64,000 bases of DNA from Anaerolineaceae bacterium (GTDB lineage Bacteria > Chloroflexota > Anaerolineae > Anaerolineales > Anaerolineaceae). The stretch covers positions 1,488,001-1,552,000 of the forward strand of contig JAENZD010000001.1 in the NCBI GenBank assembly GCA_016841445.1, written 5' to 3'. The translations under genes were made by a program, and so were the position numbers. This document shows, one piece after another, positions 1 through 64,000 of this stretch (position 1 is its first letter; each line of letters begins with the position of its first letter). The notes below the pieces were generated by a model. The model made no database searches. It saw nothing but the letters and a program-made list of their open reading frames with translations, and was not told the DNA's origin.

Positions 1-732
1 GTCCAGTTTCCACCCGCTGGATTATTAGCCTACAAAATATATGGCATATGAGCAACCAAATCAACCCAATCGGACTAGACCATATGCAGGGTGCCCCGGC
101 TTTCGACAGCAAGGAGGAGTGAGCCGGAAGTTTCTTCAGTCCCAAAGATGGGAACAGGTGTTGACCAACCATTCGCTGAAATGGCATTGCTGACTCACAT
201 AAAACCTAACAATAAAATTATTATGAAACGGAATATTATTTTGTGATATCTTTGGGATAATAATAACATTTAACAACCTCCCAATAATCTTGCTGATTAA
301 TGTGTAGGAAGAGGTTATGTTTGTTACAATGATCCCCGATGTGAGTCCATGTTAATGCCTTACGCATTAATCAATCGAACGATTTCTACTTGGTTTGCAA
401 TGTTGAGACTGCGATGGTAGACCTGATTTTATTATAGCAAGGTTGGTGAATCTGTCAATTAAAATTGTGGATTGTGTTGAATAAGTCTAAACCGATATAA
501 AATAATGCGTGTGTCAGGAGTGATTCATGAAATGAATCAGATCAATGGACCTCCACCTCCCTGTAGAGATGCAGCATGCTACGTCTTTACTAATTATTTC
601 AGATCGTAGAAATTTCAGTGTGAATCAACGCTAAGTTCGGCTAAACTTAATTTTCTTGAAGGCTTTCTTGGCAATCTCTTCCAGTTCTTGCGATGTGAGT
701 CAAGTGTGATCGGGTTCCCGATCATCTCGGGC
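1..732. other. non-coding stretch, nothing recognised
   Basis: No reading frame here has a plausible ribosome site and a recognisable product. The sequence is mixed in composition and contains short stop-interrupted frames. It borders a fragment of a comM-like gene, so it may be decayed coding sequence. I cannot assign it. Confidence 0.5.
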
Positions 733-888
733 AGGCTGAGGATCAGTACGGCTATGCGACAACTGCGCTCGACGGCACGTGCCTATCATCGGGTACTCAA
801 GCTCAGCCGGACAATTGCCGACCTGGCAGGAGCAGATGGGATCACCCAGGTGCACCTGGCTGAGGCAGTACAGTACCGTCCAAAGCTG
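733..888 (+). pseudogene. C-terminal fragment of a YifB/ComM-type Mg-chelatase-like ATPase
   Basis: The frame reads a stretch containing [19 protein letters not shown] and then [11 protein letters not shown]. This is the signature of the C-terminal domain of the ComM/YifB AAA+ protein family, which acts as a branch-migration helicase in natural transformation. Only about 52 of roughly 500 residues remain. The ATPase core is absent upstream, and downstream residues no longer resemble the family. It is a decayed remnant with no start of its own. Its position at the edge of an accessory island fits debris from a past rearrangement. Confidence 0.7.
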
Positions 889-1455
889 GTGCAGATTAGT
901 CAGGAGATCAAGCGTCGCACTCGGGTATTCAAAGTTTTCACAACCAGGCATCATTTTTGCGGCTCGTGAGTGGGATCTTGATGGAGATTAGTGAAGATTG
1001 GGAGACTGGTAGAATCTATTTGAATATTGAGACGAACTAGAAGGGCCTGATGAATTTAAAGAAAAAGGGTTGCATAATCATCAGAAACGGTCATTTTAGG
1101 TTTGAATTCTTGTCCAGTAAATTGGTTTAATAAAAAGGTGATATATTTCTAAAATAGAAAGCAGACGATTAGGAATTTCAATTTTGATCCATAAAATTGA
1201 GTGTATCTTTCCTAGCTCATTATTAGGTGCAATTTGGGTGCATTTTGCATGGAGACCATATAATTTATGTACACAATGAACATGAAAATTGGCCATTTTA
1301 TCCCTGAAAACCCCCCTTACGAAGGGATTTTCTGCTCTTTTCAGACTCTGGTTATGTCTTTTAAGCCATATATTGTGTACTCGCCGACCAAACAAGTTGT
1401 TCAAACCATTTTAATTATTCAGCCTACCGAATCACCTTTCCAAACTAGAAAGTTA
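889..1455. other. non-coding stretch upstream of the left direct repeat
   Basis: AT-rich sequence with only stop-interrupted or unsupported frames. The short frames at 1096-1404 and 1267-1476 overlap each other on opposite strands, lack ribosome sites and resemble nothing known. I see no RNA gene or clear terminator. Confidence 0.45.
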
Positions 1456-1491
1456 TTGCCAATCTGTTGCCAATAGCCTGGAAACTATGGA
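1456..1491 (+). repeat. left copy of a 36-bp direct repeat flanking the STAND island
   Basis: This 36-bp stretch matches 6971-7006 at 34 of 36 positions in the same orientation. Similarity continues weakly for about 80 bp downstream in both copies, with shared short blocks such as AGACA and TGGAC. The two copies are 5515 bp apart and enclose the TPR gene and the DUF4062-NTPase-TPR gene. Such flanking repeats are what insertion or recombination of a mobile segment leaves behind. Confidence 0.7.
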
Positions 1492-1587
1492 AGGAATAGA
1501 CAAAATGGACGATTTTTACCCCTAAATCTTGACCCCTTGGACATAATGGACCCAGATATAGATAATAGACGGTGCGAGCTGCCAACT

Positions 1588-1627
1588 TCAAATTAGGGAG
1601 TTGCGTGTTCGAGTCGCGCCGGGGGCG
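1588..1627 (+). pseudogene. tRNA 3'-end fragment (possible attachment site)
   Basis: The sequence holds a complete T arm: stem GCGTG at 1603-1607, loop TTCGAGT at 1608-1614 and stem CGCGC at 1615-1619. A CGGGGGC acceptor 3' strand and a discriminator base follow. No matching 5' acceptor strand lies upstream at tRNA spacing, so the gene is not intact. tRNA 3' ends are the usual target of tyrosine recombinases. A lone 3' end beside the flanking repeat therefore suggests an attachment-site scar; that is inference. Confidence 0.5.
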
Positions 1628-1667
1628 CTATTCTATTTAATCAGAAAAACGCACATATTAGTTTTTA

Positions 1668-2210
1668 TTACCCTTTCCTTTTCACAATTTCGGATCGAAT
1701 TTCTTCGACCTGTTTAATAAGCGAAACATCCCCCTGATCGACAGCGAGTTGGTAAGCTTCATCTAAAAGAGAAAGAGCATCCTTGACTTGGTTATACTCA
1801 AGCTCTAGTACTACAGCCTGATATATTAAAGAACCAACAAGCCCATCGATTTTCCCCAGTTCACGGCAGATACGTTCTTGCTCTTTGTACAGTGGCATTG
1901 CTCCTGCCAGATCACCGCGTTTTTCCATGATAAATGCTTGATTTGAAAGTGTGATGTTTAGCCCTACCATGTTACCAATTTCACGACAAATGCTTTCTGC
2001 TTCCTTGTTCAATGCCATCGCTCTATCAAAAACACCGTGGGTTTCTAGGATATTTGCCTGATTAACAAGGGTTATGCATATCCCATTCCCATCTCCTAAT
2101 TTGCGGCAGATTTTTTCTGCTGTATTATATAATTTCAGCGCATCATCCAGATAACCGCTTTTTCTCATGGCATCTGCCTGATTTATAAAAAATAAAACTT
2201 TTTTTTCCAT
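1668..2210 (-). CDS. small TPR-repeat protein, companion of the STAND protein
   Basis: A 180-aa protein made almost wholly of about 40-residue tetratricopeptide units with the pattern NQA...G..D.AM.L...E.ICRELG. There are three recognisable units and a degenerate C-terminal helix pair (DALSLLDEAYQLA). These are the same units, with the same wording, as the C-terminal repeats of the large protein encoded just upstream at 2509-6471. It therefore looks like a detached repeat domain from a duplicated copy of that gene. The ATG is preceded by a good ribosome site (AAGGAGAG about 6 nt upstream), so it is probably translated and not just debris. It could act as a repeat-only regulator or decoy of the larger protein; that is speculation. 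There is no signal peptide or membrane segment. Confidence 0.75.
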   Translation of the reverse strand: MEKKVLFFINQADAMRKSGYLDDALKLYNTAEKICRKLGDGNGICITLVNQANILETHGVFDRAMALNKEAESICREIGNMVGLNITLSNQAFIMEKRGDLAGAMPLYKEQERICRELGKIDGLVGSLIYQAVVLELEYNQVKDALSLLDEAYQLAVDQGDVSLIKQVEEIRSEIVKRKG

Positions 2211-2508
2211 TTCTTCTCTCCTTCAAAATGCTTTGCGGAGTGTTTTTCAAATACAACTCCAATAGTGATAGAACTCGACTAAATATATTTTTCCTGAATT
2301 TTATTGTTCCTCAGAATTTCATTTGACATTCTATTAGATTGACAAATTATTAATGTAGTAATTACTTAATATGACAAGCTCTTGTGGTTCTGTCATCTTG
2401 TACTGTTGAGCCGTCTAGTCCTCAATTTTATATTACTTCAGATTCAGGCTGATTTGATGATTGTGCAGGAAAAATAGAGTGATCGAATTTTTTTAGATCT
2501 TACTTTCC
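2211..2508. other. AT-rich intergenic gap between the two TPR genes
   Basis: About 300 bp of AT-rich sequence separate the large STAND gene from its small TPR companion. No strong hairpin with a T-run is visible. It may contain the promoter for the small gene, but no good consensus stands out. Confidence 0.4.
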
Positions 2509-5500
2509 TTAACTCTTCAGAATAGGGATCACCTTGCTTTCGATATGTTTAGCGATCAAAACAAAACCATTATCAGCAGCCAGGCTGTATGCCTCATCTG
2601 CAAGAGAAAGGGCTTCTTTAATTTGTTTTCGTGAAGAACAAATTACTGCCTGACCAATCAAAGATTTTACTAGCCCCACCTTGTTTCCCAGTTCGCGGCA
2701 GATACGTTCTTGCTCTTTGTACAATGCCATCGCCTCATCAAGATCATTTCGGGAGAAATGGATAATTGCCTGATTGTAAAGAGAACCTTGTAGAGAATCT
2801 TTGTTTCCCAATTCACGGCAGAGGCGTTCTGATTCTTTGTGCAATGCCATTGCCCCATCCAGATCACCACGGGCCCCTAGTATCGTAGCCTGATTGCTAA
2901 GAGATCTGCTTAGCGAATCCCTGTTTCCCAATTCGCGGCAGATGCGTTCTTGCTCTTTGTACAATGCCATCGCCCCGTTCGAATCCCCGTCTATTCTAAG
3001 CATATTTGCCTGATTGCCAAGTGAAACTTGCAGTCCATCCTTGTTTCCCAGTTCGCGGCAGATACGTTCTTGCTCTTTGTACAATGCCATCGCCTCATCA
3101 AGATCACCGCGGAGCTCCAGGATACTTGCCTGATTGTTAAGATTAACTAACAATCCATGCTTGTTTCCCAGCTCGCGGCAGATGCGTTCTGATTCTTTGT
3201 ACAATGCCATCGCTCCATCTAAATCGCCACGGGTGTCCAGGATAAGTGCCTGATTGCCAAGTAATCCACTTAAGAAATCCCTGTTTCCCAGTTCACGGCA
3301 GATGCGTTCTGATTCTAAGAGAAATGCCATCGCCCCATCCAGATCACCGCGTTCTTGCATGATAATTGCTTGATTGTTAAGATTAACTAGCGATCCATGC
3401 CATTTTCCCAGTTCACGGCAGATGCGTTCTGATTCTCTGTACAATGCCATCGCTCCATCCAAATCGCCACGGGTATGCAGGATAAGTGCCTGATTGCCAA
3501 GTGAAATTTCCAGTCCATCCTTGTTTCCCAGTTCACGGCAGATGCGTTCTGATTCTTTGTCCAATGCCATCGCCTCATCAAGATCACCGCGTTCATATAG
3601 GATAATTGCCTGATTGTTAAGAGCAGTATGCAATTTTGAGCGATCACCAGTATTCCTGTAATGCTCGACCAGATATTCTTGCAGCGAAAGAGCTTCTTCT
3701 GGATGTCCCATTGCTTTTATTAACATAGCGGTTTCCCAGACAAGTTTTGAGTATTGTTCTGGGTCTTTGAGAACAGGCTTGTATGCTTCAACCACTCGAA
3801 GTGATGAATTTCCTTCGACTTGTGCCCAATATGCCCGGACTTCGAGTTCATCAGCATCATAGCATGCCTTAAAGAAAGGCAGATCTGCCAGAAGATCATA
3901 AAGTTTCTGCCATGAGCCTGTTTGCGTATACTGCCATGGAAGCTCGTCAGTCTTTCGGCGATCAAGACTATGACCTTCGAAGTAATCTGCTAGTCTCGTA
4001 TGATAAAGTTGATCTTGCCCATCAACTAGGAATTTTGCCTTCACTGCATCCCCCAACTCGCGGTGATAGAAATTTAGCAGTGAGCTGCCATTTACTGTTC
4101 GTTGATTTAGGAAAGCTGAAAGATCAAAATACAGTCGTGACCAAAACACAATAGGCAGACCAAGCCCAACCTTATAGGGAAGCGTTTCACTAAGGAATTT
4201 GGACACTTCATCTGGAGGTGTTCGATTGCTTTTAAGCCACGATATTGCAGCTCTTTCTTTTCTTGTGCTTTCTTCCTCATTTATATCAACATTTTTCTTG
4301 CGGCAATATTCCACCGCCCTCTGGACCAGGGTCTCGGGCAAGTGATAGGTGCCTTTTATGAACCAGCGGTAAACTTCAAGATCACGAGATAGCAGATCGA
4401 CAAGTTCATCCTCTGTCAAGCCATTCCTGGAAGTAGCCAGGTATCCCAATGCGTGCGACACCAGCTCTTTACCGTGATTTTCCTTTTTCTTCAGGCGGTC
4501 GAACATGTTCTTCTCAATGATCCCGCGAACTCCCACCGCAAACTCTTCTTGAGGTTCATCCGGTTGGGAAGTCCATAACCGTGCTTCTTCAAAGGCCAGT
4601 TTAAGATACAGCGGGTTTCTTTTTGATTCTTTAAATTTATCAAGTACATATTTTCTCTGTGAATCCTGAAGTTTGCGTTTTGCATTTCCCAGCCATTGAG
4701 ATAGAAGCTCTTCCCCATCTTCCTGTTCAAGTCCCTCCAGCGCTTCCTTTTTGGCTTGCTTTGCTCTCAGGTTCTCAAATGTATCTTCTGCCCGTGTGGA
4801 TGTGACCACGGATACATGCTCTGGAAGCACATTCGGCAGCCATGTCAGGCTTCGGGCATCATTGGTTTCAAAGAGCTGGTCGAGTGAGTCCAGGAAGAGG
4901 ATCAACGGCTTTTTATCAGTCGCAAGATGCATTTTGATTCCCAATTCGCGTACCAGGTCGCTGTAATCTATAGGGACACTCGTTTCATCGGCATCATAAC
5001 GCCGCGATATCTCACGGCATAAACTCTCGAGCAAAATGCGCCCACTTGTGGATCCAGGAGTAGCTCCGATAAAACGATAGACAACTTGAGCATCAGGAAA
5101 ATTTGCCTGGGTCTCCTGGATTGCTTTCGCTGCTAACGCCGATTTTCCTGTACCTCCCTCCCCAACGATCGCAAGGATCTGCCGCTGGCTATCTTTCAAG
5201 TATGATTGGATGTTTTTGAGTATCTTTTCCCGTCCTACAAAAACAATCAGGCGTTCTTCAGCAAATCGATGATGAGCCCTGCCTTCCTCATCCAACATCT
5301 CATTTGGTGAAATTTTGACTTCATGTTTTTTAACGCACACGTTCTCTTTAGGCCACACAACTTGTTTAGTTATGACATTTAAAAGAGAGTCATAGACATC
5401 TTCACAAAGCAGTTCAAGATGGTCAGTGCTGATGCCTTCACCTGTCCATTTTGCACCGTATGTATGTATGTTGCGTTCAGGTAAATGGCTTTCCAACTTC

Positions 5501-6471
5501 TTTTTAAGCTTGTCTTGGGCATCAGATGCTTCTTTTTCAACAGTCCACTCATTTTTATTCAGGTTGATAAATTCTATGGCGGTAACATTCACCAGGGTTT
5601 GGTGAATATAGTCCACCACTTCCTTTTCAATTGTCTCTTTTGGAGCACGGTCCTGTGCAGTTTTGATAAGTTCACAGAAATCTCCCGCATTTGTACCTTC
5701 AGGCATCTCAAGTAATTTTGTGATCAATTCCTGATTTGCTTTGTTTAATTCTTCTCCCCCAAATACTTCGTCAATTCTTTCCCTAAGGAGGGTTTGGAAT
5801 GCTTGGGAGCTAAAATTGTTTGGTATATCTTCTATTCCTCCTATGCTGCGGAAGAAACAATGAACATGGTCCTCGGCGTCTTCTACGCTTAGAGCTCCTG
5901 CTACAATCTCTTGTTCAGTTGCTGAAGCGGTATATTTCAGAAGACGACCGTCCAGTTCTGTTTCTAACTCTTTTGCTGCAGCAGATAATATCTTATACAG
6001 CCTCGACTCAACAGGCTGCCAATCAACATATTTCTTATATTTTTCTGAGCTACGTGGTTTTAAGCGCCATTCATCTGGCTCTGCATTTTTATCCAGGGTG
6101 TACCAATCCTCCAAAAAGGCTTTATCAGAATCCTCGGTCTTTTTCAAAATCATCTGGAATTCGTCGTCTGGAATTTGGGATAGTGGTGGTAGCCATCCAT
6201 ACCTATCTCCCAAGAGCACGAGGAAATTTGGCCTCGGTGTTATATTTTGGCAGCGCTCTATCTCTTTCAGGCATATATTCATCGCCTGCTGGTCAAGAGA
6301 AGCCTCTTCACTTACACCCCACCGCAGGTCTATCACTTGAAGATGTCCATACTCGGCGATCATTTCACGTAGACGAGGAAAAACATTTTCCTGCAGGGCG
6401 TTGCGCTCTGCTTTGAGATCATTAAATGTTGAACTGACGAATAAGCGAAATGTCTGTTTTGCATGAACCAT
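2509..6471 (-). CDS. DUF4062-NTPase-TPR protein (STAND-type signal-transduction ATPase)
   Basis: A 1320-aa protein. Residues about 5-110 match DUF4062, the domain seen at the N-terminus of NPHP3/TEP1/NWD-type proteins (FRLFVSSTFNDLKAERNAL, DLRWGVSEEAS, LLGDRYGWLPP). A P-loop NTPase follows, with Walker A GEGGTGKSA near residue 436 and Walker B LILFLDSLDQL near residue 522. Next comes a winged-helix-like region. From about residue 940 to the end there is a TPR superhelix: eight near-identical 40-residue units and a degenerate last one. This is the architecture of STAND ATPases, which oligomerise when the repeat domain binds a ligand; several prokaryotic members are anti-phage sensors. Start ATG has a strong GGAGGGG site. 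The island position and flanking direct repeats fit a transferable defence or conflict gene. No separate effector domain is recognisable, so the N-terminal domain may be the effector. Function is inferred from architecture only. Confidence 0.8.
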   Translation of the reverse strand: MVHAKQTFRLFVSSTFNDLKAERNALQENVFPRLREMIAEYGHLQVIDLRWGVSEEASLDQQAMNICLKEIERCQNITPRPNFLVLLGDRYGWLPPLSQIPDDEFQMILKKTEDSDKAFLEDWYTLDKNAEPDEWRLKPRSSEKYKKYVDWQPVESRLYKILSAAAKELETELDGRLLKYTASATEQEIVAGALSVEDAEDHVHCFFRSIGGIEDIPNNFSSQAFQTLLRERIDEVFGGEELNKANQELITKLLEMPEGTNAGDFCELIKTAQDRAPKETIEKEVVDYIHQTLVNVTAIEFINLNKNEWTVEKEASDAQDKLKKKLESHLPERNIHTYGAKWTGEGISTDHLELLCEDVYDSLLNVITKQVVWPKENVCVKKHEVKISPNEMLDEEGRAHHRFAEERLIVFVGREKILKNIQSYLKDSQRQILAIVGEGGTGKSALAAKAIQETQANFPDAQVVYRFIGATPGSTSGRILLESLCREISRRYDADETSVPIDYSDLVRELGIKMHLATDKKPLILFLDSLDQLFETNDARSLTWLPNVLPEHVSVVTSTRAEDTFENLRAKQAKKEALEGLEQEDGEELLSQWLGNAKRKLQDSQRKYVLDKFKESKRNPLYLKLAFEEARLWTSQPDEPQEEFAVGVRGIIEKNMFDRLKKKENHGKELVSHALGYLATSRNGLTEDELVDLLSRDLEVYRWFIKGTYHLPETLVQRAVEYCRKKNVDINEEESTRKERAAISWLKSNRTPPDEVSKFLSETLPYKVGLGLPIVFWSRLYFDLSAFLNQRTVNGSSLLNFYHRELGDAVKAKFLVDGQDQLYHTRLADYFEGHSLDRRKTDELPWQYTQTGSWQKLYDLLADLPFFKACYDADELEVRAYWAQVEGNSSLRVVEAYKPVLKDPEQYSKLVWETAMLIKAMGHPEEALSLQEYLVEHYRNTGDRSKLHTALNNQAIILYERGDLDEAMALDKESERICRELGNKDGLEISLGNQALILHTRGDLDGAMALYRESERICRELGKWHGSLVNLNNQAIIMQERGDLDGAMAFLLESERICRELGNRDFLSGLLGNQALILDTRGDLDGAMALYKESERICRELGNKHGLLVNLNNQASILELRGDLDEAMALYKEQERICRELGNKDGLQVSLGNQANMLRIDGDSNGAMALYKEQERICRELGNRDSLSRSLSNQATILGARGDLDGAMALHKESERLCRELGNKDSLQGSLYNQAIIHFSRNDLDEAMALYKEQERICRELGNKVGLVKSLIGQAVICSSRKQIKEALSLADEAYSLAADNGFVLIAKHIESKVIPILKS
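2690..3650 (-). repeat. eight in-register 120-bp coding repeats (TPR units)
   Basis: The same DNA block, encoding SERICRELGN or QERICRELGN, recurs exactly every 120 bp: its end falls at 2700, 2820, 2940, 3060, 3180, 3300, 3420 and 3540. Units are highly similar at the DNA level, not only the protein level. This points to recent expansion or ongoing homogenisation by recombination, and it predicts unit-number variation between strains. Confidence 0.9.
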
Positions 6472-6970
6472 ATTCCCCTCCGATCCCCGATAAAACTAAC
6501 CTTGAAAGAATTTGGCTTGCATTTTTCTCACACAAGAGAGCCCAAATATTCACAATGTGATCGTTTGCATACGAATGATTGTATCTCCTTATCCGTTGCA
6601 CTAAATCATTGATTGCTAGATTTATTATATTCCATATTTTTTATGATCTGGGAGTTGCGCAAATCAAAAGAATCCAAGGAAGGTAACACAATATAGCCAA
6701 CTCGTAAAAGGGATTAATATCTTTCATCAAACCACTTGTCCCACAGAACAAGTTTGCTATATTGAGCTATTAGTATTCAAACCAAAAAACCAAATCAGGT
6801 ATTTCTTGATGGACTCATTTCTTAGATAAAACATATAAAACCTCACCCAAGTGAGAAGTAAAACGTTTATAAACCTACTAGAAACCTACTGATTAAGAAA
6901 TAATTCCCTCTAAGACAAAATATTTAATTTTTCGTCAGAAACCGAGTTGTCCTCCCAAATTAGTTAGCTG

Positions 6971-7006
6971 TTGCCAATCTGTTACTAATAGCCTGGAAAC
7001 TATGGA
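6971..7006 (+). repeat. right copy of the 36-bp direct repeat flanking the STAND island
   Basis: Same orientation and 34 of 36 identical positions with 1456-1491. The two differences lie together (GCC in the left copy, ACT in the right). It marks the right boundary of the segment holding the STAND and TPR genes. Confidence 0.7.
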
Positions 7007-7149
7007 CAGGATGGACACAATAGACACTTTTTCCCCCATATTTGGTACTGTGTAGACACAATAGACACTAAATACAGGATGGATGTTTTTGTATCTGACT
7101 TTGAATCAGTTAGTCGTTGTCAGGATGGATCCAGCCAATTTCCCCAATC

Positions 7150-7168
7150 TTCTGATGTCCAATCAGAA
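7150..7168. promoter_or_regulatory. inverted repeat, possible operator
   Basis: TTCTGAT-GTCCA-ATCAGAA is a perfect 7-bp inverted repeat with a 5-bp centre, about 65 bp upstream of the promoter of the FadR-like gene. It does not match the FadR-family half-site pattern, so a different factor may bind. It could also be chance. Confidence 0.35.
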
Positions 7169-7232
7169 AATACCTAATCACCAAATCACAGATCAACTAA
7201 TCCCTATTCGTCTAGTTCCTGATCCCTTATAC

Positions 7233-7261
7233 TTGAAATTTCTGATATTTTCGTTTACACT
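7233..7261 (+). promoter_or_regulatory. sigma70-type promoter giving a leaderless regulator mRNA
   Basis: TTGAAA at 7233-7238 and TACACT at 7256-7261 are separated by exactly 17 bp. The start codon begins at 7268, about where transcription should start (6-7 nt after the -10 box). There is no ribosome site in front of the ATG. The mRNA is therefore predicted to be leaderless. Confidence 0.65.
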
Positions 7262-7263
7262 AC

Positions 7264-7274
7264 TGGTATGACCA
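7264..7274. promoter_or_regulatory. FadR-family operator across the start codon
   Basis: TGGTATGACCA matches the FadR-subfamily GntR consensus TNGT-N3-ACNA exactly. The three central bases are the ATG of the FadR-like gene itself. A regulator bound here would cover the transcription start, giving direct autorepression. It is also nested in a longer inverted repeat (ACTGGT at 7262-7267, ACCAGT at 7278-7283). Confidence 0.55.
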
Positions 7275-7993
7275 CTGACCAGTTATCTTCCAACGCCAAA
7301 ATCTCCTGGCAACCTGTATCAAAACCAACAGAAATTGCAGAAATGCGCTTAATTGATGCGATTATCAACGGGACATTTCCGATCAACGCTACCCTCCCCG
7401 GTGAACGTGAACTTTCAGAACTGCTCGGGGTCACCCGCCCCACGCTGCGCGAAACCTTACAGCGCATGCAGCGGGACGGTTGGATCGAGATCCACCAGGG
7501 CAAACCAACGCGCGTCAAGGATTACTGGAAAGAAGGCAAGCTGGGGGTGCTTAACGCCCTATCTGAGCATATCAATGGACTGCCTGAAGATTTCGTCCCT
7601 AACCTGCTGAAGGTCCGCCTGGCACTGGCACCCGCCTACACAGGACAGGCGGTTTCAAATGCTGGGGCGGAAGTCTTCCAGTTACTTGAGGGACGCTATC
7701 AACTAGCAGACTCACCTGAAAAATTCAGCCAATTCGATTGGGACCTGCAGCATGGATTGACCCTTCTCAGTGAAAATCCGATTTTTGTAATGATCCTGAA
7801 TGGGTTTGAAACACTCTTCATGAATCTCGCACCGATTTATTTTGATCTTCCCCAGGCTCGCAAGAGCTCATTGATTTACTATGAATCACTGTCAAAATCA
7901 GCTGCTGAAGGCGATGATAGGCTTGCCCGCAGCCTTACAGAAAAAATCATGCATGAAAGTCTGAAATTTTGGAGTCAAATTTATCCGCAGTAA
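7268..7993 (+). CDS. GntR-family, FadR-like transcriptional regulator
   Basis: A 241-aa protein, close to the length of E. coli FadR. Residues about 20-85 form a GntR winged helix (LIDAIINGTFPINATLPGERELSELLGV, then TRPTLRETLQRMQRDGWIEI). The remaining all-helical domain resembles the FadR ligand-binding domain, which in known members binds long-chain acyl-CoA and releases DNA. The gene heads a set encoding an alkyl-DHAP-synthase-like enzyme, GlpD and a kinase, so control of lipid or glycerol-phosphate metabolism is likely. The mRNA appears leaderless, and a FadR-type operator overlaps the ATG, suggesting autoregulation. The next gene starts 20 nt downstream, so an operon is likely. The ligand is inferred. 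Confidence 0.8.
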   Translation: MTTDQLSSNAKISWQPVSKPTEIAEMRLIDAIINGTFPINATLPGERELSELLGVTRPTLRETLQRMQRDGWIEIHQGKPTRVKDYWKEGKLGVLNALSEHINGLPEDFVPNLLKVRLALAPAYTGQAVSNAGAEVFQLLEGRYQLADSPEKFSQFDWDLQHGLTLLSENPIFVMILNGFETLFMNLAPIYFDLPQARKSSLIYYESLSKSAAEGDDRLARSLTEKIMHESLKFWSQIYPQ

Positions 7994-8013
7994 TTTAACA
8001 AACGGAGGAAGCC

Positions 8014-9609
8014 ATGAAAAGAATACAGGGTTGGGGTAATAAAGAAACCGATTATCCTGTACCTGAACCTGCCAGTCACTATCTTGAAAACGTGGTTGGC
8101 CCACCCCATCAACTTCAAAAACTATCCACTGATGACCTGCTTAAGAAGGTGCCGCCATCGACAATTCCCAAACACCCGCTCATCACAACAGATCCTGAAG
8201 AACGCTTACGCCATGCGCGCGGCCAATCCCTGAATGATTGGGTAGATATGTATGACGGACTCGTGAACACCTTCCCGGATGGCGTGGCTTATCCCACTTC
8301 CGAAGCGGACGTGAAAGAATTGATCCAGTTTGCGAAGCGGGAAAAGATCAACCTGATCCCCTACGGGGGCGGGTCAAGCGTGGTGGGGCATCTCACCCCT
8401 CCTGATGAAGGCCCTCCCTCTTTAAGTGTTGATATGGCAAAAATGGACCAACTCCTGGATCTGAACGAGGAGAGCCATGAAGCCACTTTTGGTGCCGGCG
8501 TACGCGGTCCTAACCTGGAAAGTCAGCTTGAGAAACATGGCTATATCCTTGGCCATTTTCCCCAGTCCTGGGAATACGCCACCCTGGGCGGTTGGATCGT
8601 GACCCGATCCGTTGGACAGCAGTCCTACCATTACGGACGGATCGAACCGCTGTTCGTCAGTGGGCATATCGAAACGCCGAACGGACCCTGGGATCTGCCC
8701 CGAGTCCCAAAGAGCGCTGCCGGCCCTGACCTCCGGCAACTGCTGCTCGGTTCCGAAGGCCGGCTGGGTATCTTAACCCAGGCCACCATGCGAATCCGCC
8801 GGCTGCCTGAAGAAGAACGTTTTTATTCTGCATTCTTCCCAAATTTCGAGATCGGCACTGAGGCAGTGCGTGAGATCGCCCAGGCTGAACTGCCCCTTTC
8901 GATGGTGCGTTTGAGTGACCCCATGGAAACGGAAACGACTTTCCAACTTTCCGGTGAGGAAAAACTGGTTAAACTCGCTAAAAAAGGTCTCAACCTGTTC
9001 GGCCAAGGGGACGAGCGCTGTATGCTGATCTATGGGCTGACTGGCAATCACGCTGAAAACCAACTGGCAGACAGCCGCCTGGCCCATATCATTCGCAAAC
9101 ACAAAGGCATGATGGTGAAGTTCTATTTAGGTGAAGCATGGATGAAAAAACGCTTCCTGACACCTTACCTCCGCAATACCCTCTGGGAACTGGGTTACGC
9201 CCTTGATACTTTGGAAACCGCCTTACCCTGGGATAAATTAGGTCCAAGCAGAAAAGCGATCCTGAAGGCGATTGAGCATGGACTGGAAGCTGAAAATGAG
9301 CGCGTTCTTGTTTTTAGCCATATTTCCCATGTCTATACGAATGGCGGATCGTTGTATATCACCTACCTCTACCGTCGGGCGCAGGACCCACACCAGACCC
9401 TCTCTCGCTGGCAAACCCTTAAAGGTGCTGCCAGTGCAAAGATCGTCGAACTTGGAGGAACCATCACACACCAACACGGGGTCGGCCTTGACCATAAACC
9501 TTACCTACCAGGAGAAAAAGGTTCCATTGGGATGCAGATCATCCGGGATGTCATCAAATCTGCAGATCCCGAAGGAATCATGAACCAGTCTAAATTGATT
9601 GACCTGTAA
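8014..9609 (+). CDS. FAD-linked oxidase, alkyldihydroxyacetonephosphate synthase-like
   Basis: A 531-aa protein of the VAO/GlcD flavoprotein superfamily. The FAD-binding domain carries IPYGGGSSVVGHLTPP near residue 113 and ATLGGWIVTRSVGQQSYHYG near residue 190. The C-terminal part has ISHVYTNGGSLYITYLYR and THQHGVGLDH. These parallel the active-site tyrosine and the His-x-His region of alkyl-DHAP synthase, which exchanges the acyl group of acyl-DHAP for a fatty alcohol in ether-lipid synthesis. It sits between a FadR-like regulator and GlpD, which makes DHAP, and the context fits. A D-lactate or glycolate dehydrogenase is the main alternative, since the fold is shared. ATG is preceded by GGAGG. 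Confidence 0.75.
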   Translation: MKRIQGWGNKETDYPVPEPASHYLENVVGPPHQLQKLSTDDLLKKVPPSTIPKHPLITTDPEERLRHARGQSLNDWVDMYDGLVNTFPDGVAYPTSEADVKELIQFAKREKINLIPYGGGSSVVGHLTPPDEGPPSLSVDMAKMDQLLDLNEESHEATFGAGVRGPNLESQLEKHGYILGHFPQSWEYATLGGWIVTRSVGQQSYHYGRIEPLFVSGHIETPNGPWDLPRVPKSAAGPDLRQLLLGSEGRLGILTQATMRIRRLPEEERFYSAFFPNFEIGTEAVREIAQAELPLSMVRLSDPMETETTFQLSGEEKLVKLAKKGLNLFGQGDERCMLIYGLTGNHAENQLADSRLAHIIRKHKGMMVKFYLGEAWMKKRFLTPYLRNTLWELGYALDTLETALPWDKLGPSRKAILKAIEHGLEAENERVLVFSHISHVYTNGGSLYITYLYRRAQDPHQTLSRWQTLKGAASAKIVELGGTITHQHGVGLDHKPYLPGEKGSIGMQIIRDVIKSADPEGIMNQSKLIDL

Positions 9610-9625
9610 TAATCGGAGAGCCTTG

Positions 9626-11206
9626 ATGTTGAATCAAAACTGGCGGAAACAAACCTGGTCCGACCTCGACCAGCAATGGGATATCATTGTGATCGGCGGC
9701 GGGATCACCGGTGCCGGCATCTTCAATATGGCTGCCCAAAAAGGTCTGAAAGTCCTTTTGTTGGAAGCAAAAGACTTCAGTTTTGGCACGTCCAGCCGCT
9801 CATCAAAGTTGGTGCATGGGGGTATCCGCTACCTGAAAAATCACCAATTCGATGTAGTTCGGGAATCTGTCCACGAACGAGAACGCCTGATCCGCGAATC
9901 AGATGGCCTGGTGGATCCGATGGGGTTTGTATTCCCATCATTTGCGTCCCAACAGCAGGAAACCAAAATGATGAAATTAGGGGTGATCGTTTATGACCTG
10001 ATGGCACCCAAATGGCAGCATCGCACCCTAAAAAAAGAAAGCGTGCTGCGAGAAATTCCTGCCTTGAAACACGATGGCTTAGAAGGGGGTGTCCTGTATC
10101 ATGATACCCGTGTTGATGATTCACAGTTGGTAATGCGGGTCATTATGGATGGCATCAGGTACGGCGGTTTTGCGCTTAATTACGCCAAAGTAGAAGGATT
10201 CTGTAAAACGAGGTTCGGTTATGTTCAAGGGGTTATGGTCCGGGATCAAAGCGGAACATTGTCCCCTGATCAGAAAGAGATTAAAGGCACAGTCATCATC
10301 AATGCGACCGGTCCATGGTCAGACGAGTTACGTCACCAGGTCGGCGCAGAACCTAAATTGCGCCCTTTACGGGGCAGTCACCTGATCTTTTCCCAGGAAA
10401 AACTTCCAATCCATTCTGCAGTCACGATGGTACACCCGCGGGATCATCGTGCCCTGTTCGCCATCCCCTGGGAAAACCGCACATTGATTGGCACAACGGA
10501 TCTCGATCACACTGCCATCGAAGAAGAAACGCGCATCACCCAAAATGAGGTCGATTACCTGATCGAGGCTGCGCAGCATATCTTCAAAGATTTTCCGGTC
10601 AGTGAGGCGGATATCATTTCCACCTTCTCAGGCCTGAGACCCGTGATCAATACCGGCGCAGCGACACCTTCCAAAGAATCACGCGCCCATGGCTACTGGG
10701 AAGAGGATGGCCTGGTGACCATCTCTGGCGGCAAGCTAACCATTTTCCGGGTCATGGCAGCAGATGTCCTGAATTTCTGCCGGAATCGATTGCCAAACCA
10801 ACCAAAATTCAACCACCGCAGTCCCTGCTTCATCCATCCAAAGCCGCGTTCCCGGGCAGATCTGTCAGATCCGAACTGGCTCTTGATGGCCGGCAGACTT
10901 GGAAGCGATGTGAATCAATTTTTCAAAACAGCTATCGCTGAGCACCTTAACCCAATTGAACCGATCCCCCAACTTTGGGGAGAATTGGCCTGGGCAGCGC
11001 AGAATGAAGCTGTACTTCATCTCGATGATCTTCTGCTGCGGCGAGTACGGCTGGGTTTGCTGCTGCCAAATGGGGGACTAGATCAAATGGATCAGGTTAA
11101 GGAGCTCGTTCAGACACCTCTGGGGTGGTCAGACCAAACCTGGAAAACAGAGCTGGATCGTTACCACAAAATATGGAAATCGAATTATTATTTACCTGAG
11201 GATTAA
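9626..11206 (+). CDS. glpD: aerobic-type glycerol-3-phosphate dehydrogenase
   Basis: A 526-aa FAD enzyme that oxidises glycerol-3-phosphate to DHAP at the membrane surface. The N-terminus has the dinucleotide-binding motif IIVIGGGITGAGI, followed by the family signature SSRSSKLVHGGIRYL. ISGGKLTIFRVMA lies towards the C-terminus. The first in-frame ATG with a ribosome site (CGGAGAG, 8 nt upstream) is at 9626; a longer frame from 9599 has no site and overlaps the preceding gene. It lies 16 nt after the alkyl-DHAP-synthase-like gene and is probably co-transcribed, supplying or draining the DHAP pool. Length and domain order are normal. Confidence 0.9.
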   Translation: MLNQNWRKQTWSDLDQQWDIIVIGGGITGAGIFNMAAQKGLKVLLLEAKDFSFGTSSRSSKLVHGGIRYLKNHQFDVVRESVHERERLIRESDGLVDPMGFVFPSFASQQQETKMMKLGVIVYDLMAPKWQHRTLKKESVLREIPALKHDGLEGGVLYHDTRVDDSQLVMRVIMDGIRYGGFALNYAKVEGFCKTRFGYVQGVMVRDQSGTLSPDQKEIKGTVIINATGPWSDELRHQVGAEPKLRPLRGSHLIFSQEKLPIHSAVTMVHPRDHRALFAIPWENRTLIGTTDLDHTAIEEETRITQNEVDYLIEAAQHIFKDFPVSEADIISTFSGLRPVINTGAATPSKESRAHGYWEEDGLVTISGGKLTIFRVMAADVLNFCRNRLPNQPKFNHRSPCFIHPKPRSRADLSDPNWLLMAGRLGSDVNQFFKTAIAEHLNPIEPIPQLWGELAWAAQNEAVLHLDDLLLRRVRLGLLLPNGGLDQMDQVKELVQTPLGWSDQTWKTELDRYHKIWKSNYYLPED

Positions 11207-11246
11207 GGTAAATTTCTTAATAATCCCTATTAATTTTGGAACCATC

Positions 11247-11271
11247 CCGTCACCAGGCAGCCCAGTGACGG
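11247..11271 (+). other. intercistronic hairpin
   Basis: CCGTCAC at 11247-11253 pairs perfectly with GTGACGG at 11265-11271 across an 11-nt loop. No T-run follows. It lies between glpD and the kinase gene, 19 nt before the ATG, and could protect or process the transcript rather than terminate it. Confidence 0.5.
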
Positions 11272-11290
11272 TCCTACCATCGGAGGAATT

Positions 11291-12838
11291 ATGTCTGGCG
11301 AAACTCTCCTGGCTATTGATAACGGCACACAAAGCGTACGGGCACTCCTGTTTGACCTCAGGGGAAAGCTGGTCGCCAAAAAGCGCATCCCTATCCAACC
11401 CTATTATTCACAAAAAAACGGTTGGGCAGAACAGGATCCTGGTTTTTTCTGGGATGCTGTTTGCCAAGCCTGCCAGGGTTTATGGAATATGGAAGGCGTG
11501 GACAAGACCGCAATAGCTGGAGTCGGGTTAACGACACAGCGCTCAACCGTGATCAACCTCGATAAAAACCAACAGCCCTTACGGCCTGCAATGGTCTGGT
11601 TAGATCAGCGCCGCACGGAGGGATTGGATCCCGTGGGCGGTCTTTGGGGATTTCTTTTCAGGGTTGCAGGCATGCGCGAAACGGTTAAATATTTACAGGC
11701 TGAAGCAGAAGCGAACTGGATCAAGACCCATCAACCTGAAATTTGGTCAAAAACAGATAAATATGTATTTCTTTCAGGATATCTCACCCATAAATTGGTC
11801 GGGAAAGTGATCGATTCAGTTGGATGCCAGGTCGGCTATGTCCCTTTTGATTATAAAAAGCAGGAATGGGCTGGTTCATCTGATTGGCGCTGGGATGCCG
11901 TTCAGGTAGAACGAGAAATGCTCCCGGAGCTGGTCCAACCTACCGAACTGCTTGGTCATATCACCCGGGAAGCCTCCCAGGAGACCGGTATTCCCGAAGG
12001 GCTGCCCCTGATTGCGGCAGCAGCAGATAAAGCGACGGAAGTCATCGGTGCTGGCTGCCTGGATCCTCACATCGGGTGCCTCAGCTACGGTACAACAGCG
12101 ACTATCAATACCACACACAAAAAATATACCGAAGTCATCCCGCTCATCCCGCCTTACCCTGCAGCTGTCCCGGGAGCATATTCACTGGAAGTCCAAATTT
12201 ATCGCGGTTTCTGGATGGTGAGCTGGTTTAAAGAAGAATTCGGCCTCCTGGAACGCAAAGAGGCTGAAAAACTCGGTGTAGAACCGGAAGCTTTATTCGA
12301 TACGCTTCTTGAATCGGTACCGGCGGGTGCTGAAGGGTTGGTTTTGCAGCCTTATTGGTCACCTGGCTTGAAAATCCCAGGGCCGGAAGCACGTGGGGCA
12401 GTTATTGGCTTCCAGGATAACCATACCCGGGCACATTTTTACCGGGCGATCATAGAAGGGCTGGCATTTGGACTGCGGGAAGGTGCACAGCGGACAGAAA
12501 AACGCTCTCATATTCCGATCACCGAATTACGGGTTGCAGGCGGGGGCAGCCAGAGCCCCAATGCCATTCAAATTACGGCTGACATCTTTGGATTACCGGT
12601 CTCACGCCCCCATGTCTACGAAGCGTCCGGCTTGGGGACGGCCATTGATGTCTCTGTCGGTCTGGGACTTCATCCAAATTTCGAGATTGCTGTCAAAGAA
12701 ATGACCCATCTTAGAGATACCTTCGAACCAAACAAGGACAGTCACCAGGTTTACAGCAAATTATTTGGCCAGGTTTATAAAAAGATGTACCGCCGGTTAA
12801 AACCGCTCTACAACGAGATACAGGAGATCATTAAATAG
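11291..12838 (+). CDS. FGGY-family carbohydrate/polyol kinase (glycerol kinase-like)
   Basis: A 515-aa two-domain sugar kinase. The N-terminal phosphate-binding strand is [17 protein letters not shown]. The substrate region carries [15 protein letters not shown] and [10 protein letters not shown]. The C-terminal FGGY domain has [17 protein letters not shown] and the nucleotide-binding motif [20 protein letters not shown]. It phosphorylates a polyol or ketose with ATP. The genes around it (glpD, alkyl-DHAP-synthase-like) suggest glycerol or a related triol, but the substrate cannot be read from sequence; xylulose-type kinases look alike. Start ATG follows CGGAGGAATT, a strong ribosome site. 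The 84-nt gap to glpD contains a hairpin and could attenuate expression. Confidence 0.85.
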
Positions 12839-12881
12839 ATGCAAGGCAATCAGGACACTGGCTTAGCAAAGGAAGAAAATA

Positions 12882-13259
12882 ATGCCTGATCCAGATCAAT
12901 TTAAACAGCAAATTACATTTTTGCATGCCGCTGATTTACCATCTACCCAACGCTTTTATTCAGACTATCTGCATTTACCTTTGGTTCGGGACCAGGGGAA
13001 TTGCTTGATATTCAGTGTCAACCGTGGGGCATATCTTGGATTTTGTGAACATATCGAACCTATTCAACCGGGCCGAAAAGTCATCCTGACACTGGTTAGT
13101 GATGATGTTGATGGCTGGTTTGAGAAGCTTAAAGACAGGGGTATTAAGATCGTTTCTCCACCGAAATTCAATCCAAAATACCAGATCTATCATTTCTTCC
13201 TTGTCGACCCTGATGGCTATTGGGTTGAAATCCAGAGATTCGAAGAACCCCTTTATTAA
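12882..13259 (+). CDS. VOC-superfamily (glyoxalase/dioxygenase-like) protein
   Basis: A 125-aa single-domain vicinal-oxygen-chelate protein. It has the expected paired beta-alpha-beta units: FLHAADLPSTQRFYSDYLHL at the start, GAYLGFCEH in the middle and FFLVDPDGYWVEIQRFEEP at the end. The last motif carries the usual metal-binding Glu. The family includes glyoxalase I, fosfomycin-resistance enzymes and ring-cleaving dioxygenases, and this small generic form cannot be assigned a substrate. It follows the FGGY kinase by 43 nt on the same strand. It could remove a reactive triose-phosphate by-product such as methylglyoxal, which would suit the operon, but that is inference. Confidence 0.75.
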   Translation: MPDPDQFKQQITFLHAADLPSTQRFYSDYLHLPLVRDQGNCLIFSVNRGAYLGFCEHIEPIQPGRKVILTLVSDDVDGWFEKLKDRGIKIVSPPKFNPKYQIYHFFLVDPDGYWVEIQRFEEPLY

Positions 13260-13474
13260 TCATGCAGACGAACCCTTCATTTCAAAATAAGTTTTGATCA
13301 TCCTCATCCAAAAGGAAAGACAATCAACCTTATTGATTAGGACGATTCAATCAATCTAAGCAAGCTCGCGGGTTATAATAGGATAAAATTTACAAAAATT
13401 TAAAGGACCAGGGACACGCATATCCTGAGAGTCCAACCTGATCATTTTGGTTCAGAAGAAATCATAGGAAGATT

Positions 13475-14737
13475 ATGCCTGAATATTCATTGCCTTATGG
13501 GTTCAAAAATCTAACATTCAATTTGCCGGATAATTTTCAAGTTGATGTGCTCCTTCCGAGCTCTCCAAAACCGATTGAAAATCCAGAACAAGCGATCCTT
13601 TCAGCTTTGGAATCACCACTCGGAAAGGCATCCCTTCTTGAATTCTCTGGCATTGAATCCATTGGAATCGCAATTAACGACAAAACACGTCCGGTTCCAA
13701 AACAGGATGTGATAGCGCCTCTCCTGAATGCATTGAAACTTTTGGAGGTGTCAGAAGAGCGGATAACCTTCTTCATCGGGACGGGTACGCACATCATGAC
13801 TGCCGATGAACTCCCTCGCATTCTCAGCCAGGAAATCATCGACCGCTACCCCGTCGTTATTCACGATTGTGATACCTCAGCGATGATTGACCTCGGGGAA
13901 ACAGCCCGAGGCACGCCGATTAAAATAAACGCTGAATACTACAACTGTGATTTAAAAATAACAGTTGGGAATGTTGAACCCCATCACTTTATGGGTTTCT
14001 CAGGTGGTGTTAAGACAGCGGCAATCGGGCTGGCAAGCAGGGAAACAATCACACAAAATCATGCCATGCTGACCCACCCTAAAGCTAAAACCGGCATTTT
14101 CCATGTCAACCCCATGCGCCAGGACCTTGAAGAAATTGGTCGTAAGATGGGAATCCATTTCTCGCTCAGCACCATCCTCGACGAAGAAAAAAATATTCTG
14201 AAGGTCTATTTTGGAGATCCGCAAATCGTGATGAAACGAGCGATCCCTGGAATCCGGGAAAACTTCGGTGCCCAGGTTTCAGAACCCTATGACCTTGTGA
14301 TTGCCTCGCCTGGCGGAGCACCCAAAGACATTAATCTCTACCAGGCAGAAAAGGGATTGACCCAGGCGGCCAATATCACCAGAAAAGGCGGATGGGTTGT
14401 TCTGGTCGCGGCCTGCCCGGAAGGCTCCGGGAGTAAGAAGTATGAAAACTATGTCACCAACGCTGGCTCTCATGAAGCGATCATCCAGCAATTCAAAGAA
14501 GGTTTTTTTGAGGTCGGCCCGCACAAAGCTTACCAGATCGCAGAAGAAGCCATTAAGAAAAACATTGTCCTTGTTTCAGATATCCCGCCTGAGAGGGTGA
14601 ATTCCTGGAAAATTACACCCAGTACGCCGGATTTGATCGAGCCGTTGATCAAATGGATCTCAGAGCGTCTACCCGAACATGCCAGAATTGCCATCTTACC
14701 CAATGCAACCCACACCATGACAGAGGTTAAGAAATGA
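13475..14737 (+). CDS. LarA-like (nickel-pincer lactate racemase family) protein
   Basis: A 420-aa protein of the LarA/DUF2088 family, which racemises lactate or related 2-hydroxyacids using a covalently bound nickel-pincer nucleotide. The motif DKTRPVP lies near residue 69. GTGTHIMT carries the first catalytic His. GNVEPHHFMGFSGGVKTAA carries the second His and the Lys that anchors the cofactor. A further NHAMLTHPKAKTG follows. The length is normal. No larB, larC or larE genes for cofactor assembly are in this window, so they must lie elsewhere or the protein works differently. It overlaps the next gene by 4 nt (ATGA). The substrate may not be lactate, because the family covers many 2-hydroxyacids. 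Confidence 0.8.
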   Translation: MPEYSLPYGFKNLTFNLPDNFQVDVLLPSSPKPIENPEQAILSALESPLGKASLLEFSGIESIGIAINDKTRPVPKQDVIAPLLNALKLLEVSEERITFFIGTGTHIMTADELPRILSQEIIDRYPVVIHDCDTSAMIDLGETARGTPIKINAEYYNCDLKITVGNVEPHHFMGFSGGVKTAAIGLASRETITQNHAMLTHPKAKTGIFHVNPMRQDLEEIGRKMGIHFSLSTILDEEKNILKVYFGDPQIVMKRAIPGIRENFGAQVSEPYDLVIASPGGAPKDINLYQAEKGLTQAANITRKGGWVVLVAACPEGSGSKKYENYVTNAGSHEAIIQQFKEGFFEVGPHKAYQIAEEAIKKNIVLVSDIPPERVNSWKITPSTPDLIEPLIKWISERLPEHARIAILPNATHTMTEVKK

Positions 14738-15483
14738 ACAATAACGAATTTATCAAAAATCCGCAACTTGATGGCGATGATTTCTTACTACCAGGGAATT
14801 CAACCGGCATCCTCTTGATCCACGGTTTCACTGCCACAACCGCAGAAGTCCGATTGATGGCGGATAAACTCCATCAATCTGGTTTCACAACAGCCGGTCC
14901 ACTTCTGCCCGGGCATGGCACCCACCCGGATGATTTAAACCGTGTTAAATGGCCAATGTGGGTTGAAAAAGTGAAAAAGACTTATGAATCCCTGTTGGAG
15001 AACTGCCAGCAGGTTTATGTGATAAGCCAATCAATGGGATGCCTCCTGGCCATTGAATTGGCTGCTCAACATCCGGAAATCGCTGGATTGATGCTCTTTG
15101 CACCTGCCATAAAAGTGCCAAAGTTGTGGTTGTCCGATTTCCTTGGTTTATTTAAACCCTGGTTGGTTAAATCCGGTAAGGAAGATGGGCTGCCCTGGAA
15201 AGGATACAATGTCTATCCGTTCAAAGGTGCCCACCAGATGTACTTGCTCCAAAAGCATTGTAGGAAAATCCTGCCAAAAATAACACAACCCACCCGGGTG
15301 TTCACTGGTGGCCGTGACCATTCGATTGCACCAGAATCAGCAAAGATCATACTGGAAGGTATCCATTCGAATGATAAATGCCTCAAGCATTTTCCCAACA
15401 GCCCTCACTGCATCCTTCTTGATCGTGACCTTGATCAAGCGGTGTCGGACGTTCTTTCTTTCATCAACCGGACAAAGGCCTAA
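14734..15483 (+). CDS. alpha/beta hydrolase, carboxylesterase/monoacylglycerol-lipase-like
   Basis: A 249-aa alpha/beta hydrolase. The oxyanion-hole strand reads GILLIHGFTATTAEVR. The nucleophile elbow is SQSMG near residue 94; most relatives have Gly at the first position. The acid lies in VFTGGRDHSIAPESA and the catalytic His in FPNSPHCILLDRD. It is closest in pattern to the thermostable Est30/YvaK carboxylesterases and monoacylglycerol lipases that cleave short to medium acyl esters. The start overlaps the LarA-like gene by 4 nt, so the two are translationally coupled. No signal peptide is visible, so it acts in the cytoplasm. Confidence 0.85.
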   Translation: MNNNEFIKNPQLDGDDFLLPGNSTGILLIHGFTATTAEVRLMADKLHQSGFTTAGPLLPGHGTHPDDLNRVKWPMWVEKVKKTYESLLENCQQVYVISQSMGCLLAIELAAQHPEIAGLMLFAPAIKVPKLWLSDFLGLFKPWLVKSGKEDGLPWKGYNVYPFKGAHQMYLLQKHCRKILPKITQPTRVFTGGRDHSIAPESAKIILEGIHSNDKCLKHFPNSPHCILLDRDLDQAVSDVLSFINRTKA

Positions 15484-15658
15484 GGCAAACATAACTTAAT
15501 TCCATAAAGTGATATTGAACTAATTATTACCTGGCCAACTGGCGAGGCACTATTTAGGCCGCAAACCTGTCCTTTTTTATTTGACAGTAAAATTCCTTCA
15601 AGGTAAACTTGGAATCTCGGGAACAGAACAATTTGCAAACCTCACACTGGAAATCACA

Positions 15659-15805
15659 ATGGGTCAAATACATGATCCTTTATTGATGTGTGCCTGTAAA
15701 AACCTACATGCAGGACTTCGCTGGAAACACATCTCGTATTGTCCTGCCTGCAAACCATTAATGAAACCTGGAGATGGGAATTGTGTCTGCTATGAAATAT
15801 TATGA
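15659..15805 (+). CDS. putative six-cysteine mini-protein
   Basis: A 48-aa frame with six cysteines arranged CxC, CxxC and CxC (positions 11/13, 28/31 and 42/44). The CxxC is YCPACKP. A weak ribosome site (GGAAA) lies 7 nt before the ATG. It ends inside the start of the ABC-exporter gene, so translation could be coupled. The pattern is that of a small zinc ribbon or a Cys-rich peptide. The downstream genes encode a heterodimeric ABC exporter and a DUF692/MNIO-like enzyme, a family that modifies Cys residues of precursor peptides, so this could be a RiPP precursor. A longer version from TTG at 15581 is possible. It may also be spurious; the only support is context, the Cys pattern and the overlap. 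Confidence 0.4.
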   Translation: MGQIHDPLLMCACKNLHAGLRWKHISYCPACKPLMKPGDGNCVCYEIL

Positions 15806-17597
15806 TATTGATCTGAAGAAAACGCTCTCAAAGAAGCGAATGGTCGGTTTGCTGCGGTTAATGAAGGGGTACCACTGGCTCTATATCGGCGCTACCGTCG
15901 CTCTGGCCATCGCAACCATCTCACGAACCGGAATCTACCTGATCATACGGCAATTCATTGATGATGTTGTCCTTGCAGGCAATTATGGAACCAACTTAAT
16001 TCGGGTGATCCTATTTTTCATTGGGTTATCTCTCCTGCAGGGTGCCTTTTCATTTGTTTCAGGTTGGCTGGCATCGAAAACTGCGGAAAGCAGCACACGG
16101 CGGCTGCGTAACTACCTTTTCGATCATCTTCAAAGACTACCGTATGCTTATCATGCTGAATCTAAAACGGGAGAATTGATTTCAAGGGCAACTTCCGATG
16201 TGGATGCTATCAACCGTTTTTATGGTGAACAAGCCATCGGGATCGGGCGCATTCTCTTAATGTTCATTGTCAACTTCATCGCCATCCTTCAGCTCAACAC
16301 CCGTTTGGCTCTAATTTCGGTCATTGCTGTTCCGGTGATCGTTGGTGTCTCAATCTTCTTCTTTTCCAAGGTTTCGAAAGCCTACGAAGAATACCAGGAG
16401 CAGGAGGCAACACTCAGCAGCCGTCTGCAGGAAAACCTGACCGGTGTCAGGGTGGTGAAAGCCTTTGCCAGGCAGGGCTATGAAAGCTATAAGTTTGATC
16501 AGGAAAACTGGCAGAAATTCAAGCTCGGTAAAAAGCTACTCTCGATACATTCTCTTTTCTGGCCGATATCCGATATTATCTGCGGTGCACAAATGCTGAC
16601 CGCGTTTTTTGTAGGCGCCATGATGGCACTCAATCAGGAAATCACGGTTGGCACCTATATCGCTTTTGCATCCCTGGTGATCTGGATCATCTGGCCAATG
16701 CGGGGGTTAGGCCGGCTGATCGTCCAAACCTCCACAGGCATGGTTTCTTATTCTCGTGTGGTCGAGATATTAAAACAGGATCGCGAACCATTGAACGAAG
16801 GGGATTATCTCCCGGATGGCAATGTCAATGGAGAAATCATCTTCAAGGATGTATGCTTCTCTTATGAAGAAGATCATCCCGTCCTGCATGAAATCAATTT
16901 TGTTTGCAACCCGGGAGATGTCATTGCGCTCCTGGGATCAACAGGGTCCGGGAAAACATCACTGGTCAATCTCCTCCCGAGATTCTACGATGCCGATAGC
17001 GGATCGATAACGTTGGATGGGGTGGAACTTACAAGATACCCGAGGAAATACTTGCGATCTCAAATTGGTATTGTTGAACAGGAGCCTTTCTTATTCTCAA
17101 GGTCCATTAAAGAGAATATCAAATACGGTGTGCTGCGGGACGTCTCTGATGAAGAAGTCATCCAGGCCGCAAAATTTGCAGCCATACACGATGTCCTTTC
17201 AGCGTTTCCTGATGGCTATGAGACCCTCGTTGGGGAGAGAGGCGTCACATTATCCGGTGGGCAAAAACAGCGGGTCGCCATCGCCAGGGCATTGCTCAAA
17301 AATCCAAGTATCCTGATCCTGGATGATTCAACATCCAGTGTGGATACTGAAACTGAGGCCCAGATCCGGGCCGCGCTCAATAAATTGATGCAGAACCGGA
17401 CGACCTTCATTATCGCGCATCGGATTCAAAGCGTGATGGCAGCTAACCTGATCCTCGTTTTTGACAAAGGTAAGATCGTTCAAAAAGGAACACATGAAGA
17501 ACTGATGAAGCAGAGTGGGATGTATCGTGAGATTTTTGACATCCAAACCCGCATCGAAGTTGAATTAGAAAAGGAAATTTCAAGTGTCAACGTTTGA
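15774..17597 (+). CDS. ABC exporter half-transporter, degenerate-site subunit
   Basis: A 607-aa half-transporter: about six membrane helices (residues 1-330), then an ATPase domain. Walker A is GSTGSGKTS, the signature LSGGQKQR. The Walker B reads ILILDDSTSSVD, so the usual catalytic Glu is Asp. This is the hallmark of the non-catalytic partner in heterodimeric exporters such as BmrC/BmrD and TM287/288. The next gene encodes the partner with an intact site and overlaps by 14 nt. Start choice is uncertain: the ATG at 15774 abuts GGAG, and 15792 (MKYYDID) is an alternative. Substrates could be lipids, drugs or peptides. Position suggests export of the mini-protein or of a product of the MNIO-like enzyme. 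Confidence 0.9.
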   Translation: MGIVSAMKYYDIDLKKTLSKKRMVGLLRLMKGYHWLYIGATVALAIATISRTGIYLIIRQFIDDVVLAGNYGTNLIRVILFFIGLSLLQGAFSFVSGWLASKTAESSTRRLRNYLFDHLQRLPYAYHAESKTGELISRATSDVDAINRFYGEQAIGIGRILLMFIVNFIAILQLNTRLALISVIAVPVIVGVSIFFFSKVSKAYEEYQEQEATLSSRLQENLTGVRVVKAFARQGYESYKFDQENWQKFKLGKKLLSIHSLFWPISDIICGAQMLTAFFVGAMMALNQEITVGTYIAFASLVIWIIWPMRGLGRLIVQTSTGMVSYSRVVEILKQDREPLNEGDYLPDGNVNGEIIFKDVCFSYEEDHPVLHEINFVCNPGDVIALLGSTGSGKTSLVNLLPRFYDADSGSITLDGVELTRYPRKYLRSQIGIVEQEPFLFSRSIKENIKYGVLRDVSDEEVIQAAKFAAIHDVLSAFPDGYETLVGERGVTLSGGQKQRVAIARALLKNPSILILDDSTSSVDTETEAQIRAALNKLMQNRTTFIIAHRIQSVMAANLILVFDKGKIVQKGTHEELMKQSGMYREIFDIQTRIEVELEKEISSVNV

Positions 17598-19407
17598 AGA
17601 ATTTGACGAAAAAGAATACGGCAAGCTGACGGGCAATATTCTTGGCCGCCTGCTTTCCTTGTTAAAGCCACATTGGAAATGGGTTGTGGGATTTCTCCTC
17701 TGTATTGCCGCTGTCTCCATTATTGATTCCTACACCACTTTCTTGAGTTCACGCCTGATTGACGAAGGTATCCGGGCAGGAAATCGCCAGGCCATCATCC
17801 GAATCGTCATGATCTATGCATCAATGATTGTATTTCAAGCATCCTCAGCCTTTGGTTTTATTTACCTGGTTGGTGTTTTGGCAGAACGGGTCAGATATGA
17901 CCTGAGAAAACGAATGTTCAACCACCTGCAGCAGCTTTCACTTTCCTATTACAGCCAAACGCCTGTCGGATGGATCATGTCCCGATTGACCTCTGATACG
18001 GAGAGGCTGTCAGACGTTATGACCTGGGGCATCCTTGATATCACCTGGGCGATCATCAATATCAGCACGGCAGCCGTCTTCATGTTCATCATCAATGCCA
18101 GCCTTGCATGGATCGTCCTGATCCTGCTGCCGTTATTGATCGTGATCGCCATCCGGTTCAGGAAAACAATTCTCCTTTTCTATCGCAGATCCCGGAAAAT
18201 GAATTCAAAAATTACCGGTGCTTTCAATGAGGGCATCACAGGCGTACGGGTGATCAAAGCGCTTTCGAGGGAGGAAGGTAACCTCAGGGAGTTTTCAGAA
18301 TTAACGGACGGCATGTACCAGGCCAGTTTTAAGGCCGCCTGGCTGTCCGCCTTATTTTTACCCACCGTACAAATTATCAGTGCAGCTACCCTTGGGATCA
18401 TTTTATGGCGGGGTGGGATGCAGGTTCAAATTGGTGTTATGACCGTTGGCGGTATCCAGGCTTTTGTCTCCTACATCACCTTCATCATGTGGCCGATCCA
18501 GGATATGGCACGTGTTTATGCGCAAATGCAAAACGCGGTTGCTTCTGCTGAGCGTATCTTCAGCCTGATAGACACCGAACCTGCAGTTAAGAACCGGTCA
18601 CAAACCGTTCAAACTGAAAGCATTCAAGGGGATATCCGCTTCGAGAATGTCCATTTCCATTATGAAGAAAATGACCCTGTTATCAAAGGGATAGACTTTT
18701 TAGTCAAACATGGTGAGATGGTTGCCCTGGTCGGCCCGACTGGTGGCGGGAAGACAACGATCGTTAATCTTTTATGCCGGTTTTATGAGCCCACTCAGGG
18801 CACAATTTATTTCAAAGATGTCGATTACCATACAATGAAGCTCCAGGATATTCAATCCCGGATCGGGATGGTTCTCCAAACGCCACATCTCTTTACGGGG
18901 TCGATCAGCGACAACATTCGTTACGGCAAGCTGTCCGCAAATGATCAGGAAATCGAAAAAGCCGCAAAACTCGCTGGGGCACATGACTTCATCATGCAGT
19001 TCGAAAAAGGTTATCAGCAGGATGTTGGTGAAGGCGGGAACCTGCTTTCTGTGGGTCAAAAACAATTGATCAGCATTGCCCGCGCCATCCTGGCTGAGCC
19101 AGAGCTTTTCATCATGGATGAAGCTACCAGTTCCGTTGACACCTTGACTGAATCGCTCATTCAGCAAGGCATTGACCGCTTGATGAAAGACCGGACGAGT
19201 TTTGTGATCGCCCACCGTCTTTCAACCATTAAACGGGCTGACAAGATCATCGTGATCGAAGATGGAAAAATCGAAGAAATGGGTACCCACCGTGAACTGA
19301 TCATTCAACAGGGAAAATATTACCAGCTTTATACGCAGCAGTTCCGCCAGGAGCTCGAAGCACAATATGATATTTTCAATAAGCAGGAACCGGTTGAAGC
19401 AGGATGA
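17584..19407 (+). CDS. ABC exporter half-transporter, catalytic subunit
   Basis: A 607-aa partner of the preceding half-transporter. The membrane domain fills residues about 25-340. The ATPase has Walker A GPTGGGKTT and a canonical Walker B LFIMDEATSSVD with the catalytic Glu. Its signature reads LSVGQKQ, where the usual second Gly is Val. Altered signature on one chain and altered Walker B on the other form one degenerate and one active composite site, as in known heterodimers. Translation starts at GTG 17584 with AAGGA 9 nt upstream, overlapping the first subunit by 14 nt. The downstream MNIO-like gene overlaps it by 4 nt, so all are one transcript. Confidence 0.9.
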   Translation: MSTFEEFDEKEYGKLTGNILGRLLSLLKPHWKWVVGFLLCIAAVSIIDSYTTFLSSRLIDEGIRAGNRQAIIRIVMIYASMIVFQASSAFGFIYLVGVLAERVRYDLRKRMFNHLQQLSLSYYSQTPVGWIMSRLTSDTERLSDVMTWGILDITWAIINISTAAVFMFIINASLAWIVLILLPLLIVIAIRFRKTILLFYRRSRKMNSKITGAFNEGITGVRVIKALSREEGNLREFSELTDGMYQASFKAAWLSALFLPTVQIISAATLGIILWRGGMQVQIGVMTVGGIQAFVSYITFIMWPIQDMARVYAQMQNAVASAERIFSLIDTEPAVKNRSQTVQTESIQGDIRFENVHFHYEENDPVIKGIDFLVKHGEMVALVGPTGGGKTTIVNLLCRFYEPTQGTIYFKDVDYHTMKLQDIQSRIGMVLQTPHLFTGSISDNIRYGKLSANDQEIEKAAKLAGAHDFIMQFEKGYQQDVGEGGNLLSVGQKQLISIARAILAEPELFIMDEATSSVDTLTESLIQQGIDRLMKDRTSFVIAHRLSTIKRADKIIVIEDGKIEEMGTHRELIIQQGKYYQLYTQQFRQELEAQYDIFNKQEPVEAG

Positions 19408-20282
19408 TTCCTGCATCGCTTAATCATGTAAGCACCTGGCAGCGAATGGGATTGGTAAAACAATTAAGACATGACGATAAAATGACAATGAAACTCGCCG
19501 TTAATTACTCCGCGCCGCTGATCCGTTTGATTGAACAGGGTTTGGTTCAGGTTGATTTGATCAAATGTCCTGATTGGGATGGTATGCTGCAGGAAGCCAA
19601 ACCATATGGGCCGATCACCATCCATTATGACCTCGAGGTTGGCCTGGGCCATACATTTTCTGCAGATCTCGATAGGATTGAACGGCTGAAAGCAGCAACA
19701 GGGACACCCTATATCAATACCCATCTTGTCACGCGCAAAAACCATCATCCTAACAATCCGGACGAGATACGCGAGATCAATGTGCTGTGGCGAGACGAAC
19801 TGCAGGTGATGATCGATAAATTTGGCGGTCGTTCAATCGCGCTTGAGCACTACCCGTTTACACCCGACAACCCCAACATCGCCACCGCAGCAGACAGCAC
19901 GATATTTTCCAATGTCATCAGGGATGTCGATTGTATGCTCCTGCTTGACCTCGCCCATGCACGGATCACAGCAAACACGCTCAATATCGATGTAAAGGAC
20001 TATATTGAATCTCTGCCCCTGGACCGGCTTGTTGAAGTACACATCACAGGCATCAAGAAACATGGCGGCATCCTCACAGATCACTTTGAATTAAGCAAAG
20101 AAGATTGGGCGGTTTTTGAATGGGCGCTTATGGAAATTCGAGAGGGAAAATGGCCAACACCAAGGATCATCGCTTTTGAATATGGCGGCGTCGGTTCTAC
20201 CTTCTCGTGGCGAACAGATCAGGATGTGCTTAAATATCAGGTACCCAGACTATACGAAATGGTTCACCGGGATACAAAATAG
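19404..20282 (+). CDS. DUF692/MNIO-like TIM-barrel protein
   Basis: A 292-aa TIM-barrel protein resembling DUF692, the multinuclear iron oxygenases (MbnB, TglH, ChrH) that modify Cys-containing peptides. Visible candidate metal ligands are Glu in ALEHYPF, Asp and His in LLLDLAHARI, His in EVHITGI, Asp and His in ILTDHFELSKEDW, and Glu in IAFEYGG. The run ESLPLDRLVEVHITG matches the family's ALPxDRVxxIHLAG motif. The start overlaps the ABC gene by ATGA; an internal ATG at 19482 would drop 26 residues. The operon with an exporter and a Cys-rich frame hints at peptide maturation. Xylose-isomerase-like sugar isomerases share the fold and are the alternative. Confidence 0.6.
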   Translation: MIPASLNHVSTWQRMGLVKQLRHDDKMTMKLAVNYSAPLIRLIEQGLVQVDLIKCPDWDGMLQEAKPYGPITIHYDLEVGLGHTFSADLDRIERLKAATGTPYINTHLVTRKNHHPNNPDEIREINVLWRDELQVMIDKFGGRSIALEHYPFTPDNPNIATAADSTIFSNVIRDVDCMLLLDLAHARITANTLNIDVKDYIESLPLDRLVEVHITGIKKHGGILTDHFELSKEDWAVFEWALMEIREGKWPTPRIIAFEYGGVGSTFSWRTDQDVLKYQVPRLYEMVHRDTK

Positions 20283-20316
20283 ATCCCTGGATATTCGCGA
20301 CGGTCAGGATCAACCT

Positions 20317-20988
20317 TTACCGGGAAACAAATAATTTTTCAGCAAACCTTACCCCCAAAACAACCTCTTTCCCCCCCACTTCAACCTTCATCGTTTCGTT
20401 AAAGTTCAGAACTTCCTTCAATATCAAAGTGCACCCGCGCACCAGGCCCTTTTCCTCAAGAAACGAAAGGCTTTCATAATCGCTTTCCAGATTTTCATGA
20501 ATTCGCTGGAGCTGAACCTTTTCCCCGGGCTTTATCATAGAAAGCGGCAGCCATTTCAGCGTTTCATTCTCAAAGCCTGGTAACGGATTGCCATGCGGGC
20601 AAAACTTTGGGTCCTGCATTTCACTCAGAAGACGCTCCTCCACATCAGGAGAAAGGGTATGCTCAATTTGATGTGCTTCACGGTGTAGTTCCGAAAGGGG
20701 TAATTTTAACACCCGCGAGAGCATCCACTCTGTCAGCATATGCCGGCGGATAACGCTCATCGCCATGATGCATCCAGCCTGGGTGAGATGGATTTCTTTG
20801 TTTTCATTCAGCATGATCCAGCCATCCCGCTGCATTCGCTTGAGCGTTGCATTGACGGTCGGCGCTGAAACATCCAGCGATTCAACCAAACGGGCAGCAA
20901 TCACACGCTCCCCGTCTCTCTCAAGCGTATAGATCACGCCCAGGTAATCCTCGATTGTTGGACTCGGTCTTTCAAATTCTGCCATCAT
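20317..20988 (-). CDS. DtxR/MntR-family metal-dependent regulator
   Basis: A DtxR-type repressor of about 223 aa. The N-terminal winged helix is PTIEDYLGVIYTLERDGE followed by VSAPTVNATLKRMQRDGW. The dimerisation/metal domain has HREAHQIEHTLSPDVEERL and FCPHGNPLPG, the usual His, Glu and Cys ligands. The C-terminus is an SH3-like FeoA domain. It binds Fe(II) or Mn(II) and represses metal uptake genes. I take the ATG at 20988, with AGGA 5 nt upstream; a longer start at 21021 has no site. The gene is divergent from an XRE regulator, and a perfect inverted repeat lies between them. No transporter for metals sits next to it. Confidence 0.85.
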   Translation of the reverse strand: MMAEFERPSPTIEDYLGVIYTLERDGERVIAARLVESLDVSAPTVNATLKRMQRDGWIMLNENKEIHLTQAGCIMAMSVIRRHMLTEWMLSRVLKLPLSELHREAHQIEHTLSPDVEERLLSEMQDPKFCPHGNPLPGFENETLKWLPLSMIKPGEKVQLQRIHENLESDYESLSFLEEKGLVRGCTLILKEVLNFNETMKVEVGGKEVVLGVRFAEKLFVSR

Positions 20989-21054
20989 ATTTTTCCTGAT
21001 AAAACTATTTAATTCTAGCATTAATGAAAGAAATCAGATAATATAATAATAAAA

Positions 21055-21069
21055 TGTAAACCTTTTACA
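21055..21069. promoter_or_regulatory. palindrome between divergent regulators, candidate operator
   Basis: TGTAAA-CCT-TTTACA is a perfect 6-bp inverted repeat with a 3-bp centre. It lies between the DtxR-like gene and the XRE-cupin gene in very AT-rich DNA. The left half-site on the minus strand (TTTACA) could also serve as a -35 box for the DtxR-like gene. Autoregulation or cross-regulation is plausible. Confidence 0.45.
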
Positions 21070-21142
21070 AAAACATAGAAAGATATTCAAAAATTAATAT
21101 TTTAAAGGTAAAATTAATTCTATAATAAGAAAGGACCGAATT

Positions 21143-21745
21143 ATGGCAACATTAGGACAAAAATTACGTGAATTAAGACATCAAAAAGGTTATAAACTCA
21201 ACGAAGTCGCAGCAGGCGCAGACCTCTCCATTTCATTCATTTCTCTCATCGAACGCGATAAAGCATCCATTTCTGTTGAAAACTTACAGAAATTGGCCAA
21301 CTTCTACAATGTCAGGCTGTTCCAGATTTTCCAGGATATTGAGGAGGAAGATGCTTACGTTGTCAAGAAAGAGCAGATGCAGTCGTGGAGTAAATATGGC
21401 AGCCCCATGGAACCCACGCTGTTCTTACTGTCTCCTGAGGACAACCTTTCCTTCAAAGCAATTTTAGCGTGCATCCCACCTTCAACAACAGGCGAAGATA
21501 TCCGCCTGCAAAAAGGTGAGACTTTTATCCTTGTCAAAGAAGGCAAGGTGGAAATCGCCCTGCCAAACAAGAGTTCTGTTTTTCTTGACGAAGGCGACAG
21601 CGCACACCTGACCAGCTTTAAAGGCACGGTCATCAAGAATGCTGACGAAACAAAGAATTCAGAACTGCTGATCGTCGCTTCTGCCACAACACAGCACCTC
21701 AATAAACAGGGTGAGGCACTGACCTACTGCGAAATTGCCAAATAG
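21143..21745 (+). CDS. XRE-family regulator with cupin domain
   Basis: A 200-aa protein. Residues about 5-62 are a helix-turn-helix (LGQKLRELRHQKGYKLNEVA, then SISFISLIERDKASIS). The C-terminal half is a small cupin barrel with a GETFILVKEGKVEIAL strand pair. This two-domain layout is typical of regulators that sense a small molecule or oxidation state, such as PuuR/SutR-type proteins. A -10-like TATAAT lies at 21121-21126 and a ribosome site (AAAGGA) precedes the ATG. It is divergent from the DtxR-like gene; a strong terminator follows 160 bp downstream. The target is unknown. Confidence 0.85.
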   Translation: MATLGQKLRELRHQKGYKLNEVAAGADLSISFISLIERDKASISVENLQKLANFYNVRLFQIFQDIEEEDAYVVKKEQMQSWSKYGSPMEPTLFLLSPEDNLSFKAILACIPPSTTGEDIRLQKGETFILVKEGKVEIALPNKSSVFLDEGDSAHLTSFKGTVIKNADETKNSELLIVASATTQHLNKQGEALTYCEIAK

Positions 21746-21908
21746 CGGCGATTGAACCACTATTGACGGCATTGGATTATCAGGTCACCAGTAAAGGGAT
21801 TAATTAACACCTGCATAAGATCTATGTTATCTCGACGATAATCAAGAGATGAATTTTTCAATGCGAGGGATTACCATATTTTGGAATTCTTAAAAACATC
21901 AGACAAAA

Positions 21909-21936
21909 ATACCACCTTAAAATGGTGGTTTTTTGT
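21909..21936 (+). terminator. rho-independent terminator
   Basis: ACCACC (21911-21916) and GGTGGT (21924-21929) form a stem with a 7-nt loop, directly followed by a run of six T. It ends the XRE-cupin gene transcript. Confidence 0.85.
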
Positions 21937-21960
21937 TGCTCAGTCACTTTTTTATCTTTT

Positions 21961-21990
21961 CTGACCCGGCTGGCAGCGATTCAATATAAT
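21961..21990 (+). promoter_or_regulatory. promoter of the arfB-like gene
   Basis: TATAAT at 21985-21990 is preceded by CTGACC at 21961-21966 with an 18-bp spacer. This predicts a start near 21997 and a leader of about 30 nt before the ATG at 22029. Confidence 0.5.
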
Positions 21991-22028
21991 CTGACGGTAT
22001 ACTCAATAAAAAGTTGAAGACAATCCCA

Positions 22029-22457
22029 ATGATCAAGATCACTAACACCCTCTCCATCCCTGAGCAGGAGATTGAAGAAAAGTTTGTTCTTTCTTCCGGA
22101 CCCGGGGGACAAAATGTGAACAAAGTCGCAACGACTGTTCAACTGCGCTTTGACATCCGCCAGTCTTCCGCCCTTGCTGATGAAATAAAAGAACGGCTGC
22201 GGGGTATCGCCGGTTCAAACATCACCTCAGGTGATGTTTTGATCATAGAATCTGCTGAATTTCGTTCGCAGAGGAAAAACAGGGAGAACGCCAGAAGCAA
22301 ACTTGCAGCGTTGATTCGCAAGGCAATGATCCCACCCAAAAAGAGAAAGCGCACAAAACCATCGAGGCTTGCCAAAGAAAAGCGGCTCAATCAAAAACAA
22401 ATCCGGGCACAAAAGAAAGCTTTGCGCAGGAAACCAAATCAGGACGATTTCCATTAA
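22029..22457 (+). CDS. arfB: ArfB/YaeJ-type peptidyl-tRNA hydrolase (ribosome rescue)
   Basis: A 142-aa class-I release-factor-like protein lacking the codon-recognition domains. The catalytic GGQ lies in LSSGPGGQNVNKVATTVQLR. The C-terminus is a long Lys/Arg-rich tail (PPKKRKRTKPSRLAKEKR) that in ArfB enters the empty mRNA channel of stalled ribosomes. It frees ribosomes stuck on mRNAs without a stop codon. I use ATG 22029; the frame extends to TTG 22014 with no better signal. It stands alone between a terminator and the next promoter. Confidence 0.9.
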   Translation: MIKITNTLSIPEQEIEEKFVLSSGPGGQNVNKVATTVQLRFDIRQSSALADEIKERLRGIAGSNITSGDVLIIESAEFRSQRKNRENARSKLAALIRKAMIPPKKRKRTKPSRLAKEKRLNQKQIRAQKKALRRKPNQDDFH

Positions 22458-22533
22458 ATGCAACGTTCTGTTTGCCCTTCAAAATTTATATCATATTAAT
22501 TTTCGTAATTAATAATATAATTTTATAATAGAT

Positions 22534-22562
22534 TTGAATTCCTTAACCTTTTGTCGTATAAT
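22534..22562 (+). promoter_or_regulatory. consensus promoter for a leaderless ABC-exporter mRNA
   Basis: TTGAAT at 22534-22539 and a perfect TATAAT at 22557-22562 with a 17-bp spacer. The ATG starts at 22572, only 9 nt after the -10 box, so the transcript should have almost no leader. Confidence 0.7.
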
Positions 22563-22571
22563 GTGCGGGTT

Positions 22572-24302
22572 ATGAAACTCTTACTTAAATTCGCTAAAAA
22601 ATACACCTGGCCGCTGATCATCACCGTTATCAGTATGTTAGCCCTGGTCGGTGCTCAATTATTGATCCCCTGGCTGATCCGCAGCCTGATCGAGTTGGTG
22701 ACAAACCAGGAATTAGCCACAGCAACCATGACTACCGTCCGGAACCTGACGCTGATCGCCCTGATCACGTTCCTGGCACGCGGCGTGGTCCAGTTCCTGA
22801 GAAGTTACATGGCCCATATTGCTGGCTGGGGTGTTGTCTCGGATGCACGGAAGTTTGTCTACGAACACCTTCAGAAATTATCCCTTCATTTTTATGCGGA
22901 TAAACAAACGGGGCAGCTCATGTCACGGGTGGTAAATGACACCGATCTGTTTGAACGCATGATTGCCCACGCAATCCCCGATGTACTGGTCAATGTGGTC
23001 ACGTTTTTTGCTATTACGGCTGTGCTGGCGAGCCTGAATTTGCGCCTGACACTGCTCAGTATGGCGCCCATCCCCCTGGTCATTCTCGCATTGATCGGCT
23101 TTTCCAAATTTGTTCGGCCGGCATTTCGACGCCGCCAGCAGGAAGTTGGCGAACTGAATGCCATTCTCAATGACAGCATCGCTGGCATCCGGGATATTAA
23201 AGCCTTTAACCGTGAAAGCGATCAATTCGAAAAAGTTGAAGTTGGGATTGAACGCTATCGTGCATCGATGATGACTGCCCTGAGACTGATGGCAATATTC
23301 CAACCATTCCTTGATTTTTCCACATCTATTGGCCAGCTTGTTGTGATTTTCTTTGGCGGCAGCATGGCTTTGAAAGGTGATTTATCGGTCGCTGACCTTG
23401 TCGCTTTTTTCTTATATTTGGAAATGTTCTACCAACCTATCCGGGCTTTAGGCATGTCCTGGGAGGCTGTGCAGGAGTCCATGGCGGGGTTTGATCGCGT
23501 GGCTGAGCTGCTCTCAGAGGAACCGGATGTCAAAGACCCCCAGCATCCGATCTCCTTACCGGATGGTTTAAATGGCCACCTGACTTTCAATAATGTAAAT
23601 TTTGAGTACAGCGATGGTAATGAGAAGGTCCTGGAGAATATCAACCTGGATATTCCCGCATCGCATGTGGTTGCCCTGGTTGGGCCAACCGGTGTGGGTA
23701 AATCCACTTTGGTCAGCTTGATCCCCCGTTTTTATGACGTTGATACCGGCAGCATTACCCTCGATGGCATTGATATCCGGGATATCAAACTTGAAAAACT
23801 GCGTGAGAAAATCAGTATCGTGCTCCAGGACGTGTTCCTGTTCCACGGCACCGTCCGGGACAACCTCTTATTTGGCAACCCCAAAGCGACCGATGCCGAG
23901 ATCATCGAAGCAGCCAGAGTGGCGAATGCCCACGACTTCATTTCTGCCCTGCCAAAAGGCTATGACACGCTGATCGGTGAGCGCGGGGTCAAACTCTCCG
24001 GCGGTCAGCGCCAACGCATCTCAATTGCGCGAGCCCTGCTGAAAAACACACCAATTCTCATTTTAGATGAGGCAACCTCATCTGTGGATACCGAGACGGA
24101 AATGCTGATCCAGCAAGCGCTGGAAAGGTTAATGGCAGGCAGGACAACCATCATCATCGCTCACCGCTTATCCACCATTCGGAATGCCAATAAGATCGTT
24201 GTCCTCGAAGGCAAAGAGATCGTCGAAATGGGGGCACATCAAGAGCTGATCGACAAAAATGGCTTGTACAAACGGTTATATACCGTACAGGAACGCATTT
24301 AG
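22572..24302 (+). CDS. ABC exporter half-transporter (MsbA/LmrA type)
   Basis: A 576-aa half-transporter with six membrane helices and a C-terminal ATPase. Walker A is GPTGVGKST, the signature LSGGQRQR, and Walker B ILILDEATSSVD. All catalytic positions are intact, so it probably works as a homodimer, unlike the paired exporters at 15.8-19.4 kb. The substrate (lipid, drug or peptide) cannot be told. I choose ATG 22572 because the longer frame from 22551 lies on top of a consensus promoter. A bidirectional terminator follows. Confidence 0.9.
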   Translation: MKLLLKFAKKYTWPLIITVISMLALVGAQLLIPWLIRSLIELVTNQELATATMTTVRNLTLIALITFLARGVVQFLRSYMAHIAGWGVVSDARKFVYEHLQKLSLHFYADKQTGQLMSRVVNDTDLFERMIAHAIPDVLVNVVTFFAITAVLASLNLRLTLLSMAPIPLVILALIGFSKFVRPAFRRRQQEVGELNAILNDSIAGIRDIKAFNRESDQFEKVEVGIERYRASMMTALRLMAIFQPFLDFSTSIGQLVVIFFGGSMALKGDLSVADLVAFFLYLEMFYQPIRALGMSWEAVQESMAGFDRVAELLSEEPDVKDPQHPISLPDGLNGHLTFNNVNFEYSDGNEKVLENINLDIPASHVVALVGPTGVGKSTLVSLIPRFYDVDTGSITLDGIDIRDIKLEKLREKISIVLQDVFLFHGTVRDNLLFGNPKATDAEIIEAARVANAHDFISALPKGYDTLIGERGVKLSGGQRQRISIARALLKNTPILILDEATSSVDTETEMLIQQALERLMAGRTTIIIAHRLSTIRNANKIVVLEGKEIVEMGAHQELIDKNGLYKRLYTVQERI

Positions 24303-24323
24303 GAAAAACTTACTTACGAAAGA

Positions 24324-24353
24324 AAGCGTTGATCTCATTCAACGCTTTTTTTT
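24324..24353. terminator. terminator between convergent genes
   Basis: AAGCGTTGA (24324-24332) pairs perfectly with TCAACGCTT (24339-24347) around a 6-nt loop, followed by T8 on the plus strand. It ends the ABC-exporter transcript. A weaker T-rich tail on the other strand may let it serve the convergent yigZ-like gene too. Confidence 0.85.
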
Positions 24354-24354
24354 A

Positions 24355-24996
24355 TTACCTTAAGGGCATAATGGTGCAATCGCTTTGTTCAATCGTGATG
24401 AATTGAACGCCCCCATTGGTTAAAGAAACCATCTTATTTTTAAAGACATCGAGGAATTCATCATCGATCATCACCGTGATTGTCACGTCTGCGGCAAAGG
24501 CCTCATCTTTGATCTTGCCAATATGATGATTGATCAGGAGTTTTGTTTGCTCATATAAGGCGTATGGGATCACAAACATCAGGGTTGTGGTCGCAACCTT
24601 CTTCGCCAGGGGCATGGATTTGAGCGCTATGCGCACGCTGTCGCTGTAGGCCCTGACCAAGCCACCCGTCCCCAGCTTGGTACCGCCAAAATAGCGTGTG
24701 ATCACCATCACGATATCCCCCAACCCGCTGCCCTGCAGCACGGCCAGCGCAGGCCGCCCGGCTGTCCCGGAGGGTTCACCCGCATCTGAACAGTGGGCGG
24801 TCACGGACGTGCCGTGCCCGATCAGGTAAACGGGGACATGGTGGCTGGCATCCGGGTATTTGTCTTTGATGTGAGAGATAAAACGCTGGGCATCCGAAAC
24901 GCTGAAAGCCGGCCCAGCGTTCGTGATAAAGCGCGAGTTTTGGTCTATAAATTCTGTTTCAATGTGCCGTGCTGGGATGAGGCGATTTTCAGTCAT
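24355..24996 (-). CDS. YigZ/IMPACT-family protein
   Basis: A 213-aa member of UPF0029. The N-terminal IMPACT fold has the signature SDAGEPSGTAGRPALAVLQG near residue 72, then VMVITRYFGGTKLGTGGLVRAY. The C-terminal ferredoxin-like domain (DUF1949) follows. The eukaryotic relative IMPACT modulates the GCN2 kinase; the bacterial role is unclear, with ribosome-associated functions suggested. The length is normal. It is a monocistronic gene convergent with the ABC exporter. Confidence 0.9.
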   Translation of the reverse strand: MTENRLIPARHIETEFIDQNSRFITNAGPAFSVSDAQRFISHIKDKYPDASHHVPVYLIGHGTSVTAHCSDAGEPSGTAGRPALAVLQGSGLGDIVMVITRYFGGTKLGTGGLVRAYSDSVRIALKSMPLAKKVATTTLMFVIPYALYEQTKLLINHHIGKIKDEAFAADVTITVMIDDEFLDVFKNKMVSLTNGGVQFITIEQSDCTIMPLR

Positions 24997-25045
24997 TCGT
25001 GACTCAGGTCGTTAACAATCATTTTGCATCATTTTACCCGATCAA

Positions 25046-25295
25046 ACAGGGATAATGGTACTTGTCCCCCTTTGCGGGGGTTGCGAGGGTATTTTAAACA
25101 AAACCAACTCTCATTGTGGGAGTTGTTATTTGGTGCCCCCATGGAGAGCTATGCACTTCGTTCGAACTCTAGTCTTAATATGTACGCCTGTAAGGGTGCC
25201 TGCCCCCCTCTGCGGGGTATCATGTCCCATTGGGGTATGAAAGGGCAAGTTAGAAAAAAGACTCTCAAGATAGTTGGGGTTTATGAGAATCTTGA
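25046..25295 (-). repeat. tRNA-Glu-derived repeat array A
   Basis: On the minus strand this reads as a decayed tRNA-Glu 3' half (25133-25245: GGGGGCA acceptor end, a T arm with about 14 extra bases, and a CCCTTTC anticodon-side block). A terminator-like hairpin follows at 25095-25126 (CCAACTCTC pairing with GGAGTTG). A second, more decayed block GTCCCCC...GCGAGGG lies at 25064-25089. A further imperfect hairpin (GACTCTCAAGAT with ATGAGAATC) is at 25259-25294. It belongs to the same family as the arrays at 31.4 and 39.5 kb. Confidence 0.6.
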
Positions 25296-25769
25296 TTAAT
25301 CAACAAATCTATATTTAATTAAATCAGGAACTTTATCATAATAAATGTGATGGTTATTTCCGGGTTCTTTGATTTCGATTATGACACATTCATTTAGAAA
25401 TCTTTGCATGTTTTCATCATCACTTGTTGAAGCTTGTTTGACTAATTCTTGAAAATCTAAACGACAATAAAAATTATCATGTAATGCAAACCTATCTACA
25501 TTTATTGGTTTTGTGTCTTCCAAATCTTCTCGATAAATCTCTAATTCAAAAACATCGTCATCAATTCTCTTCGCAATACTAGCAACTTTAGTTTGTCGGC
25601 TAATTTCAGCCATTGGAAATTCTCTAACCTCGACCTCAAATTCTCCCTTTTGATGTTTTTCTATCTCATCCCATACTTGTCTATCCATCAAAAGTAATCG
25701 TTTTCCAGATCGTCTCTGTAGGTATGCTCTGAGTCTAGGTACATTATATTTTGGTTTATATGATGGCAT
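25296..25769 (-). CDS. hypothetical protein, 157 aa
   Basis: I do not recognise this protein. It has no signal peptide or membrane segment, and it is rich in charged residues: basic at the N-terminus (YKPKYNVPRLRAYLQRRSGK) and acidic in the middle (RIDDDVFELEIYREDLEDTK). The ATG is preceded by GAGAGGGGTAAGGA, a reasonable ribosome site. It is AT-rich compared with the core genes, and its stop codon abuts the tRNA-derived repeats, so it is probably an acquired accessory gene. A partner in a toxin-antitoxin or defence cassette cannot be excluded. Confidence 0.6.
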   Translation of the reverse strand: MPSYKPKYNVPRLRAYLQRRSGKRLLLMDRQVWDEIEKHQKGEFEVEVREFPMAEISRQTKVASIAKRIDDDVFELEIYREDLEDTKPINVDRFALHDNFYCRLDFQELVKQASTSDDENMQRFLNECVIIEIKEPGNNHHIYYDKVPDLIKYRFVD

Positions 25770-26034
25770 TCCTTACCCCTCTCCTGTTTTCTCCATTTCA
25801 TTTCTTGACCCACCATACCGATTAAGTGGTTCAAAAATAGCTTGATAACGCTATATTGCCTCTTTGACATCTTCACTCTTCACGTTTCTCGATGGAATGC
25901 AAATCTTCATTTTATCTAATTATATTATGGATTTCTATCGAGATCCCTTTCGATACAACTTTCATTGTCAGATTACTGAAAAATTCTCCTTTCATAACTT
26001 TTCAATATACCGCAAAATATATTTTCATTTTCTG

Positions 26035-26226
26035 TAGCACTTGAAGTCCACATCCACCTGAAAACCCCTTAAAATAGTCCTCATTACCTCCTCTGCGGCT
26101 TCTATATTCAAAATCAAGGCCAAATCTTTAACCCGCTTTTTTCTAATTCAGTTTAAAATATCACTGCTGGATACACCCTTATCCGGCTGTTGAAAAATGA
26201 GAAGTCCACCTCTGGCAGGTGGACTT
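26035..26226 (+). repeat. left copy of a diverged ~190-bp direct repeat
   Basis: Blocks shared in order with 26930-27120 include CCTTAAAATRG, CTCCTSTGCGGCT, TAACCCGCTT, TTCAGTTTA and AAGTCCACCTC. The two copies flank the zinc-ribbon gene at 26335-26832 in the same orientation, suggesting a cassette-like insertion. Confidence 0.55.
26202..26226 (+). terminator. perfect 10-bp hairpin
   Basis: AAGTCCACCT (26202-26211) pairs fully with AGGTGGACTT (26217-26226) around a 5-nt loop. No long T-run follows, so termination is uncertain. It could be a recombination or processing site, since the same bases recur decayed in the right-hand repeat copy at about 27110. Confidence 0.5.
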
Positions 26227-26334
26227 AGAATTATGATAATATTTAGAATATCTACCTCTCATAATAAGGAGATTCCGAAACGCGTTTAAATACATTGTTG
26301 AATTTTTTCTTATTTATTCTATTGGAGATTTGGC

Positions 26335-26832
26335 ATGGAAATTATTGAAATGACTTGTAAAAATTGTGGTGGAAAACTAACCATTACTAAAGATTCTGAC
26401 CAAGTGATTTGCCAACATTGTGGTTCTGAATATTTAATAAGCTTTTCTGAAAATGCAATATCAATAAAGAATTTATCAGAGGGGATAAAAGGTGTCCAAA
26501 AATCTACAGATAAGACTGCATCAGAATTAGCTCTTAAAAGAATAGATAATCAACTCAAGACAATTTCACAATGGATATTCAAAGCTAATGCCATATGTGG
26601 TCACTTTATAAATCCCAACATCGAAAATTATGAATTTTTATCTTTTTCTCCTATTCCATGGCTAAAACAAATCGACTATGTAATAGAATCAGAAAAATCC
26701 AAGATTTTCAAGAATAAAGACTATATTTCAAAATTAGAAGCTCTTAGAGCTGAATGCGTAAAAGTAATTGACACTTGGAAATTTCTAAATAAACAATATG
26801 AATACCACAGAAAAATCGTTTCCAAGTTATAA
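26335..26832 (+). CDS. zinc-ribbon protein of unknown function
   Basis: A 165-aa protein. The N-terminus is a four-Cys zinc ribbon (CKNCGGKLTITKDSDQ, then CQHCGSEYLI). The remaining part is helical and Lys-rich, without membrane segments. I cannot name the family. The AT-rich codon use and the flanking ~190-bp direct repeats mark it as a recently acquired, cassette-like gene. The ATG has a GGAG site about 6 nt upstream (TTGGAGATTTGGC). Confidence 0.65.
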   Translation: MEIIEMTCKNCGGKLTITKDSDQVICQHCGSEYLISFSENAISIKNLSEGIKGVQKSTDKTASELALKRIDNQLKTISQWIFKANAICGHFINPNIENYEFLSFSPIPWLKQIDYVIESEKSKIFKNKDYISKLEALRAECVKVIDTWKFLNKQYEYHRKIVSKL

Positions 26833-27761
26833 GGGACAATTTTTATATTCTATTGTATTGATTATAAATTTCTTATTGATAATCTCAATTAAATGATATT
26901 TCCTCCTAATAGCCTTATATGTATCTTGACTTTCTCGTAAGCTCTTGTGGTCCCCATCCCGCCAAAAACCTCTTAAAATGGACCCTGTTGTCTCCTGTGC
27001 GGCTCGTAGCTTTTTTTCAGTACTAAAATCCTAACCCGCTTATTAAATTTCAGTTTATAATTTTCCCGATAGATACCCCCTTGCCCAGATGATGAAACAT
27101 TAGAAGTCCACCTCCGACGGGTAGCCTTCAACTTTCATAAAATTTTATCTTTTCCCGTCATTTTTCCCCTCGCCCTGCAACCTTGGCTTAGCCGGCTTGC
27201 AGACCTCCCTAATTCATGCCTTCCCCAGCCCCACGCCCCTTAAGGAAATCGCTCCCCACCTACGCGTCCGTCTCCCTTTTTCTCCGCCTATTGCCCTTTT
27301 CCCCTACACCCGAACTCCTGTCTTAACATGCACACCGTAATATTGTCTGTCTTCCCTGCGGGGATTGAAAGGGCTGTTATACAAAAAAGACCTCTATTTA
27401 GAAGTCTCTCTGTGACTCAAAGGCATCACACATCCCGTGCGCCATCGCTTTCCGGCAATCAAAAATATCACCGAATGCAAGGGAAAAAATATTGCTCAAT
27501 CTTGTCAGGTATTGAAGACTTAGTTTGAAGATAAGATGCTGCCAGGCAGTGCCGGCGTAATCTTTCTCTTTCAAAAAATATTAGCATTCAAACCGCCGTA
27601 CCAAAGGGTGAATAGTAAATACCATCTTATGTGAAATCCTCTTCTTGATGGTAAAATCATTTACGTTAAATGACCTAATCCTTCAGAGAAGGTCATTCAC
27701 TGCTAATCCAATTCAGTTTATGATTTGGGCAAAAATTCCACAGTTATAAAAAGGACTTACA
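26833..27761. other. gene-poor stretch with repeat copy and a tRNA-derived fragment
   Basis: It holds the right copy of the ~190-bp repeat (about 26930-27120). A decayed unit of the tRNA-Glu-derived family follows at about 27305-27410 (GAACTCCTGTCTTAAC, CCCTGCGGGGATTGAAAGGG and AAAAAAGACCTC...GAAGTCTCTC). A frame at 27328-27528 runs across that unit and is not a gene. The region from 27540 to 27760 shows nothing clear. Confidence 0.5.
26930..27120 (+). repeat. right copy of the diverged ~190-bp direct repeat
   Basis: Partner of 26035-26226, with the shared blocks listed there. The terminal hairpin is only half preserved here (AAGTCCACCTCCGACGGG). Confidence 0.5.
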
Positions 27762-28466
27762 TTGAATCATCATCAAGGAAATTGGAACAATCTCTATAAG
27801 ATCGGCGGCGCAGCAACCGTAGCTTCCATATTACTCATACCCATTCAAATTGGTATCTTCATCATCTGGCCGCCACCCACTGCCATCATCGACTGGTTTT
27901 CATTATTACAGGAAAGCTGGCTGCTGGGACTGTTAAGTCTTGACCTTTTGTACATTCTAAACAATACATTCGTCTTAATCCTCTATTTGGGTTTGTATGC
28001 AGCCTTGAAACGCGCCAATGAGGCGTTGATGGCCATTGCCTTTTTGTTGGGCATCGTCGGAGCAACAATCTATTATTCTTCAAACACCGGGTTTGAAATG
28101 TTGGCCCTCAGCAATCAATATGCAGCGACAACATCAGAAGCAATGAAAGCGATGTTACTGACCTCAGGACAAACAATGATGACAATATATACCGGCACTG
28201 CTTTCAATGTGTATTACGTACTCAATGGCATTGCCCTCTTTATCATGGCAATTGTTATGCTGCAGAGTAAAGTATTTGGAAAGGGCGCTGCGTACTGGGG
28301 ATTGGCTGCTGCAATTTTAATGATAATTCCGTCCACAGCCGGCACGATCGGCATGATTTTCGCCCTAACCTCCCTCATACCCTGGATCGTATTTTGCATC
28401 CTGGTAGCCCGTAATCTATTTCGGTTAGCCAAGGGTAACGATTTTCATTATTTGTCCGTTGAGTAA
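27762..28466 (+). CDS. multi-pass membrane protein, DUF4386-like
   Basis: A 234-aa protein with about six hydrophobic helices. The pattern (IGGAATVASILLIPIQI; a long second helix; ALKRANEALMAIAFLLGIVGA; a final IIPSTAGTIGMIFALTSLIPW) resembles the DUF4386 family of predicted integral membrane proteins, often found near regulators and sensors. Its function is unknown. Translation probably begins at TTG 27762, which has AAAGGA 7 nt upstream; no ATG lies near. It stands alone between repeat-rich gaps. Confidence 0.65.
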   Translation: MNHHQGNWNNLYKIGGAATVASILLIPIQIGIFIIWPPPTAIIDWFSLLQESWLLGLLSLDLLYILNNTFVLILYLGLYAALKRANEALMAIAFLLGIVGATIYYSSNTGFEMLALSNQYAATTSEAMKAMLLTSGQTMMTIYTGTAFNVYYVLNGIALFIMAIVMLQSKVFGKGAAYWGLAAAILMIIPSTAGTIGMIFALTSLIPWIVFCILVARNLFRLAKGNDFHYLSVE

Positions 28467-29064
28467 AACTTCAACATAAAAAAGAATTCTCGTCACTGAG
28501 AAGTGCTTTGAGGGGTGGCGTTGAACTCGAACCAAGAGTAAACACCTAATGCGACTAGTACTTTTTTTTTGCGAATAAAATATTTTAGAATCTAAAGTGA
28601 GATCTCGTATTTCAACCAATTTTTGCCTGAGGTCAAACCGGATCAAATACAGTAACCGCTCGAGCTCGCTCTCGGGCGGTTGCTGTACCCCATGGAACTC
28701 TACCGCACTGCGTTCAAACGCCGGTCTTAACTTGCACGCCTGTAAGGGTGCCTGTCTCCCCCTTTGACGCATCGCGTACACATAAGTATGAAATGACAGA
28801 ATCAAGTAGAGTGCGCTGTTTCTGTTCAGCGCACCCTATTGATTAATTTTCATGCTGGTGCGCACAAAACAAGTGCGCACCCTACTATCTTTTTTTCTCT
28901 CATGAATTATTTAAGAGAAATACGATTTATAGGAAGCTTGTCCGGCGGTACTCACCTTTGGACAGGCTATCCTATGTTAGGTTTTGCAATTCATAATCAA
29001 AACCAAATGCTAATGGTTTTAACTGATGAAGAAGAAATTAAATAAAAGCCAATCCCACCAGGCT
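28467..29064. other. gene-free gap with tRNA-derived fragment and tandem hairpins
   Basis: At about 28690-28765 lies another decayed unit of the tRNA-derived family (GTACCCCATGGAACTC, CACTGCGTTCAAACGCCGGTC, CACGCCTGTAAGGGTGCC). Two strong hairpins follow at 28811-28834 and 28857-28881. No protein-coding frame is convincing. Confidence 0.5.
28811..28881 (+). repeat. two tandem related hairpins
   Basis: First: GTGCGCTG (28811-28818) with CAGCGCAC (28827-28834). Second: GGTGCGCAC (28857-28865) with GTGCGCACC (28873-28881), both perfect. The two share the GTGCGC core, which suggests duplication. A T-rich run (CTTTTTTTCTC) begins about 8 nt after the second, so it may terminate rightward transcription. 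Confidence 0.6.
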
Positions 29065-31095
29065 TTACTGACCAAGAATGGTAATAGGTATAAATATCTT
29101 GTAGGTTACAGCCTGGTTATCAAAGACGCCACCATCCCTTGTGGCCATATAAAGCTTGCTCGGATCCACTGGATCGAGCGCCAGGGCGGTTACATCGCTA
29201 TTGGTCAGACCAGTGTTAACCGCAGTCCAGGAACTGCCGTAGTTCGTAGATCTGTATACTCCGCCCTCTGTACCCACATACAGTGTACTTGGGGTAATCG
29301 GGTCGATCTCCAGGACATAAATATCTGAGCCGCCCAGCCCACTGTTAGAAGCCTCCCAGCTAACGCCACTATCCGTACTCTTGTAAACCCCGCCGCCTAT
29401 TGTACCTGCGTAAAGCGTGCTGGGGGTGGCCGGGTCGACCGCCAGGTTCCGAACATCCCTACTAGGCAAGCCAGTGCTGGACGTACTCCAGAGAGTCCCA
29501 TTGTTAATGCTCTTGAACACACCTCCATCGCTAGTTCCCGCATAGAGTGTGGTCGGAGTGACAGGATCGATCGCCAAAGCGAGCACATCCGTATTGGTCA
29601 GGCCATTGTTAACTGCATTCCAGGTTCCACCACTGTTCGTGTTTCTGAACACACCACCGCTTGTTCCCACGTACAGTATGGACGGGTTGCCAGGGTCAAT
29701 CGCCAGGGCGCGCACATACATGGAGGTTAAACCGTCATTGAATGCATCCCAGGTCTCAGCGCAGTTAACGCTTTTATAAACACCTCCTGGACTTAGCCCC
29801 ACATACAGTATGGCCGGGTTGTCCGGGTTAATCTCCAGGGCTCGAACATACTTGAGGGTCCGAATGCCAATATTGGCTGCACGCCAGGAATTGCCGCTGG
29901 TAACGCTTTTATACACACCGCCATCGTTAGTACCCGCATAGAGCGTTGTTGGGTCATACGGGTTTATCTGCAGGGACCGCACATAGGTGGTGTTGGTCAC
30001 AATATTGGTATTGGCTGCGCTCCAGGAAGTGCCGCCATTTACGCTCTTGTACACAGAATCATCCCACGATGTGCCTGCATACAGATTGGACGAGGTCTGT
30101 GGGTCGATCGCCAGAGCCAAAACCTGTGATTCTGCAAGGCCGGCATTTGCTGAACTCCAGGAAGTGCCGCCATTTGTGCTCTTATAAACACCGTTACCTT
30201 CATATTCGAACCTGCCTGTACCCACATAGAGCGTAGTTGTGCTGACTGGGTCGATTACAAGGGTGTTAACCCAGGTATTAGTAAGGCCAGCATTGAACGC
30301 ACTCCAATTTCCGCCACTATCCGTGCTCTTGAAAACGCCATCCCTTGTCCCTGCATAGAGTGTTGTCGGAGTGGCCGGGTCGATAGCCAGGGCATAAAGC
30401 GCGTTTGAGACCAGGCCGGTGTTGGCATAAGTCCAAGAAGTTCCACCGTTCACGCTTTTGACTACGCCACCGCTTGAAGTCCCTGCATACAAAGTGGTTG
30501 GGGTCAGCGGGTCGATCGCTAAAGCGCTTACATAGCTACTAGAAAAAGTCAGACCATTGTTGACTGAAAACCAGGAAGCACCCCCATCTATGCTTTTAAA
30601 CACGCCACCGCCTGACCCACCGCTATCCATGCCCGCATAAAGTGTGCTTGGGTTCATCGGGTTGATCGCCAAAGCACGAACATAATCACCATAGCTCACA
30701 GGAAGACCTGTGTTGACCGTACCCCAGGAATTACCGCCATCTAAGCTCTTGAATACACCATAATTGTAAGTACCTGCATATAAAATGTTCGTTGTGATAG
30801 GGTTAATCGCCAGGGACCAAATATAGGTTTGTGATGAACTGAGATTGACCGCACTCCAGGAAGTGCCGCTATCTGTGCTTTTAAACAAGCGTGCACCAGT
30901 TCCTTCTTGATTTGAACCCGCATACAATGTGCTGGATGCCAGTGGGTTAATCACCATAGTACTTAGAACTCCACTGTAAGGCCCGTGACTTGTCCAATCA
31001 TTCGTTCCAGCCGAAACCAGATCAGCCTGGCCTGGTGTCAAAAAGATCAAAAGGCCGATGAGCAAAATTTCCAGAAGAGCAGTAGTGCGTCGCAT
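29065..31095 (-). CDS. secreted BNR/sortilin-type beta-propeller repeat protein
   Basis: A 676-aa protein. Residues 1-30 are a signal peptide (LLEILLIGLLIFLTPGQA). The remainder is about fourteen repeats of 43-47 residues with the pattern LAIDP..P.TLYAGT..GGVFKS.DGG.SW...N.GL, the Asp-box/BNR repeat of sialidase- and sortilin-like propellers. Fourteen blades would make two stacked seven-bladed propellers. Such proteins bind glycans or cell-surface material outside the cell; catalytic sialidase residues are not apparent. The C-terminus ends KIFIPITILGQ, a short hydrophobic tail like those on many secreted Anaerolineae proteins. The ATG has AGGAG upstream. A paralogue lies at 39922-42063. Confidence 0.8.
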   Translation of the reverse strand: MRRTTALLEILLIGLLIFLTPGQADLVSAGTNDWTSHGPYSGVLSTMVINPLASSTLYAGSNQEGTGARLFKSTDSGTSWSAVNLSSSQTYIWSLAINPITTNILYAGTYNYGVFKSLDGGNSWGTVNTGLPVSYGDYVRALAINPMNPSTLYAGMDSGGSGGGVFKSIDGGASWFSVNNGLTFSSSYVSALAIDPLTPTTLYAGTSSGGVVKSVNGGTSWTYANTGLVSNALYALAIDPATPTTLYAGTRDGVFKSTDSGGNWSAFNAGLTNTWVNTLVIDPVSTTTLYVGTGRFEYEGNGVYKSTNGGTSWSSANAGLAESQVLALAIDPQTSSNLYAGTSWDDSVYKSVNGGTSWSAANTNIVTNTTYVRSLQINPYDPTTLYAGTNDGGVYKSVTSGNSWRAANIGIRTLKYVRALEINPDNPAILYVGLSPGGVYKSVNCAETWDAFNDGLTSMYVRALAIDPGNPSILYVGTSGGVFRNTNSGGTWNAVNNGLTNTDVLALAIDPVTPTTLYAGTSDGGVFKSINNGTLWSTSSTGLPSRDVRNLAVDPATPSTLYAGTIGGGVYKSTDSGVSWEASNSGLGGSDIYVLEIDPITPSTLYVGTEGGVYRSTNYGSSWTAVNTGLTNSDVTALALDPVDPSKLYMATRDGGVFDNQAVTYKIFIPITILGQ

Positions 31096-31374
31096 AGAGA
31101 ATCTCCTATTTTGGTTACTCGCAATTTTAATGGGTAGTCGTTCAATTCCTTTTATGCCAGAAAGTAGGGTATCTTTTTATCCGTTTTATATTAACCCGAA
31201 TTTGGATATTACCAGGATTCCACATGAATTTCATTTTATCATCAATTTCCCCCAAACCTAGTGAAAACTTTGACTAAACCCTTTTTTATTTTAGCATTGT
31301 ATTTGATATTTTTTCCCAATGATGTTCACATCCCAATTACCCAGAACCGAAAAAATCAAAACGTTTTTACCGTC

Positions 31375-31781
31375 TTTATTAACCTGTGCCCCCTGTGGGG
31401 TATCGTGTACCCTTAAGGGTATGAAAGGGCGATTGAACAAAAAAGACTTCTTCGGTAGAAATCTCTCTGTGCCCCCACGGAGAGCTCCGCACTTCGTTCG
31501 AACTCCGATCTTAGCACCTGTACGTCGATGGTATAGAAAGGGCTGTTAAACAAAAAAGACCTCTTTTAGAAGTCTCTCTGTGCCCCCACAAAGATTCATA
31601 TTCCGGCCTTAGCACCCGTCCCCCCTGTGGGGATAGAAAGGGCAAATAAAAGAAAAACAACCCAAATAAATTAGGTTGTTTCGTGATGCCCGACGGAGAT
31701 TTGTAGTCAGGCCTTAACACCTGTACCTCGATGGTATTGAAGGGCTTAAATAAAACAACTCTCAGATTGAGAGTCGTTCTG
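31375..31781 (-). repeat. tRNA-Glu-derived repeat array D (four decayed units)
   Basis: Reading the minus strand from the tRNA-Glu at 31855-31782: a terminator hairpin (ACTCTCA/TGAGAGT, 31757-31774); a decayed tRNA 3' half at 31744-31686; an AACAACC/GGTTGTT terminator at 31685-31643; a unit at 31642-31580; a GACCTC/GAAGTC terminator-like element; a unit at 31542-31469; and a partial unit at 31429-31375. Each unit keeps CCCTTTC, a TAAG block and the GGGGGCA end, but lacks the 5' acceptor and D arm. Confidence 0.7.
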
Positions 31782-31855
31782 TGCCCCCACGGAGATTCGA
31801 ACCCCGGTCTTAGCCTTGAAAGGGCTACGTCCTAGTTCCTTAGACAATGGGGGCA
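31782..31855 (-). tRNA. tRNA-Glu(TTC), second and slightly diverged copy
   Basis: 74 nt on the minus strand. The acceptor TGCCCCC pairs with GGGGGCA. The anticodon stem AGCC/GGCT closes the loop CTTTCAA with anticodon TTC. The T arm has one G-U pair (CGGGG with CTCCG). The D arm is weaker than in the copy at 39783-39856 (AAGGAACTA in place of GGGGACCA), so it may be on the way to becoming a pseudogene. Confidence 0.75.
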
Positions 31856-32287
31856 TAAGGATTGTAGCCTTTCAAAATTTAATTAGGGCTATTGCCTCTA
31901 ATTCAGTTGTTAACTCTCCCCTAATTTTCAGAGTTTACTACCTTTGTTATAGCCTTTATGGCAATTATTGTCTAATAAACATACATATCATTCTATAAGA
32001 TCAGAATACTTCTTGGACATTCCTAACTATCCACCACAACCTGCTATTTGAATATTGACGAGAATGACTTAAGGAGAGAATTTGGGAAGTTGAGCTTGTT
32101 CAACTAATAATGGATTAAGCAACAAGAATACAAATTTATGGTTTTATTAAATCAGTACCTCAGGTTGTCTTAGTTCAGCCTAATCAATTTTTGCTAGACA
32201 GACTATCATAAAGGTTGGTACAACTTATGGGGTCAGGTCATTCGATAACTCTTTTTTATTAAATTGAATAAGTCTTGATATTACATT

Positions 32288-32761
32288 TCAGGATACACCA
32301 TTTACCGCCAGCATAATGAACAACCCACCCTCCACATCATATTCAACCTGAAAGTAGCAGTCTCCTCCATCTATGACAACCACAAAAGTCTTTTGCCAAT
32401 CTAAGCTCATAGAGTCGCAAAAGAAATTGCCATAAATAATTTGCTTTCCATCACGCTCAAGTCCAACATATTGTCGCTGATACTCATCAAGCCGCTCCCA
32501 TACAGGTGGCTGTTGATAGAAATAACTGGATTTCTTACTTAGATATGCCACTAAGGTTTCCTCAAGCTTGAGGATATCATCTGGGGATGGTGTCCAAAAA
32601 CCATCTCTGTTAACCAACCAGGAAGCCATCCCCGTCTCTTCAGATTGTTTTTTAGTGACAATTACCCAATCCTGATTTTCCTCTGTTAGGTTGTTGCAGG
32701 AGCCCAAAGCGATTGAAAGAAATATGCCTAATACAATAATCATTTTTTTGGGTAAATTCAT
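32288..32761 (-). CDS. predicted lipoprotein, unknown function
   Basis: About 157 aa from the ATG at 32761. Signal peptide MNLPKKMIIVLGIFLSIALG runs directly into Cys, giving an IALGSC lipobox. The mature part has no family I recognise; it is acidic and contains VVVIDGGDCYFQVEYDV near the C-terminus. A longer frame to 32806 adds residues without signal features, and I reject it. It is the first of several unrelated-looking lipoproteins on this strand, all AT-rich, consistent with an accessory surface-protein cluster. Confidence 0.65.
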   Translation of the reverse strand: MNLPKKMIIVLGIFLSIALGSCNNLTEENQDWVIVTKKQSEETGMASWLVNRDGFWTPSPDDILKLEETLVAYLSKKSSYFYQQPPVWERLDEYQRQYVGLERDGKQIIYGNFFCDSMSLDWQKTFVVVIDGGDCYFQVEYDVEGGLFIMLAVNGVS

Positions 32762-32845
32762 ATAATTTTCTCTTTCAACTTGACCCATAATAACAACCTC
32801 ACGCATTATGAAATCTTACTGCTTGTGACATATGTATTGAACACA

Positions 32846-33439
32846 TCATGTCATCCACTCGTAGCTATTCTCAACTACCCAGCCCCCATCCTGCTTGACC
32901 ATCAAATAGTACCCCCCCTGGAGTGGCTGGTCGTAGCGATAATGTTCAATGTAAACCAACGCTTGACTAAAGTCCGCATTAAAGCCGACCCGAGAGAGAT
33001 AGATAAAACCTACAGCATTCGGATATTTTTCATTGAATAACTTCCATCCGCTGGCTTCGTCCAGGGGGCGCAATTCGTCAACTTTTTCCTGGGCAAGCAA
33101 CTTGTATTCCACCCCAAAATCCAGACTTGGTTCGAGCGGGTAGGGCTGCTGATTGCGCTCCTTAAAACTATTGATCAATTCCCCATCCAGAGGGGTATGC
33201 GACTGGAAAGAAGCCAAATCCTGCTCGAGGAGCGCTTGATTGTTGACCCGGGTGTGATCAATAAATAATACCTGACTGATATTACCGCTTGCGAATTTGC
33301 TCTCGAGCAGCGCATTGTAGACTACGTACTCTTCAATATCTGGGTCTATTTGAGGCAAAGCAGTTGAATTTTGCTGGCATGATGCGCACATACAAGCGCC
33401 TATGGTCAATATCAGGATAAAGCGAGTTGTCACATTCAT
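32846..33439 (-). CDS. predicted lipoprotein, unknown function
   Basis: About 197 aa from the ATG at 33439, which has AAGGAG 5 nt upstream. The signal peptide MNVTTRFILILTIGACMCASC offers a Cys at the lipobox (MCASC). The mature part shows no known domain. Its C-terminal GGYYLMVKQDGGWVVENSYEW resembles the end of many secreted proteins with a nuclear-transport-factor-2-like or LppX-like fold, but this is weak. The frame start at 33538 has no signal peptide and is rejected. Confidence 0.65.
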   Translation of the reverse strand: MNVTTRFILILTIGACMCASCQQNSTALPQIDPDIEEYVVYNALLESKFASGNISQVLFIDHTRVNNQALLEQDLASFQSHTPLDGELINSFKERNQQPYPLEPSLDFGVEYKLLAQEKVDELRPLDEASGWKLFNEKYPNAVGFIYLSRVGFNADFSQALVYIEHYRYDQPLQGGYYLMVKQDGGWVVENSYEWMT

Positions 33440-33559
33440 CGTTGCTCCTTTTCTTTTATCTTCTTGAGCATATCTTGATTTTTGATCTACTGGAAGAAGG
33501 TCAAGTTTGTGATCTGCTTCTAATAAGGCTATAGTCATTTATATTTTGATAATTAACCC

Positions 33560-34186
33560 TCACCAAATCGCATCAATATGGTCTGATCCGAGAATAAGGA
33601 GGACAATCCATTCTGACCCTCCTTCTCGAAGTTGCCCCATTAGGAGATATTTCTGGGGATCGGTGTTTAGTACTCGGAAGATAACTACACGAGGTTCTAT
33701 TGGCCGAATCGGGATTTGTCCCGCATCAAGATCGGAGTAGAGAACCTCTACGAAACCTTCGTCTCCGCGGTCCATAAAAATCTCGATCCAACCAGTCTCT
33801 TTGGGCTTTTTATCCAATCTCTTGTCATTGAACTGACAAAGGTCTGAGAGATAACCCTTTGTTGTTTTTAATGATGGATGGCTATCAATTTGGACGATCT
33901 GGATCGTATCGGCGAGGGAGGAATCGAGCGTCTCTTCAAGGCGTAGTTCCAAATTATAGACTCGCTCAACCCGCTCCATCCCCTCCCTGCCGTTGTCAAC
34001 AGAAGCGCACAGGAAGAGCAGCCCTGAATCAGTAACATATGCCTGCCAGAGTTTGTAGGGATCATTTGGAGAAGGGCGGTAGATCATTTCCTGTATTGCT
34101 ACAACCGGAAGACATCCTGAGAGAAAGAACAGCCAGAAGAGAAAAACTACAATGGCCAAGTATAGGTGGGTTTTTGAAATTTTCAT
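33560..34186 (-). CDS. predicted lipoprotein, unknown function
   Basis: About 208 aa from the ATG at 34186. Signal peptide LAIVVFLFWLFFLSGC with lipobox LSGC. The mature domain is mixed alpha/beta with no recognised family. AAAGGG precedes the start. It is in line with the neighbouring lipoprotein genes, separated by about 120 bp from the one downstream. Confidence 0.65.
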   Translation of the reverse strand: MKISKTHLYLAIVVFLFWLFFLSGCLPVVAIQEMIYRPSPNDPYKLWQAYVTDSGLLFLCASVDNGREGMERVERVYNLELRLEETLDSSLADTIQIVQIDSHPSLKTTKGYLSDLCQFNDKRLDKKPKETGWIEIFMDRGDEGFVEVLYSDLDAGQIPIRPIEPRVVIFRVLNTDPQKYLLMGQLREGGSEWIVLLILGSDHIDAIW

Positions 34187-34229
34187 ACTACCCTTTTTGG
34201 AATACGTAAGCAATCAGCCGACCGGAAGA

Positions 34230-34562
34230 TCAGCAATTGAAAACAAAAAGAAGCCCAAAGGCGATAACCAAGAAGCTCACTAACATCACCACTCCGTACA
34301 CAGCCACGATCGCCCAGCGCCCAGTTGTAGACGTTGTAACCTTCCATGCAAAAACTCTTACTACTATCACACTGGCGAGGAACACCACAGCTATTATTCC
34401 CCACAATATTGGCAGGGCCTGACTCACAGAGCTGCATTTAGTGGTGTCTATGAAGATCATGGTAGAAAGCCCAATGATGAGAATGGTTACCATCACCGTA
34501 ACTATGAAAGTGCCAATAACCAGCAAAATCCCTTTGGTGCCTGCATCTATTTTCTCAGACAT
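34230..34562 (-). CDS. small membrane protein, three helices
   Basis: A 110-aa protein with three hydrophobic segments (ILLVIGTFIVTVMVTILIIG, ILWGIIAVVFLASVIVV and AIVAVYGVVMLVSFLVIAFG). No family recognised. It lies 43 bp upstream of the lipoprotein at 33560-34186 on the same strand and may be co-transcribed with it. The ribosome site is weak. Confidence 0.55.
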   Translation of the reverse strand: MSEKIDAGTKGILLVIGTFIVTVMVTILIIGLSTMIFIDTTKCSSVSQALPILWGIIAVVFLASVIVVRVFAWKVTTSTTGRWAIVAVYGVVMLVSFLVIAFGLLFVFNC

Positions 34563-35041
34563 TTCAGTACCAGTCTTTCCACAAAAAGAAACTCTCCTTG
34601 TACTTCGTTAGATTAACCAAGAATTCAATACACCCAGTTTATTAGTAATTTACTGATAAATGTGTTCGATATTAATAGGCCTTTTGCTACGTGGTGTGAA
34701 GTAAACAATACGTTCGCTATCTTCATTTAATTCATTATAACCTTTTTATGAATCAATAAACCGGTGGTCTTTCAGAAGAAAGAAATAGGTTCCACTTAAC
34801 AGGTCGTTATCATAATTGTCGTTGCTATTGGATTCATTTCTTTGATTCTCAATAGCGAGGATAAGAAAATTCTCATATTATTGACATCCTGTTTAACTTC
34901 TCTAAAATGATCCACACTGCCCAATACCTATGATCTATCTGGGTTTAAATATCAACACTTCTCAACAGGATTCAACATTACTCTCGTATTGGTTATTGAT
35001 TAGCTTGCCATACTTGACTAAACCCGTTACACTTTCTGAAA
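34563..35041. other. AT-rich gap, nothing recognised
   Basis: No coding frame has both a ribosome site and a recognisable product. The plus-strand frame at 34930-35193 runs over the end of the minus-strand lipoprotein gene and is a shadow. Confidence 0.45.
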
Positions 35042-35521
35042 TTATTTTCTCCGAAAAACGTATCCACAAATTATTGGTTTTGATGCAGGGTCAGATTCTG
35101 AATAAAATGATCCAAACCAAATATCAATTAATTCCAAGTCCCCGTTTTCCCGCATTAGATAGAAGCCTTCTCCGTCATATCCTGGCGTATTAATTTTATC
35201 AAAAGTGATAGAACCTTCTAATTCATTCACCTTGAAAGAGCCTGTGTAATCTGTATAAAATTCAAACGGATGCCAGGTAATAGAAAAACCACCATCAGGT
35301 TTAAGTCGGAGTTCGCCAATCGCCTCCTCAGATTCAATTTCATCACCAGTTTCACAATCTATATGTCGTATCTCACGCCAACATCCAGACCAAGGCAAAT
35401 CTTCATCTCTTTGACACCATTTCTCCATAGATTTGCCTCCCCCTTGTTCATTAATGTCTGATGCACACCCCGAAATAATAAACAGAATCAATATTAACAG
35501 GTAGACACTTTTCAGTTTCAT
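35042..35521 (-). CDS. predicted lipoprotein, unknown function
   Basis: About 159 aa from the ATG at 35521. Signal peptide MKLKSVYLLILILFIISGC with lipobox ISGC. The mature part resembles a small beta-barrel of the lipocalin kind (GELRLKPDGGFSITW, then YTGSFKVNELEGSITF), but I cannot name it. The longer TTG start at 35539 is rejected because it would precede the signal peptide with polar residues. Confidence 0.65.
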   Translation of the reverse strand: MKLKSVYLLILILFIISGCASDINEQGGGKSMEKWCQRDEDLPWSGCWREIRHIDCETGDEIESEEAIGELRLKPDGGFSITWHPFEFYTDYTGSFKVNELEGSITFDKINTPGYDGEGFYLMRENGDLELIDIWFGSFYSESDPASKPIICGYVFRRK

Positions 35522-35842
35522 TATGAATTTCTCTAACAATATGGGTCAAATATCTGCTATCAGCAGAAAATATTCTTAATAATAATTAGTATATCCTAAA
35601 ATCGAAAAATCATATCGCAACCCAAGGAATTTTTCGAAAGCCGCATTGCAGCAGTGCTTCGCGATCAGAGTACAGAATGTCCAGTCGAAAAGGGGAGAAT
35701 GACTTGTCCCAAGAAACCTGAGATGATAAAATCGTCCATCGAGCTGCATTTTTAAGCAATTCCAAAGGAAGGAAAAAACAAGCCAAAAATGTTGCGGTTA
35801 ATAACTGAACGCACCCTGGAACTGGTTAGAACAAAAAAAATA
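35522..35842. other. short gap, nothing recognised
   Basis: About 320 bp between a lipoprotein gene and the broken peroxiredoxin gene, both on the minus strand. No ORF, RNA or terminator is evident. Confidence 0.4.
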
Positions 35843-36313
35843 TTATTCGGCGTTGATTCGCTGCAGGGGGGCAAGAACCTCTTCATTGGCGGGGATGTCG
35901 GCCATGTTATGACCGTAGTGAATGAAGCGGATTTTGCCTTGTTTATCCACAATGATCTGACCTGGCATGCGACCAAGCTTGAAAAGGTTGACCTTTTGCC
36001 CGAAGAGTTTGAGGACCTTATGGCTGGGATCAGGTAAGCCTACAAAGGGTAGCTGCTCTTTTTCAAAGTAGGTTTTATAAGCGCCTGAACTCTCAGGACC
36101 GATGACAAGGACGACTGTATTGCCTTCTAAAAATTTTTTTATCGTCTAGGCGCAACTGCGCCATGTGCTTTTGGTAGAATTGTCAGATAAAGCTTCGGTT
36201 TTGAATAAGGATGACGTTTTTTTGCCCTTAAATTGGGAGAGCGAGACCGGATTTCCCGAGACACCCTCGAGGGTGAGATCTGGTGCGGGTTGGTTAATTT
36301 CACAAAGGGACAT
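35843..36313 (-). pseudogene. AhpC/TSA-family peroxiredoxin-like gene, frameshifted
   Basis: Translation across frames gives a clear redoxin. The N-terminal EINQPAPDLTLEGVSGNPV and SQFKG are in one frame. Then NVILIQNRSFI, a TGA, and QFYQKHMAQLRLDD appear in a second frame. Finally LEGNTVVLVIGPESSGAYK, LPFVGLPDPSHKVLKLFG and GRMPGQIIVDKQGKIR appear in the first frame again. Both shifts fall in A-rich homopolymers. The TGA aligns with the position of the peroxidatic Cys, and the second Cys of the family CPxC motif is Tyr. It is almost certainly inactive. ATG at 36313 has an AAGGA site. Confidence 0.75.
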
Positions 36314-36409
36314 AGTTTTTTCCTTCGTGGCTTTTACTTATATTAATTTAATTTTAACTCACTTATGTTTTTCGATAAGCTTTTGAAGTGTGTTGGAACC
36401 ATTTTTTAA

Positions 36410-36616
36410 GATTAAGCTCACCGGCTGTCTTAGATTGGTACCGAAAAACGCCCCGACTGATACCAAGAAAACGACAGGCTTCCCGTTCACTGAGTTGATT
36501 TTCCTACATTGCTTCCTGGGTAAATCGTTTGCGCTCACTCACTGTGATAACTTTTATTCGACATTATCCTTCAGTACCTTTTGCTCCAGGCTCAGATCCT
36601 CATACATTTGTTTGAG
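36410..36616 (-). mobile_element. IS3-family transposase remnant
   Basis: The minus strand encodes LKQMYEDLSLEQKVLKDNVE and a stop, the typical C-terminus of IS3-family OrfA. In the overlapping frame it encodes RKRFTQEAM, a stop, and then ENQLSEREACRFLGISRGVF, the typical start of OrfB. The remainder of OrfB and both terminal inverted repeats are missing. It is fused to the 3' end of the dead integrase, so it landed in or next to it and then decayed. Confidence 0.75.
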
Positions 36617-37312
36617 TTATCGGTATGAATCTTCTGGTATTTGGCTGTAATTTCGTTCATCTTTTGAGTAACTTCCTGCTGCATGCCTGGAATAACATGA
36701 GAGTCAACATTTAAAATCATAGCAACATCGCTATGCCCCAATCGCTTCTGAACAACCTCGATAGAGACCCCCTGCTTAAACATCAAACTTGCAGCAGTAT
36801 TTCGCAAGTCGTGAAACCGAATATTGGGAAGACCTACTTATCGTAATAAATTTTTGTATTGGCGATTTAGATTACTTTGATCCAAAGGCGTTCCAATATA
36901 GGATGGAAATATTAGGTCATTAGCTTGCCATCTTTCCCCCAATAAATCACTTTCAACCAACCGTCTTTTGAAGTGGTCCTTCAAAGCTAAAATGGTATCC
37001 TGCCCAAATACTATCATCCTTCTTCCAGTTGCTGTTTTGGGATCAGAAAATACTAACCCCCTCTCTGGTACTCGCTGAACCTGATGTTGAATAGTGAGTT
37101 GATGCGTATCCCAATCTAATTCACCCTATTTCAAACCGAAAATCTTTCCCTGACGCAACCCGGTTGTGATTGCGACCTTAATTAGAGCCTCAAGTCTTTT
37201 CCCTCTTGCAGCAATAAGTAACGACCTTACTTGATTTTCATCCAAGACATTCATCTTATTCTTTGTTGCTTTTGGCTTATAAACCGCATCTGAAGGATTA
37301 CGAAAGCCCTAA
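36617..37312 (-). pseudogene. phage-type tyrosine recombinase (integrase), inactivated
   Basis: Reading through two in-frame stops gives the catalytic domain: LDENQVRSLLIAARGKRLEA, TTGLRQGKIFGLK, RFHDLRNTAASLMFKQGVS and VVQKRLGHSDVAMILNVDSHV. The Arg, His-x-x-Arg and His boxes are present. The catalytic Tyr, expected in NVYSHV, is Asp. The stops sit at about 37124 (TAG, probably a former Trp) and about 36840 (TAA). The N-terminal DNA-binding arm is missing. It is dead three times over and carries an IS3 remnant at its 3' end. Confidence 0.9.
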
Positions 37313-37340
37313 CCTCCCCGATGGTTGACGATCTAGTTCC

Positions 37341-38180
37341 TTACTGCGAAAACTGAAAAAACAGACTTGAGTTTTCACCAGGAACAAACACGTCATACGT
37401 ACCAGTGAGAAGCTCTGCAAGGGATAAATCGCCAATAGGTGTAAAGGCACTAATCAACGGCTCAATCGATTCCTCGCTGTTTAATGTGTCCTTCTCGGGA
37501 TCAAAGGCACAGAATTCACCAACAGGTTCCCCCAAATTCCAATTCGATAAACAGTTGAAGGATCCCTCTTCACTCCCAACGAATACTTGCCCTAAAGTCG
37601 TTCCGTCGGAAGTGAGCTCGTACGATACAAATCCATTTTCTTTTGCTTCCATAAAATAGGCATCAAATTCATCCAGGAAACCTTGCAATTCTTCATCACT
37701 CATTTGCTTCACGGATCTTACAGTTCCAGCAGTAAATTGGATCAGTGCGTACACCTGCACGTTGATGATCCCTTCAGGCGCGACGTACAAGAGATATAAG
37801 AAGTTCTCACTGCCTGTTTTCCCAAATTCATAAGCTATCACAAATCCAGGCGGTATGAAAATCGTAAAATCAACCCCCAAAGGAAATTCGTAAACCGGTT
37901 CCCACATAGGAGATTTTATCCACTCTAAACTAACAGAGGGATCAATCGAGTTTGAAGCCAGAACTTGGTAGACAGGCTCCTGCGTTTCGGAGGGGGCTTG
38001 CGTGATGGTTGGCATCCAGCGTGTCTCAGTCGGAATCACGTTAGCAGTAGAACCTGGCGCTGGGTTGGTTTGGTCAGGGATTGTTGATGTTGATGAAAGT
38101 TGGCAGGCTTCAAGGGTGATCAGGAATGTTAGGATGAGAACTTTCCAAATCAAGTGGTATTTCGCCAGATGAACAGGCAT
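37341..38180 (-). CDS. predicted lipoprotein with Pro/Thr spacer
   Basis: A 279-aa protein. Signal peptide VLILTFLITLEAC with lipobox LEAC. Next comes a low-complexity Ser/Thr/Pro spacer (residues about 27-70), then a globular domain of about 200 residues with no family I recognise (FPLGVDFTIFIPPGFVIAYEF; a Cys pair in NCLSNWN and EFCAFDPE). The ATG has a GGAGAAATAAC site. It is anchored outside the cell membrane. It sits directly upstream of the dead integrase and may be cargo of the same former element. Confidence 0.7.
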   Translation of the reverse strand: MPVHLAKYHLIWKVLILTFLITLEACQLSSTSTIPDQTNPAPGSTANVIPTETRWMPTITQAPSETQEPVYQVLASNSIDPSVSLEWIKSPMWEPVYEFPLGVDFTIFIPPGFVIAYEFGKTGSENFLYLLYVAPEGIINVQVYALIQFTAGTVRSVKQMSDEELQGFLDEFDAYFMEAKENGFVSYELTSDGTTLGQVFVGSEEGSFNCLSNWNLGEPVGEFCAFDPEKDTLNSEESIEPLISAFTPIGDLSLAELLTGTYDVFVPGENSSLFFQFSQ

Positions 38181-38857
38181 GTTATTTCTCCAAAATTGAA
38201 TATTTCACCAGGTATATTGATACTGATTGTAATATAAATTAAGGTTTCATGTTTTGGTAAATCCTATAAGCGGAAAAGTATCCTGTCACGTTAGCTTGAC
38301 CCGACCCCAGAAACTGATCCAGATATTGTGATAGTGTGTAGAAAGAGTGGGGTTAGAATACGGAAACAGCAAAAACATCCCAATAAAATATTTCATCACC
38401 TCTCACATAAGACAAAGAGATCATAAAATAAGTATCTTCACACACAAATTCACAGCTGTTAAATACCAAGTTCTCGCATATACCAATAACATAAGCATCA
38501 TCCCTAATCAATAATTATTCAAAATACCTACTTCATAAAAGCACAAAAATGATCCAAACCTAAAAAACCATTAGCTAAATATATCGATTGAATCAAGTGA
38601 TCGATATTTAGTATTTTGATTCTGAAAATCCATTTTATTATGATTCGTATTTTCTCTTATGGATATTTTAAAAGTTTTTCATCCTTTTTAGAAAACTAAT
38701 ATTGATAATTCAATTAATCTAGATTTCATAGAAAATCAGGGCTCGATTGTATGGAGCAACACATCCCTGCACCTCCGGCGGTTGATGGAAAATAACGCCT
38801 AGAAGTAAATCTTTTTAGTATATAATTCATTTATATTCAATCCAGGGAGGTTGAATT
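38181..38857. other. AT-rich gap between divergent lipoprotein genes
   Basis: About 680 bp, very AT-rich, with no coding frame. A -10-like TATAAT at 38821-38826 lies 32 bp before the next ATG and probably serves the plus-strand lipoprotein; no good -35 accompanies it. Confidence 0.5.
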
Positions 38858-39415
38858 ATGAAACCCAAGAATTTTGCTTTATTTATTTTTATTGTGCTCT
38901 TACTTGTTGCCTGTAATCCATCAGAGCAGGCAAATACAGCAGCCCTTGATATAACCCAAACTGCACAACCTACTATAACAAACACACCAGAGCCAACAGC
39001 AATGCTTGAACTAACTCCTACAGCAACTCCAGAACCCACAGCTACGAATACTCCTGAATTTTGTAACCCGGATGAGTGCACAACAGCATTTGAGGAAATT
39101 ACTTTTTTCTATAATGGTGCTATTGAACAAATGGAAGTTTTGGCACAAATAACTGACGGTGACTTGGGTAGTGCGTCTGTTGAGTTAACTAAGTTGCAAA
39201 GAGAGTTGGAGCTATTATATGTTCCTGAATGTATGACTTACCTTAAACAAACCTTATATGATTCTATATCGAGTGGTGTATCAGCTTCAATTTTTTTGCA
39301 GGCCGGCGCATATAATGAAGTGGTAATTTCCCTTGCTGAAGCAGATACATATATGCGGTTGTTTATAGATGAAATTGAAAGCTTAATGGATAGTTTTCCA
39401 AATTGCCTGCAATAG
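38858..39415 (+). CDS. predicted lipoprotein with TPTATPEPT spacer
   Basis: A 185-aa protein. Signal peptide MKPKNFALFIFIVLLLVAC with lipobox LVAC. A Thr/Pro/Ala-rich spacer (TPTATPEPTATNTPE) spans residues about 35-67. A helical domain with four Cys follows (CNPDEC; then CMTYL and NCLQ). Such spacers are very common in lipoproteins of Anaerolineae. The helical part could be a small heme-free four-helix bundle; function unknown. The ATG is preceded by GGGAGG, a strong site. Confidence 0.75.
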   Translation: MKPKNFALFIFIVLLLVACNPSEQANTAALDITQTAQPTITNTPEPTAMLELTPTATPEPTATNTPEFCNPDECTTAFEEITFFYNGAIEQMEVLAQITDGDLGSASVELTKLQRELELLYVPECMTYLKQTLYDSISSGVSASIFLQAGAYNEVVISLAEADTYMRLFIDEIESLMDSFPNCLQ

Positions 39416-39782
39416 TCTGTGGATGATATTGGGAAAAGGGGTTTGATTTAGATTATGAAATTCGATTAGCAGAAATTGCCATGAAATAAAATAAAATCTG
39501 CTCCCCTTGGAAGTTGGTAGGTTTTTGGTTGATGAGGGTTTTCTCAATATCGAACATAGCTACGCACTTCATTTGAACTCCTGTCTTAACATACATGCCC
39601 GTTAGGGTGCCCGTCCCCCCTTGCGGGGATAGAAAGGGCTGTTAAACAAAAAAGACGTCATTTAGAAGTCTCTCTTTGCCCCCACGGAGATTTGTACTCA
39701 GGCCTTAACACCAGTCCCCCCTGCGGGGATAGAAAGGGTAATTAAAAGAAAAACAACCCAAATAAATTAGGTTGTTTCGTGG
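39416..39782 (-). repeat. tRNA-Glu-derived repeat array E (two decayed units)
   Basis: Reading the minus strand from the intact tRNA-Glu: an AACAACC/GGTTGTT terminator (39776-39740); a decayed tRNA 3' half at 39738-39677; a GACGTC/GAAGTC terminator-like element (39676-39640); and a second unit at 39639-39556. The first terminator is nearly identical over 43 bp to the one inside array D at 31643-31685. The stretch 39416-39545 shows nothing further. Confidence 0.7.
39740..39776 (-). terminator. terminator of the tRNA-Glu gene
   Basis: On the minus strand AACAACC pairs with GGTTGTT across an 11-nt loop, followed by a T-rich tail (TTTCTTTTAATT). It lies directly downstream of the tRNA-Glu at 39783-39856. 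Confidence 0.75.
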
Positions 39783-39856
39783 TGCCCCCACGGAGATTCG
39801 AACTCCGGTCTTAGCCTTGAAAGGGCTACGTCCTGGTCCCCTAGACGATGGGGGCA
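39783..39856 (-). tRNA. tRNA-Glu(TTC)
   Basis: 74 nt on the minus strand with a full cloverleaf: acceptor TGCCCCC/GGGGGCA, anticodon stem AGCC/GGCT with loop CTTTCAA (anticodon TTC), and T arm CGGAG-TTCGAAT-CTCCG. The 3' CCA is not encoded. It is followed by a terminator and then two decayed copies of its own 3' half. Confidence 0.92.
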
Positions 39857-39921
39857 AGCCATTAAGCGAAGAGAATTCTACCATCCATTCAATATTCGGT
39901 CAAGAATCAAAATGACATTAA

Positions 39922-42063
39922 TTAATGATCAATCCGGTAAATATTCCCGCCGGTCATCCCAAAATAGACTTTATGGCTGCCGTAACCGGGCGTGATCGAG
40001 AGAAATCGTTCGCTGAGATATTCGTCAGCAACCGCATACCAGACCTGTCCGCCATCATAGGACCGGTAGAGCCCGTTCATGCTGGAAGCCCATAGGATGC
40101 CCCCTGAATCGATAATGATATCCGTAAGGGAGGTCCCAGCCAGGCCAATCTGAGCCCAGGTTTCTGCCGCATTGATGGTCAGATAAACGCCATTATCCGT
40201 GGCGGCATAATAAACACCGGCATCAGCCATGGCCAAACCGTAAACATCCACCCCCGTCAGCATACCGACATTGCTCTTGGTCCATGTATCCCGGCTCGTT
40301 GATGATTTTTCGATCCCATTGTTCTGAACACCCGCAAAGAAGGTATAGGTCGTCTGATTATTGTCCACCAGGAAATCTTCAACGCTGCCCGAGGAAAACC
40401 CGGTTTGCGTCCAGGTTGCCCCAGAATCGTTGCTCTTGAAGATCCCATAGCCTGAACTGCCGGCAACCATGCGGGACGTATTGGCAGGATCAATCCCAAT
40501 GGAGAGCATTGCAGGGTACGAGGCTCTGGCTTTGCTTGAAATATCATCCGTTGGCGGCCGCATTGCTTCGACATCAACAGGATCCATCCAGCCATATGCC
40601 GGGTGATCAAACCCGGAATCCGGGGTGAAAGCTTTATCTTCAAAACCCTTAATAGAAGAAGCGTTCAATCCGCTGCTGGCACCCGACCAGCTCAAACCGC
40701 CATTCGTGCTGAAGAAAATACCCTCGCTTTGTGTCGCTGCATAAATCACATTCGAGTTTCCAGGGCGGAACACCAGCTGGTTCACATCGCTGGTAGGCAC
40801 ACCTTTGGTAAGGTTTGTCCAGGAATTTCCGCCATCCATGCTCTTATACAATCCCCGCCCCGCCGTGCTGACATAAAACACAGATGGATTCGCAGGATCA
40901 TTCAGCACAGCGGGGATCACATTCACCTTGATCCCAGTGGTGCTCGCCTTGAAGTTTGAAACGCCGTCTGTGCTCCGGTATACGCCGTTATTTTGAAGCC
41001 CGGTATAAACGTAATCACTATTCTTATCCGCTGCAACCGCGAAAACATACTGCCCGTTATGCGCAATTTTTGAACAGCTTGAGGATGATGAGGGGTAGGG
41101 GTTCCCCTGGCATCGGTAAAGCCCATCGGGACCCGTCAGGTACAGGCTCTGATAATTTGTGGGATCCAGCGCGAGGCTGTAAACATAAAGAGATTGGTTA
41201 ACGGACGACTCAATTTTCGACCAGGAAGCGCCCCCATTGGTCGAGTAAGCAACGCCATAGCCGTCATACAAACCGACATACAGGTAGCCATTGATCGGGT
41301 TGATATCCAGGGAACGCACATCCCGGTAATGAATATTGCTGTTGGCAGATGCCCAGGTCTTCCCGCCGTTGGTGCTCTTATACACACCGGTTTTATGCAT
41401 GCCCGCATAGAGGATACTGATATTGTTCGGATCGACGATCACTGCATAGACGTAATCGTCCGGGAGTCCGCTGCTTTTCTTCTCCCAGGTCTGGCCACCA
41501 TCAAGTGAGCGGTAGACCCCGCCAGGGTATTTCAGCGTCGGTCCCTCAATCGTCTTTTCCCTTACCGCGGCATAGACGATATCGGTATCGTTTGGATCAT
41601 AAGCGAATGAATAGACGACTGTCTCTTCCGGGAAGCCCGTTGACGGATGCCAGTTTGCACCGCCATCCCTGCTGAAATACGCACCTTTTTTATACGTTGA
41701 GGCCAACAAATTTGAGCTGTCAGCCGGGTCAATCCCCATATCAAACAGGAATCCTGAGACCAACCCATTGCTGATCTGCGTCCAGGTGACCCCCCGATCC
41801 GGGCTGCGGTAAACGCCGTTGCCCCATGTGCCTGTGAAGACCACATTGGAGTCGTTCGGGTCGATTTCAATCGTGCCAATCGTTCCACCATCCGGACCAA
41901 ATGAATAAAAGGATTCTTCACCTGGAGAATGATAAACCAGGGGCATGATGTATTCAAATTCCGCCAGGATATCTTTTTGACTTGCCTGTGTCGGTTTGAT
42001 CTGCAGCATGACGAGCAGCGCAATAACCAGGATCCCAAGAACAATACCAACTTTTTTAATCAT
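39922..42063 (-). CDS. secreted BNR/sortilin-type beta-propeller repeat protein
   Basis: A 713-aa paralogue of the protein at 29065-31095. The N-terminal membrane segment is VGIVLGILVIALLVMLQI, either an uncleaved anchor or a signal peptide. About thirteen Asp-box repeats follow (GVYRSPDRGVTWTQISNGL, GVYKSTNGGKTWASANSN and so on). A linker with Asp/Pro-rich sequence breaks the series near residue 490. A role in binding extracellular polymers or in cell-surface adhesion is likely from the fold. No catalytic residues are evident. GAGG precedes the ATG. It lies 65 bp from the tRNA-Glu gene on the same strand. Confidence 0.8.
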   Translation of the reverse strand: MIKKVGIVLGILVIALLVMLQIKPTQASQKDILAEFEYIMPLVYHSPGEESFYSFGPDGGTIGTIEIDPNDSNVVFTGTWGNGVYRSPDRGVTWTQISNGLVSGFLFDMGIDPADSSNLLASTYKKGAYFSRDGGANWHPSTGFPEETVVYSFAYDPNDTDIVYAAVREKTIEGPTLKYPGGVYRSLDGGQTWEKKSSGLPDDYVYAVIVDPNNISILYAGMHKTGVYKSTNGGKTWASANSNIHYRDVRSLDINPINGYLYVGLYDGYGVAYSTNGGASWSKIESSVNQSLYVYSLALDPTNYQSLYLTGPDGLYRCQGNPYPSSSSSCSKIAHNGQYVFAVAADKNSDYVYTGLQNNGVYRSTDGVSNFKASTTGIKVNVIPAVLNDPANPSVFYVSTAGRGLYKSMDGGNSWTNLTKGVPTSDVNQLVFRPGNSNVIYAATQSEGIFFSTNGGLSWSGASSGLNASSIKGFEDKAFTPDSGFDHPAYGWMDPVDVEAMRPPTDDISSKARASYPAMLSIGIDPANTSRMVAGSSGYGIFKSNDSGATWTQTGFSSGSVEDFLVDNNQTTYTFFAGVQNNGIEKSSTSRDTWTKSNVGMLTGVDVYGLAMADAGVYYAATDNGVYLTINAAETWAQIGLAGTSLTDIIIDSGGILWASSMNGLYRSYDGGQVWYAVADEYLSERFLSITPGYGSHKVYFGMTGGNIYRIDH

Positions 42064-42097
42064 ATCAGCCTCATTTAGTTAGTATTGTGTGCAGGAT

Positions 42098-42769
42098 TCA
42101 TTCCACTTGTGGGATCAAGACCTCCGGGCTGTCATTTTTCGGGGAATTAACTTCTCTTGAAACGGGGTAGCACTTCATCTCTTCAGCGGGATAAGGCCCC
42201 AGCATCTCCAACAAGGCTTTTTGATCTGCCTCCGGGTTAAGCCATTCCCAGCGCGCTTTCTCACCGAGCATAACCGGCATCCGGTTGTGGTACTTGGAGA
42301 CCAATTCATTGGGTGGACAGGTTAAAATGGTGGTCGTATGCAGTTCTCCCCCATCTTTGGACTGCCAATGCTCATAAAGCCCTGCAAAGGTGAAGGGCTT
42401 ATCATCCTTTAGTTTGAAATAGTAGGGCGTTTTTAACCCACCTTTTTCCGCAGTATGCCATTCAAAGAACCCATCCGCCAGCAGCAAACAGCGGCGATAC
42501 TTAAATGGCCCTTTGAAAGAAGCCTTCTGGTCCACTGTTTCCGAGCGTGCATTGATCATCCGGCTGCCAATGCTCGGGTCATCCGCCCAAAAAGGCACCA
42601 GCCCCCACATATAGAGTTCTACTGCCCGTTTGACCGGGTCCTTAACAATCGGAACAGGTTGGGTTGGGGTGATATTGTAGCGGGGCTGTACGATATGCGT
42701 GAATGGACCAAGGTCCAAAAGGCTTTGTAATTCACCGGGATCCAAAGTTAATGTAAAACGACCGCACAT
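42098..42769 (-). CDS. SRAP-domain protein (YedK/HMCES family)
   Basis: A 223-aa SOS-response-associated peptidase domain. The catalytic Cys is residue 2 (MCGRFTL), exposed after Met removal. The other active-site residues are in INARSET (Asn), GFFEWHT (Glu) and KYHNRMPVML (His). The protein forms a thiazolidine crosslink with abasic sites in single-stranded DNA and shields them from cleavage. Length and all key residues are normal. The ATG has AAAGGA upstream. No GAAC-N4-GTTC box is seen in front of it, unlike the operon at 48.4 kb. Confidence 0.93.
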   Translation of the reverse strand: MCGRFTLTLDPGELQSLLDLGPFTHIVQPRYNITPTQPVPIVKDPVKRAVELYMWGLVPFWADDPSIGSRMINARSETVDQKASFKGPFKYRRCLLLADGFFEWHTAEKGGLKTPYYFKLKDDKPFTFAGLYEHWQSKDGGELHTTTILTCPPNELVSKYHNRMPVMLGEKARWEWLNPEADQKALLEMLGPYPAEEMKCYPVSREVNSPKNDSPEVLIPQVE

Positions 42770-42855
42770 TTTCTTTTTCCTTTAATAAAATCTATCGGAT
42801 TTCCACTATAGATTCTATCATAAAGGACTTGACAAACGAAAATGGTGCTCCGGGA

Positions 42856-44496
42856 TCAAAAAATCAAAGAGAATATCAGCCAGCCGCCTAAAAGGATAAA
42901 AACGATCCCCATGCCAAACTTAACAGCCGCTGCCCGTTTTTGAAGGAAGCTCGTTAAATCTTTGGACGTTGTCCCAAAATAAACCAGAATGAAGATCACA
43001 ACCAGCGGCAGGATGAACAGCAGGTTGTATAACAGTAAGAACAGGAATGCCCTTAATCGAAGTTCGGGGATGCTGCTGACGAAAATGATGGTCGGTAAAT
43101 AAACCTGCCCGGTACAGGCCAGCTCCAGGAACGAAATTAATATCCCCGCACCAAAAGCACCAATGACATAATTACGGGTCTTCCTGCCCTGCCGGATGGT
43201 GGCGTTGATCCGCTTGCGGAGAGGCTCAGGCAGTTTCAGGAGCATGTCACCAACGTCGCCTTGCTTTGCCTTCCGGTAATCAATAAAACTGAGCACAGCC
43301 AGAACAAGACAAAAAATACCCGTCAGGACATAGACAATTTTTGAGATCAAATCGAGGGTTGAACCGACCAGTTCCAAGACCTGGTAAAGGCCTAATCCAA
43401 CGGCCAAATAAGCCAGGAATACACCAGCAGTGAACCCGCCGCCAACGAATAAGACTTCTTTGCCCGTTCTGCCGCTCAGGGTGAGATAAGAGACGAAAAA
43501 GATCAGTGTCGCAAATGCACAGGGATTAATTCCGTCGATCAACCCGGCAAGGACAATCGCCAGCCATCCCATGTTCTTGAAACGGTCAATAATGGATTGT
43601 TCACCCTCCTCGGGGTTGAAGTCCAACCAAACGGGTTCTGCGCCAGTCGCCTGGTATTTTTCCAAAATGGGAATCATATTCTCTGGCAAAATTTCTTCTC
43701 CCATGAGCATATCATCACCAATGAATATTGCCGGTGATTGGAATGTCCCTTCAGGGTCGATGCGTTCCGTCAGCCAGTTCGCCAGGTCTGCATGGTCATA
43801 AATATTGAATTCGGCTACCTGTATCTGGGGATACTGCGTTCGAAGGTAATTGAGGTCTGCTTCAACCCGGCTGCAAGTATTGCATCCTGTCTGGTAAAAA
43901 TAAGCAATATAAATAGGGGATTCGACGGTGCAGCTTTCTTCAGTGTCACAATTTTCATCAATCTCGCCATTCGGATCACGATCAACACTGATTAATAAAG
44001 CGGGATTGATGCCCTCGATCTCCGGAAACGGAATACCCCCGCCTTCAATACCGTTCTCAACCAGGCTGTTAAAGTTGTCCTCAATTTCAGTTTGACCAAT
44101 GAAAATTTGCTCCCCAATCACCAAAGTTGGAATGCTTCGCATGGATGGTTCAACGTCAAAATAAGACTCAACTGTTAGCATTGCCTCGTAATATGCCGGG
44201 GTCGCTATCTCCAATAAGCGAATATCGAGCAATTTCCCATGATCTACTAAAGCCGGGTTGATGGTATTTTCCAACACCTCAATGCAGTGGGGACAATCAT
44301 TTGCATAAAAATAGTAGCCATGAACAGCAGAAGCGTTTTCTTGTTCTGCAGGATCAGCAACACCCGGACCCACTGGTGTAGTGAGCTGGTTATCGGGCGA
44401 AGGAAGCTGAGCCATAACAGATTGCGCTGTCGACAATAATAAAACCCCTGCCAGACTAAATATTAACGCGAAGATGATCGGTACTGATTTTCTCAT
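42856..44496 (-). CDS. double-thioredoxin / CcdA-type transmembrane thiol-disulfide protein
   Basis: A 546-aa fusion. A signal peptide is followed by two thioredoxin-like segments: one with DCPHC near residue 68 and one with GCNTC near residue 205. Then come about six membrane helices of the CcdA/DsbD type. These carry a Cys in GINPCAFATLIFFVSYL and its partner in LELACTGQVYLP. The design moves electrons from cytoplasmic thioredoxin across the membrane to two extracytoplasmic thiol domains, as DsbD does with one. The domain order (thioredoxins first) and duplicate sensor domains are unusual. The substrates might be cytochrome c or exported Cys-rich proteins. Confidence 0.85.
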   Translation of the reverse strand: MRKSVPIIFALIFSLAGVLLLSTAQSVMAQLPSPDNQLTTPVGPGVADPAEQENASAVHGYYFYANDCPHCIEVLENTINPALVDHGKLLDIRLLEIATPAYYEAMLTVESYFDVEPSMRSIPTLVIGEQIFIGQTEIEDNFNSLVENGIEGGGIPFPEIEGINPALLISVDRDPNGEIDENCDTEESCTVESPIYIAYFYQTGCNTCSRVEADLNYLRTQYPQIQVAEFNIYDHADLANWLTERIDPEGTFQSPAIFIGDDMLMGEEILPENMIPILEKYQATGAEPVWLDFNPEEGEQSIIDRFKNMGWLAIVLAGLIDGINPCAFATLIFFVSYLTLSGRTGKEVLFVGGGFTAGVFLAYLAVGLGLYQVLELVGSTLDLISKIVYVLTGIFCLVLAVLSFIDYRKAKQGDVGDMLLKLPEPLRKRINATIRQGRKTRNYVIGAFGAGILISFLELACTGQVYLPTIIFVSSIPELRLRAFLFLLLYNLLFILPLVVIFILVYFGTTSKDLTSFLQKRAAAVKFGMGIVFILLGGWLIFSLIF

Positions 44497-44603
44497 TTAT
44501 CATTAATTCCTGAAATTTTATTAGTTTGTTTTATTCCAAAATCCTGATATGCACTTAAGATTGCCTGGGGCCACGACCACTAAGTATACCGCAGACTCCA
44601 TCG

Positions 44604-44621
44604 CATGTGATATGCCACATG
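44604..44621. promoter_or_regulatory. palindrome in a divergent promoter region
   Basis: CATGTG-ATATGC-CACATG is a perfect 6-bp inverted repeat. It lies between the CcdA-type gene (minus) and the radical-SAM gene (plus), 26 bp before the plus-strand -35 box. It is a possible operator for both. Confidence 0.4.
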
Positions 44622-44646
44622 ATAGTATAAACCCTACTAAATGAGG

Positions 44647-44675
44647 TTGCAAAAACAAAACATTTGTTCTATACT
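44647..44675 (+). promoter_or_regulatory. promoter for a leaderless radical-SAM mRNA
   Basis: TTGCAA at 44647-44652 and TATACT at 44670-44675 with exactly 17 bp between. The ATG is at 44681, 5 nt after the -10 box, with no ribosome site. The start of transcription should coincide with the start codon. Confidence 0.65.
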
Positions 44676-44680
44676 GTGGT

Positions 44681-45856
44681 ATGGATGTCTTTGAAAAGAT
44701 TAAACTATTTTCACTCAATATGCCGTTTGAAAACGCTGACGATGATCAAACATTTCTCGGGGACTTGGGCAGAACAGAGGCGCTTAATAAACTCAAAGAA
44801 CGCTTTCCGGTCACCCATGCCCGCCTGCCAAATGGAAAGACAATCCCTTTACTGAAAACCATGCAAACCTCAGTTTGCGAGCGTGACTGCAATTACTGCT
44901 GCTTTCGCTCCGGTCGCGACACACCCAGGGCCAGCCTCACACCGGATGAACTGGCTTCTGCCGTAGTCAGGCTATCAATAGCCAGGATTGCACAGGGGGT
45001 CTTCCTCAGTTCCGGCATTACTGGGGGTGGAATCAGAACCCAGGACCGGATCATTGCAACAGCTGAAATCCTTCGAAAGAAATACCACTACCCCCATTAT
45101 ATTCATCTGAAGATCATGCCGGGGGCGGAAAAAGACCAGATCTTCAAAGCTATGCAGCTTGCTGACCGAGTATCAATCAACCTTGAGGGACCCAATGAGA
45201 CCTGTTTATTCCGGTTAGCCCCTCACAAGGTCTTTTATGCAGAGCTCCTCGAACCGCTGCGGCTGATCGAAGAGATACGGCAAGAATACCCCGCTCATCT
45301 CGCCTGGAAAAACGCATGGCCTTCAAGCTGCACACAGTTCGTGGTCGGTGCTGCCGGCGAGAGCGATCTTGACCTACTGGGTACAACAGTCAATATTTAT
45401 TCTAAATATCATATCCGTAGGGCATATTTCTCAAAATTTTCCCCTGTGATCAATACGCCCTTCGAGAACCTTCCCCCGCTGAACGCCTGGCGCCAACACC
45501 GCCTCTACCAGGCATTTTATCTCCTGAGAGATTATAAGTTCGACCTCGAAGAAATGCCGTTCAGCGGACAGGGAAACCTGGACCTTCAAAAAGACCCAAA
45601 GCTGGCCTGGGCAGAGAATCACCTCCTTGAGAACCCGGTCGAGATCAATACTGCTGAATACCAGCAGCTCATTAAAATACCCGGGATTGGACCGGTGACC
45701 GCCCGGAAAATCCTGAATCTCGTGATCCATGATAAGATTCGGGATATCACCACCCTCACCAAATTAGGCGGATCAGCCTTAAGAGCATCGAGGTTCATCT
45801 TATTGGACGGGCATCAACCAGTGTACCAACCGGCATTATTCAATGAAACCTCCTGA
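44681..45856 (+). CDS. radical-SAM protein, putative DNA modification/repair type
   Basis: A 391-aa protein matching the 'putative DNA modification/repair radical SAM protein' family. The cluster-binding motif is CERDCNYCCF near residue 66 (C-x3-C-x2-C). A SAM-binding region includes GVFLSSGITGGGIRTQD. At the C-terminus a helix-hairpin-helix (YQQLIKIPGIGPVTARKIL) gives DNA binding. In other genomes a uracil-glycosylase-like partner often sits beside it; here the next gene is a DUF6504-like protein that overlaps it by 14 nt. The mRNA appears leaderless. The reaction is unknown; it is usually predicted to repair or modify a base. Confidence 0.88.
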   Translation: MDVFEKIKLFSLNMPFENADDDQTFLGDLGRTEALNKLKERFPVTHARLPNGKTIPLLKTMQTSVCERDCNYCCFRSGRDTPRASLTPDELASAVVRLSIARIAQGVFLSSGITGGGIRTQDRIIATAEILRKKYHYPHYIHLKIMPGAEKDQIFKAMQLADRVSINLEGPNETCLFRLAPHKVFYAELLEPLRLIEEIRQEYPAHLAWKNAWPSSCTQFVVGAAGESDLDLLGTTVNIYSKYHIRRAYFSKFSPVINTPFENLPPLNAWRQHRLYQAFYLLRDYKFDLEEMPFSGQGNLDLQKDPKLAWAENHLLENPVEINTAEYQQLIKIPGIGPVTARKILNLVIHDKIRDITTLTKLGGSALRASRFILLDGHQPVYQPALFNETS

Positions 45857-46217
45857 CCTGAAAATCATCCATTTCATTTCTGCCCCAATCGATGTTTACC
45901 ATATCGTCCCCCCAATCCATTCAAAAAAACCGACCTGCCCAAATCGCTTCACGTGGGAGGGCATTGATTATGACATCCTGAACTGTGCTGCTGAATGGAA
46001 AGATTTCTCAAGGCATGGCAGAAACAGCCGAAATATGCAGCCGCAGCATGCGCAAGCTGCCAGCCTGAAAGGTTCCTGGGGCGTTGGTAAATTCTATTTC
46101 GATGTCCACACAACGGGTGAAAAGTATTTTCGCATTTATTACGATCGTGCCCCGAAAGATGCCACAGACAGGGATGGGATTTGGATCTTACTGGCAGAAC
46201 TTCAAATTGATGAATGA
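45843..46217 (+). CDS. DUF6504-like small protein
   Basis: A 124-aa protein. The core NRFTWEGIDYDILNCAAEWKD and KYFRIYYDRAP resemble DUF6504, a small domain found beside or fused to DNA-polymerase genes of SOS mutagenesis cassettes (ImuB, DnaE2). The fit is by pattern only. Its start lies inside the end of the radical-SAM gene (14-nt overlap), so the two are coupled. This links the radical-SAM protein to a DNA-damage context. No catalytic motif is visible. Confidence 0.6.
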   Translation: MKPPDLKIIHFISAPIDVYHIVPPIHSKKPTCPNRFTWEGIDYDILNCAAEWKDFSRHGRNSRNMQPQHAQAASLKGSWGVGKFYFDVHTTGEKYFRIYYDRAPKDATDRDGIWILLAELQIDE

Positions 46218-46248
46218 TCCTTATCTTGCCTGGCTGATCTATTAATCC

Positions 46249-48105
46249 CTAAACGATCTCAACTTCCCTCAATGGAATACCGCAGTTCAAGAATGCTTCC
46301 AACAATGTTTGCCTGTTTTCCTTGGCTAACCCTTTAATGACCCACCTCAATGTAAATGAGCCGTCCGAAAATGTATTATTGACTGTTCTCAAGATATTGC
46401 CGCCAAATTGTGAAACCAGGCTTGCCAGCGAGGCTAAAACCCCGGGTTTATTGGTGTTTGCCGGCCCGACAATGTTGATCGTCGTCCAGCCCAGATGTTC
46501 TTTGGTGATACCTGCCTCATCCAAAGCATTGATCGCATCTGATAATAATATCGCACCACCACCCAATGCCGAATAAAAATCATCGAGGCTGGCAGCAGCC
46601 AGTTCACTCAACATTGTTTCGAAAAACACCCGCTCCTGGATCTGCACGTCTTCCAGGTCCACAATGCCGCGTGCCATCAATGTGGGCTGGATCATTTTCC
46701 GTCCTTCTTCAGCGGTTTGCTTGAGAGCAGCCGTCACCAATACAGAGCGCAGCATTCGAGCGGTTGATAGGTTGCAGAACCCCAGCCAATCATCATTCGG
46801 CACCAACCTGGATCCCTCAGTGATCACCTCAACCACATCACCCGGTTTCACCGGATCACGCAGTAATGATGTTTTGCCATTGACTTCAACATGGTTGATT
46901 TTATCCAGCAGGAAATCCTGGATTGAGGCAACGGCATCCAAAACCGTAGAACCATCCGGCAAGAACCTCGTGCCGCCGGTTGGCGTGAAGATTTGAATTG
47001 GTTTATAGCGGTTGATCGGTTTGCCATGCTGAAGCGCATCGATCAAACCCCACAAATTCTCCCCTTCCATATCTTCCGTTGTGATCGCCACCTCAACCGC
47101 CCCACGGTCCGGCATCCAGGCTGTCACCTGCAGTGCCTGGTAGCCATGCTGCGGGCTGGCGATGTAATCATCAAAGCGGTTATGGTCAAGACTCCTGTTG
47201 AACATCCGGTTGACGCGTGAGAGCAGACGGTAGCAGTTCTCAACATTGGAACCGCTGACCAGCATCCGGAAACTGACGATATCGTTAACAGCTGAAAAAT
47301 TGTCCAGGGACGTTCTGCGGTCGCGTGCCATCCGCCGCAGCTTCTGCCAGGCTTGCCAGTAGCCATTGACGATGATCCTTAATCTACCGTCAACCCCTTC
47401 ATCCTCCATCAATTCCTGGAGCTGCGCCAGCATTTCGTTGATGAAACCCAAATCCAGGCGTGGGTCACGGTTAATCTCCTGCGTTACGAATGCGTAGGCA
47501 TTCGGCTCAGCATAGGGGAATGCCATATCTTCCAGCCATCTTCGCCAGCGGTAGCAGTTCAAGATCCCCGCCAGTTTCCCGTAAGCCCGGATCGCTTCCG
47601 TCGCTTTCTGGTGCTGTTTCTTAGGGGACATATGTTCAAGCGTCATGATATTGTGGCTTTTATCCGCCAGTTTAATAAGAAAAACCCCGGGATCACGAAA
47701 TCTTGCGATCTTCCGGAGTGTCTCAAGCTCACGAGAGCGGCCATCTCGGGGATTGCTCATCTTAGTCACGCCGTCGACAAGGTAGGCAACGTGCTTTCCA
47801 AGCAAGCCTGGGAAAAGCTCTTGAATTTCCTCCAGGCTTTCACCCTGGTCTTCAACGGCATCATGTAAAAGCGCAGCGATCGTCCAGGCTTCATTTTGTA
47901 CGAGCCGGTCAAGGAATTGCGCAATCCACACACAGTGGGTTTCGAAATAAGGCTCACCGCTCAGCCTGAGCTGGCCCTTGTGGATTTTCTTGCCAAAGGC
48001 ATAAGCCTTTTCAATCGCGGGTGTACGCGGTACAAAATCCCCCAATAGGCTGAACTCATCCACAATTTTGGGGCGAATCTCGCGTACAAACTCAACTTCA
48101 ACCAT
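46249..48105 (-). CDS. RelA/SpoT-like protein with intact HD and degenerate synthetase
   Basis: A 618-aa protein, shorter than typical bifunctional enzymes (over 700). The HD hydrolase domain is intact: HCVWIAQFL, LLHDAVED (His-Asp) and LIKLADKSHNIMTLEH. The synthetase domain is divergent. NDIVSFRMLV and DDYIASPQHGYQALQVTAW stand where DLxAxR and DYI(A/K)xPKxNGYQSLHT are expected. The usual catalytic EVQIRT is VEVAITT. TGS (IQIFTPTGGTRFLPDGSTVLD) and C-terminal ACT domains follow. It probably hydrolyses (p)ppGpp without making it; that is inference from motif loss. I start at ATG 48105, with AAGGA upstream. Confidence 0.85.
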   Translation of the reverse strand: MVEVEFVREIRPKIVDEFSLLGDFVPRTPAIEKAYAFGKKIHKGQLRLSGEPYFETHCVWIAQFLDRLVQNEAWTIAALLHDAVEDQGESLEEIQELFPGLLGKHVAYLVDGVTKMSNPRDGRSRELETLRKIARFRDPGVFLIKLADKSHNIMTLEHMSPKKQHQKATEAIRAYGKLAGILNCYRWRRWLEDMAFPYAEPNAYAFVTQEINRDPRLDLGFINEMLAQLQELMEDEGVDGRLRIIVNGYWQAWQKLRRMARDRRTSLDNFSAVNDIVSFRMLVSGSNVENCYRLLSRVNRMFNRSLDHNRFDDYIASPQHGYQALQVTAWMPDRGAVEVAITTEDMEGENLWGLIDALQHGKPINRYKPIQIFTPTGGTRFLPDGSTVLDAVASIQDFLLDKINHVEVNGKTSLLRDPVKPGDVVEVITEGSRLVPNDDWLGFCNLSTARMLRSVLVTAALKQTAEEGRKMIQPTLMARGIVDLEDVQIQERVFFETMLSELAAASLDDFYSALGGGAILLSDAINALDEAGITKEHLGWTTINIVGPANTNKPGVLASLASLVSQFGGNILRTVNNTFSDGSFTLRWVIKGLAKENRQTLLEAFLNCGIPLREVEIV

Positions 48106-48358
48106 CAATGGTCCTTGACTATGACTCGAGTACTTTTCCGTATTAGAAAATCATTCTGCTTTACGATCCAGCTAGATTGACGGCTTCTCGATCATTTCGG
48201 CGTTTTTACTCGACTGAAGCTTCAACAACATATTACGGACACGGTATTAATGGATGATTATATCGTTTTTTCAATATAAAGACAAATTTTGTTTAAACAC
48301 CGATATCGTTTAATAGACACACAATCGTTCCTCATCCGCTTTCCAACCCATTCCACCC
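48106..48358. other. gap between divergent genes
   Basis: About 250 bp, AT-rich in its right half, followed at once by the SOS promoter. No gene or terminator is evident. Confidence 0.4.
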
Positions 48359-48387
48359 TTGAAATAGAACGATTGTTCTATTATAAT
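48359..48387 (+). promoter_or_regulatory. SOS-regulated promoter with embedded LexA box
   Basis: -35 TTGAAA at 48359-48364 and -10 TATAAT at 48382-48387 have a 17-bp spacer. Sixteen of those bases (48365-48380) form the perfect palindrome TAGAACGATTGTTCTA. Its core GAAC-N4-GTTC is the Gram-positive-type SOS box bound by LexA. A repressor there would block polymerase directly. Transcription should begin near 48394, about 75 nt before the first gene. Confidence 0.88.
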
Positions 48388-48467
48388 AAGAACACTCATT
48401 GCTCAAGTCTTTCTGGTGCCCAGGCCGCGCCAGACCAGGTAACCACGCGATCTTTCAGGACGGACCT

Positions 48468-49015
48468 ATGAACCGACAGCTAACCATCTTCCCAATCCCC
48501 AAAGCAGGAAAAATCTCCCTGGTGGTGGCGCCCAGGGGTGTTGTGCAAAGCCTGATGACCATGCTGGCGGCCCTGGCCCTGCGCGGGCGGGTGATCGTCC
48601 TTGACGGCGGCAACTGCTTCAATGGCTACGCCCTGGCACGTGCTATCCGGCAGCACACCCACCAGGTGAAAGACGTCCTCAAACAGGTGATGCTTTCACG
48701 TGCTTTTACCTGCTACCAGATGACGGCCATGCTGGCCAAGCTGCCCATTGACGGCACCCCGGTCATCGTCCTGGACATGCTGGCAACCTTCCTGGATGAG
48801 AACGTCAACTTCAACAAGCGCCAGCGCCTGCTCGATAACAGCCTGAACCTGCTCAGGCGCATCAGTGAAGGTGCACCCGCCGCCGTCTGGGCACGCACCC
48901 GCGCCACGCCCACCGGCGAAGACCAGCAGTTCCTGGCTCCCCTGCTGGAAACAGCCCAGGATATCTGGGAACTGCAGGCGCCGGAAATACCCGTGCATCA
49001 ATTACCGTTATTTTA
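48468..49015 (+). CDS. RecA/ImuA-like protein with C-terminal clamp motif
   Basis: A 182-aa protein with a RecA-like core by pattern: ISLVVAPRGVVQSLMTMLAALALRG, RVIVLDGGNCFN and TPVIVLDMLATFLD alternate strands and helices. No Walker A GxxxxGK(T/S) is present, so it probably does not bind ATP normally. The last five residues are QLPLF, a match to the beta-sliding-clamp-binding consensus QLxLF. ImuA of the SOS mutasome is likewise a RecA-like non-canonical protein, and its partner ImuB ends in a similar motif. First gene of an SOS-boxed operon. ATG 48468 has AGGACGG upstream; a longer frame to 48399 would start close to the promoter. Role inferred. Confidence 0.7.
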
Positions 49016-49032
49016 GTGTTAAGGAGAACCTC

Positions 49033-49296
49033 ATGGGACGTACACTCCCCTCAGCAACCCAGTTAATGTTAAATGAAGAAGCCGCGCTGTCTCGCTTCCG
49101 CCGTGCCCTGCGGCGGGAGGACCAGCTCACCTTTGATGACCTGTTCACGTCTGCCCAAAAGCATATTTCCGCCGCGGCCTATGCCGCCCATGCCCTGCCG
49201 TTTGAGACCTTCCTGATGGCCATGCTCCTCGAGGAGCACAAAGAAGTCCTGCGCATGCGAAAGATCATCGAAATGCTCGAGGAAATGCATGCCTGA
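49033..49296 (+). CDS. small helical protein of the SOS operon
   Basis: An 87-aa soluble, mainly helical protein with no family I recognise. It contains two amphipathic stretches (EEAALSRFRRALRREDQLTF and EEHKEVLRMRKIIEMLEEM). The ATG has a strong site (AAGGAGAACCTC). It begins 17 nt after the RecA-like gene and overlaps the polymerase gene by 8 nt. Constant coupling suggests it bridges the two proteins, as an accessory subunit. That is inference from layout. Confidence 0.75.
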   Translation: MGRTLPSATQLMLNEEAALSRFRRALRREDQLTFDDLFTSAQKHISAAAYAAHALPFETFLMAMLLEEHKEVLRMRKIIEMLEEMHA

Positions 49297-51604
49297 ATTT
49301 TCGGGTTGGCTGCTCGATCTCTTCGAGGATCCACGCGAGGGGCTGATCCTGTACTTCATCGGTGAAGACGGCATGCGCTGGCGGCTCAGCCAGTCCTTCC
49401 CCATCACCTTCTATGCCCTGGGAAAGGATGCAGAATTAAGAGCCCTGTGGCAGCACCTTAAAGACCGTCCGAGGGAGATCAGCCTGGAGCGGTCCCAACG
49501 GATGGATGTCTTCAAACGGCAAGCGGTGACGGTATTAGCCGTCACGATCAACAACCCTTATGAAGCCCGGAAGATCTTTCAGCAAACGGCGAACCGCTTC
49601 CCGAACCTGGAATATTCGGATGCCGATTTGCAGATCTCCCTGCGCTTTGCCGCCAGCACAGGGGCTTTTCCCCTCTCCCACTGCCATGTGGTTGCCGACG
49701 AGCTGCACCACCTTAAAGAAATCACCGTGCTGGAAGACGCCTGGACGTTAAAATCCACCCCTATCCCCTTGCAGATCCTGTCACTCTCGCCGGATGTCGC
49801 ACCCCACCACGCCCGTCCCAGCTACCTGACGGTTGAGATTCTGGGCGAGACCTATCATTTCGACTTGCGGACCTGGCGTCCGCTGCTGGTCAACCTGCGC
49901 GCCCTGATCCAGCGCTACGACCCTGATTTGATCCTGACGGACTGGGGCGATACCTGGCTGTTGCCGCTTTTGCTCCAGCAGTCAGAAAAATACCACATCC
50001 CCCTCGGGTTGAACCGGGAAACGGGGCGCTGCGTGAGCTGGCGCGAGGAGCGCACCTATTTTTCTTACGGGCAGATCGTCTACCGCGGCCAGCAGATCCA
50101 CCTTTTCGGGCGCTGCCACATCGACCGGCAGAACGCGGTGCTCTGGAATGACTACAAACTGGACGGCACCATCGAGGTCAGCCGGGTCACGTCCCTCCCG
50201 CTGCAGACTTCGGCGCGTGTCTCCCCGGGCACGGGCATCTCATCCATCGAGATGGTTACAGCCCTGCGCCAGGGCATCCTGGTGCCCTGGCAGAAACAGC
50301 AGGCAGAGATGCTCAAGCCGGCTATGGACCTGTTCACAGCCGACCAGGGCGGCCTAGTTTACCAGCCCAGGATCGGCGTCCACAAGAAAGTAGCCGAAAT
50401 CGACTTTGTTTCCCTCTACCCGGCCATTATGGTTCACTTCAACATCTCACCCGAGACGATCCTGCCAAACCCAACCGCGGATAATCTCGTGCCCGCGTTG
50501 GGGCTGGCGATTGACACCAGCCAGGAGGGGTTGATCCCCAAAGCGCTGCGTCCCCTGCTGGAAAAGCGCATTGAAATGAAAAAACATCTCGCCAGCACAC
50601 CCACATGGGATCCCTACCGCAAGAATTTCAAGCGCCGTGCTTCAGCGCTGAAATGGCTCCTGGTGACCTGTTTCGGCTATCTTGGCTATAAAAATGCCCG
50701 GTTTGGTCGGATTGAAGCCCACCAGGCCGTCACCGCCTATGGCCGTGAGGCACTCCTGCGTGCCAAAGAAGCCGCTGAAGATATGGGGTTCAGGGTCATT
50801 CAGCTGTATGTGGATGGGCTGTGGGTGCAGCACCCTGACAAAACACAGCCAGAAGAGATTGAACCCCTTCTGCTGGAAATCCAGGAGCGGACCGGGCTGC
50901 CCATCTCGCTGGACGGCATCTACCGCTGGGTAGTCTTCGTCGGGTCGCGCCAGAATAAAAAGCGCCCTGTTGCTAACCGTTATTTTGGTGTTTTCCAGGA
51001 CGGTTCCATCAAAGTGCGGGGAATTGATGCCCGCCGCCGGGACAGCACCCCATTCGTTTCGGATGCACAGATGCACTTGCTGGAACTGCTTGCCAGCAAG
51101 CCAGAACCTGAGGACGCACTGCCTGAAGCCATCCGTTTCATACGAGAGCGGCTCAGAACGCTCAGGAACGGCCAGGTAGGGCTCTCCGACCTCCTGGTAC
51201 GTCAGCGTCTGGGCAGAAAGCTGGAAGCCTACCGGACGCTCTCCCCGGCGGCGAGGGCGGTTTTACAGCTGCAGGCTGCTGGCAAGGAAATGCGCCCCGG
51301 TCAGCGGGTGCCATTCCTTTATACGATGGGGAAACCGGGTGTTTTTGCCTGGGATAGGCCTCAGCATCCCAACCCGCGCACGGTCGATGTTGAGCGCTAC
51401 CAGCGACTGCTTTTACGGGCGGCTGGTATCGTGCTTGAATCCTGGGGGTTGGATGAAGAAAAGCTGACGGAGAAAGTGCTTTCGGACGCGAGCCAACTAA
51501 CCCTGCCGGTGCCCCGTAAGCAGCACCCGTTGAAGCACAGCCGCAATATTCCAGGCATCGTCAACCCCACGGTGAACCCGACCCTCAAAAACAAGGCCCA
51601 ATAG
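49289..51604 (+). CDS. divergent B-family DNA polymerase
   Basis: A 771-aa polymerase. Motif A is EIDFVSLYPAIMVHFNI near residue 370. Motif B is ALKWLLVTCFGYLGYKNARFG near residue 453, keeping Lys and Gly but with Val for the usual Asn and Phe for Tyr. Motif C is LYVDGLWVQH near residue 507. The usual YxDTDS reads YVDGLW, so the first Asp stays and the second, metal-binding Asp is Leu. In the N-terminal third the proofreading DxE motif is absent, although DPDLILTDWGD resembles the second exonuclease motif. SOS control and lost proofreading suggest a translesion or structural role. The last about 36 codons overlap a convergent exonuclease gene. Confidence 0.85.
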   Translation: MPEFSGWLLDLFEDPREGLILYFIGEDGMRWRLSQSFPITFYALGKDAELRALWQHLKDRPREISLERSQRMDVFKRQAVTVLAVTINNPYEARKIFQQTANRFPNLEYSDADLQISLRFAASTGAFPLSHCHVVADELHHLKEITVLEDAWTLKSTPIPLQILSLSPDVAPHHARPSYLTVEILGETYHFDLRTWRPLLVNLRALIQRYDPDLILTDWGDTWLLPLLLQQSEKYHIPLGLNRETGRCVSWREERTYFSYGQIVYRGQQIHLFGRCHIDRQNAVLWNDYKLDGTIEVSRVTSLPLQTSARVSPGTGISSIEMVTALRQGILVPWQKQQAEMLKPAMDLFTADQGGLVYQPRIGVHKKVAEIDFVSLYPAIMVHFNISPETILPNPTADNLVPALGLAIDTSQEGLIPKALRPLLEKRIEMKKHLASTPTWDPYRKNFKRRASALKWLLVTCFGYLGYKNARFGRIEAHQAVTAYGREALLRAKEAAEDMGFRVIQLYVDGLWVQHPDKTQPEEIEPLLLEIQERTGLPISLDGIYRWVVFVGSRQNKKRPVANRYFGVFQDGSIKVRGIDARRRDSTPFVSDAQMHLLELLASKPEPEDALPEAIRFIRERLRTLRNGQVGLSDLLVRQRLGRKLEAYRTLSPAARAVLQLQAAGKEMRPGQRVPFLYTMGKPGVFAWDRPQHPNPRTVDVERYQRLLLRAAGIVLESWGLDEEKLTEKVLSDASQLTLPVPRKQHPLKHSRNIPGIVNPTVNPTLKNKAQ

Positions 51605-52057
51605 TTCTGTCGCTTTGACCAAATTAACTTCGCGTTTGAGCCCAAGCTGTAATGCCAGTAAATTCTTCACATTGATGTGGGAAGGTCCGAATGGATAAGT
51701 AATCCACATCGCCTGGCACTGCCCAGTGAACTGCCGCCGGTCATAATCGCCGTAGCTCGCCCATGTTCGCTGATGGGAAAGGTATTCAGTCCGCAAAATC
51801 ATGCATGCATCCTGGAATGACTGAGCATCTTCCAGCATATCTGGGGTAATCCCGGTCAGTTGAATGCAGAATTCGCTCAAGTCGGATCGCTCAGGTTTAA
51901 CAAAAATGGGCCTGGTGGATCCCCGCTCCCCGGTCTGCACATCCAGCTCACACAGCCCAATCTCGATGATCTCAGCCGTCTGCCCAGCCGGTGGTTCATT
52001 CTGCCAGCATGTGGCCTCAATATCAACCACAAGAACGGTATCAAGCTTGCGTGCCAT
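51497..52057 (-). CDS. DEDDh-type 3'-5' exonuclease (ERI1/KapD-like)
   Basis: A 186-aa exonuclease. Exo I is VVDIEATCWQ (Asp and Glu). Exo II lies in ASYGDYDRRQF (Asp). Exo III is HRGVDDAWNIAAVL (His and Asp), spaced as in DEDDh enzymes of the ERI1/KapD branch, which trim RNA or single-stranded DNA 3' ends. The gene converges on the B-family polymerase and overlaps its 3' end by 108 bp. The overlap contains the catalytic His-Asp block, so this strand is clearly functional there. ATG has a GGGGGG-type site. Whether it proofreads for the neighbouring polymerase is speculative. Confidence 0.88.
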   Translation of the reverse strand: MARKLDTVLVVDIEATCWQNEPPAGQTAEIIEIGLCELDVQTGERGSTRPIFVKPERSDLSEFCIQLTGITPDMLEDAQSFQDACMILRTEYLSHQRTWASYGDYDRRQFTGQCQAMWITYPFGPSHINVKNLLALQLGLKREVNLVKATELLGLVFEGRVHRGVDDAWNIAAVLQRVLLTGHRQG

Positions 52058-52063
52058 ACCCCC

Positions 52064-52423
52064 CTAGCCTTCTGCTCTCACCCGCGATTGATCGGCGCGG
52101 CTCATCCCATCAACAACCAGGTCATAAGACTCATCTATCATCTTGCGCAGTTCGTCATCCGGAACGCTGCCATCGAGTGTAACTGTGTTCCAGTATTTCT
52201 TATTCAAATGATATCCCGGTTTGATGGATGGGTATTTCTTTCTTAGAATAACAGCATCAACTGGGTTAGCTTTTAATGAAATCGTTAGCGGATCAGCCTG
52301 CCAAGCAACCAGGGCAAACATCTTATCCAATACTTTGAAAACCAATACATCTGCGCCAAAAGGCATATCCCGGCGTGCTGCAGGTTTGTTTTCAAGATAA
52401 GCACAGAGCGTTTCATAATCCAT
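52064..52423 (-). CDS. MmcQ/YjbR-family protein
   Basis: A 119-aa protein of the YjbR/CyaY-like fold. It shows the usual run: LENKPAARRDMPFGADVLVFKV, DKMFALVAW, PLTISLKANPVDAVILRKKY, PGYHLNKKYWNTVTLDG and IDESYDLVVDGM. This family is thought to bind DNA in some cases, but its role is unknown. It lies 6 bp upstream of the exonuclease gene on the same strand, so they are co-transcribed. Confidence 0.9.
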   Translation of the reverse strand: MDYETLCAYLENKPAARRDMPFGADVLVFKVLDKMFALVAWQADPLTISLKANPVDAVILRKKYPSIKPGYHLNKKYWNTVTLDGSVPDDELRKMIDESYDLVVDGMSRADQSRVRAEG

Positions 52424-52441
52424 GATCTGAAATCCCGAGAC

Positions 52442-52936
52442 CTAAGGAACCCGGAGAAATTCAACCTTGTCTTCAGCAAGATCAACAATACAAAAAGTGC
52501 GTGACCCTCTTCCTAAACCACCTAATGCGCCAGGGTTAACCACGCGAGTGTCCCGGATCACTTCATCACGTTTCTCGTGCGTGTGTCCATGAAATATCCA
52601 GTTGAATTTCTTTTGACTGACCAGGTCCATGATTTTATTGTTAATATGACCGTGTGTGGCCGCAACCAGAACCCCACCTAATTTACCCTTGAACACCGTC
52701 CCGGCGAAGTTGTCTTCTCGCATCTTTTCGAAACGGGATTTGATCGCCCCATTGACCTTATCCATATTGCCAATGAGATAAATTACTCTGAATCCATCAA
52801 AATGGGAGACCATTTCCAGGCTGGTCAGGTCCCCACAGTGAATGATCGTTTCTATCTCCTTTTCGCGGAAAACCTCAAGAACATAAGTGAGGTTTGAGAG
52901 GTTATCATGGGTATCGGACATCACACCTATCTTCAT
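52442..52936 (-). CDS. MJ0936/YfcE-family phosphodiesterase
   Basis: A 164-aa calcineurin-like phosphoesterase. Metal-binding motifs are GVMSDTHDN, IIHCGDLTS, LIGNMDKV, ATHGHINN and FHGHTHEKRD; the order and spacing are those of YfcE and MJ0936, which hydrolyse phosphodiesters with Mn or Ni. The NPGALG near the C-terminus is also typical. The ATG at 52936 has GGAG 9 nt upstream. It lies 18 bp upstream of the yjbR-like gene and probably heads the three-gene minus-strand operon. Confidence 0.92.
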   Translation of the reverse strand: MKIGVMSDTHDNLSNLTYVLEVFREKEIETIIHCGDLTSLEMVSHFDGFRVIYLIGNMDKVNGAIKSRFEKMREDNFAGTVFKGKLGGVLVAATHGHINNKIMDLVSQKKFNWIFHGHTHEKRDEVIRDTRVVNPGALGGLGRGSRTFCIVDLAEDKVEFLRVP

Positions 52937-52939
52937 CAC

Positions 52940-53386
52940 TTTTTCTCCAAAATATTTTGTCTACCAATTATACGCGATTTTGAAAGGGTACTTTCCATTT
53001 GTGACCATCCTTCAGGGTCATCCAAAAGTCAATTGTTCATAACCATTGCTAATTTATCGATAGAGCTGAGCGCCATATCAGATCTTCTTGGTTTAGCAGC
53101 TTTTTTTCGAATGTTCAGAGAAATTCTCTAACACGAATAGCATGAAAATTGTTGTATGCCAGCATCAAATCTGTTGGTTCATGGTAATGCATCACTTTTC
53201 AATGCTTGGAATTTTCTATAATGTAAGGATTTTAGGATTACCCTGGATTATCCTTGAAGGATGTCTCCCTTGATAGTCACGTGTGGTAAAATTATCAAAA
53301 TGAAATAATTTTGGTTTTATTGCCTTTTAACAGGATCATTAAATCCGATTTTTATGATAAGGTCACAAGAAAAATTTGGAGTTTCC
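52940..53386. other. intergenic region between divergent genes
   Basis: About 450 bp. A TATAAT on the minus strand near 52968-52973 probably serves the phosphodiesterase operon. An extended -10 (TGGTAAAAT, 53284-53292) may serve the plus-strand TPR gene; no good -35 is seen. Nothing else is recognised. Confidence 0.45.
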
Positions 53387-54325
53387 ATGGCATCATCATT
53401 ACAACAGGGCATAAATGCAGCAAAAACCGGGGATATGCATAAAGCGCTGGATTTCCTCAAGGATGCAATCATAGAAGAACCTCAAAATGCAGAAGTGTGG
53501 GTTTGGATCGCAGCCATTATCGATGACTTTGACAAACAGGAAATTTTTCTCGAAAAAGCATTGGAAATTGACCCGGACAATATTCCTGCCCAACGTGGCT
53601 TAGCCTATTTACAAAAAAGGAAACTGGCTGAGGAAAGCGCTAAAAACGAGCACTTATCCGATCACACCCAGCCCATCTCCCCCTTCCCACCCTCTCAGCG
53701 GCCAAAAATGGACGATGTGTACGGCGGTTGGTCGAAAATAAGAGATCGAGATATGGATGATATCGTCCCATCCCATTCAGGCAATTCACAAGAGGACTTT
53801 GAGGAAGAACCTGTTAAAGGAAAGGAAAACCCGCAAAAACTATCGATCTTTGAATTTACATTGCTGGGCATTGTGGTCGTCGTATTTAGTTTCATCGGGT
53901 TGTTAGCTGCCAGTGCTATTTTTAATTTTGAACTTCCCATGGATTTCATTTGGGGGAATAGACCCAGGTTAGAAATTGATCCACCTTATGCAGGTGTTTT
54001 CCTTTACGAGAATGGCGCATTTTTCGATATCCAGGAATACGAAGGCATCCCCACATCTGAGGTCGGCATGCCAACCAGTTTCGCCACGCAGCCAGTCATT
54101 GTTTTCGCAGAGAAAGATACCATTTTAGATAACCTCAATCTGATCTACCAAAACGGTGCTTATATTCCATTTAAGAGCTATGCAGGTAATAGTGAATCTG
54201 ATTTACTGCAGCCCGTCAGTGAAGTTGAACCGGGCCTTTACTGCCTTCAGCAGCCTGAAACGGTTTCTAATGAAGATGCACTCTTTTGGTGTTTCAAGGT
54301 CGATATTCTTCCGCCCATCGAATAA
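53387..54325 (+). CDS. TPR protein with single membrane helix
   Basis: A 312-aa protein. The N-terminus has two TPR units (INAAKTGDMHKALDFLKDAI, then IFLEKALEIDPDNIPAQRGL). An acidic, disordered linker follows, then one membrane helix (LLGIVVVVFSFIGLLAASAI, residues about 160-180) and an outer domain of about 130 residues of unknown fold. I start at ATG 53387, with GGAG 5 nt upstream; 53354 lacks a site. The TPR part is cytoplasmic by this topology. Function unknown. Confidence 0.75.
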   Translation: MASSLQQGINAAKTGDMHKALDFLKDAIIEEPQNAEVWVWIAAIIDDFDKQEIFLEKALEIDPDNIPAQRGLAYLQKRKLAEESAKNEHLSDHTQPISPFPPSQRPKMDDVYGGWSKIRDRDMDDIVPSHSGNSQEDFEEEPVKGKENPQKLSIFEFTLLGIVVVVFSFIGLLAASAIFNFELPMDFIWGNRPRLEIDPPYAGVFLYENGAFFDIQEYEGIPTSEVGMPTSFATQPVIVFAEKDTILDNLNLIYQNGAYIPFKSYAGNSESDLLQPVSEVEPGLYCLQQPETVSNEDALFWCFKVDILPPIE

Positions 54326-54435
54326 AACCCTGCGTATGACAATTGCATCTCCCCGATATGACCAATAAAATCACCAATAATTTGCCTGACGTCGTATAAT
54401 CATTCTGTTATTAATGACTGGATGAAAAGGTATTG

Positions 54436-56697
54436 ATGTTTCATAACACAATTCTCGAAGCTTATTATATTGCACCGGATATCAGGAAAATCATCGTTCA
54501 GGCCCCCATTATCGCTCAAAAGCGCAAGCCCGGACAATTTGTGATTGTCCATTTATCAGAAACCGGCGAACGCATTCCCCTGACCATTGTCGATTCAGAT
54601 CGAGAAGCAGGTACGATTACGCTGATCGTCCAGGGGATTGGCAAATCCACCAAAGAACTAAACCAGCTTGAAGCAGGTCAGTCCATTAAGGATATTGTTG
54701 GGCCGTTAGGCAATCCTTCAGAGATTGAGAATTTCGGGCATGTGGTCGTCATCGGGGGCGGTGTGGGAACAGCGGTAAGTTTTCCACAAGCTAAAGCCCT
54801 CAAGGAAGCTGGCAGTCACGTCACGGCAATTATTGGTGCGCGGACAAAAGAACTGGTTCTGCTGGAATCGGAATTACGCGAGATTGCAGACGAGGTGCTG
54901 GTTTGCACGGATGATGGCTCTTACCATGTTAAAGGTTTCGTGACGAATCTATTACAATCATTGATTGACCAGGGTAAGCCGGTTGATTATGTACTTGCGG
55001 TTGGCCCCCTGCCGATGATGCGAGCAGTGGCAAACCTGACACGACCATTGGGGATCAAAACAGTTGTCAGCCTCAATTCTATTATGGTGGATGGAACCGG
55101 GATGTGCGGCGGCTGCCGTGTTTCCATCGGTGACGAAACAAAGTTTGCTTGTGTAGACGGCCCGGAGTTCGATGCTCACCTGGTTGACTTTTCCACCCTG
55201 ATGAACCGCAATCGTGCCTATTTCCACGAAGAACAGTGTGCCCTGGAAGCTGCTGCGGAAAAAATCGAACGTGAAAACAAGCGTGAACTGCGTAAGATTC
55301 CTCGCCAGCCAATGCCGGCTCGAGATCCAAAAGAACGCTCGCAAGATTTTGATGAAGTCAACCTGGGTTTTACTGAAGCCCTGGTCCAATTGGAAGCTCA
55401 ACGCTGTTTGAACTGCCGCCGCCCCCTCTGCGTTGAAGGCTGCCCGGTAGGTGTCAAGATCCCTGAGTTCATCCAGCTCATCTCCCAGCAGGAATATATC
55501 TCAGCATCTCGCCTGATCAAAGAAGATAATGTCCTGGCAGCAGTGTGCAGCCGGGTCTGCCCCCAGTCTGACCAATGCGAAGGGGCTTGTATCCTCACAA
55601 AACGCAATGATGCCGTGGCAGTTGGTGCATTAGCCCGGTTTGTGACTGATTACGAACGCGCCCACGGCGACATGATCCCTGAGGCTATCCCCCAACAGTC
55701 TAAGACATGTAAAAAAGTGGCTGTGATCGGATCCGGCCCAGCAGGATTATCATGCGCCGGGGATTTGATCCGCCTTGGCCACGATGTGACTGTGTTTGAA
55801 GCATTCCATGAATTTGGCGGTGTCCTCATTTACGGTATTCCCGAATTCCGCCTCCCCAAAGAAATCGTTCGCGAAGAAGTGGATGCCCTGGCTGCGCTAG
55901 GTGTTGATTTCAGACCCAATACGATCATAGGCGTCGCCTATACCATTGAAGAGCTGATGAACGAGGAGGGATATGACGCGGTCTTCATCGGTGTCGGTGC
56001 AGGCCTGCCTTATTTCATGAAAATCCCAGGCGAGAACCTGGTTGGGATCTATTCCGCAAACGAATTCCTGACCCGTGTTAATTTGATGAAAGCATACCAG
56101 TTCCCCAAATATGACACGCCTATGATCGACTGCAAAGACAAACATGTTGCCGTCATCGGGGGCGGTAATACCGCCCTGGACTCAGTCCGTGTGGCTTTAA
56201 GGTTAGGCGCGAAAAAAGGCAGCATTATCTACCGCAGGACTGAACATGAAATGCCCGCAAGATCCGAGGAGATCGAACATGCCAAAGAAGAAGGTGTAGA
56301 TTTTCAGTTCCTTGAGTCGCCCATTGAATTTTTGGGCGATGAAAAAGGCTGGCTGAAAGAAATGCGGGTTATGAAGATGGAACTGGGTGAACCGGATACC
56401 TCCGGTCGAAGGCGACCTGTGCCCATTGAAGGCTCAGAATTTACCATGCCTGTAGATCTGGTTATCGTCGCGATTGGGAATGGGTCAAACCCGATCATCA
56501 AACGTACCACACCTGACCTCAATTTCAATAAATGGGGCAATATCATGGCCGATGAAAGTTCTATGGCAACCAACATCCCCGGCATTTTCGCAGGCGGTGA
56601 CATTGTCACCGGTGGTGCAACTGTCATCCTGGCGATGGGCGCCGGCAGGCAGGCAGCCAGATCCATTGATGCATATTTGCAATCCAAAAATGACTGA
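54436..56697 (+). CDS. fused NADH-dependent ferredoxin:NADP+ oxidoreductase (NfnAB)
   Basis: A 753-aa fusion. Residues 1-280 match the small subunit NfnA: an FAD-binding ferredoxin-reductase domain (KPGQFVIVHLSE), an NAD domain (VVVIGGGVGTAVSFP) and a [2Fe-2S] site (MCGGCRVSIGD). Residues about 300-753 match NfnB, the GltD-like large subunit. It has two [4Fe-4S] motifs (CLNCRRPLCVEGCPVG and CSRVCPQSDQCEGAC), FAD binding (VAVIGSGPAGLSCAGDL) and NADPH binding (VAVIGGGNTALDS). The enzyme bifurcates electrons between NADPH, NADH and ferredoxin. Most Nfn enzymes are two chains; here they are one. ATG 54436 follows AAAAGG. Cytoplasmic. Confidence 0.9.
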   Translation: MFHNTILEAYYIAPDIRKIIVQAPIIAQKRKPGQFVIVHLSETGERIPLTIVDSDREAGTITLIVQGIGKSTKELNQLEAGQSIKDIVGPLGNPSEIENFGHVVVIGGGVGTAVSFPQAKALKEAGSHVTAIIGARTKELVLLESELREIADEVLVCTDDGSYHVKGFVTNLLQSLIDQGKPVDYVLAVGPLPMMRAVANLTRPLGIKTVVSLNSIMVDGTGMCGGCRVSIGDETKFACVDGPEFDAHLVDFSTLMNRNRAYFHEEQCALEAAAEKIERENKRELRKIPRQPMPARDPKERSQDFDEVNLGFTEALVQLEAQRCLNCRRPLCVEGCPVGVKIPEFIQLISQQEYISASRLIKEDNVLAAVCSRVCPQSDQCEGACILTKRNDAVAVGALARFVTDYERAHGDMIPEAIPQQSKTCKKVAVIGSGPAGLSCAGDLIRLGHDVTVFEAFHEFGGVLIYGIPEFRLPKEIVREEVDALAALGVDFRPNTIIGVAYTIEELMNEEGYDAVFIGVGAGLPYFMKIPGENLVGIYSANEFLTRVNLMKAYQFPKYDTPMIDCKDKHVAVIGGGNTALDSVRVALRLGAKKGSIIYRRTEHEMPARSEEIEHAKEEGVDFQFLESPIEFLGDEKGWLKEMRVMKMELGEPDTSGRRRPVPIEGSEFTMPVDLVIVAIGNGSNPIIKRTTPDLNFNKWGNIMADESSMATNIPGIFAGGDIVTGGATVILAMGAGRQAARSIDAYLQSKND

Positions 56698-58099
56698 CTC
56701 ATATCAGGAAAAACCCCAACCCAAAATCGTCTGCATCGGCGCAGGCAGCTATTCTTTTGGCCTGGGTACCCTTGTTTCGCTGCTACGAAGTGAGATATTA
56801 AAAGGCAGTGAGTTGGTTCTGGTAGATCAGAACGAACCACACCTCGAAATCATGTGCCAGATGGCAGAGTGGTTGAATGAAAAATGGGGAAGCGGTATGC
56901 AGATCCAAGCCTACAACCACCATCAGGCTGCCCTCCCACATGCAGATTTCGTGATCAATGCGATTGAAGTCGGTCCCAGGGAAGGACTTTGGGAATCAGA
57001 TTATAAAATTCCCTTAAAATATGGCATCCGCCAACCTTATGCGGAAAACAGCGGCCCGGGTGGTTTCGCACATGCAGCCCGCAATATTATTCCAGTTCTT
57101 GAGATTGCACAGGCTATGGAGAATTTGTGTCCGGATGCCTGGCTGATCAACTTCACCAACCCCATGCAGCGCATTTGTGCTGCGGTTCACCGGAACACAA
57201 AAATCAAGATCGTCGGTCTTTGCCACCAGTTAGGTGCTGGCTACGCCATGGTGGGTAAAGCGCTTGCGGCTGATCTTAAAATCGAGGTTCCGCCAGAATT
57301 TACCAGCACCCATGCCAGCCCAAGATATTCACCTGCGATGCAGACAACATCACTGCAAGCACTAGAGAAAGTCAAAATCATCGCGGCGGGGCTGAATCAC
57401 TTCACATGGATGCTCTCACTGCATGATCGGAAAAATGGCGATGATCTTTATCCTTTGTTCAGGGAACGCTGGCAGTCCTTACCGGAGAAATTTGAACCGC
57501 TGACACGGCGGGTATTTGACGCATTTAAGCTCTTTCCAATCCCGGGTGATGAGCATCTATGCGAGTACCTGCCCTGGGTCAGCGATCCCATCACACAGCC
57601 CTGGTTGAAATATGAGCTTGAACTTTACGAATGGGATGAGCGCGCCTCAGCCAGGAATCAAAACTGGGATGCGTTAGCAAAAGCGATCCTGATCAAGGAG
57701 AAGTCTGAAACGTTCATCCCGGACTACAGCGAAGGGGCGCTTGAAGTCATTGAAAATATCGTGACGGATGGAAATCTTTTATGGGAAGCCGTCAATATTC
57801 CAAACAGGGGGTTGATTTCGAACCTCCCCGGAGATGCTATTATTGAGGTGCCGGGGACGATCAATACAAAAGGCATACATGGACTCCCTGTAGGCCCTCT
57901 CCCGGACGGCATCGCTGACCTGCTGCATCGCGAGATAACCGTCAGCCACCTCACAGTTGACTCTGTTGTTAATGGTGATCGGAACCTGGCACTGCAAGCG
58001 CTCCTCCTTGATCCGGTCATCCGTGATATGGACCTTGCGAAACAGGTCTTGGAAAACTATTTAACAACATACAGAGATCATCTACCCACCTTCTGGTAG
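56690..58099 (+). CDS. glycoside hydrolase family 4 enzyme
   Basis: A 469-aa GH4 enzyme. The NAD-binding N-terminus is KIVCIGAGSYSFGLGTLVSL. Metal- and substrate-binding motifs include NFTNPMQRI (Asn) and GLCHQLGAGYA (Cys-His, Mn site); both are characteristic of GH4 alpha-glucosidase/galacturonase-type members. The reaction goes through NAD+-assisted oxidation at C3. The substrate is not evident. ATG 56690 lies in the end of the Nfn gene (8-nt overlap), so the genes are coupled. The longer frame from 56474 is discarded because it overlaps Nfn coding. Confidence 0.88.
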   Translation: MTDSYQEKPQPKIVCIGAGSYSFGLGTLVSLLRSEILKGSELVLVDQNEPHLEIMCQMAEWLNEKWGSGMQIQAYNHHQAALPHADFVINAIEVGPREGLWESDYKIPLKYGIRQPYAENSGPGGFAHAARNIIPVLEIAQAMENLCPDAWLINFTNPMQRICAAVHRNTKIKIVGLCHQLGAGYAMVGKALAADLKIEVPPEFTSTHASPRYSPAMQTTSLQALEKVKIIAAGLNHFTWMLSLHDRKNGDDLYPLFRERWQSLPEKFEPLTRRVFDAFKLFPIPGDEHLCEYLPWVSDPITQPWLKYELELYEWDERASARNQNWDALAKAILIKEKSETFIPDYSEGALEVIENIVTDGNLLWEAVNIPNRGLISNLPGDAIIEVPGTINTKGIHGLPVGPLPDGIADLLHREITVSHLTVDSVVNGDRNLALQALLLDPVIRDMDLAKQVLENYLTTYRDHLPTFW

Positions 58100-58164
58100 C
58101 GTTGTTATAATTCTAATATTGTTCAGGTAAATTTTGAAAATATAGTCGATTATTGGAGGTCTGA

Positions 58165-58473
58165 ATGGATCAAAAAGTCATACTCCCTGATGAGGAAAAA
58201 GAGAAAAATAAATCCCCCATTATAAAATTATTAAGTGAACCTCTATCAAAACGTGGTTGGCCTACCTGGCTGGTGTACACGCTGGCAATTATCGGGATTG
58301 TGTATATCCTAAATCCCACATTCGGTTTGCTGGAATTGATCCCTGATAACTTACCCATCATTGGCAATCTTGATGATGGCGTTGCAGTGATGTTCATCCT
58401 GACAGGGATTGTGGAATTCCTCGAGAGCCGGAAAAACAGGAAAACTAAAAATGATGGCAGGGTGGAAAAATGA
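58165..58473 (+). CDS. small membrane protein with YkvA (DUF1232) motif
   Basis: A 102-aa protein with one or two membrane helices. The motif LLELIPDNLPIIGNLDDGVAV is the DUF1232 signature, often seen in small membrane proteins with unknown roles. The N- and C-terminal tails are charged. TTGGAGG lies 8 nt before the ATG. Confidence 0.8.
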   Translation: MDQKVILPDEEKEKNKSPIIKLLSEPLSKRGWPTWLVYTLAIIGIVYILNPTFGLLELIPDNLPIIGNLDDGVAVMFILTGIVEFLESRKNRKTKNDGRVEK

Positions 58474-58559
58474 TTGGCAGGCTTTGATTCATCCATCCTT
58501 CCGATTGATTATAATATAACGACCTTGTGAAAAACTGGAATCCAGGCGCAATTCTAGAG

Positions 58560-58588
58560 TTGACGATTTTAAAAACTCATAGTATATT
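58560..58588 (+). promoter_or_regulatory. cold-shock gene promoter
   Basis: TTGACG at 58560-58565 and TATATT at 58583-58588 with a 17-bp spacer. Predicted start near 58595, giving a leader of about 100 nt before the cold-shock ATG. Long leaders are typical of cold-shock mRNAs, whose structure responds to temperature. Confidence 0.65.
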
Positions 58589-58696
58589 AGTGAAAGATGG
58601 TTAACGGAAGTTCGATAAGAGGTTGTTCGTTTTGATCTTGTTTGGAACGTACGTTAGCAAGACGATAGGAATATTGTACAAAGGAGGTTTCCAGGC

Positions 58697-58912
58697 ATGG
58701 CAGAACGAGAACTTGGCGTTGTCAAGTGGTTCAATGGCGAAAAAGGCTATGGCTTCATCGCACGAGATAATGAAGAGAAAGACGTATTCGTTCACTTTTC
58801 TGCGATCAATGCTGAGGGTTTCCGAACCCTTCGCGAAGGTCAGCGGGTAGAGTTCGAAGTTGTTGACGGTGAAAAAGGCCCCCAAGCCCAAAACGTCGAA
58901 ATTATCGAGTGA
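58697..58912 (+). CDS. cold-shock protein (CspA family)
   Basis: A 71-aa single cold-shock domain. It has the RNA-binding motifs KGYGFI (RNP1) and VFVHFSAI (RNP2), and the starting [11 protein letters not shown]. It binds single-stranded RNA and DNA and prevents secondary structure in the cold. AAAGGAGG is a very strong ribosome site 9 nt upstream. The long leader and an own terminator show a monocistronic gene. Confidence 0.95.
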
Positions 58913-58938
58913 ACCATCATCATATTAACTAGTTTAGA

Positions 58939-58969
58939 AAATGCGCTGCCCAAAAAGCAGCGCATTTTT
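58939..58969 (+). terminator. terminator of the cold-shock gene
   Basis: AAATGCGCTGC (58939-58949) pairs fully with GCAGCGCATTT (58957-58967) around a 7-nt loop, ending in a T-run. Confidence 0.9.
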
Positions 58970-59024
58970 GATTCATACATAAACACAAATCCTAGACATC
59001 TATGAATTTACAACAGAATTTTTG

Positions 59025-59441
59025 CTAAAGCTGTTTCTTCATAAAAAAACGCTGATGTCCCGCCGGAAATTCATCCAGCGTGCCGAACACTTCGTATCCC
59101 AACTTCTTGTAAAACCCGGGTGCCTGGAAGCTAAAGGTGTCCAGGTATGAGAATTCAGCACCGCGTTGGCGTCCTTCTTCTTCAGCTTTCAATAAAAGCT
59201 CGCCGCCATAATCCTGCCCACGTAAATCCTCGCGCAGCCACATCAGGTTGATATACAACCAGTTCCAGTAGGTCGCACCGATCACGCCGCCCACCACTTC
59301 ACCTTCCTCATCCTTTACAACAAAACACAGGTTCTTGCCATGATCATCGCCGGCCTGGGATTCGTTGAATTCTGCGATTCCACCCCCGATGATCTCCCAC
59401 TCAGGTTGATCTGATTTTTCAATAACTAAATTCTCTGTCAT
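59025..59441 (-). CDS. GNAT-family acetyltransferase
   Basis: A 138-aa N-acetyltransferase. The acetyl-CoA-binding stretch is MWLREDLRGQDYGGELLLKA (a variant of the RxxGxG/A motif, here RGQDYG), followed by LDTFSFQAPGFYKKLGYEVFG, the usual C-terminal strand pair. The substrate is unknown. It lies alone on the minus strand. Confidence 0.9.
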   Translation of the reverse strand: MTENLVIEKSDQPEWEIIGGGIAEFNESQAGDDHGKNLCFVVKDEEGEVVGGVIGATYWNWLYINLMWLREDLRGQDYGGELLLKAEEEGRQRGAEFSYLDTFSFQAPGFYKKLGYEVFGTLDEFPAGHQRFFMKKQL

Positions 59442-59495
59442 GATAATGACTCCTCCAGTGAAACTTAAGCGTTAGGTAAATGTGATATTCGTGGT

Positions 59496-60278
59496 TTAGT
59501 GCTCTTTTCCTTTGTGAGGCCTTAAAATCCTTCTAATAAACAAGGTAGGTTTTGTATCCCATACCTTGTGCAAATGGCGTGTATAAAATGGAATCCGCCA
59601 GCCCATCCCCTCCCCAATTGCCTGCATGCACGGCACACAAACACCGCAGGGAATCCTCCCGAAAAAGGGTGTATGGCAAAACCAGGTATTTCTGAGGATA
59701 CCCCACCAACCGCGCGCTTTGGCAATTTCATACATATCCCTCTTTGCCAAAGCAGACATTGGGAAATTGAAATACTTAAAGATGTGGTATTCAGGTCGAT
59801 CAATAAATTGCGGGCTGTATCTTAAGATTCGTGTATTGCCAACCCTTTCTAATAGATTAAAATATCGTTCTACCCATTCTGGGTTGTTCGATCGTTCGAT
59901 GCACAATTCCAAATCAAAAATATCCTGCTGCTTGGCATACCGTGCGATAAATTCATACTGCCTGCCCATCGGGGTAATTGCTTGGGCTTCCCGGTTAGCT
60001 TGTGCAATTTCTTCATCCGGCAAAATCTCCGCCACAGGGATATTAATGGTCGGAAGTACCAGGGTTTCTGCTTCGGGATATTTCCTGAACAGCGCTTGTT
60101 TAATTTTTCTTTGCGCTATTTGCTCGTTGCGGACCGATTTCCGGTGCCGGGGGGCAATAAAATAATAGGGCTGAACTGGTTTTTTCTCCATCAGGACAAT
60201 TTCCAGCATCCTGAAGGAGGAATCAGAACCACCTGTCCACAACAATTTGATCGGGTCAGTTTTCTCATTCATGATCAT
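59496..60278 (-). CDS. PP-loop ATPase with C-terminal zinc motif (QueC-like fold)
   Basis: A 260-aa protein. The PP-loop is LLWTGGSDSSFRML near residue 15. The C-terminus holds a CGVCVPCMQAIGEGMG metal motif. This pairing is reminiscent of QueC, which makes 7-cyano-7-deazaguanine, and of PP-loop proteins that adenylate carboxylates or nucleobases; the middle region does not let me assign one. Two starts are close (60278 and 60272), both after GAGGA. An N-terminal fragment of a paralogue lies directly upstream. Confidence 0.7.
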   Translation of the reverse strand: MIMNEKTDPIKLLWTGGSDSSFRMLEIVLMEKKPVQPYYFIAPRHRKSVRNEQIAQRKIKQALFRKYPEAETLVLPTINIPVAEILPDEEIAQANREAQAITPMGRQYEFIARYAKQQDIFDLELCIERSNNPEWVERYFNLLERVGNTRILRYSPQFIDRPEYHIFKYFNFPMSALAKRDMYEIAKARGWWGILRNTWFCHTPFFGRIPCGVCVPCMQAIGEGMGWRIPFYTRHLHKVWDTKPTLFIRRILRPHKGKEH

Positions 60279-60336
60279 TTATTCCTCATATGCAATTACT
60301 AGCCTCGCAAGACAAGAATTGTATTCACTAATTTTA

Positions 60337-60405
60337 TTATAGCGTCGAATCCCACCCGCCCGACCAAAGCAATTTTACCGGTTCATCATTAGTGTAGTTA
60401 TCCAT
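60337..60405 (-). pseudogene. N-terminal fragment of a PP-loop paralogue
   Basis: Minus-strand 22-codon frame reading MDNYTNDEP then VKLLWSGGWDSTL and a stop. The PP-loop SGGxDS is the same as in the next gene (KLLWTGGSDSS). It even has its own ribosome site (GGGAG). The rest is gone, so it is a truncated duplicate or the original 5' end after gene conversion. Confidence 0.65.
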
Positions 60406-60613
60406 TCGCTCCCATTCCACTTTGTATTTTGATAATGATGCTACTATAATTTACTATAATGAAAGGGTCAAGATGGTAAAAAAGAATACCACCCATTAGG
60501 CCAGTAAACAAACTCTTTTGTTGTGCTACAATCGATCTGAATTTCATATATCACGAAAATATTCATATTCTTACATTTGACGAATGCATTTTCCAACGAA
60601 AAGGATCTTATTT
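60406..60613. other. intergenic region between divergent genes
   Basis: Short gap. A TACAAT -10 (60527-60532) with a weak -35 may drive the plus-strand membrane-protein/ABC operon. No gene seen. Confidence 0.4.
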
Positions 60614-60817
60614 ATGCCACAAATTCCTGAGATACTCATACAAATTCTCCCGTTTTTGATTCCGATATTGATCATCCAATTGGGTTTGATGGTCTACTGC
60701 CTGATCGACCTGTCCAAGCGTGAAAAAACCAGCGGCCCAAAATGGCTGTGGGTTTTGCTCATCGTTTTGGGCCAATTCTGGGGTCCGATCCTCTATTTGA
60801 TCATCGGACGGAAATAA
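60614..60817 (+). CDS. small membrane protein, PLDc_N type
   Basis: A 67-aa protein with two hydrophobic helices (FLIPILIIQLGLMVYCLIDL and LWVLLIVLGQFWGPILYLII) joined by KREKTSGPKWL. This is the PLDc_N (phospholipase-D nuclease N-terminal) mini-domain common in front of ABC-2 transporters and in sigma-factor-linked proteins. ATG 60614 has AAGGAT 7 nt upstream. It overlaps the ATPase gene by one base (TAATG), so it is part of the transporter operon. Confidence 0.82.
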   Translation: MPQIPEILIQILPFLIPILIIQLGLMVYCLIDLSKREKTSGPKWLWVLLIVLGQFWGPILYLIIGRK

Positions 60818-61755
60818 TGCTCGCACTTGAAACCAAAGCACTCGCAAAGCAGTATGGCGCTGTCAAAGCACTAGATGGGCTGGACCTTCAAGTACCCCAG
60901 GGGATTATTTTTGGCTTCCTCGGACGCAACGGCGCCGGCAAGACAACCACCATCCGGATGCTGACTGGCCTGGCACACCCTTCCAGCGGGTCCGGGTGGG
61001 TCGCAGGCGTACCCATCACAGACCACCAGTCATTATCCTGGAAGATCGGCTACCTGCCGGAGGAGCCCGCATTCTATACCTGGATGACACCCTGTGAGTT
61101 CCTCGATTATATTGGCCGCATTTTCAGGATCCCATCCAAAGAAAGAAAACATCGCATCGATGAACTGCTTGCAGTTGTCGATTTGCAATCGGCTGCCAAC
61201 CGCCGGATCAAGGGTTTTTCACGCGGAATGCGCCAGAGACTGGGGTTGGCACAAGCCCTTATCAACCAGCCTGAAGTTCTGTTCCTGGATGAACCCGCCA
61301 GCGCACTGGACCCGGAAGGGCGGCGAACCGTCCTAAACCTGGTGATAGAACTGAAGAAAAAACACACCGTCTTTATGTCCACCCACATCCTGGCGGATGC
61401 CGAAGAGGTATGCGACCGGGTTGCGATCATCGACCAGGGAAAATTGATCGTTGAGGATGATAAGACAGCACTACAAAAACATTACTCAAAGCCCATCCTT
61501 GAGCTGGAATGCCGCCTTGAGGACATTGATCGCTTCTCCCATACACTTCAATCATTAAAGGACAAGCCCTGGGTTATTGATATTGAAATTAAAGGAAGCC
61601 TGGCTCAAATACACGTTTCAGCCATTGAGCCTGCCCAGGAGACAGTCTTAGCTGCCGTCCTCCAGTCGAAGCTCCAATTGGTGCGGTTTGAATGGGTTAA
61701 ACCCACCCTTGAAAGTATTTTTCTCAACTTGATCGGAGAAAATCATAACCGATGA
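60817..61755 (+). CDS. ABC-2-type transporter, ATP-binding subunit
   Basis: A 312-aa ATPase. Walker A is GRNGAGKTT, the signature FSRGMRQR and Walker B LFLDEPASALD; the H-loop is MSTHIL. A C-terminal extension of about 90 residues follows, as in drug/antibiotic-type (DrrA-like) exporters. The start is the ATG at 60817; a frame from 60742 would overlap the preceding gene. It is coupled (ATGA) to the permease gene. Confidence 0.92.
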   Translation: MLALETKALAKQYGAVKALDGLDLQVPQGIIFGFLGRNGAGKTTTIRMLTGLAHPSSGSGWVAGVPITDHQSLSWKIGYLPEEPAFYTWMTPCEFLDYIGRIFRIPSKERKHRIDELLAVVDLQSAANRRIKGFSRGMRQRLGLAQALINQPEVLFLDEPASALDPEGRRTVLNLVIELKKKHTVFMSTHILADAEEVCDRVAIIDQGKLIVEDDKTALQKHYSKPILELECRLEDIDRFSHTLQSLKDKPWVIDIEIKGSLAQIHVSAIEPAQETVLAAVLQSKLQLVRFEWVKPTLESIFLNLIGENHNR

Positions 61756-62513
61756 TCTTCTTAACTGCCCTTCGTAAAGAATTATTCGAGTCTGTTCGCA
61801 GGGAACGCCTGCTGATCGTTCTGAGCGTCTTCCTGGTTTTCGGCCTGACCTCACCCTTGCTGGCCAAATACACCCCTGAAATCCTCAAGCTGGTCCCGCA
61901 AACCGAAGCCATCGCACTGGTCATCCCTGAACCCACACTGATGGATTCAGTCACACAATTCGTCAAAAACCTCAACCAGTTCGGGTTTCTGCTGGCGATC
62001 CTCTTGACCATGGGCAGCGTTTCCCAGGAGAAAGAAAAAGGGACAGCCTCTATGGTTCTGGTCAAGCCTTTACCGCGCGGCATGTTCTTGTTCTCAAAAT
62101 TCATCGCTATCAGCCTGGTTTTTTTGGTCAGCATCCTGCTGGCTGGCTTGGGTGCTAATTATTACTCCAACCTGCTCTTCACGAGCTCCAGCCTGACCGC
62201 TTGGTTGTGGATGTCCTTCCTCTTGTGGCTGATCATGATTGTTTATGTCGCCTTAACCTTGCTGTTCAGCACACTGTTCCGCTCCCAACCTGCAGCTGCC
62301 GGTGTGTCCTTTGTGGCGATGATCATATTTTCATTGCTGGGCTCGTTGCCTAACATCGGGAAATTCTTACCCAACACGCTCACAAGTTGGTCGCTCAGCT
62401 TGTTCACAAATGAAAAAACCACCCAATGGCCTGCATTACTGGTGAGCTTTGGAATCATCGCTGCGTCTTTATTCATCGCCTGGTTGGTGCTGCGTAAGCA
62501 GGAATTGGATTAA
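61752..62513 (+). CDS. ABC-2-type transporter, permease subunit
   Basis: A 253-aa permease with six hydrophobic segments. It starts with FLTALRKELFESVRRERLLI, the usual amphipathic N-terminal helix, and has the extracellular loop of about 60 residues after helix 1. MGSVSQEKEKGTASMVLVKPL lies just before helix 3. With the ATPase upstream it forms an exporter of unknown substrate; a role in cell-envelope or antibiotic export is plausible. The genes overlap by 4 bp. Confidence 0.88.
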   Translation: MIFLTALRKELFESVRRERLLIVLSVFLVFGLTSPLLAKYTPEILKLVPQTEAIALVIPEPTLMDSVTQFVKNLNQFGFLLAILLTMGSVSQEKEKGTASMVLVKPLPRGMFLFSKFIAISLVFLVSILLAGLGANYYSNLLFTSSSLTAWLWMSFLLWLIMIVYVALTLLFSTLFRSQPAAAGVSFVAMIIFSLLGSLPNIGKFLPNTLTSWSLSLFTNEKTTQWPALLVSFGIIAASLFIAWLVLRKQELD

Positions 62514-62654
62514 CTTTCGAAAAATTTCCAGACAAATTATTTGAAAAATGAGCACCATTAATTGTAAAATGGGATTAATTAAAGCTATCAATTTGCCAAA
62601 AAATCAATCATTTTCGATGATAAACTCGCCCACCTTTTTTGAAAGGAGAGAACG

Positions 62655-63101
62655 ATGCTCACCACCGTCCAAGATCTATTGAAGGTCAAGGGGGATGCTG
62701 TTTGGCATGTTTCACCTGATGCTACGGTTCTGGATGCCCTGAATTTAATGGCTGAAAAGGATATCGGGGCGTTGCTTGTTCTTGAAGAGGAAGAAATCGC
62801 AGGGATTGTCTCAGAACGCGATTTTGTCCGCATGATCGCCCAAAAACAAACCTGTGAATTGCAATCCACCGTGAAAGACTACATGACCAGCACGGTATTC
62901 ACCATCCATCCATCGCAGACCATCGAGGACTGTATGGAAATGATGACTGAAAAACACATCCGCCACCTGCCGGTGACAGATGGAGATGATATCCTTGGTC
63001 TGATCTCGATCGGGGATGTCATCAAAGGCATCATCTCCAGCCATGAGTTCACTATCGAACAGTTGAGTAAATATATCGACGGCGGCGGCTACAACCAGTA
63101 A
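62655..63101 (+). CDS. two-CBS-domain protein
   Basis: A 148-aa protein consisting of two CBS motifs: VSPDATVLDALNLMAEKDIG with LVLEEEEIAGIVSERDFVR, and TIHPSQTIEDCMEMMTEKHI with LPVTDGDDILGLISIGDVIK. CBS pairs bind adenosine nucleotides and act as energy sensors in many proteins; stand-alone ones are of unknown partner. GAAAGGAGAG precedes the ATG. Confidence 0.93.
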   Translation: MLTTVQDLLKVKGDAVWHVSPDATVLDALNLMAEKDIGALLVLEEEEIAGIVSERDFVRMIAQKQTCELQSTVKDYMTSTVFTIHPSQTIEDCMEMMTEKHIRHLPVTDGDDILGLISIGDVIKGIISSHEFTIEQLSKYIDGGGYNQ

Positions 63102-63156
63102 TTTCCATATGATTGATGTTTGTTACCTGCCTATCAAAGCAAGGTATATTATGCTG

Positions 63157-63185
63157 CCAGGTGAAAGCTGGTTCACCGGGTTTTT
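63157..63185 (+). terminator. terminator after the CBS gene
   Basis: GGTGAA (63160-63165) pairs with TTCACC (63172-63177) around a 6-nt loop, with two more pairs outside a mismatch, then GGG and a T5 run. Confidence 0.7.
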
Positions 63186-63212
63186 CCAACATACTTTCGT
63201 CTCATAATCGGA

Positions 63213-63920
63213 TCAAGGAGAAAAAAAGATGGGCTCAACCGGTTTGGCAGGCCTTGTTTGAACATCCAGGACATCGCGCATCCGGATCGTGATACCCCAG
63301 GCCAGCCCCAAAGACAGCAAATACAACAACCCATAAATTGTCATAAAGACTGGGCCCATCCGGTAAACCAGGAATGTGAAGGTGATAAACAGCCCAATTT
63401 GAAGCAAGATCCAGTATCTAAGAAATATAACTGGTTCCGATACCGTCTTTACCTGCAGTCTTGCCAGCGACCAAAAGAAAAGCGCAAAAAACAGGAATTC
63501 GGCTGGCAGCAGCAATTTCTCAAACCACACAGCAGGGCTGACCCCGGTCCAAAAATCGACCCAAACCGGCAGCGGCCACAGTATTGCAACACCATCAAAC
63601 CAGATAATCAGGTCCAGCAAGATATGGAGCAGGATGCCTGCAGAAAATCCTATCCCAAATGTGATCCAGCGTGATTTTTTCGTGAGCTTGCCGACCAGGT
63701 AGAAAATCCCTAAGATTAAAAGGGTTGTGAAGATGCTGTGGGTGATTGTCCGGTGTAACCCCTCTGTGGGTAATTTCAAAACGGTTGCAGCCGCCACTGC
63801 CAGGTTGTCAGCATCCGGGAAGAGATTGCCCAATACCGGCCCAAACACCAACCACTCGCGCATGGGAGCAACCTTGCGGAGTGCAACCCCAACCAACCCA
63901 TGGATACCTGCTTGTGCCAT
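63213..63920 (-). CDS. YdjM-like (DUF457) membrane-bound hydrolase
   Basis: A 235-aa protein with about six helices. The metal-type motifs of the DUF457/YdjM family are visible: GNLFPDADNLAV near residue 31 and LHRTITHSIFTTLLIL near residue 54. This family is predicted to be an inner-membrane metal-dependent hydrolase; E. coli YdjM is under LexA control, but no GAAC-N4-GTTC box is present here. The start ATG has GGAGGTGAGAG. Substrate unknown. Confidence 0.88.
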   Translation of the reverse strand: MAQAGIHGLVGVALRKVAPMREWLVFGPVLGNLFPDADNLAVAAATVLKLPTEGLHRTITHSIFTTLLILGIFYLVGKLTKKSRWITFGIGFSAGILLHILLDLIIWFDGVAILWPLPVWVDFWTGVSPAVWFEKLLLPAEFLFFALFFWSLARLQVKTVSEPVIFLRYWILLQIGLFITFTFLVYRMGPVFMTIYGLLYLLSLGLAWGITIRMRDVLDVQTRPAKPVEPIFFSP

Positions 63921-64000
63921 CTCTCACCTCCAAAAGCAGCTATTTATCCATCATCGTTCAGTACAGTGTGGAATTTACTTTATTACAGATGTCCTACTTT
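63921..64000. other. window end, upstream of the YdjM-like gene
   Basis: Only the ribosome site of the YdjM-like gene is recognisable. The sequence is cut by the window end. Confidence 0.4.

Follow-up and report, generated by a model that had tools for sequence, protein, structure and literature searches.

The closest described relative of the locus analyzed here is the PolB2 mutasome, which Timinskas et al. 2025 (PMC11791011; see also the available part of PMC4104785) proposed to be formed from iRadA, PPB2, and PolB2. PolB2 mutasomes have so far been described from sequence and models, and the case for how bacteria control them was based on lexA genes located nearby. The MGRT arm of PPB2 and the beta-clamp meaning of the C-terminal motif of iRadA were described in the same paper (PMC11791011). 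In Sulfolobus, Dpo2 (PolB2) is reported to be active, to have no 3'-5' exonuclease, and to continue synthesis beyond lesions (PMC8764526), and in S. islandicus it is the sole agent of targeted mutagenesis (PMC7390963). Two further SOS-controlled assemblies offer a comparison. In the ImuA-ImuB-DnaE2 mutasome, SOS control, a RecA-superfamily partner, and a clamp motif on a partner protein (in part PMC12926913) are shared with the present locus, whereas its polymerase is the C-family DnaE2 and it includes ImuB. E. coli Pol V (UmuD'2C-RecA) likewise is an SOS-controlled assembly in which a polymerase is combined with a small partner and with a protein of RecA/Rad51 type (PMC11791011), but its polymerase is of the Y family, its small subunit is unrelated, and its RecA is active.

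The DNA that we analyzed, hereafter the window, is a stretch of 64,000 nucleotides from Anaerolineaceae bacterium (GCA_016841445.1, contig JAENZD010000001.1, positions 1,488,001-1,552,000 of the forward strand); the features of interest are collected in Table 1. A first-pass annotation had described three tightly coupled genes, and iRadA, PPB2, and PolB2 do follow one another on a single strand, with a gap of 16 nt between the first two and an overlap of 8 nt between the last two. The same annotation had called for a search across relatives for the three-gene order and for the SOS box: the order is kept in the 36 loci of our first count, and the box, as detailed below, is conserved as well. 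An Rfam scan of positions 47500-52500 gave no match.

Table 1. Coordinates of the PolB2 operon and its control region, counted from the first letter of the window.
Feature	Position	Strand	Remarks
Sigma-70-like promoter, TTGAAA-17-TATAAT	48359..48387	+	11/12 consensus letters; layout shared by most relatives
-35 hexamer, TTGAAA	48359..48364	+	followed by 17-bp spacer
Perfect palindrome AATAGAAC-GATT-GTTCTATT	48363..48382		8-bp arms, 20 bp; contains the box
Predicted LexA (SOS) box GAACGATTGTTC	48367..48378	+	inside promoter spacer; core of the palindrome
-10 hexamer, TATAAT	48382..48387	+	
iRadA	48468..49016	+	182 aa; RadA/Rad51 homologue without P-loop
QLPLF, predicted beta-clamp-binding motif	48999..49013	+	iRadA C-terminus, disordered tail
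PPB2	49033..49296	+	small protein, 87 aa, start MGRT
PolB2	49289..51604	+	B-family polymerase, 771 aa, exonuclease region decayed
D-R, conserved D(K/R) motif of PolB2	50123..50128	+	residues 279-280; D in 25/25, K/R next in 21/25
Polymerase motif A, DFVSLYP	50402..50422	+	catalytic Asp kept; Asp in 25/25
Polymerase motif C, Y-V-D replacing D-x-D	50807..50815	+	residues 507-509; first Asp lost, second kept

In our opinion, this operon very probably encodes a bacterial PolB2 mutasome under LexA repression, from which DNA damage would release iRadA, PPB2, and PolB2 as a clamp-recruited, mutagenic extender. The first-pass annotation had proposed that a B-family polymerase and a RecA-like partner bearing a clamp motif form a complex analogous to the mutasome and under SOS control, and gene order, box, and motifs support it; of its "mutasome with different parts", the mutasome-like complex on PolB stands but the novelty of kind does not, the PolB2 mutasome having already been proposed (PMC11791011). 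With the latter (PMC11791011; PMC4104785, available part) the locus shares the three families, their order, the MGRT arm, the D(K/R) motif, the loss of the first DxD Asp, an inactive exonuclease, the beta-clamp motif on iRadA, and a link to LexA. That link, however, is a neighbouring lexA gene in the published systems and a box in the promoter spacer here; a second difference is that the operons of most Anaerolineae relatives are headed by a GerE-type HTH gene.

The third protein belongs to the B-family polymerases (PF00136, E=5.6e-35); against the NCBIfam model for "type B DNA-directed DNA polymerase" (NF004416) it scores 368.9 bits (E=4.8e-110), under the cut-off of 516, and haloarchaeal PolBs are 27-30% identical to it across 93-98% of its length. 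At the ExoI place the alignment shows S-P-D, versus D-x-E in the archaeal polymerases, so that the B-family polymerase lacking the DxE proofreading motif recognized in the first reading is confirmed. One might think of an accurate SOS polymerase restarting replication without mutagenesis, as E. coli Pol II, which is likewise B-family and SOS-induced (PMC12926913, available part), all the more so as Dpo2 is reported in the available part of PMC8764526 to have high fidelity on undamaged DNA. Yet Pol II is a single subunit with working proofreading, and in the window PolB2 the ExoI motif is absent and a working DEDD proofreading site was not found; moreover, E. coli Pol II chains match it at E=1.5e-9, far worse than archaeal-type PolB chains (E=9.8e-44), and partners such as iRadA and PPB2 are foreign to Pol II. 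We hold this to be the least probable of the readings considered here.

A feature missed by the first-pass annotation is the altered motif C, where D-T-D has become Y-V-D; the first Asp of DxD is lost and the second kept in all 25 sequences compared, a set from which L081, L082, L090, and L093 were dropped when no start motif was found. Motif B is also changed (KxxxVTCFGYLG type). The protein thus combines the marks of PolB2, namely no exonuclease motif, a substituted first DxD Asp, and the D(K/R) motif. These same substitutions, together with the long-standing description of the group as inactivated (PMC4104785, available part) and the presence in the host of one Y-family polymerase, might suggest that PolB2 is catalytically dead and that the complex acts at stalled forks in a structural or regulatory role, aiding another polymerase such as that single Y-family enzyme. 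We consider this rather improbable, as the motif A Asp and the second DxD Asp are invariant in 25/25 and as the Dpo2 of S. islandicus, with Ile-Ile-Asp at the altered DxD (PMC11791011), is robustly active (PMC8764526, available part). The Y-family candidate of the host is a single IMS-type protein of 398 aa with IMS, IMS_HHH, and IMS_C domains; it is DinB-like by size, but may instead be ImuB. A PolB2 of full-length type, with an altered DxD and no exonuclease, is what the window shares with Sulfolobus Dpo2, which is damage-inducible, as the operon here would be; Dpo2 differs in being archaeal, under other regulators, and associated with PCNA rather than the beta clamp. To our knowledge, Sulfolobus is the only source from which PolB2 activity despite the altered DxD is known. 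The annotated neighbourhood of Halobacterium PolB2 contains no iRadA or PPB2 gene.

As regards the first protein, its RecA-like pattern, the missing Walker A, and the QLPLF end had all been seen correctly: no Walker A or P-loop appears in the alignment, and the protein ends in HQLPLF. Judged by its sequence, it is nearer to RadA/Rad51 than to RecA; against PDB profiles it matches RadA at E=2.8e-10 and RecA at E=0.8, and therefore it is not ImuA. When the single sequence is compared with Pfam, Rad51 gives a weak match under the cut-off (E=0.039), but a Foldseek search with the predicted structure (pLDDT 86.4) gave a best E of 6.4e-9, the best 50 matches being RadA/Rad51/DMC1 entries and paralogue complexes. 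The protein is thus a RadA/Rad51 homologue that has lost its ATPase site, as expected of iRadA. Its tail (residues 172-182, pLDDT <50) carries QLPLF, the predicted clamp motif that a PolB2 mutasome has on iRadA or PolB2; a clamp-like Q-x-x-L/M-F lies at or near the C-end in 13/19 aligned proteins and is absent or degraded in 6/19. PPB2 is recognized by motif, size, and place, because Pfam gives no family for it; it is a small protein with the MGRT arm, of which M1, G2, and T4 are invariant in 14/14 aligned sequences and R3 is found in 11/14.

The promoter and the perfect GAAC-N4-GTTC palindrome in its spacer are both present as first described. Taken alone, the promoter match is within chance, since a scan of positions 48100-51800 found 2 promoter-type sites versus 1.8 in shuffles. 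Across the genome, the 12-mer by itself shows no enrichment either (41 copies versus 39 of the backward control), although of these 41 the copy in the window is the one with the longest arms (8), the next having 7. The genome-wide count alone would point to a chance palindrome, or else to the site of a regulator other than LexA, but the comparison with other promoters speaks against both. A single LexA, composed of a DNA-binding and an S24 domain, is encoded in the host genome; the exact box lies 71 bp upstream of lexA, and the recA promoter spacer holds GAACATATGTGC, a box with one mismatch (read by eye). A box with at most one mismatch precedes 34/36 Anaerolineae loci in the first count (7.3 in shuffles; 70/432 control windows), and an exact one precedes 22/36 (0.25 in shuffles; 1/432), the rows being non-independent as they include near-copies (L001, L002, L006) and same-genome pairs (L084/L086, L092/L098). 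That count left out L093, where no iRadA was found, second fetches of the same places, and the truncated or doubtful L011, L029, L031-L033, L035, and L036. Among further Anaerolineae loci the box is present in 16/20, and an acceptable one was not found in 6 of the 56 relatives' loci (L090, L095, L140, L141, L142, and L147). In these boxes the arms are kept while the spacer letters vary, and boxes also precede 11/11 unlinked GerE genes examined. The dismissal of the box as chance is therefore overturned, and a site of another regulator is highly unlikely; the predicted box is common to lexA, recA, and the relatives, as in a LexA (SOS) regulon. A predicted box conserved in the promoter spacer across Anaerolineae is part of what this analysis adds to the published PolB2 mutasome.

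In 29/36 Anaerolineae loci a small GerE/LuxR-type HTH gene, unmentioned in the main texts of PMC11791011 and (available part) PMC4104785, sits between box and iRadA. The operon-type gene is absent from the genome of the window, and no GerE gene was seen at L093. The predicted GerE structure has a mean pLDDT of 71.1 with a poor N-terminal part (residues 1-24 <50). The host has a GerE gene (133 aa, G000:C1:4037-4435) with an exact LexA-type box; it is not simply a displaced operon copy, since G243 and G426 hold its orthologue plus the operon GerE. Among 29 genomes of the order with readable promoters, the 5 with box-less operons all have an unlinked, boxed GerE gene, which suggests a relay from LexA to GerE to PolB2 that the lineage of the window would bypass. 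We tentatively extend this idea, with somewhat less than even confidence: LexA would repress the HTH gene, whose product would activate iRadA-PPB2-PolB2 from a C/G-run inverted repeat at the iRadA promoter, giving delayed or thresholded mutagenic synthesis, and some lineages, including that of the window, would have lost both activator and site, with iRadA coming under a LexA box directly. In the form of a regular expression written after inspection of the data, the element occurs in 10/37 linked loci (0.37 in shuffles), 1/5 box-less ones, 0/5 of family f132, and 0/10 loci without GerE; it is a real signal but a poor motif. C/G runs at the iRadA promoter show a twofold excess also in loci without GerE (14 versus 6.8) in a post hoc count against mononucleotide shuffles, whose tally covers 36/37 rows (without L145, cut to 7 bases) and whose rank test includes L145.

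We also considered PolB2 as a replacement of DnaE2. In the host genome, the matches to NF004225 include none above the NCBIfam cut-off. Among 249 genomes of the class, DnaE2 exceeds its cut-off in 43 by the tally, the rows listed giving 41 distinct genomes, and PolB2 is present in 22; the two overlap in 2 genomes, G085 and G037 (the latter with a weak PolB2 match, 29%), and exclusion is not supported (Fisher p=0.39).

As to how the PolB2 mutasome might operate, what is known of the SOS response suggests that, in undamaged cells, LexA would block transcription by occupying the palindrome that separates the -35 hexamer from the -10 hexamer, and that RecA filaments would induce LexA self-cleavage, after which iRadA, PPB2, and PolB2 would be made together. 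Following the published work on PolB2, PolB2 would associate with iRadA and a PPB2 trimer into a heteropentamer, which would be recruited to the beta clamp of a stalled fork through the QLPLF tail of iRadA; PolB2, devoid of proofreading, would then carry primers beyond lesions, with mutations as the price.

The conserved predicted LexA box links the PolB2 mutasome with the SOS response, and does so in a phylum on which the literature searched contains little SOS work. The co-occurrence of an SOS-boxed GerE gene with PolB2, even when unlinked, offers in addition a concrete hypothesis of two-step control for a mutagenic polymerase, in which this regulator gene, hitherto overlooked, may pass the signal of DNA damage on to the PolB2 operon.

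The operon analyzed here is a sound and well-conserved member of an already known system, the PolB2 mutasome, and the first-pass annotation had read it correctly. A mutasome made of the same three proteins is described by Timinskas et al. 2025 (PMC11791011), according to whom iRadA-PPB2-PolB2 is the only gene order in bacteria, the clamp motif is located on iRadA and lexA is an enriched neighbour; Makarova et al. 2014 (PMC4104785) had already noted the operon, which in some bacteria has lexA beside it, and a 2026 survey names the group G2 (PMC12926913). For the Sulfolobus polymerase Dpo2, polymerase activity (PMC8764526) and a role in mutagenesis (PMC7390963) are reported. The window sequence agrees with the promoter, the palindrome and the three genes as originally described.

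Coordinates of the operon, its neighbours and other LexA-boxed features
Feature	Location	Strand	Remarks
Promoter TTGAAA-17-TATAAT	window 48359-48387	+	box copy at 48367-48378
iRadA (protein 1)	window 48468-49016	+
PPB2 (protein 2)	window 49033-49296	+
PolB2 (protein 3)	window 49289-51604	+
RNase_T-type (DEDDh) exonuclease gene	window 51497-52057	-	convergent with polB2; 3' ends overlap by 108 bp
RelA/SpoT-like protein	window 46249-48108	-	HD, RelA_SpoT, TGS and ACT-like domains; divergent from operon
GerE/LuxR-type HTH gene of a relative's operon	L005:3664-4074		similar in 28 other loci; unlinked copies L130-L139, L146
Different GerE gene (L041)	G000:C1:4037-4435		133 aa; exact LexA-type box in promoter
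Double box (L045)	G000:C2:222882-222914		one promoter carrying two LexA-type boxes, spaced 21 bp apart
Strong box (L063)	G000:C3:1409538-1409549		arms of 7 bp; the gene downstream encodes a 243-aa protein with no match in Pfam

Protein 1 had been considered a RecA-like protein without Walker A. The second part of this reading stands, no P-loop being present in the alignment, whereas RecA itself is not favoured: a profile of 19 protein 1 sequences matched RadA structures with E=2.8e-10 and RecA chains with 0.8 or worse. The single-sequence Pfam match, to Rad51, was weak (E=0.039), and the AlphaFold2 model (pLDDT 86.4), in which the QLPLF tail is disordered, retrieved RadA, Rad51 and DMC1 from the PDB (best E=6.4e-9). 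No Pfam family was found for protein 2, which bears the MGRT arm known from PPB2. Protein 3, a B-family polymerase, lacks the ExoI motif in the alignment, in line with the originally described absence of the DxE proofreading motif; all 25 aligned sequences retain Asp in motif A and as the second Asp of DxD, and none has the first DxD Asp. The genome is that of an Anaerolineae bacterium (Chloroflexota), whose closest named relatives, Brevefilum sp. and Anaerolineaceae MAGs, are 81-84% identical to it in PolB2. Among plasmid records, 48 span most of the query, headed by haloarchaeal PolBs (27-30% identity), and the 60 matches listed out of 114 are all archaeal by name except two cyanobacterial ones. 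The exonuclease neighbour recurs, 62-70% identical, in eight loci (L001, L002, L004-L008, L011), and we can speculate that it is linked to PolB2, which has no proofreading of its own. The RelA/SpoT-like neighbour occupies the same position in several close relatives.

GAAC-N4-GTTC is a LexA box in several phyla. Its conservation in relatives, proposed as a check on the SOS reading, was confirmed: in the 600 bp preceding the operon's first gene, 34/36 loci have a box with no more than one mismatch and 22/36 an exact one (7.3 and 0.25 expected from shuffled sequences), while 432 control windows yielded 70 and 1, respectively. In most loci the box is flanked by a TTGAC(A)-like and a TATAAT-like hexamer. 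Twenty additional operons gave 13 exact and 3 one-mismatch boxes, 4 having none, under a slightly different rule requiring at least 3/4 flanking TA..TA letters for a one-mismatch box; L141 (GAATTGTCGTTC) would rank as boxed under the looser rule of the 36 loci. In the host genome the 12-bp core is not enriched (41 copies vs 39 of the backward pattern), and the window copy has the longest palindrome arms of the 41. The host lexA gene carries an exact box 71 bp upstream, and recA, present in a sole copy, shows GAACATATGTGC between TTGACA and TAAAAT, as read by eye. Elsewhere in this genome, the L041 GerE gene has orthologues in 5/81 genomes of the order, and the double box of L045 precedes two genes, possibly an unknown SOS operon: one encodes a 277-aa protein that matches FtsK/SpoIIIE weakly, just under cut-off, and the other an 88-aa protein.

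A small SOS-boxed GerE gene heads most PolB2 operons of Anaerolineae, co-occurs with PolB2 when unlinked, and was lost in the window's genome. In 29/36 loci the box and iRadA are separated by this HTH gene, as judged with a search model built partly from the same loci, and the GerE Pfam model scored above cut-off in 10/10 linked and unlinked copies scanned from relatives (L005, L086, L096, L085, L091, L162, L130, L132, L138, L121). It is missing from the window and from six loci (L010, L090, L117, L118, L120, L123); the host genome has no orthologue at 1e-10, only HTH-domain matches (best 1.8e-6). On the PolB2 tree the presence label, wrong for L093, changes at least five times, four of them forced by well-supported branches. 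Across 81 genomes of the order, GerE orthologues occur in 24, PolB2 in 32 and both in 20 (Fisher p=2.2e-7, kinship ignored); four have GerE without PolB2 (G589, G592, G600, G622). Eleven of 29 GerE places adjoin polB2; among 12 of the other 18, 11 stand alone and are preceded by a LexA box (9 exact, 2 one-mismatch) and the twelfth, G570:C663, is a boxed GerE beside an iRadA.

Excluding three PolB2 genomes truncated upstream (G130, G602, G629) from the 32 left 29: 11 with box and linked GerE, 11 with box and no GerE, two with box and unlinked GerE (G581, G604), and five without box but with an unlinked boxed GerE (G202, G577, G627, G620 and G570, where the boxed gene counted is that on C663). 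For the 18 genomes lacking a linked GerE, a missing box pairs with unlinked GerE (5/5 vs 2/13; Fisher p=0.0025), an association weakened by kinship, since G620, G627 and G577 belong to one family and several boxed genomes to f57 and f132. From these sequence patterns, a relay from LexA through GerE to the PolB2 operon is a possible control route.

GerE might bind an element upstream of iRadA, where C/G runs of at least 4 number 107 vs 26.6 expected in 36 GerE-linked loci, 21 vs 5.8 in the five box-less loci and 14 vs 6.8 in 13 loci without GerE. By eye, these runs form inverted repeats (e.g., ATCCCCCATTGGGGGAT in L140), with a -10-like hexamer about 17 bp further on, close to the start of iRadA; the 110 bp upstream of iRadA in the window contain no such run. 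Against a strict reading, however, three f132 loci in which no GerE was detected (L148-L150) retain a comparable element, little of it is visible in L091 and L096-L098, and the formal pattern catches a minority of loci.

In the open-licence PMC literature on PolB2 with LuxR or with a LexA/SOS box, on LexA in Chloroflexi and Anaerolineae, and on LuxR-type SOS cascades, we found no report of this new part of the system. Worth pursuing are the direct LexA box and, above all, the possible GerE relay.
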